Shown here: positions 1-38,628 of the stretch, piece after piece
How positions within the stretch are numbered: position 1 is the first letter of the stretch
Layout of the letters: each line of letters starts with the position of its first letter
From: Sporichthyaceae bacterium
GTDB taxonomy: Bacteria; Actinomycetota; Actinomycetes; Sporichthyales; Sporichthyaceae
DNA: 38,628 nt
NCBI GenBank assembly: GCA_036493475.1
Contig: DASXPS010000012.1
Location: 1 to 38,628, forward strand
Direction of reading: 5' to 3'
Made by a program: the position numbers and the translations under genes
Notes under the pieces: model-generated
Databases searched by the model: none
Told to the model about the DNA's origin: nothing
What the model saw: the letters and a program-made list of their open reading frames with translations, nothing else

Positions 1-508
1 TCGGGACTTCGGCCAGCGCCGACAACCAGTCCGCGGGGGCGGGCAGCAGTTGCGGCTCGAGAAGGTGCGCATGCACGGTCTCGAACAGGCGGGCGACGAC
101 GGGCCGGTCGAACTGTTCACCGTAGCCCCAGCCGGCGGTGAACGTCAGCAGCTCCCGCACGGTGGCCTGCCGGCGCGCGGGCACGGTGTCCTCGATGGGT
201 CCGTCCGGGGTGCGCACCACCCGCACGGAGGCGAGTTCGGGCAGCCAGTCCCCGACGGGGTCGTCGAGCCCGATCCGGCCCTCGTCGATCAGCTGCATGA
301 CCGCGGCCGCCACGATCGGCTTGGTGATCGAGGCGAGGCGGAAGATCGAGTCACGCGCCGCCGGCACGTTGTGCTCGACGTCCGCCAGGCCAACCGCTGC
401 GGTCTGCACCTGGTTTCCGCGGGCGATCAACGCGACCGCCCCCGGCACCCCGTCCCGTCCGACGTGCCCCGACAACATCGTGCCCAGTTCATCCATGGCC
501 ACTGTCAT
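1..508 (-). CDS. Serine hydrolase, beta-lactamase/esterase family (3' part missing)
   Basis: The reading frame is open from an ATG at 508 to the left edge, so only about the first 169 residues are seen. Residues 51-63 read ARDSIFRLASITK. The SITK tetrad (Ser60, Lys63) is the SxxK nucleophile motif of class C beta-lactamase, D,D-peptidase and esterase (EstB-type) enzymes. The typical N-terminal strand pattern (VPGAVALIARGNQVQTAAVGLAD) comes before it. The Tyr-x-Asn and KTG-like motifs would lie outside the window, so the substrate (cell wall peptide, ester or beta-lactam) cannot be told. No signal peptide is visible, which favours a cytoplasmic esterase-like enzyme. It follows surE on the same strand after about 90 bp. 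An in-frame ATG at 496 is an alternative start, since neither has a strong ribosome site. Confidence 0.85.
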   Translation of the reverse strand, partial: MTVAMDELGTMLSGHVGRDGVPGAVALIARGNQVQTAAVGLADVEHNVPAARDSIFRLASITKPIVAAAVMQLIDEGRIGLDDPVGDWLPELASVRVVRTPDGPIEDTVPARRQATVRELLTFTAGWGYGEQFDRPVVARLFETVHAHLLEPQLLPAPADWLSALAEVP

Positions 509-598
509 ACCCGGGGCGTCAGGAAACGCGCCGATCAGGGTCCGAAAATGACGCCCCACGTATGAGAGAGCTCGCTGCGCTCATGAATGATCGTGCGA

Positions 599-1453
599 TC
601 AACGCGCCAAAGCCTCGGTGCCCAACAGCAGATCCAGGTCCGCGTCACGGTCGGCACAGACCGGGTGCAGCGCGGTCAGCGTCGCCCACCCGTCAGCGAG
701 CAACGCGGCGTCGCTGTCCGGTTCGCCGCTGGCGTCGATCTCGGAGACCTGCACGGTGAAATACCCGCTGTCCCGCTCCCCGATGTGGGTCTGTACCGCA
801 CCGAAGGAGGCCAGCGGGGCGCGGCGCAGGCCCCGCACCGAGGAGGCCTCGACGTTGGGCACGTTGAGGTTCACCGCGGTACCCGCGGGCAACCGCACCA
901 GACCGGGCAGCATCTCCGCGGCGAACTGCGCGGCGGTGTCCCACTGCTGCTCACCCGCGCCGATGCCCAGCGACACGGCCATCGCGGTGATGCCCTGCGC
1001 CGCGGCGGTCAGCGCGGCGCCCACCGTGCCGGAGTGCAGGATCGCCTGCCCGGTGTTCGGGCCGTGGTTGATCCCGGAGAGCACCAGGTCCGGTGGGTCG
1101 CCGAAGGCGCCGCGGGTGGCGGTGAGCGCGATGAACGCCGGCGAGGCCTCGACGCCGTAGACGCTGCCGTCCTCCAGGCCGGGCAGTCGGTGGGACTTGG
1201 TGACGATGCGCGCGCCATCGGTGAGCGCGGTGATGGAGGCGCTGGCGCCGCTGGAGTTGGAGGCGGGTGCGGCGACCACCACGTCCAGGCCCGCGCGTGC
1301 CGCGATCTCGGCGAGCTTGTGCAGGCCGGGGCTCTCGATGCCGTCGTCGTTGGTGATCAGGCAACGCAGCCGCCGACCGGAATCGCCGAACTCCACACCG
1401 GTCTTGGTCCGCCGGCCGAGTTCCTCCGGGCTGATGCTGCGCGGGTCGTTCAT
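599..1453 (-). CDS. surE: 5'/3'-nucleotidase SurE
   Basis: 284 residues. SurE dephosphorylates nucleoside 5'- and 3'-monophosphates in a metal-dependent way in the cytoplasm. The metal-binding start of the family is seen as CLITNDDGIESPGL (Asp36, Asp37), followed by the AAPASNSSGASASIT loop and the active-site block LVLSGINHGPNTG. There is an extension of about 30 residues before the first strand (MNDPRSISPEELGRRTKTGV). The ATG at 1453 has AAGGAGG five bases upstream. Its first four bases (ATGA) overlap the stop of the pfkB-like gene, so the two are translationally coupled. Family assignment is firm; the linkage with a sugar kinase suggests a metabolic housekeeping operon. Confidence 0.95.
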   Translation of the reverse strand: MNDPRSISPEELGRRTKTGVEFGDSGRRLRCLITNDDGIESPGLHKLAEIAARAGLDVVVAAPASNSSGASASITALTDGARIVTKSHRLPGLEDGSVYGVEASPAFIALTATRGAFGDPPDLVLSGINHGPNTGQAILHSGTVGAALTAAAQGITAMAVSLGIGAGEQQWDTAAQFAAEMLPGLVRLPAGTAVNLNVPNVEASSVRGLRRAPLASFGAVQTHIGERDSGYFTVQVSEIDASGEPDSDAALLADGWATLTALHPVCADRDADLDLLLGTEALAR

Positions 1454-2415
1454 TCCTGTCCTCCTTCGGCCGCGCCCGCCGAGCGGGTGCGTAGTTGCAC
1501 GTGCCCGGCCAGCCGCTCGATGGCATCGCGGTCGCCGCTGGCCAGGCCGCGGCGGGTGACGTTGAGCGCACCCGCGGCGGCGGCCAGCCGCAGAGCCGCT
1601 GCGGTGTCCATACCCAGGGCCAACCCGGCGGCCAAACCCGCGGTCATCGAATCCCCGGCGCCGCGGTGGTCGACCTCCTCCAGATGCGGACCCACCACCT
1701 CGATCACCTCCTCGCCGTCGAGCAGTGCCCACGGCGGTTGATCCGCACGGCTGAGCACCACCTGGTCGGCACCCTGCTCGCGCAACCGGTGCATGGCGGC
1801 GATCAACTCATCGGGGTCCTCGGACTTGGCGAAACCGTCCTCCAACACCTGTTCGTGACTGACCTTCAGCAGACTCAGCCCACCGCCCATCGCCTCGGTC
1901 AACGGCGCCCCGGACAGGTCGGCGACGACGATCCGCCCCGCCTTGCGCAGGTCCGCCGCGAGGCGGCGGTAGACCTCGGCCGGCAGCACCGGCAGATCCC
2001 ACGGCCCCGGCCCGGCCAGCACCGCGACCTTGGCGTCCAGGCCCAGGCTGACCGCGCTGCCGTAGAGGTCGTCGACGTCGTGCCGGGACAGCTTGCCCGG
2101 CGTGGTGACCGCGACCTGCACCCGTTCCCCGCCGCGCCGGTCGTGCACGTAGGCACCGTTGCGCGCGGAGGTGTTCACCATCGCCACCTCGATGTCGTGC
2201 GCGGCGATGAGATTCCACAGCAGCTCGCCGGTCTCGCCACCGAACGGCCCACCGAGCACCACCGGCAGGCCGAGTTCGGCGACCATCCGGGCCACCCAGA
2301 AACCCTGGCCGCCGGCGTGGAGGTGAATCTCGTCGTGGCCCTCGGAGTCGGCCTCGATGGTGACGGTGAGCAGCGGGTCGGGCGCGAACACGAAGACGGC
2401 GGGCGGCTCGCTCAT
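1450..2415 (-). CDS. PfkB-family carbohydrate kinase (1-phosphofructokinase-like)
   Basis: 321 residues. It belongs to the ribokinase/PfkB fold and phosphorylates a sugar or sugar phosphate with ATP. The N-terminal region has the substrate-binding glycine pair (HAGGQGFWVARMVAELG). The C-terminal signature HRGAGDSMTAG holds the anion-hole glycines and the catalytic Asp of GAGD. Overall layout is closest to the FruK/LacC (1-phosphofructokinase/tagatose-6-phosphate kinase) branch, but the substrate is not identifiable. No PTS or fru repressor gene is near. It is the first gene of a minus-strand set with surE (ATGA overlap) and the serine hydrolase. The start at 2415 is the first ATG. Confidence 0.85.
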   Translation of the reverse strand: MSEPPAVFVFAPDPLLTVTIEADSEGHDEIHLHAGGQGFWVARMVAELGLPVVLGGPFGGETGELLWNLIAAHDIEVAMVNTSARNGAYVHDRRGGERVQVAVTTPGKLSRHDVDDLYGSAVSLGLDAKVAVLAGPGPWDLPVLPAEVYRRLAADLRKAGRIVVADLSGAPLTEAMGGGLSLLKVSHEQVLEDGFAKSEDPDELIAAMHRLREQGADQVVLSRADQPPWALLDGEEVIEVVGPHLEEVDHRGAGDSMTAGLAAGLALGMDTAAALRLAAAAGALNVTRRGLASGDRDAIERLAGHVQLRTRSAGAAEGGQE

Positions 2416-2448
2416 GTCCGGCAGCTACCCCGTTCCGGGGAACACAAA

Positions 2449-2478
2449 GCCGGCCCCCGCGACGTTGCGGGGACCGGC
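2449..2478 (-). terminator. Hairpin terminator after the minor pilin operon
   Basis: The arms GCCGG-x-CCCCGC and GCGGGG-x-CCGGC pair with one mismatch around a six-base loop. On the minus strand the hairpin is followed by TTTGTGTTCC. It lies 17 bp beyond the stop of the PilX-like gene (2495) and before the pfkB-like start (2415), so it separates the two minus-strand units. Confidence 0.7.
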
Positions 2479-2494
2479 CAATCCTGAGGTGGGC

Positions 2495-4459
2495 TCAGGA
2501 GCTGAAGGCCACCGGCAACTGACTCACCGGGATCTCGGCGAAGGTGTCCTGCACCCAGGTCGGGGTGCCGGGCTGCGGATAGTTCGGCGGCGGGGACGTG
2601 CGCAGGTGTTGGTCGTAGTCGTAGTCCGCGTAGTACCCGACGTTGATGTTGGCGTTGGCCACGTCGATGTGATCGACGCTGACGTCCAGCCCGAGGATCT
2701 GCGCACCCAGCGCGCCGCGGTAGTACTGCGCGACCGAGCCGTACAGCTTGATCTTCGGGATCGGCAGGGTGACGGTGGCCAGCTTGTTCAACAGCGCCAG
2801 GTACACGGCGGGTTGCAGCAGCGGGAACGACACCCCGAAGTAGTGCTTCATCGACATGATCGCCGCGTCGATCTCGATGTCCCCGCCCAGCGCCTTCAGC
2901 GGCGTGTACAGCGCGTCCAGTCTCTTCGTGGTCAGCGACAGGCAGGTGGCCAGCGCCACCGTGCACTGCAGCGGGTCCCACACCAGCACCGAGCCGTTGG
3001 CCACCAGGCCCAGCGCGTTCGGCTGCCCGTCGAGGGTGGTCTTGTCGTGGCCGAAGGAGGTGCCGGAGACATCGGAGTACTTGATGTCCGAGGCGATGGT
3101 GATGTCGCCGTCGGTGCCGATGGTGGACCGGCCGTTGAACGCGCCGTCCACGTACAGCGAGCCCTCGCTGCAGTCGCTGCTCAGCGTGTTGGTCAGCAGC
3201 GTCGCCGGGTCCGGGTCCAGCGTGCCGTACAGGCCGAGCAGCTTGCCGGTCAGGCAGTACAGGCCCGACGGCGACGGGTGCGCGGAGCCGCCGGGGTTGT
3301 CCTGCACGTAGATGCCCGACGGGATCGGGATCGGCGCCGGGTCCGAGGCGATGGACGTGACCGCGTTGACCACCTGGTCGGCACCCAGCCCGGCGAGCAC
3401 AGAGGAGGTCAGGTTGAGCAGGCCGCCCAGGATCGGGAAGGAGTTGGCGACCTGGTCCAGGATGTTCTGCGGCACGCCGCCGCCGCAGTCCTTGCCGGGG
3501 TTGTCCGACGGCAGGGTCTGCGGGCTCCACACCTTCATCTGGTTGCCGACAAAGGAGATGCGGGTCGGGCCGGTGTAGACGCAGTACGCCGCGGACTTCA
3601 GCCCGGTCGGCGCGGTATCCATCCCGGAGGCGTAGGTCGGGGTGCCCTTGTCGAAGTGCGGGGTGGTGCTGCCGGTCTGCGAGATGTAGCAGCTCGGCGT
3701 CGGGTTCGACGGGGCCGGCAGGCACTTGTCGTACTGGGTGGTGACCAGGCTGTCGAAGGTCGGTGAGCCCTGCGTGGTGAACACGTCGTTGGAGTGCACG
3801 GTGGAGCCGTCGGTGCTGTCCCCGTCCCGCCAGGCGGGCACCTTGCAGGTGACGCCACCCACCGAGGCCGGGCGCACGTCGGCGGAGGTGGCACCCCAGG
3901 CGCGCTGGCCGCAGGCCGCGGGCCCGCCGGTGGAGTTCAGCAACCGCGGGTAGGCGAAGGCGTCCGACGGGTCGGCCGCCTCCACCTCGGAGTAATACAG
4001 GTAGTCGGTGTAGGCGGACTTATGGATCGTCACTTTCACCGCGCGCTCGGTGCCCTCACGCACCTTGCCCGCGGCGTAGACGGTGTAGTCGCCGTTGGCG
4101 TCCGGGGTGGCCTGCACCCGATACTGCGGGCAGTTCACCGGCACGGTCGGGTGGCTGTCGCAGGCCACTCCGTCCGGGTCCTTGGAGCCCGGCACCGCGG
4201 CCCAGCCGGTCGGCAGTGAGGACAACGAGTTTGCCCGCAGCGCGTTGACCACGCTGTCCACGCCGGCCTGCGCCGCGGACACCGCGCCGTCGAAGTCCTG
4301 CTCGCGCCGCGCGCCCTTCATGGAGTTGATGGCGTAGCTCGAGACCAATGAGGCGATCAACACGATCACCATGCCGTAGCCGACGACGGCGATCATCGCG
4401 AATCCGGCGTCGGTGTGCGGGCCGCGGCGGTAGAGAGAACGGATGCGCTGGAGGATCAA
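2495..4459 (-). CDS. PilX-like minor pilin/pilus-associated protein (TTG start)
   Basis: About 654 residues. Near the N-terminus (residues 17-45) a basic segment is followed by DAGFAMIAVVGYGMVIVLIA and further hydrophobic residues. This looks like a type IV prepilin leader with cleavage between Gly19 and Phe20, but lacks the Glu at mature position 5, as in PilX-type minor pilins. The long remainder (about 600 residues) is exported, Cys-containing and rich in Gly, Ser, Pro and Asp, with no recognised domain. The upstream gene stops at 4461 and the frame has no ATG or GTG before the hydrophobic segment, so TTG at 4459 is the best start. It is the last gene of the minus-strand pilin operon. Identity as a PilX-like product rests on position and N-terminal shape, not on similarity of the large domain. 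Confidence 0.7.
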   Translation of the reverse strand: MILQRIRSLYRRGPHTDAGFAMIAVVGYGMVIVLIASLVSSYAINSMKGARREQDFDGAVSAAQAGVDSVVNALRANSLSSLPTGWAAVPGSKDPDGVACDSHPTVPVNCPQYRVQATPDANGDYTVYAAGKVREGTERAVKVTIHKSAYTDYLYYSEVEAADPSDAFAYPRLLNSTGGPAACGQRAWGATSADVRPASVGGVTCKVPAWRDGDSTDGSTVHSNDVFTTQGSPTFDSLVTTQYDKCLPAPSNPTPSCYISQTGSTTPHFDKGTPTYASGMDTAPTGLKSAAYCVYTGPTRISFVGNQMKVWSPQTLPSDNPGKDCGGGVPQNILDQVANSFPILGGLLNLTSSVLAGLGADQVVNAVTSIASDPAPIPIPSGIYVQDNPGGSAHPSPSGLYCLTGKLLGLYGTLDPDPATLLTNTLSSDCSEGSLYVDGAFNGRSTIGTDGDITIASDIKYSDVSGTSFGHDKTTLDGQPNALGLVANGSVLVWDPLQCTVALATCLSLTTKRLDALYTPLKALGGDIEIDAAIMSMKHYFGVSFPLLQPAVYLALLNKLATVTLPIPKIKLYGSVAQYYRGALGAQILGLDVSVDHIDVANANINVGYYADYDYDQHLRTSPPPNYPQPGTPTWVQDTFAEIPVSQLPVAFSS

Positions 4460-4460
4460 C

Positions 4461-5147
4461 TCAGTGCCCCAGGGTGGAGTTGGGAAGGAAGACGCTGGTG
4501 CTGACACCCGGGCTGGGGTGCGTGGAATCGCCCACCGGCAGGGCGATACGGATCGAGGCGATGGTGGCGAGGATGGAGCCGCTCGGCGCGGGTGAGGTGA
4601 CGATGGCGCCGTTGCTGCCGGTGTAGTAGGTGAACAACGGGCCGTTGCTGCTCGGCAGCGGCCAGGTGATGCCGCGGCTGATCGTGCGGGTGGCGCCGGT
4701 GGCCCAGGTGTAGTCGCCGCTGGTCCAGGTCGAGGCGACCTGTTGGCGGGTCTCGGTGACCGCCGCGGTGGTGCCAGTGGCATCGTTCGGGTCGGCCGCG
4801 ATCGTGTAGGTGATGCGGGTCGGCGCGGGCTTGGTGCCGATCTTGTCGCCGACGTTGGCGTAGAACACGACCCGGGTGTCGGTGGCGGTCTCGAATGCCG
4901 CCGGACAGGAGGAGACGCAGGTCGAGTTCAGCTGCTCGGGCCGGACGGCGGTGCGCAGGTTCTTCGACAGGGCGTCGACCCCGATGCGGATCTGGTCGAG
5001 ATTGGCCAGCCGCGAGCCGGCGCTGGCGCCGTTGCGCAGCATGCCGATCATCGCGGCCGTGACCAGGCCCAGCACGGTGCTGGCGATGACCATGGCGACC
5101 AGCACCTCGATGAGGGAGTAGCCCCCGTCACGGCGTGGAGTCCGCAT
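4461..5147 (-). CDS. PilW-like minor type IV pilin
   Basis: 228 residues from the ATG at 5147, or 229 from a GTG one codon earlier. The N-terminus MRTPRRDGGYSLIEVLVAM is a canonical prepilin motif: cleavage after Gly9, aromatic residue at mature position 1, Glu at mature position 5. A hydrophobic helix follows. The C-terminal part is a Thr/Ser-rich globular domain with a Cys pair near residues 74-78 (NSTCVSSCPA). The ATG overlaps the stop of the upstream pilin gene (TGATG), so the operon PilV-like, PilW-like, PilX-like is translationally coupled. Minor pilins of this kind prime assembly of the pilus tip. The specific PilW label is inferred from order and length. Confidence 0.8.
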   Translation of the reverse strand: MRTPRRDGGYSLIEVLVAMVIASTVLGLVTAAMIGMLRNGASAGSRLANLDQIRIGVDALSKNLRTAVRPEQLNSTCVSSCPAAFETATDTRVVFYANVGDKIGTKPAPTRITYTIAADPNDATGTTAAVTETRQQVASTWTSGDYTWATGATRTISRGITWPLPSSNGPLFTYYTGSNGAIVTSPAPSGSILATIASIRIALPVGDSTHPSPGVSTSVFLPNSTLGH

Positions 5148-6850
5148 CACTTCACCACGATCTTGACGGACATGTTGTTCGTGACGATCACTGACAGCAC
5201 CTGGTCAGACGACGATGTGTCGATGGTCCGGTTACCGGGGCTGGTGAGCGTGAAGTCGTACGTACCTGGCTTCAAGGACACGGAGCCCTGCCCGATGAGC
5301 CCGAGAAGGCTGGTGAACGTCGTGTCTTTCGGCGACGTTCCTGTGCAACCGTTCTTTAGCGTGGCCCGCACGGTGTACGACCCCAGGAGCGAGGAGAGGT
5401 CGCTGAACGGGATTGTGACGGTGCGCGAAACCGAGCAGTTGTAGGACACCGCCGGCAGCGGGACGGCCAGTTGGCCGACGCTGTTGATCGTCGCCGCCGT
5501 GCTGGACGGACCGGCCGCGAAGGTCCAGTCCCCATAGGGCAGTGAGGTGCTCACTGCGCCGTTGACCATCGCCAGTTGCTGCGTCGTGCCGCCGCAGGTG
5601 CTGGAGCCGGGCGTGGCGGTAACGGTCCCGGTGTAACCCACCAGGGTCGCCGGGTTGGTGGTCGTCGAGGTGTTGAGGGTGACCTGCACAGGCCCGCTCG
5701 GGCAGGTCGAATAGTTCGCGGTCAGCGTCACGTTGTTCGTGCCGGAGCCGATCACCGAGCTCGCCCCCGCCGTACCCGACGATGTCGGGGAGGTGAAACT
5801 CCACGATCCGTAAGCGATCGATCCGTTCAGCAGGCCGCTGAGGACATCGGTGGAGAAGGTGGTGGTGGCGATCGGCGTGCTACACGTTGACGTTGCCTGC
5901 CGCGCGCCGGTGATGGTCGCGCCCAACACGGTGTTCAAAAGCCAAGACAGCAGGGTGTTCTGAGTCTGCACCTTGAACTGCACGGTCTTGGTGCCACCAC
6001 AGTTGTCCAGCACCGTGATGGCGGGGGCGGTCGCCGTGGAGCTCCCGACGGTCACGTACGAGGTGCCGATCGCGCCGTCGGGAAGAATGGCCGTCAGATT
6101 CCAGGGCCCGTAGGGCAGCGAGTAGCTGAACACGCCGCTGTTGTTGGTGAGCGGGATGGTCGACGTGCAGGGGTTGCCGCTGGCCGGGCTGGCCGTCACG
6201 GTGCCCGCGAACGTCGAGGTCCAGGGCACCGTCGCGTAGCCGGCGGGCACGTTGGCGGTGCTGTTCACGGTGACCAGCGCGGTGCCCCGGCTGAGGCTGC
6301 AGGTCGGGGAGATCGTGACGATCGGGTCGGGGGTCACCGGAGTCACGGTTACAGAGCCCGCCGAGGAGCCGCCGGATCCGTTGCCGCCGGTGCCGTTGAT
6401 GCTGAGGATCGAGCTGTTCACCACCGGCTTGGTGCCGCCCATGTCCTGCCACGTCGCGGTGACCGTGAGCTTCAGCGACTCGAACGCATCCGCCGAGCTC
6501 CACTCGCCCGAGTCGACCAGGTGGTAGTTAGTGCTGGAGTCGGCCACGTCGGATGTGATGGTGAACAGCGTCGGCGAAACCGTGCTGACGGTGCGCGTAA
6601 TGTCAGTGGTGATCCCCGACGGATTGCTCTGCATGAGGCCGCGGATCCGCTCGACCTCTTGCGCCGCGACACTCGCCGCGCGCACGCGCTGCCGGTCGTC
6701 GGCGGTCACACCCAACGCGTGGATGAGCATGGCTGCGGCGGCAGTGGCGATGACCGCGAGGATTCCCATCGCCACCATCGACTCCACCAAGGTGAAGCCC
6801 TTGTCTCGACGATCGCGCTTCGCGCGTCGTCCCGACGACTGCACAACCAC
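5147..6850 (-). CDS. PilV-like minor pilin carrying four Cys-paired tandem repeats
   Basis: 567 residues, about three times a usual minor pilin. Residues 15-36 (RDKGFTLVESMVAMG and onward) are a prepilin motif with cleavage after Gly18 and Glu at mature position 5. A normal pilin-like head runs to about residue 150. After a Gly/Ser linker (GTGGNGSGGSSAG) come four repeats of about 90-100 residues. Each ends in a hairpin-like motif: LPYGPW (245), IAYGSW (345), LPYGDW (438), LKPGTY (526). Each repeat also carries two cysteines (184/228, 284/323, 383/419, 472/502). The GTG start has GAGGAG six bases upstream. Inference: a tip pilin with a long stalk or adhesin. The repeats look like small beta-sandwich surface domains, but I cannot name the family. 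Confidence 0.8.
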   Translation of the reverse strand: MVVQSSGRRAKRDRRDKGFTLVESMVAMGILAVIATAAAAMLIHALGVTADDRQRVRAASVAAQEVERIRGLMQSNPSGITTDITRTVSTVSPTLFTITSDVADSSTNYHLVDSGEWSSADAFESLKLTVTATWQDMGGTKPVVNSSILSINGTGGNGSGGSSAGSVTVTPVTPDPIVTISPTCSLSRGTALVTVNSTANVPAGYATVPWTSTFAGTVTASPASGNPCTSTIPLTNNSGVFSYSLPYGPWNLTAILPDGAIGTSYVTVGSSTATAPAITVLDNCGGTKTVQFKVQTQNTLLSWLLNTVLGATITGARQATSTCSTPIATTTFSTDVLSGLLNGSIAYGSWSFTSPTSSGTAGASSVIGSGTNNVTLTANYSTCPSGPVQVTLNTSTTTNPATLVGYTGTVTATPGSSTCGGTTQQLAMVNGAVSTSLPYGDWTFAAGPSSTAATINSVGQLAVPLPAVSYNCSVSRTVTIPFSDLSSLLGSYTVRATLKNGCTGTSPKDTTFTSLLGLIGQGSVSLKPGTYDFTLTSPGNRTIDTSSSDQVLSVIVTNNMSVKIVVK

Positions 6851-7157
6851 CTACGACTCCTCGCGAGAACTCGCTTTGTCTCCGCAGAGATGTCGGTTCG
6901 CGATGCATCGTGCTTGAGCGCTTACCGCTGTGCATCGGGATCTACCCGGACATGGTCAAGTCACCAATGCCGCGCGCCCGAGCGAATGGGACGAACCGAG
7001 GTCACGGATTCGCCTTCTGGCAAAGGAAATCCGAGGTGACTATCAACCCGGGGTTAGCACCGTCCGACATCCCTGCCAGTCCCGGTCGACGCCCCCGCCG
7101 ACCAAGCCCCGCCCATCGGGGCTCGGACGAATCCCCACCACCCCAGGGAGAACCACC
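6851..7157. promoter_or_regulatory. Divergent promoter region between minor and major pilin genes
   Basis: 307 bp separate the PilV-like start (minus) from the first major pilin start (plus), so promoters for both directions must lie here. No clean -35/-10 pair could be chosen with confidence. A small perfect hairpin, AGCCCCG-CCCAT-CGGGGCT (7105-7123), sits in the presumed 5' leader of the major pilin, about 34 bases before its GTG. No gene is supported inside. Confidence 0.5.
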
Positions 7158-7667
7158 GTGTACACCCGCATGCGTAAGGCCCTCGACGAAGGGCGCAAGG
7201 ACAAGGGCTTCACCCTCATCGAGCTCCTCGTCGTCATCATCATCATCGGCATCCTGGCCGCGATCGCCATCCCGATCTTCCTGCACCAGCGCCAAAAGGC
7301 CGTGGATGCCTCGTCCAAGTCTGACGTCCGCACCGTCGCAACGCAGATGGAGACGTACTACACGGACAGCCAGGCGTACCCGGTTACCGGCGGCGGCGCC
7401 ACGGGTATCGTGGCAACCACGGCCGGAAGCGTGACCACGCTCGCCATCGGCGGCGAAAACGTCACCCTCTCGCCCGGCAACACCGCGCACGTCTACACCA
7501 ACGCTGGCAGCTCGACTCCGGCCACCGCATACTGCGTGTCGGTGAGCAACACCAACGCAACCCAGGTCTGGGTTTGGGAGAGCGATAAGGGCGGTCTGCA
7601 GCCGAGCGCTGTCACCTCCTGTCCAAGCAGCGGCACCGGTGCGGTGTACACCAGCACGGTCCTCTAA
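7158..7667 (+). CDS. Type IV major pilin (PilA-like), copy 1
   Basis: 169 residues. The leader MYTRMRKALDEGRKDKG is short and basic, cleaved after Gly17. The mature protein begins FTLIELLVVIIIIGILAAIA, a textbook class IVa pilin helix with Glu at position 5. The body is a small beta-domain with two cysteines near the C-terminus (AYCVSV and TSCPSS), the usual disulfide loop. The GTG start at 7158 has AGGGAG seven bases upstream; earlier in-frame ATGs lack a ribosome site and would place a long tail before the leader. A very strong hairpin follows the gene. It probably encodes an abundant pilus subunit assembled by machinery encoded elsewhere. Confidence 0.92.
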   Translation: MYTRMRKALDEGRKDKGFTLIELLVVIIIIGILAAIAIPIFLHQRQKAVDASSKSDVRTVATQMETYYTDSQAYPVTGGGATGIVATTAGSVTTLAIGGENVTLSPGNTAHVYTNAGSSTPATAYCVSVSNTNATQVWVWESDKGGLQPSAVTSCPSSGTGAVYTSTVL

Positions 7668-7691
7668 TACACAAGCTGAGCAACACAAGTC

Positions 7692-7732
7692 GAAGCGCCT
7701 GGGGTGGATCAACTCTCCACCCCAGGCGCTTC
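7692..7732 (+). terminator. Strong 17-bp stem-loop between the two major pilin genes
   Basis: The arm GAAGCGCCTGGGGTGGA (7692-7708) pairs perfectly with 7716-7732 around a seven-base loop. There is no T-run after it. It lies 25 bp after the first pilin stop, so it either ends transcription of the first pilin or stabilises its mRNA and sets the ratio of the two pilins. Confidence 0.75.
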
Positions 7733-7852
7733 AACGTTCCGCCGAGCGACAGCTTCCGATCTCTTTACTGGGGCTATGGCAAGCGCCTCCGCTGGCGAGC
7801 CGACTCTTCAGACATCCCCCGTCGGTCCGTCACCACCATGGAGTCCCGCCGT

Positions 7853-8305
7853 ATGTACCGTCATATTCGTAAGTCGCTGCACAACAAGGACAAGGGCTTC
7901 ACCCTCATCGAGCTCCTCATCGTCATCATCATCATCGGCATCCTGGCCGCAATCGCCATCCCGATCTTCCTGCACCAGCGCGAGCGAGCCGTCGACGCAT
8001 CCGCGAAGTCCGACGCGCACAGCCTGGCGGTTGAGATGGAGTCGTTTTACACGGACGCAGCGGCTTACCCGAGCGACGCCGACTACAGCTTTACCGCTCC
8101 CGACGCCACCATCGGGACCGAGGAGGTTCGCATGTCGCCCGGCAACGTGCCGAACATCTACCTGAACTCGGACAGCAGCGCGTACTGCATTTCCATCGAC
8201 AACCCCGGCAAGGCCACCCGCCCCTGGGTCTGGCAGAGCGACAACGGCGGCCTCCAGGTCAACGCCGCGGCCGACTGCGCCGCCTACACCACCGCCCTGT
8301 CCTGA
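7853..8305 (+). CDS. Type IV major pilin (PilA-like), copy 2
   Basis: 150 residues from the ATG at 7853. The leader MYRHIRKSLHNKDKG lines up with that of copy 1, cleavage falls after Gly15, and the helix FTLIELLIVIIIIGILAAIA follows. Two C-terminal cysteines (AYCISI and ADCAAY) match copy 1. An earlier ATG at 7838 is possible. However, 7853 has GGAG nine bases upstream and gives the same leader length as copy 1. Over 95 bp coding for the leader end and helix, the two copies differ at only two bases, while the exposed parts have diverged. This suggests duplication followed by diversification, or gene conversion. Confidence 0.9.
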   Translation: MYRHIRKSLHNKDKGFTLIELLIVIIIIGILAAIAIPIFLHQRERAVDASAKSDAHSLAVEMESFYTDAAAYPSDADYSFTAPDATIGTEEVRMSPGNVPNIYLNSDSSAYCISIDNPGKATRPWVWQSDNGGLQVNAAADCAAYTTALS

Positions 8306-8344
8306 CGCTCAACCCGCGCCAGATCTCCACCGATCAACTGGTAA

Positions 8345-8374
8345 GGCCGGGTCCGAGCCCTTGCGGACCCGGCC
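8345..8374 (+). terminator. Stem-loop after the second pilin
   Basis: GGCCGGGTCCG (8345-8355) pairs perfectly with CGGACCCGGCC (8364-8374) around an eight-base loop. It lies 40 bp after the second pilin stop and before the TadG-like gene. No T-run follows. Confidence 0.6.
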
Positions 8375-8433
8375 CGATCCCCGCCCCCGTGCCCTCCTCG
8401 GGACCCGGTCGGCCCCACCCGCGAGAGGTCCCT

Positions 8434-8820
8434 GTGCAGGCGCTCAGATCCAGAGTCCCGGTCACCCTCGCGTTGATCGCGCTGCCGATCCTCCTCGCGG
8501 CCGACGCCGGCGCCGTGACCCTTATGAAGCTGGCGGTACCCGACGACGCCGACGAGGCCGGACGCGCAGGCGTGCAGGCCATCATGTTCAACGGCGTCGC
8601 CACCCCCGAAGAAGCTCAACTCGCGTTCGATGCGTCCAAGGCCGTCGCGGACACCCATCGCGAGCACATTGACCCGGCGTCGTTCACCATCACCCAGGAC
8701 GGCGCGGTAACCCTTACCGTCTCGAAGCACACCGGCACGGTCCTGTTCAAGCACCTGCCGATTCTCAAGGGGTTGACCCACACCACCGTCACCACCACCG
8801 TCGCCCGCGCCTCCTGGTAA
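8434..8820 (+). CDS. Exported TadE/TadG-like pilus-associated protein (tentative)
   Basis: 128 residues. The N-terminus MQALRSRVPVTLALIALPILLAADAG is a membrane anchor or signal. The C-terminal half (FTITQDGAVTLTVSKHTGTV, then LFKHLPILKGLTHTTVTTTVARAS) has the strand pattern often seen at the C-terminus of TadE/TadG-like pseudopilins of actinobacteria. The usual TadE N-terminal Glu motif is absent. GTG at 8434 is preceded by GAGAGG at five bases. Located directly after the two pilins on the same strand, it may be an accessory component. Function is otherwise unknown. Confidence 0.6.
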   Translation: MQALRSRVPVTLALIALPILLAADAGAVTLMKLAVPDDADEAGRAGVQAIMFNGVATPEEAQLAFDASKAVADTHREHIDPASFTITQDGAVTLTVSKHTGTVLFKHLPILKGLTHTTVTTTVARASW

Positions 8821-8929
8821 TCCCAAACTCGGCCGAACGGCCCGGGGGGAAATAGCCGGACGGATGCGGCGGAATGCGCGCCACGGCGGTCGAATGGAAG
8901 AACCAGCCGTCCCGGTCTCAAGGACTCCC

Positions 8930-9478
8930 ATGAGAATCGCCCAGCGCACACACACCGGTCTCCCGGCCCAGCGCACGACGGACGCAGCGCCGCAGCCGGC
9001 GCGCGCGACCCGGCGGCGGCACTACCGGGTTGCGGCGCCGCTCGCAGCGGCGGTGGCGGTCGGCGCGGTCGCCATGGCGATGGCCACGGGCAGCGACAGC
9101 ACCAACGCCCCCGGAGCGGGCAACATCTTCGCCCGGGCCGAGGCGGCCAACGCTTCCGCGGAAGCGCGGCTGATCGTCGCCGGACCTGCGGTCGCACTGC
9201 CGCTGACCGACGGGGACTGGCGCCTGGACAGCGTCGTGGTCGACGGCTCCTGGTTCACCGGCAACTTCGCCGGCACGGCCACCCTCACCTACACCGGCCA
9301 GGCAGCCTCCGCCGACTCCGCGTTCAGCGTCGGCATCTACGACGGCTCCGCCTACGTCGGGCGACTCACCGGCACCGTGCACCACCTCACCGCCGGCGGC
9401 CACGCGATGGTGACGCTCTCCTCCGTCGACCCCTACGAGCCGGGGCAGTACCAATACGGATTCCTCAACGCCCAGTAG
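8930..9478 (+). CDS. Hypothetical exported or membrane-anchored protein of the pilin locus
   Basis: 182 residues from the ATG at 8930, which has AAGGA upstream; an ATG at 8894 is a weaker alternative. A long basic N-terminus is followed by one hydrophobic helix (YRVAAPLAAAVAVGAVAMAM, about residues 36-55). An exported domain of about 120 residues then follows, with alternating strands (WRLDSVVVDGSWFTGNFAG, SAFSVGIYDGSAYVGRLTG) and a Tyr-rich end. No family is recognised. No stable terminator separates it from the preceding TadG-like gene, so co-transcription is plausible. Confidence 0.6.
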   Translation: MRIAQRTHTGLPAQRTTDAAPQPARATRRRHYRVAAPLAAAVAVGAVAMAMATGSDSTNAPGAGNIFARAEAANASAEARLIVAGPAVALPLTDGDWRLDSVVVDGSWFTGNFAGTATLTYTGQAASADSAFSVGIYDGSAYVGRLTGTVHHLTAGGHAMVTLSSVDPYEPGQYQYGFLNAQ

Positions 9479-9687
9479 ACGAACTGACGTGTCGTCAGCT
9501 GCTGGGGCTGCGGACGTCGGAGATGCGGGCACCTCAAGCCACCGTCGCACTCAGCCGATACCCGGGTGAGGTGACATTGCCGAACACATCGTGCAAATCG
9601 GCACACACCGCACCTTCGGCGCATGTCGATCTTGCAAGCCGGAAAGCGTCTCCGCCGTCACCCGAATGCGTGCATCCTCTTGACTTC

Positions 9688-10332
9688 ATGGCGATCGACA
9701 CCGCGATGAGCGTCCCCGCTCCGCGCCACCCGGCGCCCGAGCCGGACCTGCCCTCCGCCCTGCACGCCGCCCGACGCGGCGACGAGGGCGGCTTCGGCGT
9801 GCTTTACCGCGCCATCCAGCCCGCGCTCCTCCGCTACGTCGCCACTCTCGTGGGCACCGACGCCGAGGACGTCACCGCCGAGGCCTGGTTGCAGATCGCG
9901 CGGGACATTCGCGACTTCTCCGGCGACCTGGACAATTTCCGCGGCTGGGCCGCCACCATCGCTCGACACCGCGCACTGGACCACATCCGCCGCACCAAGG
10001 CCCGCCCCACCTCCGGGGCGGTCATCGACAACGACTTCGAGTTCCCCGCCACCGACGACCCGGCGGCTCTCGCCATCGAACACGTCGACGGCGACACCGC
10101 GCTCAACCTCATCGCCACGCTCCCCCCGGGCCAGGCGGAGGCGGTAAGGTTGCGCGTGATCCTGGGCCTGTCCGCCGAGGACGCGGCCAGGGCACTGGGC
10201 AAACGGCCGGGCGCCGTACGCACCAACACGCACCGCGGCCTGAAAGCACTGGCTGCCAAATTGCAGTCCGCCGAAAAAACTTCGCCGCAGGGTGTGACAT
10301 CCGCGCGGCCGGGTGCGCTGAAGGGGATGTGA
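9688..10332 (+). CDS. ECF-type RNA polymerase sigma factor
   Basis: 214 residues from the ATG at 9688. Region 2 is seen in LLRYVATLVGTDAEDVTAEA and FRGWAATIARHRALDHIRR. Region 4 is seen in LIATLPPGQAEAVRLRVILG plus the helix-turn-helix AEDAARALGKRPGAVRTNTH. No extra C-terminal domain. The start is uncertain because no good ribosome site precedes ATG 9688 or ATG 9706. The stop overlaps the start of the following membrane protein (TGATG), the usual arrangement of an ECF sigma with its anti-sigma factor. It probably directs an extracytoplasmic response; target promoters are not identifiable here. Confidence 0.9.
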   Translation: MAIDTAMSVPAPRHPAPEPDLPSALHAARRGDEGGFGVLYRAIQPALLRYVATLVGTDAEDVTAEAWLQIARDIRDFSGDLDNFRGWAATIARHRALDHIRRTKARPTSGAVIDNDFEFPATDDPAALAIEHVDGDTALNLIATLPPGQAEAVRLRVILGLSAEDAARALGKRPGAVRTNTHRGLKALAAKLQSAEKTSPQGVTSARPGALKGM

Positions 10333-11312
10333 TGAGCGCTCCGCCGCCCAACGGGCAGGACCCGGTCGACGCCCTCCTTCGGGAGGCGCGTCTCAACCCG
10401 GCCGAGGCCGCCGCCTTGGCCGACCTGCTGCACGCGGTCGCCCCGAACGCCGCGCACCTCCCTGCCGGCAGCCCGGGCGAGTACGCGGCTCTGGCCGCGT
10501 TCCGGAGCGCACATCGCGAAACCGCCAGCCGACCTCTGGGAGCTTTCGCCATGTATCGCAACCGCACCCGCGCCGCTCTGCTCACCGCCAAGACCGCCGC
10601 CGCGGCCCTGGTTCTCGTCTCCGCCGGCGGCGTCGCGATGGCCGCGACCACCGGTGCGATTCCCACGCCGCTCGCCCCATCGCACCCGTCGCACCCGGTC
10701 CACCCGGTGACGCCCAAGGTGAGCGACGACGCGACCGACGACCAGGGCAGTGACGCGACCGACCAGGACTCGAGTGAGGACAACGGCGGCCTGCGCGACA
10801 CCTGCACGCAGTTCACCGGCGGCGCCTTCAGTGACCCGACCGCGGCCGCTACCAGTGACTCCTTCCGCAAGTTGGTCATCGCCGCCGGTGGTCAGGACAA
10901 CGTCGCCGCCTTCTGCGCCGCGCTGCCCGCGACCGACGACAACCAGGGCGACGGCAACGACCAGGGCGAGCACGGCAACTCGGCCAACGCCCCCGGCCAC
11001 GACCCGAACGGGCCGGGCAACTCAGAAAACGCCCCCGGACACAACAAGGGACAGGACGACCAGGGCCAGGACCAGGGCAACCCCGGCAACTCCGGGCACG
11101 GCAACTCCAGCAACGCCCCTGGGCACAACAAGTCGGGCCACGGCAACTCGGCCAACGCCCCCGGACATGACCCGAACGGGCCGGGCAACTCCGAGAACGC
11201 GCCCGGCCACAACAAATCCAACAGCGGTCAGGGCAACGCTGACGACCAGGGCGACGATTCTGGCGACTCGGGTCACGGCAACTCCGGTCACGGGGACGGT
11301 TCGGACGACTGA
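10332..11312 (+). CDS. Putative anti-sigma-like membrane protein with Asn/Gly-rich repeat tail
   Basis: 326 residues. The cytoplasmic N-terminus (about 75 residues, MSAPPPNGQDPVDALLREAR, later ALAAFRSAHRETA) lies where an anti-sigma domain would be expected, but lacks an HxxxCxxC zinc motif. One transmembrane helix follows (about 84-108). The exterior part begins with His/Pro, then a small two-Cys domain (DTCTQF ... AAFCAALP). It ends in a disordered tail of GNSANAPGH, DPNGPGNSENAPGH and related units. A 26-residue block occurs twice exactly (bases 10971-11048 and 11139-11216). ATG 10332 has AAGGGG five bases upstream; GTG 10329 is an alternative. The sigma-controlling role is inferred from coupling only. 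Confidence 0.75.
   Translation: MSAPPPNGQDPVDALLREARLNPAEAAALADLLHAVAPNAAHLPAGSPGEYAALAAFRSAHRETASRPLGAFAMYRNRTRAALLTAKTAAAALVLVSAGGVAMAATTGAIPTPLAPSHPSHPVHPVTPKVSDDATDDQGSDATDQDSSEDNGGLRDTCTQFTGGAFSDPTAAATSDSFRKLVIAAGGQDNVAAFCAALPATDDNQGDGNDQGEHGNSANAPGHDPNGPGNSENAPGHNKGQDDQGQDQGNPGNSGHGNSSNAPGHNKSGHGNSANAPGHDPNGPGNSENAPGHNKSNSGQGNADDQGDDSGDSGHGNSGHGDGSDD
10971..11216 (+). repeat. Duplicated 78-bp coding repeat
   Basis: Bases 10971-11048 and 11139-11216 encode the same 26 residues (units HGNSANAPGH, DPNGPGNSEN, APGHNK) with only a few silent changes. Degenerate units lie between them. This is tandem expansion inside one gene, not an intergenic repeat. Confidence 0.85.
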
Positions 11313-11389
11313 CGCACTACCCGACTTCGTCCGACTATTCGGGCCATCAACGCGCGACGGCCCGACACCCCGGACAAGGATGCGAATCA

Positions 11390-11415
11390 GGGCCCGCGGT
11401 ACGCGCCGCGGGCCC
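11390..11415. terminator. Hairpin between convergent genes
   Basis: GGGCCCGCGG and CCGCGGGCCC pair perfectly (10 bp, six-base loop TACGCG). It lies 78 bp after the plus-strand repeat protein and 65 bp beyond the minus-strand oxidoreductase stop, so it may serve both directions. No T-run. Confidence 0.65.
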
Positions 11416-11479
11416 GACGCATGTCATACGTCTGGACCACCCGGAACCCCGTGCACGTGGCCGAGGCGGATGACGTCAG

Positions 11480-12346
11480 CTAAGGCAACTCGGCCAGCCG
11501 CGGCACGATCTCCTTGCCGACCCGCTCGGTGAACGAGAGGAGGTCTCCGACCGGCACCAGGTCCACCACCGCGACGCCCAACTTCGCCAGCTCGCCCGCC
11601 TGCGCCAGGAACCCGTCCACGTCATCCAACGCGTTGCCGCGGAACAACACCGTGGGCGTGATCGTCGAGTAGTCCCGGCCCAGCGTCTCGCAGTGCCCGC
11701 GCAGGATGTCCAGCTTCGGGGCCACCTCGGCCGGCCCACCCATCAGGTTGCAGGAGTCCGCGTACTGGGCCACGATCCGCAGCGTCTTGCGCTCCCCGCC
11801 ACCGGCCACCAGGATCGGCGGGCGCGGCCGGGACACCGGCACGGGCGAGCACAGGGTCTCGGCCAGTTGGTAGTGCTTGCCGGCGTACGGCCCGTTGTCC
11901 TCGCTCCACATCTGCAGGCAGATCTGCAGCGTCTCCTCGAGCATCTCGAAGCGCTGCGCCACCGGCGGGAACGCCACCCCCAACCCCTGATGCTCGCGTT
12001 CGAACCAGGCCGCCCCGATGCCCAGCGCCGCCCGGCCACCGGAGAGCACGTCCAGCGTGGTCACCGTCTTGCACAGGATGCCCGGGTGACGGTACGTCAC
12101 CCCGGTGCACAGCAGCTGCAGGGTCACCGTCGAGGTGTGCGCGGCCAGGAACGCCAGGCCGGTGTAGCCCTCCAGCATCGGCTCGGTGGCCTTGCCCACC
12201 GGTGGGATCTGGAAGAAGTGGTCCATCAGCGAGACGTAGCCGACGCCTGCGTCCTCCGCGGCCTCGCCGAAGCGGGCCAGCGTGGGTGCGATCGAGGCCG
12301 GTTGGCCGGGAAAGCTGAACGAGGCGACGTGCAGGGCGACCTTCAT
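11480..12346 (-). CDS. LLM-class F420-dependent oxidoreductase
   Basis: 288 residues with the bacterial luciferase-like TIM barrel. Typical blocks are EAAEDAGVGYVSLMDHFFQI, TGVTYRHPGILCKTVTTLDV, LSGGRAALGIGAAWFEREHQGLG and PPILVAGGGERKTLRIVAQY. These enzymes transfer hydride using coenzyme F420 (some use FMN). The substrate is unknown. The ATG at 12346 overlaps the stop of the PH-domain gene (ATGA), so the pair is coupled. The stop TAG lies inside the arm of an imperfect palindrome (11419-11480) that is shared with the end of another gene at 36317. Confidence 0.9.
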   Translation of the reverse strand: MKVALHVASFSFPGQPASIAPTLARFGEAAEDAGVGYVSLMDHFFQIPPVGKATEPMLEGYTGLAFLAAHTSTVTLQLLCTGVTYRHPGILCKTVTTLDVLSGGRAALGIGAAWFEREHQGLGVAFPPVAQRFEMLEETLQICLQMWSEDNGPYAGKHYQLAETLCSPVPVSRPRPPILVAGGGERKTLRIVAQYADSCNLMGGPAEVAPKLDILRGHCETLGRDYSTITPTVLFRGNALDDVDGFLAQAGELAKLGVAVVDLVPVGDLLSFTERVGKEIVPRLAELP

Positions 12347-12726
12347 GAACGCGCTCCCATCATCGCGGCGAGGATGAAGTCGTGGGCGTACCGGGCCTTG
12401 TCCTCGCCCCGGAACTCGATCTCGTGGTGCACCCCGCCCGCGGAGGTCACGATGATCGAACTGGTCGAGAAGAAATTCCCGGTGAACCGCGCATTGCTCA
12501 CCACCGCCACGCTGGACACCTTGTGGTACGGCATGGACACCAACGCCACTGCCCTACCCACGAAGGATTTATCCGCGATGATCACGCGCCGGTCGGTCAA
12601 CGCCAAATAGCCGGTGCCGACGCCCTTGCCGTCGTACACGGCGTACAGCCGTTCGCCCTGCAGCAGCCCGGACTGCACCTGCTCGAGCTGGTCCTTGCGG
12701 TCGTAGATCGGTTCGGGTGTGGTCAT
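12343..12726 (-). CDS. Bacterial PH-domain protein
   Basis: 127 residues from the ATG at 12726. The pattern is that of a bacterial pleckstrin-homology-like domain used to report on a switchable beta-barrel: GERLYAVYDGKGVGTGYLAL, then TDRRVIIADKS, MPYHKVSSVAVVSN, SIIVTSAGGVHHEIEF. It ends in a short helix (AHDFILAAMMG). No membrane segment or signal peptide, so it is cytoplasmic. A longer form starting at 12771 would add 15 residues with no family match, so the shorter start is preferred. It is translationally coupled to the LLM oxidoreductase. Function unknown. Confidence 0.8.
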   Translation of the reverse strand: MTTPEPIYDRKDQLEQVQSGLLQGERLYAVYDGKGVGTGYLALTDRRVIIADKSFVGRAVALVSMPYHKVSSVAVVSNARFTGNFFSTSSIIVTSAGGVHHEIEFRGEDKARYAHDFILAAMMGARS

Positions 12727-12824
12727 GGCCGCCACCCTATGAACCCCGTCGGGGGCCCCTGCACTGCGCATGTCATCCGCTACGGGAGCCCCTCATCGGG
12801 AGCCGGGCCCGTTAAACGGACACC

Positions 12825-12857
12825 GGCCCGGAACCGGACTTTCGTCCGATCCGGGCC
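12825..12857. terminator. Hairpin upstream of the PH gene / downstream of the chaplin-like gene
   Basis: GGCCCGGA pairs with TCCGGGCC, and inside it CGGAC pairs with GTCCG around a TTTC loop. It is the furthest of three hairpins beyond the chaplin-like stop on the minus strand. Confidence 0.5.
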
Positions 12858-12887
12858 AGTGCCGGGGGTCACCGTTGCCGGTGCCTT

Positions 12888-12919
12888 GAGGTGGGCGGCG
12901 GTGTCGGTCCGCCCACCTC
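12888..12919 (-). terminator. 11-bp perfect hairpin downstream of the chaplin-like gene
   Basis: GAGGTGGGCGG (12888-12898) and CCGCCCACCTC (12909-12919) pair perfectly with a ten-base loop. It lies about 105 bp beyond the stop of the chaplin-like gene. Confidence 0.6.
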
Positions 12920-12920
12920 T

Positions 12921-13006
12921 TCAGAGGCTGTGACGCCGGGGCTTCCCGGGCGCGCCGGGGGGGTTGCGAGCCCGGGAAGCGTCTGATCCCAGCGGCAAAC
13001 CTCTGA
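12921..13006 (-). terminator. Nested palindrome just after the chaplin-like gene
   Basis: The inner arms GCTTCCCGGG (12941-12950) and CCCGGGAAGC (12971-12980) pair perfectly, and the outer arms TCAGAGG (12921-12927) and CCTCTGA (13000-13006) pair perfectly. It starts 17 bp after the stop at 13023. This is a likely terminator or mRNA-stabilising structure for an abundantly expressed surface-protein gene. Confidence 0.6.
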
Positions 13007-13022
13007 GATCCAGCGTTGTGGA

Positions 13023-14069
13023 CTAGCGCTGCGAGGCGACGCGGCGCCGCAGAGCCGCACCACCAGCGATCAGAGCGAGACCGAACGGAATCAGCGCCAT
13101 ACCGGCAGCACCGGTGTGCGGGAGAACCGAGGACTCGTGGTCGCCGTTGTGGTGCTTGTGCCAGGTCCAGTGGCTGTTGTGCGAGTGCTCGTCGCCAACC
13201 CAGCCGCGGTGACCGGAGTCGCCGCCGTTGCGGTTGCCGGCGTCCACGTGCACGCGGCAGTCCGCGGCACCGAGCACGGCCAGGCCGCAGACGGTGACGG
13301 GGATGTTGGCGTCCAGGTTGTTCAGCAGCTGCAGGCCGCTGAGCAGACCGTGGTTGTCGAACGAGTTGACGTCGCCGGCGTCGCCACCGTTGCCACCGCG
13401 GCCACGGCCGCCGAGCACGTTTCCACCGTTGCCGTCGCCGGCCTTGGAGGAGCAGTTGCCCCGACCTTCGGCCAGCAGCAGGCCGACGCCGCAGACGTTC
13501 ACGGGCACGTTCAGGGTGACGTTGTTGAGCACCTGGGCGCCGTCCAGCAGGCCATCGTTGCGGCCCGTGCGGACGTTGCCCTGGTCGCCACCGCTGCCGC
13601 CGCGGCCGCTACGACCACGGCTCGAACCGCTTCCACCATTGCCGTCGCCGGCCTTGGAGGAGCAGTTGCCCTTGGCCGTGGCGAGCAGCGCGCCCACGCC
13701 ACAGGCGTTGACGGGCACGTTGGCGGTCAGGTTGTTGCCGACCTGGAGGCCGTTCAGCAGCCCCTTGTTCCGGCTGCTGGAGACGTCGCCCTGGTCGCCG
13801 CCAGAACCACCGCGGCCACCGAAGGAGGCGCCGCCGTTGTCGTCACCGGCAGCGGAGCTGCAGGTGCCCGAGCCGCCGCCCAGCAGGGCGCCGACGCCAC
13901 AGGCGTTGATCGGCACGTTGAGCGTGACGTTGTTGAGGGCCTGGACTCCGTTGAGCAGGCCGTCGTTGTGACCAGTATTGGTGTCTGCGTAGACGGTCGG
14001 CGCACCAAGGATAAGAGCGGCGCCCGCCGTGAGGAGCACGGCTCCCTTGACCTTCTTCGAGGCTCGCAT
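13023..14069 (-). CDS. Chaplin-like surface protein with four repeats and LPHTG sortase signal
   Basis: 348 residues. A signal peptide (about 1-28, ending TVYA) leads into four repeats of about 66-70 residues. Each has a core such as LLNGVQALNNVTLNVPINAC and a second Cys 9-12 residues later (Cys 57/70, 123/136, 193/206, 261/271). The cores resemble the two-Cys chaplin (DUF320) segment that makes hydrophobic amyloid on aerial hyphae of Streptomyces. They are joined by Gly/Asp/Arg-rich linkers. The end has a His/Trp segment, LPHTG (316-320), a hydrophobic helix and RRR, a sorting signal for covalent wall anchoring. ATG 14069 has AGGAGG seven bases upstream. Similar in plan to the long chaplins, which have two repeats; four and diverged spacing are unusual. 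Confidence 0.8.
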   Translation of the reverse strand: MRASKKVKGAVLLTAGAALILGAPTVYADTNTGHNDGLLNGVQALNNVTLNVPINACGVGALLGGGSGTCSSAAGDDNGGASFGGRGGSGGDQGDVSSSRNKGLLNGLQVGNNLTANVPVNACGVGALLATAKGNCSSKAGDGNGGSGSSRGRSGRGGSGGDQGNVRTGRNDGLLDGAQVLNNVTLNVPVNVCGVGLLLAEGRGNCSSKAGDGNGGNVLGGRGRGGNGGDAGDVNSFDNHGLLSGLQLLNNLDANIPVTVCGLAVLGAADCRVHVDAGNRNGGDSGHRGWVGDEHSHNSHWTWHKHHNGDHESSVLPHTGAAGMALIPFGLALIAGGAALRRRVASQR

Positions 14070-14123
14070 CGAAGCCCCTCCTGTTTCGTTGATGTGGTCT
14101 GGGTTCAGGTGTGGTGATAACGG

Positions 14124-14837
14124 TTAGCGCTTCCGGCCCTGCCCCGAGGCAGGTCCGCCGTGACCGGGTGGCCACGGAGGCGCGACGTCAACGGCGGCTC
14201 GCACCGCGCCGGCAAGGGGCGACACTTCCCCAGCCAAGACGTCTCTGATCGGGGCAGGTGCCGTCGTCGTCAGGGCCACTGGGGGCTCCGAAAGCGACGA
14301 CACCGGGGGCTCAGCCGGTGAGGACACCGGCTGGAGAAGACCGCCCATCACACCGAGGGCGGGCTCACCGGGGCGGCGGACCGAGGTCCGACGAACCGAT
14401 GACACCGAGCCACTGCACGCAGCACGTGCAATGCCTCGTCCCTGGTACTGACCGTCGCGACACACTCGCGTCGGCTTGTCCTCATGCATGGACTTACATT
14501 CGTACTCCGCGGTAGCGGTGTTACCGAGATTAACTCGGCTTTGCCGAGACATGCCGCATACCTTGGACGTACCCCCGAACACTCGACCCTGCCAGAAGAC
14601 CGGTTCCTCGGTCCCCTCATCCCTGGCCGTCCCGCTGCCGATGTATTCGGCAACGACGATCGCATCCGCGCCCCCCGCGGTCTTCGCCGCAACTGCAAGA
14701 GCACAGCTGGACGAAGCGACAACGATCGAGTGTTGGTGTTCCACCGTCGCCGAAGCGACGTACCGGCCCCTGTAGGAGGGCATGACGGCACGCGAGAGGA
14801 AGAGCTGTTGGCTCCTCATAGCCCCCACGCTGATCAC
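14124..14837 (-). CDS. Hypothetical protein upstream of the chaplin-like gene
   Basis: 237 residues from a GTG at 14837 with GGAGG seven bases upstream, the only good ribosome site in the frame. No family is recognised. The first half contains a moderately hydrophobic patch (SIVVASSSCALAVAAKTAGG). A central region has several cysteines (SKVCGMS, AEYECKS, TRVCRDGQYQ, AACSGSV), suggesting disulfides. The tail is Pro/Ala/Ser-rich, ending GHGGPASGQGRKR. Codon third positions are less GC-rich than in neighbouring genes, so recent acquisition or a spurious frame are both possible. It is on the same strand as the chaplin-like gene with a 54-bp gap, so co-transcription is plausible. Confidence 0.5.
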   Translation of the reverse strand: MISVGAMRSQQLFLSRAVMPSYRGRYVASATVEHQHSIVVASSSCALAVAAKTAGGADAIVVAEYIGSGTARDEGTEEPVFWQGRVFGGTSKVCGMSRQSRVNLGNTATAEYECKSMHEDKPTRVCRDGQYQGRGIARAACSGSVSSVRRTSVRRPGEPALGVMGGLLQPVSSPAEPPVSSLSEPPVALTTTAPAPIRDVLAGEVSPLAGAVRAAVDVAPPWPPGHGGPASGQGRKR

Positions 14838-15313
14838 GCTGTGTCCTCCCCATCGGCCCACCGGACGCTCCGGTAGGCGTCTCACCTGTTCCGAGGACCC
14901 TGTGTCGATAGGGATGTAAGGGATCAACGGGACATGTGAGGCGAACGGTCCTGGGAAGCGTAGCCCCGCACGAGCGCCCCACCGCCCATGCGAGAGAGAT
15001 GACCATTCAAAGTCTGAGAAAACCCAGGAGGCCCCTGACCTGCGGTTTCGATCACCCTGCGTGACAAAATCCCCCGCCGAGTGCCGCCGAGGCCACCGTG
15101 GGCTCCCGAACGTTCTCACTACGGATCGTGCACGATTTCCAAGATCACCGCAGGCGATCTGCCCGATTGGGCAAGTTCAAACCAGGATGGGCGCCCGACA
15201 TGTCGGGCGGACACCACTGAGTGTCATCAACGCCCTGGTCAAGCAGGCGCGCCGGAAGGGAGGACGGCAACCGCGGTTTGGTCACACCGCGCAATGCAAA
15301 GAACGGCTTGAAG
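14838..15313. other. Non-coding stretch with palindrome and shared 16-bp motif
   Basis: About 476 bp with no supported gene; overlapping open frames have no ribosome site or protein character. It holds an 18-bp perfect palindrome, CGCCCGACATGTCGGGCG (15192-15209), a possible operator. It also holds the motif GGAGGCCCCTGACCTG (15027-15042), which recurs upstream of the WhiB-family gene at 37040-37055. Presumably it contains the promoter of the minus-strand gene starting at 14837. Confidence 0.5.
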
Positions 15314-15961
15314 TCAGCCGCTTACCCGGTCCGGATCGGGGTCGGACGGGCCGTATCCGGGCCAGCTCGCGCCCGGCCCGGCCGTTGGTTCGCCGGTGCC
15401 GTCATCGCCGGGAAGTACCGGCTGATCTGGGGTGAAAACCAACGCGCAGATCCGCTGGTAAAGCTCGTCAGGGCCGGTCACGAACTTGACCCGCGACAAC
15501 GCCTGATCCTGCCCGGCGGACTCCATCACGAAACTTCCGAAGCCGAGCAATCGCCCAAGGATGGTGCGTTCGTAACGCATGTCCGTGACCTTGCCCAGCG
15601 GCATCATGTCGACGTCTCGGCGAAACAGCCCGTGCACCAGCATCAGGCGCTTGTCGGTGACCACGAACCGGTCCGACCACCAGTTGACGATCTCCCAGCC
15701 GAGGTACCACACCGCGGCTGACCAGGCCAGCCAGACGATGTCCCGGGGGCCTGTGGCACGCCGCGGGAGCGCGATGTCCAGTAGAACGGCCAGGAACAGC
15801 CCGCCACCGGCCGCGGCCAACGGCACGATCAGCGCCAACCAGTGCCGGCGCAGCGCGGCGACCACCCGTTCGCCGGGCAACAGGTACTTGGCGATCAAGC
15901 GGGATCCGGCGGGCAGCATGGCGCCCAGGACGGGGTCGGCGACCCTGGCATCGACGCTCAC
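15314..15961 (-). CDS. Membrane PH-domain protein (bPH2/DUF304 type)
   Basis: 215 residues. Two transmembrane helices (about 42-63 and 75-95: LALIVPLAAAGGGLFLAVLL and IVWLAWSAAVWYLGWEIV) are followed by the bacterial PH block WWSDRFVVTDKRLMLVHGLF, then RRDVDMMPLGKVTDMRYERT and GRLLGFGSFVMESAGQDQAL. This layout is typical of DUF304-type proteins of actinobacteria. The tail is Pro/Gly/Asp-rich. Starts at GTG 15961 with GAGG upstream, 19 bp after the small membrane protein gene. Role unknown; proteins of this type sit at the inner face of the membrane. Confidence 0.85.
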   Translation of the reverse strand: MSVDARVADPVLGAMLPAGSRLIAKYLLPGERVVAALRRHWLALIVPLAAAGGGLFLAVLLDIALPRRATGPRDIVWLAWSAAVWYLGWEIVNWWSDRFVVTDKRLMLVHGLFRRDVDMMPLGKVTDMRYERTILGRLLGFGSFVMESAGQDQALSRVKFVTGPDELYQRICALVFTPDQPVLPGDDGTGEPTAGPGASWPGYGPSDPDPDRVSG

Positions 15962-15980
15962 GAGCCGGGCCTCGCGGCCG

Positions 15981-16142
15981 TCAGAGCCGGTTGACGAAGG
16001 TGAAGAAGCCGTCGGTCACGCTGCCCGTGCCCTGGGTCAGCTGATCCCAGCCCTTGGACACGGCATCGGCCGACTGGGCGGGTTCCTGCGCCATCGAGTA
16101 GAGCGCGAACGCCACGGCGGGGATCGCAACCATGCGCTTCAC
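15981..16142 (-). CDS. Small exported or membrane protein of 53 residues
   Basis: From GTG 16142, preceded by GGAGG at six bases. The product starts MKRMVAIPAVAFALYSMAQE and continues PAQSADAVSKGWDQLTQGTG to the end FVNRL. A short hydrophobic segment at residues 4-18 suggests a signal or single membrane anchor. Longer upstream starts lack a ribosome site. It is followed on the same strand by the PH-domain gene, so the two probably form an operon. No family recognised. Confidence 0.65.
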   Translation of the reverse strand: MKRMVAIPAVAFALYSMAQEPAQSADAVSKGWDQLTQGTGSVTDGFFTFVNRL

Positions 16143-16198
16143 GAGGCGCCTCCATGCAGTCCGATGGTGCACGGGTCCTGTCCGGCGGACCCGGTTCC

Positions 16199-16228
16199 AG
16201 ACTAAACACAGATCACTCTGGACAACAA
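16199..16228 (-). promoter_or_regulatory. Candidate sigma-70-type promoter for the small protein/PH operon
   Basis: On the minus strand TTGTTG (16228-16223) and TAGTCT (16204-16199) are separated by 18 bp. The predicted start of transcription is about 50 bases before the GTG at 16142. Pattern match only. Confidence 0.4.
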
Positions 16229-16304
16229 CTGCATCACCCGTATGCGGCAAATGCCCTGTACAAGACTATACGTGATGGGTCGATGACGCAGAGTCAGAGA
16301 TTAC

Positions 16305-17759
16305 TCAGTGCCTACCGGCCATGGCCGGTGCCTTCGCGTCGGCCGGGGAGTCCCCCAGCTCACGGATGATGTCCTCCACCCGCGCCTTGGCGTCGCCGAA
16401 CAGCATCTGAGTGTTCTCCCGGAAGAACAGTGGGTTCTGCACGCCCGCGTAGCCGGTGGCCATCGACCGCTTGAACACGATGACGTGCTTGGCCTCCCAG
16501 ACGTGCAGCACCGGCATGCCGGCGATCGGGCTGCCGGGGTCCTCCAGCGCCGCCGGATTGACGGTGTCGTTGGCACCGATGACCAGGACGACCGAGGTCT
16601 CCGCCAGGTCGTCGTTGATCTCGTCCATCTCCAGCACGATGTCGTAGGGCACCTTCGCCTCGGCCAGTAGCACGTTCATGTGGCCGGGTAGCCGGCCGGC
16701 CACCGGGTGGATGCCGAAGCGGACCTCGACGCCCTTCGCGCGCAGCTTGCGGGTGAGTTCGGCGACCGCGTACTGGGCCTGCGCGGTGGCCATGCCGTAG
16801 CCCGGCGTGATCACCACCGAGTCCGCGTCGGACAGCAGCTCGGCCACGGCGCCCGGGTCGGTCTCCCGGTGCTCCCCGTGGTCCTCGCCGGAGGCCGAGG
16901 TACCCGCCGCGACCCCGAATCCGCCCGCGATCACCGCGATGAACGAGCGGTTCATGCCCTTGCACATGATGTAGGACAGGTAGGCACCGGAGGAGCCGAC
17001 CAGCGCTCCGGTGGTGATCAGCAGGTTGTTGTCCAGCAGGAACCCCGACGCCGCCGCCGCCCAGCCCGAGTAGCTGTTCAGCATGGACACCACCACCGGC
17101 ATGTCACCGCCGCCGATGGAGGCCACCAGGTGCCAGCCCAGGGCCAACGCCAGCACGGTCACCGCGATCAGCAGGCCGAGCTTGGGCGAGCCGACGAACA
17201 CCCCGGTCAGCGCCCCGAAACCGACCAGCGCACCCAGGTTGAGCAGATTGCGGCCGGGCAGCTTCAGCGGCGCGGAGGAGATCCGCGCAGACAGCTTGAG
17301 GAAGGCCACGATCGAGCCGGTGAAGGTCACCGCGCCGATGAAAACCCCGACGAACACCTCGGCGTGATGGATCCTCAGTAACGACCCGGCGAACTCGGTT
17401 TGCCCACCGCGGTGCTCCACGTCGTAGAAGCCGTCCCAGCCCACCAGCACGGCGGCCAGACCGACGAAGCTGTGCAGCGCCGCGATCAACTCGGGCATGC
17501 CGGTCATCTCCACGACCTTGGCCCGCCACAACCCGATCGCCGCCCCGATGACCACCGCGATGATGAGCAGAATCGCCCCGGTGGAATCAATGTGACGGGT
17601 CGCCAGGCCGATCACCGCGGCCAACGCGATGACCATACCGGCGATGCCGTACACGACTCCCTGACGGGACGTCTCGTGCCGGGAGAGCCCGGCCAGGCTC
17701 AGGATGAACAGCAGCGCCGCGACGATGTAGGCGGCCTGCGCAATGGATTCGGCGTCCAT
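16305..17759 (-). CDS. pntB: NAD(P) transhydrogenase subunit beta
   Basis: 484 residues. With PntA it forms the proton-translocating transhydrogenase that makes NADPH from NADH using the proton gradient. About nine N-terminal membrane helices (domain II) are followed by the soluble NADP(H)-binding domain III. Key blocks are [62 protein letters not shown] and [18 protein letters not shown]. The ATG at 17759 follows the pntA stop by one base, so translation is coupled. Full length for the family. Confidence 0.97.
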
Positions 17760-17760
17760 C

Positions 17761-19299
17761 TCAGCCCTTCGAAAACATGCCGAGCATCCGCCGGGTCACC
17801 GCGAACCCGCCGAACACGTTGATGGAGGCCAACAGGATCGCCACGAACGACAGCGTGCGAATCGTGGTGTCGTCCTTGCCAATCTGCAGCAGCGCGCCCA
17901 CGACGATGATCCCGGAGATCGCGTTGGTGATTGACATCAGCGGGGTGTGCAACGAGTGGTGCACCTTGCCGATCACGTAGTAGCCGATGACCACGGACAG
18001 CGTCAGCACCGTGAAGTGCTGCGGGATCGGTTCCGGGGCGAAGGCGGTGATCAGCCACAGCGCCAGCACCCCGACGCCGACCACGCCGAGTTTCACCGCC
18101 GGGGTGAAGATCGACGGCTTGGCCTTCACCGGCTCGGGCGGGGCGGCCTTCACCGCCGGCGCCGCGGAGACCTGCACCGGCGGCGGGGGCCACATGTTTC
18201 CCCCGTCGCGCACCACGGTGATGCCGCGTTGCACGACGTCGTCCATGTCGAGGACCAGCCGCCCGTCCTTTTCCGGGGTGAGCAGCTTCATCAGGTTCAC
18301 CAGGTTGGTCCCGTACAGCTGCGAGCTCTGCGCGGGCAGCCGGCCGGGCAGATCGGTGTAACCGATGATCGTCACGCCGTTGTCGGTGGTGATCACCTCG
18401 CCCTTGACGGCGCCCTCGACGTTGCCGCCCTGACTGGTGGCCATGTCAACGATCACGCTGCCCGGACGCATGGCGGCCACGTCCGCGGCGGTGATCAGCC
18501 GCGGCGCGGGACGTCCAGGAATCAGCGCGGTGGTGATGATGATGTCGACGTCGGCGGCCTGCTCGCTGTAGATCTCCGCGGCGCGCTTGTTGTAGTCCTC
18601 GGTGGTCGCGCTGGCGTAGCCGGTGCCGGACTGCTCCTGCTCGACGTCGACCGCCAGGTACTCCCCGCCCAGCGACTTGACCTGGTCGGCCACCTCGGGC
18701 CGGGGGTCGGTGGCCCGCACGATGGCGCCCAGGCTGGAGGCGGCGCCGATCGCGGCCAGCCCGGCCACGCCCGCCCCGGCGACCAGCACCTTGGCCGGCG
18801 GGACCTTGCCGGCCGCGGTGACCTGACCGGTGAAGAACCGGCCGAAGTTGTGCGCGGCCTCGATCACCGCGCGGTACCCGGCGATGTTGGCCATGGAGGA
18901 CAGCACGTCCAGGGACTGCGCGCGGGAGATGCGGGGCACCGCGTCCATGGCCAGTGCGGTGATCGGCCGGGAGCCCAACAGCTCGACGCGGTCCGGGTCC
19001 AGGGCCGGGGAGAGCAGGCTGACCAGCGTGGCGCCCTCGGGCACCTGACGGATCTCGGAGTCGGAGGGCGGGCCCACCGCGAACACGATGTCCGCGTTCC
19101 AGGCGTCGTCGGTGATCTCGGCGCCGGCGTCCTTGTACGTCCCGTCCGGGAAGCCCGCGGCCGCTCCGGCTCCGGAGGCGACGGCGACCCGGTAGCCCAG
19201 CCCGATCAGCAACTTCACGGTCGCCGGCGTGGCCGAGACCCGGGTCTCGCCCCGTCCGGACTCGTTGACCACGCCGATCAGGGCGCCTGCCTCGGTCAT
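17761..19299 (-). CDS. pntA: NAD(P) transhydrogenase subunit alpha
   Basis: 512 residues, the fused E. coli-type alpha subunit. The N-terminal NAD-binding domain I resembles alanine dehydrogenase ([20 protein letters not shown], the dinucleotide loop [33 protein letters not shown]). A Pro/Ala linker (about 380-410) leads to four C-terminal membrane helices (domain II part). Starts at ATG 19299 with GGAGAGG upstream. It lies 43 bp after upp on the same strand and directly before pntB. Confidence 0.97.
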
Positions 19300-19342
19300 T
19301 GCCTCTCCGTCCTTACTACCTACCTCTTAGCGACGCTATCGG

Positions 19343-19978
19343 TCACTCGGCGGAACCGAACAAACGGTCGCCGGCATCCCCCAGCCCCGGCGTGATGTAG
19401 CCGCGGGCGTCCAGCCCGGCGTCCAGTCCGGCCAGTACCACGGAGACGTCGGCGTCGCCAACCGCGTCGGCCAGCCGGTCCACCCCTTCCGGTGCCCCGA
19501 TCAGGCAGACCGCATGCACGGAGGCCGCGCCGCGGGCCAGCAGCAGGCCGACGGCCGCGGCCAGCGTGCCGCCGGTGGCCAGCATCGGATCGAGCACGAA
19601 GCACTGTCGACCGTCCAGGCGGGCGGGCAACCGGTCGGCGTACGTGCTGGCCAGCAAGGTGGTCTCGTCGCGCACCAGGCCGAGGAAGCCAACCTCGGCG
19701 GTGGGCAGCAGTCGCAGCATCCCGTCCAACATGCCGAGCCCGGCCCGCAGAATCGGCACCACCAAGGGCTTGGGGGCGGCCAGGCGCACGCCGTGGGCCG
19801 TGGTCAACGGGGTACGTACCGTGCACGCCTCGACCCGCACCCGCCGGGTGGACTCGTAGGCCAACAGGGTGACCAGCTCGTCGCACAGCCGACGAAACGT
19901 CGAGGAATTCGTGGCCTCGTCGCGCAGCGCGGTGAGCTTGTGCGCCACCAACGGATGATCGAGAACCTGCATCTGCAC
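19343..19978 (-). CDS. upp: Uracil phosphoribosyltransferase
   Basis: 211 residues. Converts uracil and PRPP to UMP in pyrimidine salvage. Family blocks: [20 protein letters not shown] at the start, [16 protein letters not shown], the PRPP loop [17 protein letters not shown], and the uracil site [16 protein letters not shown] at the end. The GTG at 19978 is chosen because GGAGG lies six bases upstream. The ATG two codons later would be 12 bases away, and a longer frame to 20086 adds unrelated sequence. It is the first gene of a minus-strand run with pntA and pntB. Confidence 0.95.
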
Positions 19979-20028
19979 CGCGTACCTCCGGTTTAGCCCG
20001 GTGGGACAGTCGGGGTAGACCCTGCCGT

Positions 20029-20211
20029 ATGAACGAGGGCAGCGAACGCAACCGGTCCATCGATCCGCTGATCTGGGAACGGGCACAACGTCGCGCCCGT
20101 CTGCTGGACGAGCTGATCGAGGCTCGCGACTTGCTCAACCGGGTCGCGCCCCGGCGTGCCGCGTCGGCCCGCAGACGGGCCGCACTGCGCGCGCTCACCT
20201 TTCGCCGGTGA
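20029..20211 (+). CDS. Small basic protein of 60 residues, unknown
   Basis: [20 protein letters not shown] is followed by an Arg/Leu-rich helical segment ([20 protein letters not shown]) and a highly basic end. GC-rich third positions fit a real gene. There is no Shine-Dalgarno site. TAGACC ends eight bases before the ATG, so a leaderless transcript is possible. It is divergent from upp by 50 bp. No family recognised; could be spurious. Confidence 0.45.
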
Positions 20212-20288
20212 ATCGAGGGTGCCCCGCAGCGCCGTGATCTGTAAGGATGCCCGGGTGAGGCACGGGCACGCCGCTGTCGGGAGTCGTT

Positions 20289-20774
20289 ATGGCGGATGAC
20301 GCAACCGACTTCGCCGTGGTGGTCTACCGCGACGACGATCGGTGGGAAGCCGACGCCCTGCCCCGCACTGTGGGCGGTGACCTCGACGAACTCGTCGAGG
20401 CCGCCCGCCGCCAGTCCGGCGGCGGCGGAGCGATCGGTTTCGTGTCCATCGAGGACGACTTCTTCGTTGCGGTGCGGATACACGGCCGCGATGTCTCACT
20501 GCTGTTGTCCGACATCACCGCGGCCGGCGAATCGCCGTTGGCCGGGGAGGTGCTCGAGGCACTCGATCTGCCGCTGCCCGGGCCCGAGGACGAGCGGGTG
20601 CAACCGGCCGGCGATCTGACGATTTTCTCTGACCTCGGCCTACCGGCCATGGAGCTCGGCGCGCTGTGCGACGACCTGGACCTGTACCCCGACCAGATGC
20701 TGGACAGCATCGCGTCGCGGTTGGGTTTCGCCGACGCATTCCGGCGAGCCGTCGACTCCGCGCTGGCGGACTGA
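20289..20774 (+). CDS. tRNA adenosine deaminase-associated protein, copy 1
   Basis: 161 residues. Opens MADDATDFAVVVYRDDDRWE, the strand pattern of the small acidic proteins found next to tadA in actinobacteria. The middle is IGFVSIEDDFFVAVRIHGRD. The end (LGLPAMELGALCDDLDLYPD, then ASRLGFADAFRRAVD) is a helical region. GGGAG lies five bases before the ATG. A paralogue follows 52 bp downstream, and tadA after that. The association name comes from gene neighbourhood; a biochemical role is not established. Confidence 0.85.
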   Translation: MADDATDFAVVVYRDDDRWEADALPRTVGGDLDELVEAARRQSGGGGAIGFVSIEDDFFVAVRIHGRDVSLLLSDITAAGESPLAGEVLEALDLPLPGPEDERVQPAGDLTIFSDLGLPAMELGALCDDLDLYPDQMLDSIASRLGFADAFRRAVDSALAD

Positions 20775-20826
20775 GCAACCATCAGAAAGAGCGTGCTGTT
20801 CGGATCGACCTGTGTGGGAGCGAGAA

Positions 20827-21348
20827 GTGGGGTACTTCGCGGTCGTACTCACCCGTGACGAGGACGAGTGGGAGACCAACGACATCGAACTCGACGCGGT
20901 CGAGTCTCTGGACGACCTGGCCGACGCGATGCGGGACACCGCCGACATCGACAGCGACGGCCCGGTCCTCCTGCTGCTCGAGCAGGAGGATCTGTGGTTC
21001 GCGGTGGTCCGGGTGGACGGTGAGGACGACCCACGGGTCTTCGTCTCCGACCGCTCCGCCATCGAGCATTCCGCCTACGCGGAGATGCTGCTCGAAGCGG
21101 CGGAGTCCGAGGAGGACACGCTGGACGTGGACGACCTCGACTCCGACTCCGCCTCCGAGGACGAGGACGAGCGCGACAGCGGGGTGGACGACGGCCCGGT
21201 CGGCGACCTGGAGATCCTGGTTGACCTCGGCACCAGTGCCGAGGTGCTGCGCGAGCTGTGCGAGAGCAAGGGCGTGCTGCCCTCGGAGGCGTTGACCACC
21301 CTGGCCGAGCGGGCCGGGGCGGCCGGCGCGCTGGAGACCGTCCGCTGA
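20827..21348 (+). CDS. tRNA adenosine deaminase-associated protein, copy 2
   Basis: 173 residues from GTG 20827, which has GGGAG six bases upstream; GTG 20812 is a weaker option. It starts MGYFAVVLTRDEDEWETNDI, parallel to copy 1. A central acidic low-complexity stretch (about 95-125, many Asp/Glu/Ser) is absent from copy 1. The C-terminus (VDLGTSAEVLRELCESKGVL, SEALTTLAERAGAAGAL) matches the helical end of copy 1. Its stop overlaps the extended reading frame of tadA, consistent with coupled translation. Confidence 0.85.
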   Translation: MGYFAVVLTRDEDEWETNDIELDAVESLDDLADAMRDTADIDSDGPVLLLLEQEDLWFAVVRVDGEDDPRVFVSDRSAIEHSAYAEMLLEAAESEEDTLDVDDLDSDSASEDEDERDSGVDDGPVGDLEILVDLGTSAEVLRELCESKGVLPSEALTTLAERAGAAGALETVR

Positions 21349-21371
21349 GGCCCTCTCCCTGGGACGAGGCC

Positions 21372-21806
21372 ATGGAGGCCGCGCTGGCCCTCGCGCGCGC
21401 CGCGCCCTACCGCGGGGACGTCCCGGTCGGTGCTGTGGTGCTCGCCCCCGGCGGCTCGGTGATCGGTCAGGGCCACAACCGTCGGGAGGCCCTGGGCGAC
21501 CCGACCGCGCACGCCGAGGTGCTGGCGCTGCGCGCGGCCGCGGTGAACCGTGGGTCGTGGCGGCTGTCCGGCTGCACGATGGTGGTGACGTTGGAGCCGT
21601 GCACCATGTGCGCCGGCGCGATCGGTCTGGCGCGGCTGGATCGGCTGGTTTACGGCGCCGTGGACCCGAAGGCCGGGGCCGTCGAGTCGTTGTGGGATGT
21701 GCTGCGCGACCGTCGGTTGAACCACCGCCCAGAGGTGGTCAGCGGTGTGCTCGCGGCCCAATCCGCGGCCCTGCTGCGGGAGTTCTTCGACGCGCACCGC
21801 GACTGA
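21372..21806 (+). CDS. tadA: tRNA-specific adenosine deaminase
   Basis: 144 residues from ATG 21372. Deaminates A34 to inosine in tRNA-Arg(ACG). The zinc site is His47-Ala-Glu49 (PTAHAEVLAL) and Pro76-Cys77-Thr-Met-Cys80 (LEPCTMCAGA), with Glu49 the proton shuttle. The family's first helix usually begins a few residues earlier (WDEAM here), so the true start may lie upstream. In that frame the only candidate near the previous stop is a CTG at 21345 (CTGA overlap), giving 153 residues. The gene follows the two TadA-associated proteins and precedes a tRNA gene. Confidence 0.93.
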   Translation: MEAALALARAAPYRGDVPVGAVVLAPGGSVIGQGHNRREALGDPTAHAEVLALRAAAVNRGSWRLSGCTMVVTLEPCTMCAGAIGLARLDRLVYGAVDPKAGAVESLWDVLRDRRLNHRPEVVSGVLAAQSAALLREFFDAHRD

Positions 21807-21829
21807 CCCCGGCTGCTATCGTCACCGGC

Positions 21830-21917
21830 GGTGGCGTGTCCGAGCGGCCGAAGGAGCGCGCCTCGAAAGCGCGTGATGTGCAAGCATCCGAGGGTTCAAA
21901 TCCCTCCGCCACCGCCA
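21830..21917 (+). tRNA. tRNA-Ser (anticodon CGA)
   Basis: Acceptor arms GGTGGCG (21830-21836) and CGCCACC (21907-21913) pair fully, discriminator is G, and CCA is encoded (21915-21917). The anticodon stem-loop GCGCGCCTCGAAAGCGCGT presents CGA. A long variable arm (GATGTGCAAGCATC) and the T-loop GGGTTCAAATCCC are present. The 88-base length and variable arm are those of a class II serine tRNA reading UCG. Confidence 0.96.
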
Positions 21918-22001
21918 ACACGAGCGGCGCGGTTCCCCGGGGGCCCGCCGCTCGTCGCCGTTCCCGCCCCGCCCTCACGCCCCCGCCCTCACGCCCCCCA
22001 G

Positions 22002-22067
22002 GAACACAAACGCAACTGGTGGGGCGTTTCCGTGCCGACGATCGCCTCCCGAGTCACGTTTGTGTTC
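22002..22067. repeat. Palindromic element, left copy (flanks DUF559 gene)
   Basis: 66 bp. The arms GAACACAAACG (22002-22012) and CGTTTGTGTTC (22057-22067) pair perfectly. Just inside, the ends differ (CAACT on the left, AGTCA on the right), giving the element a direction. A second 66-bp copy lies in the opposite orientation at 23017-23082. Confidence 0.8.
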
Positions 22068-22162
22068 TGAGGTGGCGCGCTTCGCCGCCACCCGCGCCGA
22101 GGCTTATCCACAGGCGCGCGGTTCGGCCGCGCGCCGCGGCCCCATCGGGGAGGCTCCGCCCC

Positions 22163-23002
22163 GTGGATCCGGTGGAGGCGCTTCTGCGGTGCGGCGGTGC
22201 GGCGCGCGTGTCGCGGTTGAACGCGATGGGCGTGCGCCGGCGAACACTGCGCGGGGCCTGCGACCGGGGCGACGTCGTGGCGATCGGCGGGGGCGGGTTC
22301 GCTGTCCCGGATGCCGACCCGCGGTTGGCGGCGGCCGTGACATTGGGCGGGGTGCTCTCCCACGGCTCCGCCGCCGACTGGCACGGCTTCGAGTTGTGGC
22401 GACCGCTCAACGTGCTTCACGTGACGGTTCCGGCCGGCACCACCGTCACGACAGCCGGAGTGTGGGTGCACCGGGGGCGGCTCAAGCCCGCGGATGTGGA
22501 TCCGTTCACGCCGGTAACGCGCCCCCTGCGCACGCTGCTGGACTGCGCCCGTCGGATGCCCTTCTGCGATGCCGTCGTCGTCATCGACAGCGCGCTGCGC
22601 AAGCGTGCCGTCCATGACGCGTCGCTGCGCGCCGCAGCCGAGGCGGCCGGCGGCCCTGGCTCGAGCCGGTTACGCCGAGCCGTGCGGCACGCAGATGCGT
22701 TGGCCGGCTCCGGGATGGAGACCGTGCTTCGACTGCTGATCGACCTGCTCGACGCGGAGGTGCAGAGCCAGGTCCTCATCCCGGGCGTCGGCAAGGTCGA
22801 CCTCCTCATCAACGGCTGGTTGGTCATCGAGGCCGATGGCTTCGAGTTTCACTCCGATCGGGAGGCGTATCGCAACGACCGCCGTCGCGACAACGCTGTT
22901 TCCGAGCGCGGTTACGTCCGGCTGCGGTTCTCGTGGGAGGACCTCAGGTCACGTCGGCCCGAGGTGTTGCGGCAGATCCAGCGCGTGCTGGCGCTGCGGT
23001 AG
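22163..23002 (+). CDS. DUF559 (VSR-like) endonuclease-domain protein with AbiEi-like N-terminus
   Basis: 279 residues. The N-terminus (about 1-100) resembles the winged-helix part of AbiEi-type antitoxin-like proteins: ALLRCGGAARVSRLNAMGVR, then GDVVAIGGGGFAVPDADPRL and SHGSAADWHGFELWRPLNVL. The C-terminus is a DUF559/very-short-patch-repair-like PD-(D/E)xK nuclease fold: GKVDLLINGWLVIEADGFEF, HSDREAYRNDRRRDNAV, GYVRLRFSWEDL, with acidic residues placed as a metal site (VDLLI ... EADG). GTG 22163 has GGGGAGG about nine bases upstream. The gene is bracketed by inverted copies of a palindrome. DNA cleavage activity is inferred; no AbiEii-type toxin partner is adjacent. Confidence 0.8.
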   Translation: MDPVEALLRCGGAARVSRLNAMGVRRRTLRGACDRGDVVAIGGGGFAVPDADPRLAAAVTLGGVLSHGSAADWHGFELWRPLNVLHVTVPAGTTVTTAGVWVHRGRLKPADVDPFTPVTRPLRTLLDCARRMPFCDAVVVIDSALRKRAVHDASLRAAAEAAGGPGSSRLRRAVRHADALAGSGMETVLRLLIDLLDAEVQSQVLIPGVGKVDLLINGWLVIEADGFEFHSDREAYRNDRRRDNAVSERGYVRLRFSWEDLRSRRPEVLRQIQRVLALR

Positions 23003-23016
23003 ACCGCGCCCTCCCA

Positions 23017-23082
23017 GAACACAAACGTGACTCAGGTGGCGTCGCGCTGCCGGAAATGACCCCACGAGTTGCGTTTGTGATC
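23017..23082. repeat. Palindromic element, right copy (inverted relative to left)
   Basis: 66 bp. The arms GAACACAAACG (23017-23027) and CGTTTGTGATC (23072-23082) pair with one mismatch. Its reverse complement matches the left copy closely at both ends (21 of the first 23 bases, and the last 17 bases GAGTCACGTTTGTGTTC), while the centre has diverged. It starts 14 bp after the endonuclease stop. Confidence 0.8.
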
Positions 23083-23180
23083 CCAGGGGGCGCGGCCTCG
23101 GGGCTCCCGGGTGGCACCTAAGCGGACTCCAACGTTCGGCCCATTGGGCTCGATCCGTCCGTCCGATCCGCATGTGTCCG

Positions 23181-23208
23181 TTTCCGACGAACCTGAACGA
23201 GACATATT
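23181..23208 (+). promoter_or_regulatory. Candidate promoter of the ABC transporter operon
   Basis: TTTCCG (23181-23186) and CATATT (23203-23208) with 16-bp spacing, about 18 bp before the ATG at 23226 with a GGGGGAG ribosome site between. Pattern match only. Confidence 0.3.
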
Positions 23209-23225
23209 CAGGGGGAGCGGACACG

Positions 23226-24212
23226 ATGAACGCGCACAGCGGGGCGATCCCGCACCAGGCCACCGGGGGTGGGGCCGCAGGTGTCATTCGCGCCGGGGGC
23301 ACCATCCGGGTGGAGAACCTGGTCAAGCAGTACGGCAGCACCAAGGCCGTCGATGAGCTGAGCTTCGAGGTTGCGCCGGGTCAGGTGACCGGCTTCCTCG
23401 GCCCGAACGGGGCCGGGAAGACCACCACCATGCGCTGCATCCTCGGTCTGGACGCGCCGAGCAGTGGCCGCGTCACCGTCGGGGGCCGCGCCTACCGTGA
23501 CCTGCCCGCGCCGCTGCGCGAGGTCGGGGCGCTGGTCGACGCGGGTGCCGTGCACCCGAAGCGGACCGCGTACAACCACCTGCTGGCGCTGGCGCAGAGC
23601 AACCGCATCCCCGCCGGCCGGGTCGACGAGGTACTCGGCATGGTCGGCCTGGAGTCCGTCGCGGGCAAGCGCGTCGGCGGGTTCTCCCTCGGCATGAACC
23701 AGCGACTGGGTATCGCCGCGGCGCTGCTGGGTGACCCGCCGGTGCTGATGTTCGACGAGCCGGTCAACGGCCTGGACCCGGAGGGCATCGTCTGGGTGCG
23801 CAAGTTCATGCAGGCGCTGGCCGCCGAGGGCCGCACGGTCTTCGTGTCCAGCCACCTGATGAGCGAGATGGCGCTGATGGCCGAGCACGTCATCGTGATC
23901 GGCCGCGGCCGACTGCTGCGCGACCAGACCGTCGCGGAGTTCGTCGAGACCAGCTCCGAGTACCACGTCCGGGTCCGCGCCCGCGACCTGATCGCGCTGG
24001 AGTCGGCGTTGACCGAGGCCGGTGGCCGGGTGCGCGCCGACGAGGAGGGCGGCCTGGAGGTCTTCGGGCTGGAGGCCGCCGCCATCGGTGAGCTGGCCGC
24101 GAGCCGCTACATCGCCCTGCACGAGCTGAGCCCGCAGCGCGGCTCATTGGAAGAGGCCTTCATGAAGTTGACCCAGGACAGCGTCGAGTACTCCGCGAGC
24201 GTGAAGTCATGA
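23226..24212 (+). CDS. ABC transporter ATP-binding protein
   Basis: 328 residues. Walker A is GPNGAGKT (59-66), the signature loop is FSLGMNQRLG, and Walker B is VLMFDEPVNGLDPEG. A switch His is in VFVSSHLMSEM. A C-terminal domain of about 85 residues (DLIALESALTEAGGRVRADE, LHELSPQRGSLEEAFMKLT) is typical of the CcmA/BcrA-type exporters. The ATG at 23226 is chosen over the frame extension to 23172 because GGGGGAG precedes it. The stop overlaps the permease start (ATGA). Probably an exporter of a lipid, drug or peptide; the substrate is not shown. Confidence 0.93.
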   Translation: MNAHSGAIPHQATGGGAAGVIRAGGTIRVENLVKQYGSTKAVDELSFEVAPGQVTGFLGPNGAGKTTTMRCILGLDAPSSGRVTVGGRAYRDLPAPLREVGALVDAGAVHPKRTAYNHLLALAQSNRIPAGRVDEVLGMVGLESVAGKRVGGFSLGMNQRLGIAAALLGDPPVLMFDEPVNGLDPEGIVWVRKFMQALAAEGRTVFVSSHLMSEMALMAEHVIVIGRGRLLRDQTVAEFVETSSEYHVRVRARDLIALESALTEAGGRVRADEEGGLEVFGLEAAAIGELAASRYIALHELSPQRGSLEEAFMKLTQDSVEYSASVKS

Positions 24213-25030
24213 GCACCATCACCGCCCCTGTTGCCGTCCGGGAGGACCGCGACGGCGCCCGCTTCAGCGACGTGCTGCGCTCGGAGTGGACGAAGCTGCG
24301 CAGTGTCCCGTCGACGATGTGGACGATCCTGGTCGCCTTCGCGGTGTGCCTGGGCCTGAGCGCGCTGATCAGCGCGGTCACCGCCCACGCCTACGCGCAG
24401 GGCAAGCAGGACGTCATGCACAACTGGGACCCGACCAACATCTCCACCTCCGGTGGCGCACTGGCCCAGTTGGCCATCGCCGTCCTCGGCACGCTGGTGA
24501 TCACCTCGGAGTACGCCACCCGGTCCATCCGGCTCAGCCTGGCCGCGGTGCCCAAGCGCGCGCACCTGCTCGCGGCCAAGGCGGTCGTGGTGGGCGCGGT
24601 GTCGCTGATCGTCGGTGAGGTCATGGCCTTCGCGTCGTTCCTCATCGGCCAGGCGATCATCTCCGGCAAGGCGCCGACGGCGAGCCTGTCCGACGCGTCG
24701 GTGTTTCGCGCGGTGGCCGGTTGCGGCATCTACTGCGGCGCGATCGCGCTGCTGGGCATGGCGCTGGGCGCACTGCTGCGCAGCACCGCGGCGGCGATCA
24801 CCTCGCTGGTTGCTCTGCTGTACGTGCTGCCCGGCCTGACCCAGGCGCTGCCGTCCGGCCTGCGCGACCCGATTACGAAGTTCTGGCCGACCATCGCCGG
24901 CAGCAACATCACCAACGTGGTGCAGCAGGACAACCAGCTCGGCCCCTGGGCCGGCATGGCCGTCATGCTCACCTTTGTCGCCGCCGTGCTGGCCCTCGCG
25001 AACTGGCGGCTGACCAGCAAGGACGCGTGA
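24209..25030 (+). CDS. ABC transporter permease (ABC-2 type)
   Basis: 273 residues with about six membrane helices. A cytoplasmic start (FSDVLRSEWTKLRSVPSTMW) is the common opening of ABC-2 permeases paired with BcrA-like ATPases. Helices include TILVAFAVCLGLSALISAVT, LAQLAIAVLGTLVITSEYAT, GIYCGAIALLGMALGALLRS and a final MAVMLTFVAAVLALANWRL. The start overlaps the ATPase stop by four bases. A strong hairpin follows the gene. Confidence 0.93.
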   Translation: MSTITAPVAVREDRDGARFSDVLRSEWTKLRSVPSTMWTILVAFAVCLGLSALISAVTAHAYAQGKQDVMHNWDPTNISTSGGALAQLAIAVLGTLVITSEYATRSIRLSLAAVPKRAHLLAAKAVVVGAVSLIVGEVMAFASFLIGQAIISGKAPTASLSDASVFRAVAGCGIYCGAIALLGMALGALLRSTAAAITSLVALLYVLPGLTQALPSGLRDPITKFWPTIAGSNITNVVQQDNQLGPWAGMAVMLTFVAAVLALANWRLTSKDA

Positions 25031-25050
25031 GCAGCACCACCCCGTAACGC

Positions 25051-25110
25051 CCGAAAGCGCAGAACCGCACCCGAAATCGCTTGATTCGGCGTGCGGTTCT
25101 GCGCTTTCGG
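25051..25110. terminator. Long perfect hairpin between convergent genes
   Basis: CCGAAAGCGCAGAACCGCAC (25051-25070) pairs perfectly with 25091-25110 (20 bp). Inside, CCGAA (25071-25075) pairs with TTCGG (25085-25089). It sits between the ABC permease (plus) and the MFS-TetR gene (minus), so it can end transcription from both sides. It is longer than needed for that purpose and may be a dispersed palindromic repeat. Confidence 0.75.
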
Positions 25111-25112
25111 CG

Positions 25113-27245
25113 CTAAGTGCGTGCGTGGTGCGCGGGGCGGATGACGGAGAACAGCACCGAGTCGACCAGGCCCCGGTCGGCGGGCAGGCCAGCCATCAGC
25201 GAGTGGAACCACACCGGCCCGAGGAGCTGGTCGATGGCGTACTCCACCGGGACGGCCAGTCGATCGGACTCCCGCCGCAGCCGGGCCTCCAGCACCGCGC
25301 GGCGCGGCCCGGTCACCCGCTCCCGGAAGGCCGCCTCCAGCTCCGGGTTGCGGGACACCTCGGCGACCAGCGCGCCGATGACCTGCCGACCACGCGGCGT
25401 GGAGATCGTCTCGCCCATGTCGGAGAGATACGCACGCAGGTCGGACTTCAGGTCGCCGGTGTCGGGGATGGGGTGCGCGTCGAACACCTCTTGGATCGCC
25501 GCGGTCACCGCGTCGATTCGCGACGTCCAGTACCGCTGCAACGTCGTGGTCGCCACTCCGGAACGCGCGGCGACACCGTTGTAGGTGATCGACGACATGC
25601 CGGCGTCGGCCAACAACCCCAACGTGGCCACCGCCAGGTTGCGGCGCACCGGAGTGTCCAGCCGCTGCGCGGCGCCGTCGATGAGCACGGTGAGCTCGGG
25701 CTCGGCGAGGTTCTCCGGGCGCGCGGGCAGCCAAATGAACGCCACCAGCGCACCGGCGAACGCCACCCCCGCCGCCACGATCACGCTGATCGACAACGCG
25801 TGCACGAAGGCCCGGTTGGCCGCGTCGGTGAACGCCTCCGCGGTGGCCGCGGGTAGCTTCCCGGCGACGATGGCGGCCGCGCCCACCGATTCCCGGGCGG
25901 CATCGGCCGCGGCCGCATTCGCCTTGTCCACCTGCTGGAAGGTCGCGGACGAGGCCAGCCGGTCGCCGTACAGCGCGGTGGTCACCGACCCCATCACCGC
26001 GACGCCGAGAGCGCCGCCGACCTCGCGGGTGGTGTCGTTCATCGCCGACCCGACCCCGGCCTTCTCCGGGGGCAGCGAGCCCATGATCGAGTCGGTGGCC
26101 GGGGCCATTGCGAAGCCCATGCCGACCCCGATGATGCACAGCACCGCGGCGATGAACCCGTAGCCGCTGTCCGCGTGGATCCGGCCGAACAGCAGCAGCG
26201 CGACGCTGACCAGCACCAATCCGCCCGACACCACCGCCTTGGTGCCGAACCGGGCGACGAGCTTGGCGCTGGTCGGTGCGGCGAGCATGAGCACCCCGGC
26301 CACCGGCAGCAGCGCCACCCCGGACTTCAATGGGCTGTAGCCGAGCACGAACTGCAGGAACTGGCTGACGAAGAACAGCGAGCCGAACATCGCGAAGAAC
26401 ACCAGGGTCACCGCGACCGAGGCGGCGGTGAACCGCGGATTGGCGAAGAAGGAGATCTCCAGGATGGGCGCCGGGACGCGCCGCTCCCACACCACGAAGG
26501 CGGTCAGCAGCAGCACCGCGGCGAGGAACGAGGCCACGATCAGCGGGGCGCCCCAGCCGTCGCTCGGGCCCTGGATGATCCCGTAGAGCAGGGCGACCAA
26601 GCCCGTGGTCCACAACACGGTGCCCACCACATCCAGCGGCGGCGACTCCTGCTCGGTCGAGTTGGGCACCACGGCGATCGTGGCGAGCACGGTCACCGCC
26701 ACCACCGGGACGTTGACCAGAAACACCGAACCCCACCAGAAGTGCTGCAGCAGGAAGCCGCCCGCCAACGGCCCGATGGCCACGCCCAGCCCGGACACCC
26801 CGGCCCAGATGGCGATGGCCCTGGCCCGCTCCGCAGCGTCAGTGAAGACGTTGGTGAGAATCGACAACGTGGCGGGCATGATGAACGCCGCGCCGAAGCC
26901 CTGGACCGCGCGCATGAGAATGAGCGCGTCCGGGCTGTGCACCTGCGCGCAGGCGAATGATCCGACGCCGAAGACCACCAGCCCGGCGATCAGGCACGGC
27001 TTGCGGCCCAGCCGGTCCCCGGTGTTGCCCGCGATGAGCAGGAACCCGGCGAACACCATCGTGTAGCCGTCCTCGATCCATTGCAGCTGGGTCGAGGTAG
27101 TGCCCAGCTCGCGTACGAACGAGGGCAGCGCGACGTTGACGATCGTCCCGTCGATGCCCGTGATCAGCAGCGCCAGGCACATCACGGCGAGCACGGCCCA
27201 GCGGCGGTTGGACGCGGTCGCGGTCGCCGTGCTCACGGCGGCCAT
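25113..27245 (-). CDS. DHA2-type MFS efflux transporter fused to a TetR-family regulator
   Basis: 710 residues. Residues 1-510 are a 14-helix drug:H+ antiporter: motif A-like GNTGDRLGRKPCLI, motif C-like WAGVSGLGVAIGPLAGGFLL, LVNVPVVAVTVLATIAVV, ending FIWLPARPENLAEPE. Residues 531-710 are a TetR-type regulator. RRNLAVATLGLLADAGMSSI is followed by TYNGVAARSGVATTTLQRYW (helix-turn-helix) and a ligand-domain-like end (ISTPRGRQVIGALVAEVSRN, YAIDQLLGPVWFHSLMAG). The frame is continuous with no internal stop. This gives a membrane-tethered DNA-binding domain, presumably self-regulating the pump. It is divergent from the deazaflavin-dependent enzyme gene by 29 bp, so it may control both. Confidence 0.9.
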   Translation of the reverse strand: MAAVSTATATASNRRWAVLAVMCLALLITGIDGTIVNVALPSFVRELGTTSTQLQWIEDGYTMVFAGFLLIAGNTGDRLGRKPCLIAGLVVFGVGSFACAQVHSPDALILMRAVQGFGAAFIMPATLSILTNVFTDAAERARAIAIWAGVSGLGVAIGPLAGGFLLQHFWWGSVFLVNVPVVAVTVLATIAVVPNSTEQESPPLDVVGTVLWTTGLVALLYGIIQGPSDGWGAPLIVASFLAAVLLLTAFVVWERRVPAPILEISFFANPRFTAASVAVTLVFFAMFGSLFFVSQFLQFVLGYSPLKSGVALLPVAGVLMLAAPTSAKLVARFGTKAVVSGGLVLVSVALLLFGRIHADSGYGFIAAVLCIIGVGMGFAMAPATDSIMGSLPPEKAGVGSAMNDTTREVGGALGVAVMGSVTTALYGDRLASSATFQQVDKANAAAADAARESVGAAAIVAGKLPAATAEAFTDAANRAFVHALSISVIVAAGVAFAGALVAFIWLPARPENLAEPELTVLIDGAAQRLDTPVRRNLAVATLGLLADAGMSSITYNGVAARSGVATTTLQRYWTSRIDAVTAAIQEVFDAHPIPDTGDLKSDLRAYLSDMGETISTPRGRQVIGALVAEVSRNPELEAAFRERVTGPRRAVLEARLRRESDRLAVPVEYAIDQLLGPVWFHSLMAGLPADRGLVDSVLFSVIRPAHHART

Positions 27246-27274
27246 CCTTACCCACCGCGATAGCCTCAGCGCCC

Positions 27275-27712
27275 ATGGGAGCCGGGAACGCCGCCAAGGA
27301 CAAGGCCAGCAAGCTGGCCGCAGGCCTGCACGCCACCGTCATCCGCCGCTCCGGCGGCAAGATCGGGCAGAAGTTCCGGGGCGCCCCGGTGTTGCTGCTG
27401 ACCACCACCGGTCGCAAATCCGGCCAGTCACGCACGTCGCCGCTGCTCTACCTGCGCGACGGCGACGACATCGCCGTGGTCGCCAGTTACGGCGGCGACG
27501 ACCGCTTCCCGGCCTGGTACCACAACCTGGTCGCCAACCCCGAGGTGAGCGCCGAGGTGGACGGCAAGAAGGTGCAGCTGCGGGCTTCGGTTGCCGACGC
27601 AGCGACCCGAGCGCGGCTCTGGCCGGAACTGCTGACGATGTATAAGACCTACGAGAGCTACCAGAAGAAGACTGACCGGGAGATCCCCGTCGTGCTGCTC
27701 AGCCCGCGCTGA
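27275..27712 (+). CDS. Deazaflavin (F420)-dependent nitroreductase-family protein
   Basis: 145 residues. Split-barrel fold of the DUF385/Ddn-like family. Key blocks are KFRGAPVLLLTTTGRKSGQS, RTSPLLYLRDGDDIAVVASY, GGDDRFPAWYHNLVANPEV, and the end KTDREIPVVLLSPR. Members reduce quinones or nitro-compounds with reduced F420. A TAGCCT box ends eight bases before the ATG, so the mRNA may be leaderless. Divergent from the MFS-TetR gene; its stop overlaps the 3' end of the convergent DnaJ-like gene by 14 bp. Confidence 0.93.
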   Translation: MGAGNAAKDKASKLAAGLHATVIRRSGGKIGQKFRGAPVLLLTTTGRKSGQSRTSPLLYLRDGDDIAVVASYGGDDRFPAWYHNLVANPEVSAEVDGKKVQLRASVADAATRARLWPELLTMYKTYESYQKKTDREIPVVLLSPR

Positions 27713-28013
27713 CCTCGACGCGCACCAGCAGATCGCCGAATCCATCCGGCGCCGGGGCGTTGCTGCGCGGCAGCCGGAACAGCCGACCGGTGCTGGTGCC
27801 CGGCGGAATACGCAGGCGCACGTTCTGACCGGGCGCCGGCACCGAGATCATCGCCCCGTGCTCGGCCTCTTCGGGGCGGATGGACACGACGAGGACCAGT
27901 TCGCCCGCGGCGCGTTCGAAGCGCGCGGACAGCGGCTTCTGTAGCGACTCGGGCCCGCCCGGCCAGGCCGGACGACTCCAGCGGTCGCGCTCCAACCAGT
28001 TGACGACGCTCAT
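27699..28013 (-). CDS. Orphan DnaJ C-terminal-domain-like protein
   Basis: 104 residues. The second half (GQNVRLRIPPGTSTGRLFRL, then PRSNAPAPDGFGDLLVRVEV) has the pattern of the C-terminal substrate-binding domain of DnaJ/CbpA. The J domain and the zinc region are absent. The N-terminal half (MSVVNWLERDRWSRPAWPGG, FERAAGELVLVVSIRPEEAE) is not recognised. GGGAGGG lies five bases before the ATG. No dnaK or grpE is near. It could be a client-binding cofactor or a remnant. Confidence 0.65.
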   Translation of the reverse strand: MSVVNWLERDRWSRPAWPGGPESLQKPLSARFERAAGELVLVVSIRPEEAEHGAMISVPAPGQNVRLRIPPGTSTGRLFRLPRSNAPAPDGFGDLLVRVEVSAG

Positions 28014-28735
28014 CGCATCCCTCCCGGTAAAGGCAGATCCTGCGGGTTACCCGTGAGGAAGGGAACCTCTTTCTGACGGTCAAAACCTGCTGACCGCTTC
28101 CTACCCCGTACGACGATCGGCCAATCGATTTCATTCCCGTCCCGGGGACGCCAGGTGAAGAGCGAACCGCCGGTGGACGAAGCGCAGCCGGCCGGACGGT
28201 GCTCGTCACCCACGTATGAGTCTTTTCATCGTCGCCTGCGAGTAAATCGACGCGGCTGCGGCCGACTCGTAAGCACTTTCGGTGCTGAGCAAAATACGCT
28301 TCGTATACGCCGCGCCGTCCACCTTCCCAGCACCATCCAGCTCAGCAGTAGTGCGCGCTTTAGCCGCGGGCAATTTTGGTAATCGGGACAAGATCTCCTT
28401 GACCCGCCGGAGCAGGCTGGTCCGGCAAAAGGCCAGGTCAGTGCCGAATTCGGCAGCGACGAGCGATCTTGGACGCAGCGGGCGTCTGCCCGGTTCCAGG
28501 GTGTTTCTCGCCCCGCGCCAACCGTCACGGAATGCGCGATCCGGACAATGGCCAGCAACTTGATTTTCGGCTGACATCCGTCATTCCCCGACGCCAACAT
28601 TTGTCACGTCGCCCCGACATTCGATCGGGCCGCGAGGGGAAATGCCCTCGGCGCAGGTGGGGAGACCTGCCGCCGAATAGGCCCCGCCTGCCGGGCTCTC
28701 GCATCACACCATCCACCTCTGGGGGAGTACTACCC
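28014..28735. other. Long intergenic region upstream of the SipW-type operon
   Basis: 722 bp, less GC-rich than its surroundings. An open minus-strand frame at 28206-28577 (123 residues, MSAENQVAGHCPDRAFRDGW) has no ribosome site and no family match, so I do not call it. Structures seen: an inverted repeat CGGTCA/TGACCG (28077-28096) just upstream of the DnaJ-like gene, possibly an operator. Two stacked hairpins lie in the leader of the surface-protein operon: CGAGGG/CCCTCG (28633-28650) and GCAGGT/ACCTGC (28653-28670). The operon promoter should lie in 28560-28630. Confidence 0.5.
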
Positions 28736-29236
28736 ATGCGCATCACCAAGAAGAAGATCGCCGGCGTCGTCGCCGCCACCACCGTCGTCGCCCTCGGCTC
28801 CACCGCGGCCTTCGCGTACTGGACCGGCAGCGGCTCGGCCGATGGCTCCACCACCCTCGCCGCCGGCTTCGCGGACCTGCACGCCGCCCTGACCATCGCC
28901 GACAGCGGCACGCTGATGCCGGGCGGTTCCGTCCAGGTCACCTCGGCCTCGATCAGCAACCCCAACGCGTCCACCATCTACATCACCGGCTTCGACGCGC
29001 CCACCTTCACCTTCGACGCGGCACACACCGGCTGCTCGGCAAGCTGGTTCACGCTGACGAACCTGCCGGCGAGCATCGCCACCCCGATCCCCGCCGCCAA
29101 CGGCACCACCGTGATCAACACCGTCCCGCTGAACATCCAGCTGACCATGAGCAACCTCGTGGGCACGGACCAGGGCGACTGCAAGAACGCGACCATCACC
29201 GTCACCTCTGCGCTGCACACCCAGACGACGGCGTAG
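28736..29236 (+). CDS. Secreted protein with SipW-type signal peptide (fibre-subunit candidate)
   Basis: 166 residues. The signal MRITKKKIAGVVAATTVVAL continues to AFA (27) and is followed at once by YWTGSGSADGSTTLAAG. The aromatic pair after cleavage is the hallmark of substrates of the SipW-type signal peptidase (TasA/camelysin-like proteins). The mature part is a beta-rich domain: GTLMPGGSVQVTSASISNPN, a Cys in HTGCSASWF, another in GDCKNATITV. The start has GGGGGAG nine bases upstream. A strong hairpin separates it from the next gene, so it may be made in excess of the others. TasA-like fibre formation is inferred. Confidence 0.8.
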   Translation: MRITKKKIAGVVAATTVVALGSTAAFAYWTGSGSADGSTTLAAGFADLHAALTIADSGTLMPGGSVQVTSASISNPNASTIYITGFDAPTFTFDAAHTGCSASWFTLTNLPASIATPIPAANGTTVINTVPLNIQLTMSNLVGTDQGDCKNATITVTSALHTQTTA

Positions 29237-29249
29237 TTCCACTTCCGGA

Positions 29250-29282
29250 CCGGTGGGGCGGCGCCAGGCCCCGCCCCACCGG
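29250..29282 (+). terminator. Intra-operon hairpin after the first SipW-type gene
   Basis: CCGGTGGGGCGG (29250-29261) pairs perfectly with CCGCCCCACCGG (29271-29282) around a nine-base loop. It lies 13 bp after the stop. No T-run, so partial termination or 3'-end protection of the first transcript is likely. Confidence 0.65.
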
Positions 29283-29322
29283 CCCGCATCTGACAGCACG
29301 TCACTTTCGACAGGGGGATCCG

Positions 29323-29832
29323 ATGACTGGGTCGCACACCCGGCTGCTCGGCGGTAGCGGTCGCCATCGTGCGCCCCGCCCTCGCCGCATGGCCCGCGGG
29401 GCCGTGGTGGTGGGAGCGGGCCTGGTCGCCGTGGCCACCGCCGCGCCCGCCTTTGCGTTCTACGCGGGCGGCGGCACGGCGACGGGTAGCACCACGCTCG
29501 CGAACCCCCTGGCGTTCGCGGCGAGCGGCACCGCGACGGGGCTGTACCCCGGCGGCGCGGCCGACGTCGCGCTGACCATCGACAACACCGGCGGTCCCGC
29601 GCTGACGCTGCAGAGCGTATCCCTGGACACCACGCGCACCATCGTCATCAGCAACGCGCCCGGCTGCACGATGCCCGCGGTCTCGATCAGCTTCGCCGGA
29701 TCGATCGCCATCCCGGCCAACGCGTCCACCACGGTCACGCTTCACAACGCCGCCACCATGGGCACCACATCTCAGAACGCCTGCCAGGGCGGCACATTCA
29801 AAATCCCGGCTACCGTGACGGCGGTGCAGTGA
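29323..29832 (+). CDS. Second secreted protein with SipW-type signal peptide
   Basis: 169 residues. After a long basic N-terminus, the signal ends PAFA (45) followed by FYAGGGTATGSTTLANP, parallel to the first gene's product. The mature domain shows the same motif order: GLYPGGAADVALTIDNTGGP, a Cys in APGCTMPAV, a Cys near the end (NACQGGTFKI). No sorting signal. GGGGGA lies about seven bases before the ATG. Its stop overlaps the next start (TGATG), so genes two to four are tightly coupled. Confidence 0.8.
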   Translation: MTGSHTRLLGGSGRHRAPRPRRMARGAVVVGAGLVAVATAAPAFAFYAGGGTATGSTTLANPLAFAASGTATGLYPGGAADVALTIDNTGGPALTLQSVSLDTTRTIVISNAPGCTMPAVSISFAGSIAIPANASTTVTLHNAATMGTTSQNACQGGTFKIPATVTAVQ

Positions 29833-31103
29833 TGGAGCGTCACAGCGCACGCCGATCGGCGTTGCTCACCGCCGGCGTGACCGGCCTGATTCTTATCGGC
29901 ACCGGCGTGCCCGCCTGGGCGTTCTGGTCGCAGCCGCCCTCCGACGCCGTCGTTCGCACGACGGCCACCGCGATGGGCACGCCCCGCGGCGGGGTATCCG
30001 CCGTCGTGACTCTTCGGCTGGTGGGGCTGCCCGTCGCCGGACATCTGCACTTCACCATCACCGACCCGCCCGCCACCGGGCCGACGCCGCTGTCCTATCG
30101 CGTCACCCGCCTGAACGGCTCGACCGTCTGCACCATCGTGTCGCCGGCCACCAGCTGCGACGGTCCGACCACATTGATCCCGGACGTGCTCGGGGTCTAC
30201 CGCGTGGTCGCCGTGCGCTATCAGTGGGAGTCGCGGCACCCCGCCTTCGTATCGGTGCTCAGCTCGATCTTCACCAACGGCCTCTCCGTCGGGCTGACCG
30301 CGGACGCCGGGGGTGCCGACGCCGAGGTGGGCGGCCCGATGAGCCTGGCGGTGCCCGGCACGCCGACGCTGATGGCAGCCGACGACACGGGCGTCGAGGA
30401 CGACTCGGTCAGCAACGCCGCGGCCCCGCGCGTCACCGGCACCGCTGACCCGGACAGCACCGTGCGACTGACCGCCGGGAACACCGAGGTGGGCCGCGGT
30501 ACGGCTGACGACAAGGGTCACTACAAGATCCCGGTCACCCTGGGCGACGGCGACCACGCGGTCATCGCGTCCACGGTTCAGGACGGGATCAGCAGCCCCG
30601 GCTCCGCGTCCTCCGACGTGGTGGTCGACCGCTCCGGGCCCGACCTGAAGGTCAAGGCCGTCGGCAGCGGGGACGACGCGAAGGTGACCGGCACCGTCGG
30701 ACGCGACGCGGGCGACCAGCCCACGGTGACGATCCAGGCGGACAACGGTGCCGTCGTCGACGCGACGCCGACCGTGGACGCCGACGGATCGTTCGCGACC
30801 GCGATCAAGCTGAAGTCGGGGACGACCAAGGTTCGGGTCACCCAGCAGGACGAAGCCGGCAACCAGACCGTCCGCACGGTGTCCTTCGACGGTCCCGACC
30901 CGGCGCCGGCCAAGAACGATCCCCCGCCTCCCGCCACCGACGCGTCTGCGCCCAAGAAGGACGACGTCACGAAGGACTCGACGGGCTCGACCAACTCCGG
31001 TCAGGACGTGCCCGCCGCGACGTCCACAGGCGGCAAGGCCGAGGACGACCCCGCCCCGGCGCAGCCCGCCGATACCAGCTCCACCGGGAAGGACGCCGAC
31101 TGA
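29832..31103 (+). CDS. Secreted Ig-like-domain protein with SipW-type signal peptide
   Basis: 423 residues. The signal ends VPAWA (30), followed by FWSQPPSD. Residues to about 150 form a first domain (RLVGLPVAGHLHFTITDPPA, a Cys pair in STVCTIVSPATSCDG). Two bacterial Ig-like repeats follow (APRVTGTADPDSTVRLTAGN through DVVVDRSGP, and DAKVTGTVGRDAGDQPTVTI through VRTVSFDG). The last 70 residues are a Pro/Ala/Asp/Lys/Ser-rich tail suited to spanning the wall, with no LPxTG. ATG 29832 is chosen; GTG one codon earlier is possible. An adhesin or connector role is inferred. Confidence 0.8.
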   Translation: MERHSARRSALLTAGVTGLILIGTGVPAWAFWSQPPSDAVVRTTATAMGTPRGGVSAVVTLRLVGLPVAGHLHFTITDPPATGPTPLSYRVTRLNGSTVCTIVSPATSCDGPTTLIPDVLGVYRVVAVRYQWESRHPAFVSVLSSIFTNGLSVGLTADAGGADAEVGGPMSLAVPGTPTLMAADDTGVEDDSVSNAAAPRVTGTADPDSTVRLTAGNTEVGRGTADDKGHYKIPVTLGDGDHAVIASTVQDGISSPGSASSDVVVDRSGPDLKVKAVGSGDDAKVTGTVGRDAGDQPTVTIQADNGAVVDATPTVDADGSFATAIKLKSGTTKVRVTQQDEAGNQTVRTVSFDGPDPAPAKNDPPPPATDASAPKKDDVTKDSTGSTNSGQDVPAATSTGGKAEDDPAPAQPADTSSTGKDAD

Positions 31104-31792
31104 TGGCCACCACCGCCTCCTGGCTCGTTGCGGCCACGGCCGGCGCCGCCCTGGTGCTGACCGCCGCGGGCACCGCGAGCGCCGCCACCCAGCTCCACTT
31201 CGGCATCGCCGGCGCGCCCACCGGCACGCTGTACCCGGGCGCCACCGGCGTCATCGACCTGCTGCTGACCAACCCGAACGACGTCTCGTTGCGGCTGCAG
31301 GATCTGACGGTGACGCTGAGCTCGATCATCCCCGCCGTCGGAGCCGTGGGGCCCTGCACCGCGGCCGACTTCGTGATCGACCAATTGCCGAGCAACGCCG
31401 GCCTGATCCTTCCGCCGCACTCGAACCAGACGCTGACGGCGCTGGGCGTCACCAACGCCGACCTACCGCGGCTGACCATGCTCGATTCGGCCCAGAACCA
31501 GGACGGCTGCAAGTCCGCCGTGGTCAACCTGCATTACGTCGGCGACGCTCTCGTCGGTAGCGGCGGGGGTGACGGGTCCGACCACGCCCACGACGGCGAT
31601 GGTCACGACCACGATGGCAACCACGACCACGACCACGCGGACGGCGATGGCGATTCCGGCCCGACGCACACCGGCACCCTGCCGAGCACCGGCGGGTCCC
31701 ACGTGCAGGACATGACCGCCGCCGCCTCGGCGCTGATCCTGTTCGGCACGGCCACCGTGGCGGTCGTCCGCCGGCGTCGGCACAGCAGCTGA
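31103..31792 (+). CDS. Sortase-anchored surface protein (LPSTG) with His/Asp-rich segment
   Basis: 229 residues. A signal peptide ends TASA (27). The mature domain has the same layout as the first two products: GTLYPGATGVIDLLLTNPND, Cys85 (VGPCTAADF), Cys136 (DGCKSAVVNL). Residues 160-184 are almost all His, Asp and Gly and could bind metal. The end has LPSTG (193-197), a hydrophobic helix and RRRR, a classic sorting signal. ATG 31103 overlaps the previous stop (TGATG). It probably fixes the operon's assembly to peptidoglycan. The stop lies one base from the convergent hydrolase gene. Confidence 0.85.
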   Translation: MATTASWLVAATAGAALVLTAAGTASAATQLHFGIAGAPTGTLYPGATGVIDLLLTNPNDVSLRLQDLTVTLSSIIPAVGAVGPCTAADFVIDQLPSNAGLILPPHSNQTLTALGVTNADLPRLTMLDSAQNQDGCKSAVVNLHYVGDALVGSGGGDGSDHAHDGDGHDHDGNHDHDHADGDGDSGPTHTGTLPSTGGSHVQDMTAAASALILFGTATVAVVRRRRHSS

Positions 31793-31793
31793 G

Positions 31794-32585
31794 TCAGGCG
31801 CCGACGCCGAGATACTCCAGTTGGGCCGCCACCGACCATTCGGCGTACGGCCACAACACCGGATCGACGTCGGCGTAAACGCGTTCGACCACCTGCCGGG
31901 ACGTTCGGTCGCCCGCCGCAACCGCGGCGCGCACCTGATCCAGCCGCTCCTGACGGTGCTTCAGGTAGAACGCAATTGCTTCGCCGGCGTGCGGCAGCAC
32001 GGCCCCGTGACCGGGGTAGACGACGGACACCGGCTCCGGGGTCATCGCGTGCAGCCGCTCCAGCGATGCCAGGTAGTCGGCGAGCTTCCCGTCCGGGTGC
32101 GCGACCACCGTGGTGCCCCGGCCGAGCACGGTGTCCCCGGTGAGGATCGCCCGGTCCGCGGGCAACAGCAGGGTCACCGAATCCGAGGTGTGCCCCGGCG
32201 TGGCCAGCACCTGCAGATCCAGGCCGTCGACAGCAATGCGCTCGCCCTCGACCAGTCCGCCGCCGCCGCGTTCCCGGAACTCCGGCTCCACCGCGCGCAC
32301 CGGGGCCTGCGCCAACTCGGCGAACCGCGCCGCGCCCTCGGTGTGATCGGGGTGCCGATGCGTCACAATCACCAGGCCCACCGAACGGTCGCCCTCCGTG
32401 GCCCGCGCCAGCACCGCGGCCAGGTGCCCCTCGTCCAACGGCCCCGGGTCGATCACCACCGACTGTCGCCCGCCCGGATCGGCCAGCACCCAGGTATTGG
32501 TGCCGTCCAGCGTCATCGGGCTCGGGTTGGGCGCGAGCACGCAGTGCGCGCGCTCGCTGACCGCGCCGCCGGTCCACCCGCTCAC
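31794..32585 (-). CDS. Metallo-beta-lactamase-fold hydrolase
   Basis: 263 residues. The metal motif THRHPDHTEGA (HxHxDH), the later His in LATPGHTSDSV, Asp in ILTGDTVLG and the His in VVYPGHGAVL form the dinuclear zinc site. A C-terminal helical end (EERLDQVRAAVAAG-type region, YADVDPVLWPYAEWSV) resembles LACTB2-like members. Likely an RNA, thioester or lactone hydrolase; Rv3677c of M. tuberculosis is the positional counterpart. GTG 32585 overlaps the NUDIX stop (GTGA). Last gene of a coupled minus-strand operon. Confidence 0.92.
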   Translation of the reverse strand: MSGWTGGAVSERAHCVLAPNPSPMTLDGTNTWVLADPGGRQSVVIDPGPLDEGHLAAVLARATEGDRSVGLVIVTHRHPDHTEGAARFAELAQAPVRAVEPEFRERGGGGLVEGERIAVDGLDLQVLATPGHTSDSVTLLLPADRAILTGDTVLGRGTTVVAHPDGKLADYLASLERLHAMTPEPVSVVYPGHGAVLPHAGEAIAFYLKHRQERLDQVRAAVAAGDRTSRQVVERVYADVDPVLWPYAEWSVAAQLEYLGVGA

Positions 32586-33466
32586 GACAGCTCGACCTTG
32601 AGCGGCGGGTCCTCGGCGTCCAGCAGGACGTGCGCCTCCTCGCCGCGTAACTCAACCGCGGGCATGATCTGGCGAATCCTTCGATCCGCCGCCCCGGCCA
32701 ACGTGGCCGCCACGGTGGAGAATTCGGCGAGCTCGGCCAGGGTGATCAGCGTCGGCGGCATGATCCGCAGCCGGCCGGCCTTCCACCGGTCCACCGCGAC
32801 GCCGGGTGCGATCCACTCCACCCGGTCGGCCTCCTCGCCGAACTCGCGGGTGCGCTGGCCCTCGGGCAGGGCGGCGACGAAGAACCTGGTGTCGAACCGG
32901 GTCGGCTCGACCTCCGGGGTGATCCAGTGCGCCCACGGCCGCAGCAGGTCCGCGCGCACGAACAGGCCACGTCGGTCGAGGAAGTCGCCGAAGCTCAGCG
33001 TCCGGTCGATCAACGCGCGCCGGTCGATCTCCCAGTCCTCACCGGAGGTGTCGGCGACCACGCCGTGTTCGTCCGGTCCGGCCAGCAGCACGCCGGATTC
33101 CTCGAACGTCTCCCGCACCGCGGCGCAGACCAGCGACCGGGCCAATTCCTCGGAGACGGAGAACGCCGCGGCCCATTCCGCCGGCGGCGGCCCCACCCAC
33201 CCGATGGACACCGCCGCGTCGCGCGGGTCCACCGAGCCGCCGGGGAACACGTACATGCCGGCACCGAAGTTCATCGTGCGCTGCCGTCGCAGCGTGTAGA
33301 CCTGGGTGGCGCCGTCCCGTTCGCGCAACAGCATGACCGTGGCCGCGTCCCGCGGGGGCACCGGCGTCAGCTGCCCGGCCTGCAGTTGGCGGACCTTCTC
33401 GACCAGGCCCTCGGGCAGCCGCCGGCTGGTGATGAACCCAGCCAGCAACTCCGGGACGATGCTCAT
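32582..33466 (-). CDS. NUDIX hydrolase
   Basis: 294 residues from ATG 33466. The NUDIX box is split by an insertion, as in NUDT19/RppH-unlike long members: FGAGMYVFPGGSVDPRD, then after about 25 residues VCAAVRETFEESGVLL (REx2EExG). It hydrolyses a nucleoside diphosphate linked to another group, possibly a CoA derivative; the substrate is not shown. A frame extending to 33565 adds Arg/Trp-rich sequence with no support. It lies 31 bp after ridA and overlaps the hydrolase start. Confidence 0.88.
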   Translation of the reverse strand: MSIVPELLAGFITSRRLPEGLVEKVRQLQAGQLTPVPPRDAATVMLLRERDGATQVYTLRRQRTMNFGAGMYVFPGGSVDPRDAAVSIGWVGPPPAEWAAAFSVSEELARSLVCAAVRETFEESGVLLAGPDEHGVVADTSGEDWEIDRRALIDRTLSFGDFLDRRGLFVRADLLRPWAHWITPEVEPTRFDTRFFVAALPEGQRTREFGEEADRVEWIAPGVAVDRWKAGRLRIMPPTLITLAELAEFSTVAATLAGAADRRIRQIMPAVELRGEEAHVLLDAEDPPLKVELS

Positions 33467-33497
33467 CGCTGCGCCATCCGTCCGTGGCGTCGGTGCC

Positions 33498-33962
33498 TCA
33501 CGCGGTGACCTCGACCACGAGCTCGACCTCCACCGGGGCCCCCAGCGGCAACGCGGCCACCCCAATGGCCACCCGGGAGTGCTTACCCGCCTCGCCCAGG
33601 ACGTGGCCGAGGAACTCGCTGGCCCCGTTGACCACCTGCGGCTGCTGGATGAACGACGGCTCGCAGGCCACGTAGCCCACGACCTTCACCACCCGCACGA
33701 TCTTCTCCAGACCACCGGCCGCCGCGGCCGCCGCGGCGAGGCCGTTCAACGCGCAGCGCTGCGCCAGGCCCTTGGCCTGCTCCACAGTGACGTCCGCGCC
33801 GACCTTGCCCGCCATCTGCAGTTGCCCGTCCACCATCGGCAGCTGACCGGAGACGAACACCAGGTTCCCAGAGCGGACCGCGGGCACGTAGGCGGCCAGC
33901 GGTGTGGCGACCTCCGGCAGGTGCAGCCCCAACTCCGCCAGCCGCTCCTCGCGAGGGCTCAC
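33498..33962 (-). CDS. RidA-family (YjgF/YER057c/UK114) protein
   Basis: 154 residues from GTG 33962. Family features include VPAVRSGNLVFVSGQLPMVD, QRCALNGLAAAAAAAGGLEK, VVKVVGYVACEPSFIQQPQV and the end RVAIGVAALPLGAPVEVELV. The usual catalytic Arg of imine deaminases (CRxxL region) is replaced by the GVAALPLGAPVEVEL form seen in the actinobacterial subgroup, so deaminase activity is not certain. GTGA overlap with the DUF4177 gene shows coupling. Positional counterpart of Rv3678c. Confidence 0.92.
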   Translation of the reverse strand: MSPREERLAELGLHLPEVATPLAAYVPAVRSGNLVFVSGQLPMVDGQLQMAGKVGADVTVEQAKGLAQRCALNGLAAAAAAAGGLEKIVRVVKVVGYVACEPSFIQQPQVVNGASEFLGHVLGEAGKHSRVAIGVAALPLGAPVEVELVVEVTA

Positions 33963-34117
33963 GTGAGCGGTCGTTTGAGGTAGGCCACCAGCTGCTCGGG
34001 GTTGTTCGGACCGGGCACGACCTGGACCAGTTCCCAGCCGTCGGCACCCCAGGTATCGAGGATCTGCTTGGTCACGTGCACGAGCAACGGCAAGGTGGCG
34101 TACTCCCATTTCTGCAT
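33959..34117 (-). CDS. DUF4177 small protein (52 residues)
   Basis: MQKWEYATLPLLVHVTKQIL continues DTWGADGWELVQVVPGPN and ends VAYLKRPLT. This is the whole of a DUF4177 domain: a WEY start and a GWELV core. The ATG at 34117 is the first; longer upstream frames run into the divergent promoter. First gene of the minus operon with ridA, NUDIX and the hydrolase; divergent from the ArsA-like gene by 57 bp. Function unknown. Confidence 0.85.
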   Translation of the reverse strand: MQKWEYATLPLLVHVTKQILDTWGADGWELVQVVPGPNNPEQLVAYLKRPLT

Positions 34118-34161
34118 GCCCCGGAGCTTAGGCGGCGTCAGCACCGACCTACCCGGCCGGC

Positions 34162-34167
34162 TACGCT
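34162..34167 (+). promoter_or_regulatory. Candidate -10 box for a leaderless ArsA-like transcript
   Basis: TACGCT ends seven bases before the ATG at 34175, and no ribosome site precedes the ATG. The arrangement fits leaderless transcripts common in actinobacteria. No clear -35 box. Confidence 0.4.
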
Positions 34168-34174
34168 CACGCAC

Positions 34175-35170
34175 ATGGCCGTCGCCTTCCGCAACCGCTG
34201 GGCGGCCGTTGAGTTGCACATCGTCACCGGCAAGGGCGGCACCGGAAAAACCACCGTGGCCGCGGCGCTTGCGCTGGCCCTGGCCGCCGACGGTCGGCGC
34301 ACGCTGCTGGTTGAGGTGGAGGGCCGCGGCGGCATCGCGCAGCTGTTCGACACCCCGCCGTTGCCCTACGCGGAACGGCGCATCGCGGTCGCACCCGGCG
34401 GCGGTGAGGTGCATGCGCTGCCGATCGACGCCGAGGAGGCGCTGCTCGAGTACCTGGAGATGTTCTACCACCTGGGTCGCGCGGGCCGGGGCCTGCAGCG
34501 ACTGGGCTTCGTGGACTTCGTGACCACCATCGCGCCGGGGTTACGCGACGTGTTGCTGACCGGCAAGGCCTACGAGGCGGTCGGGCCACGCCGCGGCGGG
34601 CGGCCCAGCTACGACGCGGTGATCATGGACGCCCCGCCCACCGGACGCATCGCGCAGTTCCTCAACATCAACACCGAGGTGGCCGGGCTGGCCAAGGGCG
34701 GTCCCATCCACAAGCAGGCCGAGTCGATCATGCGGCTGCTGCGCTCCAAGCGGACCGCGGTGCACTTCGTCACCGTGCTGGAGGAGATGCCGGTACAGGA
34801 GACGTTGGACGGCCTGCGTGACGTGGCCGACGTCGGACTGCCGACCGGCGCGGTCATCGTCAACATGGCGCGTCGGGCGATGCTCTCCGACGAGGACCTG
34901 GCCGCCGCGGAAAAGGGTGCCCTGGACCGCGGGGCGATCTCCGCCGCGCTGGCCCGGGTAGGGGTGCCGGCCGACGAGGAGATCGTCGAGGGCCTGTTGG
35001 GGGAGGCCCGCGAGCACGCGGTGCGGGTCGGGCTGGAGCGCGCCGAGCGGCGCGACCTGGACGCCGCCGGGCGCCCCGTCTACGTGCTGCCGGCACTCGC
35101 CGACGGCATCGACCTCGGCGGGTTGTACCGACTCGCCGACGAGCTGCGCGACCAGGGGCGCGGGGCATGA
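34175..35170 (+). CDS. ArsA/Get3-like ATPase, first of pair
   Basis: 331 residues. The deviant P-loop is HIVTGKGGTGKTT (19-27 core). A Walker B-like region is AVIMDAPPTGRIAQFLNI. The pattern LVEVEGRGGIAQLF follows the P-loop. Counterpart of Rv3679 and of actinobacterial Get3-like pairs, which are thought to act as a heteromeric ATPase. The role in tail-anchored-like protein handling or stress is not settled. Not an arsenite pump component here: no arsB or arsR is near. The end overlaps the second ATPase start (ATGA). Confidence 0.9.
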   Translation: MAVAFRNRWAAVELHIVTGKGGTGKTTVAAALALALAADGRRTLLVEVEGRGGIAQLFDTPPLPYAERRIAVAPGGGEVHALPIDAEEALLEYLEMFYHLGRAGRGLQRLGFVDFVTTIAPGLRDVLLTGKAYEAVGPRRGGRPSYDAVIMDAPPTGRIAQFLNINTEVAGLAKGGPIHKQAESIMRLLRSKRTAVHFVTVLEEMPVQETLDGLRDVADVGLPTGAVIVNMARRAMLSDEDLAAAEKGALDRGAISAALARVGVPADEEIVEGLLGEAREHAVRVGLERAERRDLDAAGRPVYVLPALADGIDLGGLYRLADELRDQGRGA

Positions 35171-36321
35171 CCGTCACCCGGCCACCCGAGCCGATCGGCG
35201 TCGACGCCATGCTCGACGACCGCGACGTGCGCATCGTGGTGTGTTGCGGATCCGGTGGCGTCGGCAAGACCACCACCGCGGCGGCGCTCGCGGTGCGCGC
35301 GGCCGAGCGCGGCCGGCAGGTCGTCGTACTCACCATCGACCCAGCCCGCCGGCTCGCGCAGTCCATGGGCCTGACCGAGTTGGACAACACCCCGCGGCCG
35401 GTGGCCGGTCTGGACACCTCGGCGGGCGGTTCGCTCGAGGCGATGATGCTGGACATGAAGCGCACGTTCGACGAGATCGTGCAGACCCATTCCGAACCCG
35501 GCCGGGCCGAGGCGATCCTGGCCAACCCGTTCTACCAATCGCTGTCCTCGTCCATGGCCGGCACCCAGGAGTACATGGCGATGGAGAAGCTCGGCCAGTT
35601 GCGCCGGGCGGGCACCTGGGACCTGATCGTGGTGGACACCCCGCCGAGTCGTTCCGCGCTGGACTTCCTGGATGCGCCGAAGCGGCTGGGGTCGTTCCTC
35701 GACGGCCGGGTCATCAAGATCCTGGCCGCCCCGGCCAAGGCCGGTGGCCGCGCCTACCTGAAGATCGTCTCCGTCGGGTTCAACATGATGGCAGGCGTGG
35801 TCACCAAGGTGCTGGGTGCGCAACTGCTCAAGGACGTCGCCGCGTTCGTCGCCGCGCTGGAGACGATGTTCGGCGGGTTCCGGGAACGGGCCGACGCGAC
35901 GTTCCGACTGCTGAAGAACCCGGAGACGCGGTTTCTGGTGGTGGCCGCCCCGGAGCCGGACGCGCTGCGCGAGGCGTCCTACTTCGTGAAGCGACTGTCC
36001 GAGGAGCGCATGCCGCTGGCGGGCCTGGTGCTCAACCGGGTGCACTCCTCCGGTGCCGCCGCGCTGTCGCCCGGCCGGGCGCTGGCCGCGGCCGAGGACC
36101 TGGACGCCGCCGGCGACACCCCCGACCTCGCCTTGACCGCCGCCCTGCTCCGGCTGCACGCCGAACGCATGGCCACCATCGCCCGCGAGGAGAGCCTCAC
36201 CGAGCGGTTCTGCGCCGCGCATCCCACCATCCCCATCGGTGAGGTCGCCGCCCAGCCCGCTGACGTCCACGACCTCGACGGCCTACGCATCGTCGGCGCG
36301 GAGCTGGCAAAACGTCGCTGA
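35167..36321 (+). CDS. ArsA/Get3-like ATPase, second of pair
   Basis: 384 residues. The P-loop is CCGSGGVGKTTTAAALAV (core 28-36), then the LTIDPARRLAQSMGL block typical of ArsA/Get3 (switch-like DPA). LIVVDTPPSRSALDFLDAP matches the Walker B/switch region. A long helical middle (AYLKIVSVGFNMMAGVVTKV) may form a hydrophobic groove, and FLVVAAPEPDALREASYFVK follows. Counterpart of Rv3680. Coupled to the first ATPase. The stop TGA lies inside the left arm of a palindrome at 36317-36380. Confidence 0.92.
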   Translation: MTVTRPPEPIGVDAMLDDRDVRIVVCCGSGGVGKTTTAAALAVRAAERGRQVVVLTIDPARRLAQSMGLTELDNTPRPVAGLDTSAGGSLEAMMLDMKRTFDEIVQTHSEPGRAEAILANPFYQSLSSSMAGTQEYMAMEKLGQLRRAGTWDLIVVDTPPSRSALDFLDAPKRLGSFLDGRVIKILAAPAKAGGRAYLKIVSVGFNMMAGVVTKVLGAQLLKDVAAFVAALETMFGGFRERADATFRLLKNPETRFLVVAAPEPDALREASYFVKRLSEERMPLAGLVLNRVHSSGAAALSPGRALAAAEDLDAAGDTPDLALTAALLRLHAERMATIAREESLTERFCAAHPTIPIGEVAAQPADVHDLDGLRIVGAELAKRR

Positions 36322-36380
36322 CGTCATCCGCCTCGACCACCATCCGCGCCGGTTTCGTGGCGCAGGCGGATGACATCAGC
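36317..36380 (+). terminator. Palindrome at the end of the ATPase pair
   Basis: GCTGACGTCATCCGCCT (36317-36333) pairs with AGGCGGATGACATCAGC (36364-36380), with one mismatch in 17, around a 30-base loop. The left arm contains the gene's stop codon. The same 17 bases, in the same position relative to the stop, occur at the end of the LLM oxidoreductase gene (11464-11480). Confidence 0.6.
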
Positions 36381-36389
36381 GTTGGCCAC

Positions 36390-36429
36390 AAAAAATTCGC
36401 CCCCCGCACCTGGCTTGGTGCGGGGGGCG
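36390..36429 (-). terminator. Rho-independent terminator of the WhiB-family gene
   Basis: CGCCCCCCGCACC (36398-36410) pairs perfectly with 36417-36429 (13 bp, six-base loop). On the minus strand the hairpin is followed by AATTTTTTG, a true T-run. It lies 16 bp after the stop at 36445. Confidence 0.9.
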
Positions 36430-36444
36430 AGAAGTATCACTTGA

Positions 36445-36744
36445 TCAGCCGGCCTCGGGCAGCGCTTTCGGCGAGAGGTGCTCGTCGCGGGCCGTCTCCA
36501 GCAGACCCCGCCAGGAGGTCACGTTCGGCCGGCGGCGCAGCAGCGCCCGTCGTTCACGCTCGGTCATACCGCCCCAGACACCGAACTCGACCCGGTGGTC
36601 GAGGGCGTCCGCGAGGCACTCGGTACGCACGGGGCACCCCATGCACACCGCCTTCGCGCGGTTCTGCGCCGCGCCCTGGACGAACAGCTCGTCCGGTGCG
36701 GACTTACGGCAACGCGCCCGCGAAGCCCATTCGGTGTCCCACAT
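36445..36744 (-). CDS. wblA: WhiB-family regulator, WblA/WhiB4 type
   Basis: 99 residues. Four cysteines (12, 34, 37, 43; C-x21-C-x2-C-x5-C) bind a 4Fe-4S cluster. FGVWGGMTERERRALLRRRP holds the GVWGG turn and the basic DNA-contact region. Orthology to wblA (Streptomyces) and whiB4 (Rv3681c) is argued from position between the ArsA/Get3 pair and a ponA2-type gene, not from sequence alone. WblA represses secondary metabolism and is needed for aerial development in Streptomyces. Starts at ATG 36744 with AAGGA upstream; ended by a strong terminator. Confidence 0.9.
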   Translation of the reverse strand: MWDTEWASRARCRKSAPDELFVQGAAQNRAKAVCMGCPVRTECLADALDHRVEFGVWGGMTERERRALLRRRPNVTSWRGLLETARDEHLSPKALPEAG

Positions 36745-37207
36745 CTACCTGCGTCCTTCCCCCTGGCGAGCCGGCCCGGCGGGCCCGAACCGTTGTGTGC
36801 CGAACGTGACCGTACGTAGTGACGGCCCCGTTCCAACAGAACCCAAACGGATCAATGCCGAGTAGTCCGAAGGGGTCAGTTGTCACAGGTTGTTCGTGCC
36901 GGGTTGGACGCACCCCGGTCACAGCCGGTTCCCCTGAGCAGACCCACCACTGCGGACTGTTTGGCACCCCCCGGATCGCTTGGTAGAACAAAGATGAGGG
37001 ATGCCCGGGCAGTGCGGAATCTCCCTTGCGCCATGTGAGGGAGGCCCCTGACCTGGGCGTTTCGGTTATAAACGGGCACTCACGACATGTTGAACGGACC
37101 ATGGCCTGGCAAGCGCCTGGACATTTCTGACACCCGGGGGAATGCGCATGGTCACCGTTGCGTGAAGGCCCTCGCGCAGCGGCCGACGAGTCGTACTCTT
37201 TATGTTC
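36745..37207. promoter_or_regulatory. Divergent control region of the WhiB-type and PBP genes
   Basis: 463 bp with no supported gene. Contains GGAGGCCCCTGACCTG (37040-37055), shared with 15027-15042 upstream of another minus-strand gene. A small inverted repeat CGTTT-CGGTTAT-AAACG follows it (37058-37074). TACTCT (37194-37199) ends eight bases before the PBP ATG at 37208, suggesting a leaderless PBP transcript. A long 5' leader for the WhiB-type gene is possible. Confidence 0.5.
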
Positions 37208-38628
37208 ATGAGGACTCCGTGGGGGCGGCGTCCGGATGGTGGGCGGGACAATCCCGACAATCCGGACGAGGGTGCGCTCCAGTCACAGACCGTGAACCGC
37301 GAGGCCGACGAGGAATCGTCGACGAAGCCCCGGCGGCGGTTGCTGCGCGTACTCCTGGCCCGGGTGTCCCGGCCCCGGCCGGGTGGCGCACCGAGAGTAG
37401 TCACGCCGGCACTGGGCACCTACGGGCCGGCCAAGCCCACCAAGCGCACCTACGCGACCGGGTTCATGGGTGTCTGCGCGCTGTCCGGGGCCCTGGTGGC
37501 CGGCATCGCGCTGCCCGTGGTCGGCACCGGCGCGGTGACCGCGAAGCACCTCGCCCAGGACTTCCAGGCGCTGCCCTCCGACCTGGAAACCCGTCCCCCG
37601 GCGCAGGCCTCGGTGGTGCTCGCCTCGGACGGCACCCGGATCGCCACGTTCTACGACGAGAACCGGGTCAACGTCCCGCTGGACCACATCGCGCCGATCA
37701 TGAAGCAGGCCATCCTGGCCATCGAGGACTACCGCTTCTACGAGCACGGCGGCATCGACATCAAGGGCACGATGCGTGCCTTCGTGAACAACCAGGGTGG
37801 CGACAACAGCACCCAGGGTGGTTCGACGCTGACCCAGCAGTACGTGAAGAACCTGCTGATCCAGCTGTCCGACGGTGACCCGGACAAGATCGCCGCGGCC
37901 CGCGCGCACACGGTCAAGCGCAAGGTTCAGGAGCTCAAGTACGCCCTGGAGATCGAGAAGAAGATGTCCAAGGACCAGATCCTGGACAACTACCTGAACA
38001 TCTCCTACTTCGGCTCCAGCTCCTACGGCATCGAGGCCGCGTCCCGACACTACTTCTCGAAGAGCTCGAACAACCTGACGCTGACCGAGGCCGCGCTACT
38101 GGGCGGCATCGTGCGGAGCCCGTCGGCCTACGACCCGATTCAGCACCCGGACGCCGCCAAGGACCGCCGCGACGTGGTGCTGAACCGGATGCGCCAGCTG
38201 AACTACATCACCGAGGACCAGCTCAACAAGGCCAAGGCGGAGGACCTCGGGCTGCGGCCGTCGGCGAACTCCAACGGCTGCACGAACTCCCCGGTGCCGT
38301 TCTTCTGCGACTACATCACCCACGTCATCCTCAACGACCCGGTGTTCGGCCAGAGCGAGCAGGACCGGGCCGACCTGCTGTCCCGCGGCGGGCTGACCAT
38401 CCGCACCACGCTGGACATGAAGGCGCAGCGCGCGGCCGACCAGGCCATCCAGGACAAGACCGACCCGACCGACAAGGTCGCGGCGGCGCTGGCCTCGGTG
38501 GAGCCGGGCACCGGCAAGATCCGGGCGATGGCGGTCAGCCGGGAGTACGGCGGCGGCAAGGGCCAGACGGTGATCAACTACGCCACCGACTACAACTACG
38601 GCGGGTCCCGCGGCTTCCAGGACGGCTC
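37208..38628 (+). CDS. Bifunctional penicillin-binding protein, PonA2 type (3' end missing)
   Basis: 473 complete codons are seen. A cytoplasmic tail of about 80 residues, rich in Arg, Pro and Asp, is followed by one membrane helix (about 83-110). The glycosyltransferase family 51 domain shows AILAIEDYRFYEHGGIDIKG (catalytic Glu173), STQGGSTLTQQYVKNLL and EKKMSKDQILDNYLNISYFG. After about residue 400 the transpeptidase domain begins (GGLTIRTTLDMKAQRAADQA, ALASVEPGTGKIRAMAVSRE), but its SxxK lies outside the window. Positional counterpart of ponA2 (Rv3682). ATG 37208 is preferred; ATG 37202 is two codons upstream. Confidence 0.93.
   Translation, partial: MRTPWGRRPDGGRDNPDNPDEGALQSQTVNREADEESSTKPRRRLLRVLLARVSRPRPGGAPRVVTPALGTYGPAKPTKRTYATGFMGVCALSGALVAGIALPVVGTGAVTAKHLAQDFQALPSDLETRPPAQASVVLASDGTRIATFYDENRVNVPLDHIAPIMKQAILAIEDYRFYEHGGIDIKGTMRAFVNNQGGDNSTQGGSTLTQQYVKNLLIQLSDGDPDKIAAARAHTVKRKVQELKYALEIEKKMSKDQILDNYLNISYFGSSSYGIEAASRHYFSKSSNNLTLTEAALLGGIVRSPSAYDPIQHPDAAKDRRDVVLNRMRQLNYITEDQLNKAKAEDLGLRPSANSNGCTNSPVPFFCDYITHVILNDPVFGQSEQDRADLLSRGGLTIRTTLDMKAQRAADQAIQDKTDPTDKVAAALASVEPGTGKIRAMAVSREYGGGKGQTVINYATDYNYGGSRGFQDG

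Follow-up and report, generated by a model that had tools for sequence, protein, structure and literature searches.

Many chromosomal nucleases of one PD-(D/E)xK family in actinobacteria are bracketed by palindromes, and the explanation that seems best, and a probable one, is that each such nuclease is paired with a palindrome of its own which it recognises and processes, the pair working like a REP sequence and its RAYT enzyme. The association of nuclease and palindrome is firm; that the nuclease processes the palindrome and makes it mobile is what we infer. A fuller version, in which REPIN-like self-spreading palindromes are run by a DnaA-controlled, Vsr-like PD-(D/E)xK nuclease independently of HuH enzymes, with several pairs in most genomes, is more tentative and falls a little short of probable. 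The findings suggest a new kind of enzyme-and-repeat partnership.

The window nuclease and its two palindromes

The window, the whole 38,628-nucleotide stretch analysed, holds at 22163-23002 on the forward strand a gene with a GTG start for a protein of 279 aa, the N-terminal part of which is AbiEi-like and the C-terminal part a PD-(D/E)xK domain of the DUF559/MTES_1575 type. The earlier note had read the protein as such a fusion, and profile searches bear it out: the Pfam DUF559 model matches above its cut-off (E 7e-6, 26.3 bits against 20.6), MTES_1575 below its own (E 2e-6, 27.9 bits against 38.2), and the PADLOC AbiEi models match the N-terminal part (E 2e-12). Residues E186, D213, E223 and D225, of catalytic type (E, D, ExD), are invariant across an 18-member alignment of the family, and with both a Pfam match and the PD-(D/E)xK catalytic residues the protein belongs to the DUF559/MTES_1575 group. 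An AlphaFold model made from the one sequence gave a pLDDT of 43 and was left out of the evidence. The gene lies between an upstream deaminase gene and a downstream ABC transporter ATPase gene, with a tRNA also nearby, and no partner toxin, methylase or defence gene adjoins it.

Two imperfect palindromes, each of 66 bp, bracket the gene in the layout that the earlier note had described. The upstream copy (22002-22067, forward strand), identified from sequence and the genome arm search, has its arms at 22002-22017 (GAACACAAACGCAACT) and, facing the gene, at 22052-22067 (AGTCACGTTTGTGTTC); the downstream copy (23017-23082, reverse strand), identified from sequence and its reverse-complement match, begins 14 bp past the stop codon that ends at 23002 and has its gene-facing arm at 23017-23032 (GAACACAAACGTGACT) and its outer arm at 23067-23082 (AGTTGCGTTTGTGATC). 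The left copy matches the reverse complement of the right at 50 of the 66 positions, and so the two are in opposite orientation, with CAACT ends outward and TGACT ends toward the gene in both, the terminal 16-17 bp almost identical and the centres diverged. Each palindrome taken alone is not above chance, long-loop inverted repeats scoring at least 10 numbering 14 in the window and 7-11 in shuffles. The arm common to both sides of the nuclease is not chance: GAACACAAACGYRACT, allowing at most one mismatch, has just four occurrences in the 4.27-Mb genome, the four bracketing arms. Both copies, taken as single strands, fold better than shuffled sequences (z -3.9 for the left, z -3.3 for the right), and in both the hairpin stem carries a paired TG/TG (CA/CA on the other strand). 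A T:G stem mismatch as a general Vsr-type signal was considered and dropped, the asymmetric position being of G/C type in the palindromes of genome G333.

The window palindrome is not dispersed: in its genome it is confined to the two copies that bracket the gene. The search for further copies that the earlier note had proposed found no identical palindrome elsewhere, while relatives bear equivalent palindromes of different sequence; because the exact palindrome is absent elsewhere, it was the layout and not the sequence that was compared across the family.

Bracketing across the nuclease family

Homologues were gathered from actinobacterial genomes and oriented, 126 of them with complete flanks. 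The family is present in 213 of 297 sampled genomes of the class, and one genome may hold several differently specific paralogues. A long-loop inverted repeat (score at least 11) stands within 260 bp upstream of 48% of the 126 homologues (2.4% of control windows) and within 170 bp downstream of 27% (1.6%); a stricter comparison (score at least 12) gives 51/126 for the homologues and 1/112 for control genes whose upstream region is intergenic. Under the scoring used, roughly half the homologues have no palindrome. The upstream arm reappears just past the gene's own stop codon in 82% of the 61 genes that have an upstream palindrome, as compared with 2% at random other loci, and takes three forms there: the gene-facing arm alone in direct orientation (24 cases), a full palindrome as in the window (19) and an inverted arm alone (6). 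Palindrome sizes range over about 40-105 bp with the arms some 20-70 bp apart at variable spacing, and the sequence varies between nucleases, arm similarity increasing with protein similarity (Mantel r 0.33, p 0.001). Palindrome bracketing is therefore a property of the whole protein family and not a local oddity.

No known RNA was found by Rfam in representative loci. The family gene occurs in 4 of 72,556 plasmid records and 2 of 50,697 phage records, and no relative was found in the viral contigs searched; this near-absence from plasmids and phages fits a resident gene. At L007/L044, L045 and L207 orthologous nucleases are apparently decaying, being truncated or frame-broken, and the adjoining palindromes are still well formed.

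Between palindrome and gene there lies a further shared feature, which in the window is the DnaA-box-like motif TTATCCACAG at 22104-22113 on the forward strand, with its TCCACA core lying 56 bp ahead of the start codon. TCCACA or TGTGGA is found within 150 bp upstream at 114 of the 126 loci (about 90%) against 5% of control windows, and the longer TCCACAG at 95/126 against 2/112 control genes. The consensus is g-Y-Y-R-TCCACA-G-G (YYRTCCACAGG), in either orientation, some 40-60 bp before the start codon across the family and at near-fixed distance, mostly -59 to -56 when forward and -49 to -47 when reversed. High-affinity DnaA boxes are TTGTCCACA in Streptomyces coelicolor and Mycobacterium tuberculosis, and TTATCCACA in E. 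coli (PMC4285127). By its sequence the motif is a putative binding site for DnaA upstream of the nuclease genes. Transcription of the family genes may be leaderless, to judge from a weak -10-like signal at -12 to -7.

The pairing can be followed through a genus at one orthologous site, downstream of a glycosyltransferase-like gene (so named from reading and not from a family search) and readable in 26 species. Fourteen of the 26 have the nuclease there, laid out as inverted arm, loop, arm, box, gene and arm, and 12 do not, five of which keep orphan palindromes at the same place. The 13 usable nucleases of the site all lie to one side of a branch with support 81/80, and their two main subclades differ in arm type. 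This is taken here as vertical inheritance with arm and enzyme co-diverging, the support for a single origin being modest.

Dispersed palindromes and their cognate genes

Two orphan palindrome types of the glycosyltransferase-like site were searched for genome-wide. The GGGTGGCGGCA...TGCCGCCACCC palindrome is mostly of 55 bp; it has 24 matches, spread over 17 places, in genome G374, stands at 17 places in G333 and is less frequent in other species; the reversed control pattern gave 0 matches genome-wide. One copy in G333 precedes a distant DUF559-type gene (P0002), assigned to the family via the family HMM and without a Pfam match at the threshold used. Orthologues of P0002 in seven genomes are all bracketed by palindromes of the GGGTGGCGGCA type. 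The usual order is two palindromes upstream, TCCACA boxes, the nuclease gene and further palindromes immediately past its stop codon; G406 and G321 have a variant form of the arms, and for the G272 copies that lie behind the nuclease domain there was no clear stop codon against which to place them. Arm subtype agrees within a genome, the dispersed copies being mostly of CGACA type in G374 and of ATCGCA type in G333, in each case that of the genome's own nuclease flanks. In G347 the palindrome is present and the cognate gene was not detected.

The second type, the 40-bp GTCATACGAA...TTCGTATGAC palindrome, has 16 copies in G376 and 13 in G357. One copy in G357 precedes a DUF559 gene in the same layout, and at least five palindromes follow the gene as an array; a cognate gene was looked for in G376 and not found. 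Near-identical GTCATACGAA palindromes stand in tandem at L206 (G376:C2:328947-329134), as three units with a 74-bp period, and at L269 as six units, which suggests recent local amplification.

In the window's own genome a second nuclease (L033) has its own palindrome, GGGCAAGGTTGAAA, repeated downstream, and a third (L034, contig C204) is bracketed by palindromes of the GCTGACGTCATCCGC type. With at most one mismatch the GCTGACGTCATCCGC arm occurs eight times in 536 kb sampled, about 13% of the genome, against 0-2 for permuted arms, and in that fraction at least five copies are orphans: two in the window and those at L315, L318 and L325. The window orphans lie directly behind genes. One, of 66 bp at 36316-36381 on the forward strand, has an arm identical to the upstream flank of L034, no adjoining nuclease, and an ordinary-looking terminator hairpin after it; the other, at 11416-11480 on the reverse strand (borders approximate), has an exact arm at 11466-11480 and lies between convergent genes. 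The window thus contains, besides its bracketed nuclease, orphan palindromes that belong to a different one. A further strong palindrome lies between convergent genes at 25051-25110 (span 60), with perfect 20-bp arms (CGAAAGCGCAGAACCGCAC...), and a second copy in L325 at 12567 makes this a dispersed family; no cognate nuclease was identified for it.

No Y1_Tnp gene (PF01797) was detected in the 11 genomes tested by a search that did pick up controls holding known RAYT or IS200 genes; with a Y1 transposase absent from all 11, it is unlikely that the dispersed palindromes are carried by RAYTs. The likeness to REP sequences and RAYTs that the earlier note had drawn from the window is thus strengthened by the family-wide bracketing, the co-divergence and the dispersed cognate palindromes, together with this absence.

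Proposed mode of action, rival readings and known systems

Arm recognition, cutting and spreading are here proposed by analogy with RAYTs. The AbiEi-like N-terminal part would recognise the arm sequence, and the nuclease domain would nick or cleave the palindrome, probably as a hairpin in single-stranded DNA during replication; the cutting could let the palindrome be copied or moved, and would keep the bracketing copies in place. Expression would probably be coupled to replication through the DnaA box in a leaderless promoter.

The main rival to processing takes the palindromes for operators: the AbiEi-like domain would repress its own gene and act on other genes at the dispersed copies, and the nuclease would have a separate role. 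AbiEi and Rv2827c do bind inverted repeats in their own promoters (PMC7319586), and the upstream palindrome stands just before the promoter region, but the AbiEi and Rv2827c repeats are of 23 bp, set 3 or 13 bp apart inside the promoter (PMC7319586), whereas the widely and variably spaced arms of the nuclease family lie upstream of it. The return of the arm after the stop codon, the tandem arrays downstream and the position of the window's orphan copies behind genes, not in promoters, are also hard to reconcile with simple operators, and this reading is unlikely. The system shares with AbiEi and Rv2827c the model match of its N-terminal part and the inverted repeats upstream of the gene; it differs in its fused nuclease domain and in repeats that are far apart and also downstream, and, with no AbiEii-type toxin beside it, it is not an AbiE toxin-antitoxin pair.

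Could the nuclease instead attack DNA as part of a defence or addiction module, the palindromes being self marks, decoys or control sites and the dispersed copies protecting or regulating? The PADLOC matches and the several differently specific paralogues per genome, which resemble diversified defence genes, would suit this, but the genes next to the window nuclease are for an ABC transporter, a deaminase and a tRNA, with no toxin, methylase or defence gene among them, and a palindrome confined to one site, like that of the window, could scarcely serve to mark a genome; a module of this sort is improbable. That the palindromes are independent dispersed repeats, due to another agent or structural, among which nuclease genes merely tend to lie, would account for orphans with no nearby nuclease and for the G347 copies without a cognate gene, but is very improbable given arms that are nuclease-specific and on both sides, arm subtypes that at one orthologous site track the phylogeny of the nucleases, a bracketed nuclease for each of three unrelated palindrome families, and the lack of a Y1_Tnp gene in the tested genomes.

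A nuclease that processes its own palindrome would resemble the REP/RAYT system (REPtron) closely. RAYTs are chromosomal, each a distinct single copy beside its own REPIN type (PMC3116915), and they process folded single-stranded REPs (PMC8266576). Shared with them are the single-copy, distinct chromosomal enzymes flanked by their own palindrome type, cognate palindromes that are dispersed, mostly intergenic, and single as well as tandem, and the co-divergence of enzyme and palindrome (PMC3116915, PMC8266576); dispersed cognate palindromes were found for three nucleases and not for the window's own. In contrast the RAYT is a HuH/Y1 enzyme and the window protein an unrelated PD-(D/E)xK nuclease of DUF559/MTES_1575 type, and the palindromes here are longer and go with a promoter motif that resembles a DnaA box. 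The nuclease-palindrome system cannot be classed as REP/RAYT, since the enzyme that defines that class is absent from the genomes tested for it. Nor is it an autonomous insertion sequence with near-identical multiple copies, the closest paralogue in the window's genome being 56% identical and the arms confined to a single locus.

Vsr acts on T:G mismatches and works with the Dcm methylase. The window nuclease shares with Vsr, DUF559 and MTES_1575 proteins the PD-(D/E)xK fold family, by Pfam, and the conserved E, D and ExD, and differs from Vsr in being tied to palindromes, with no adjacent methylase in the window. In the literature searched, with subscription papers and preprints outside its scope, no paper was found that connects palindromic repeats with DUF559 or Vsr-like genes. 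The palindromes now offer a candidate substrate for the family's DUF559-type genes, which are common in the class; partnerships of the REP/RAYT kind could, it seems, arise with an unrelated nuclease, and this is also a likely source of the orphan palindromes that lie between genes in high-GC genomes. Through the DnaA-box-like motif a link to replication is open to direct experiment.

A last point concerns the tRNA-Ser(CGA) gene, which ends at 21917, 84 bp before the left palindrome copy. The earlier note had remarked on this position, which is correct and probably not meaningful, since relatives have no such element at that tRNA. Its suggested comparison of empty sites found neither gene nor palindrome there in relatives, but the neighbourhood is rearranged in them and yielded no clean empty site with a target duplication. 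At two loci of the sister genus (L176, L177) the region just downstream of tRNA-Ser(CGA) resembles, by reading, an integrase gene, and in that genus the end of the tRNA may be an integration site for other elements.
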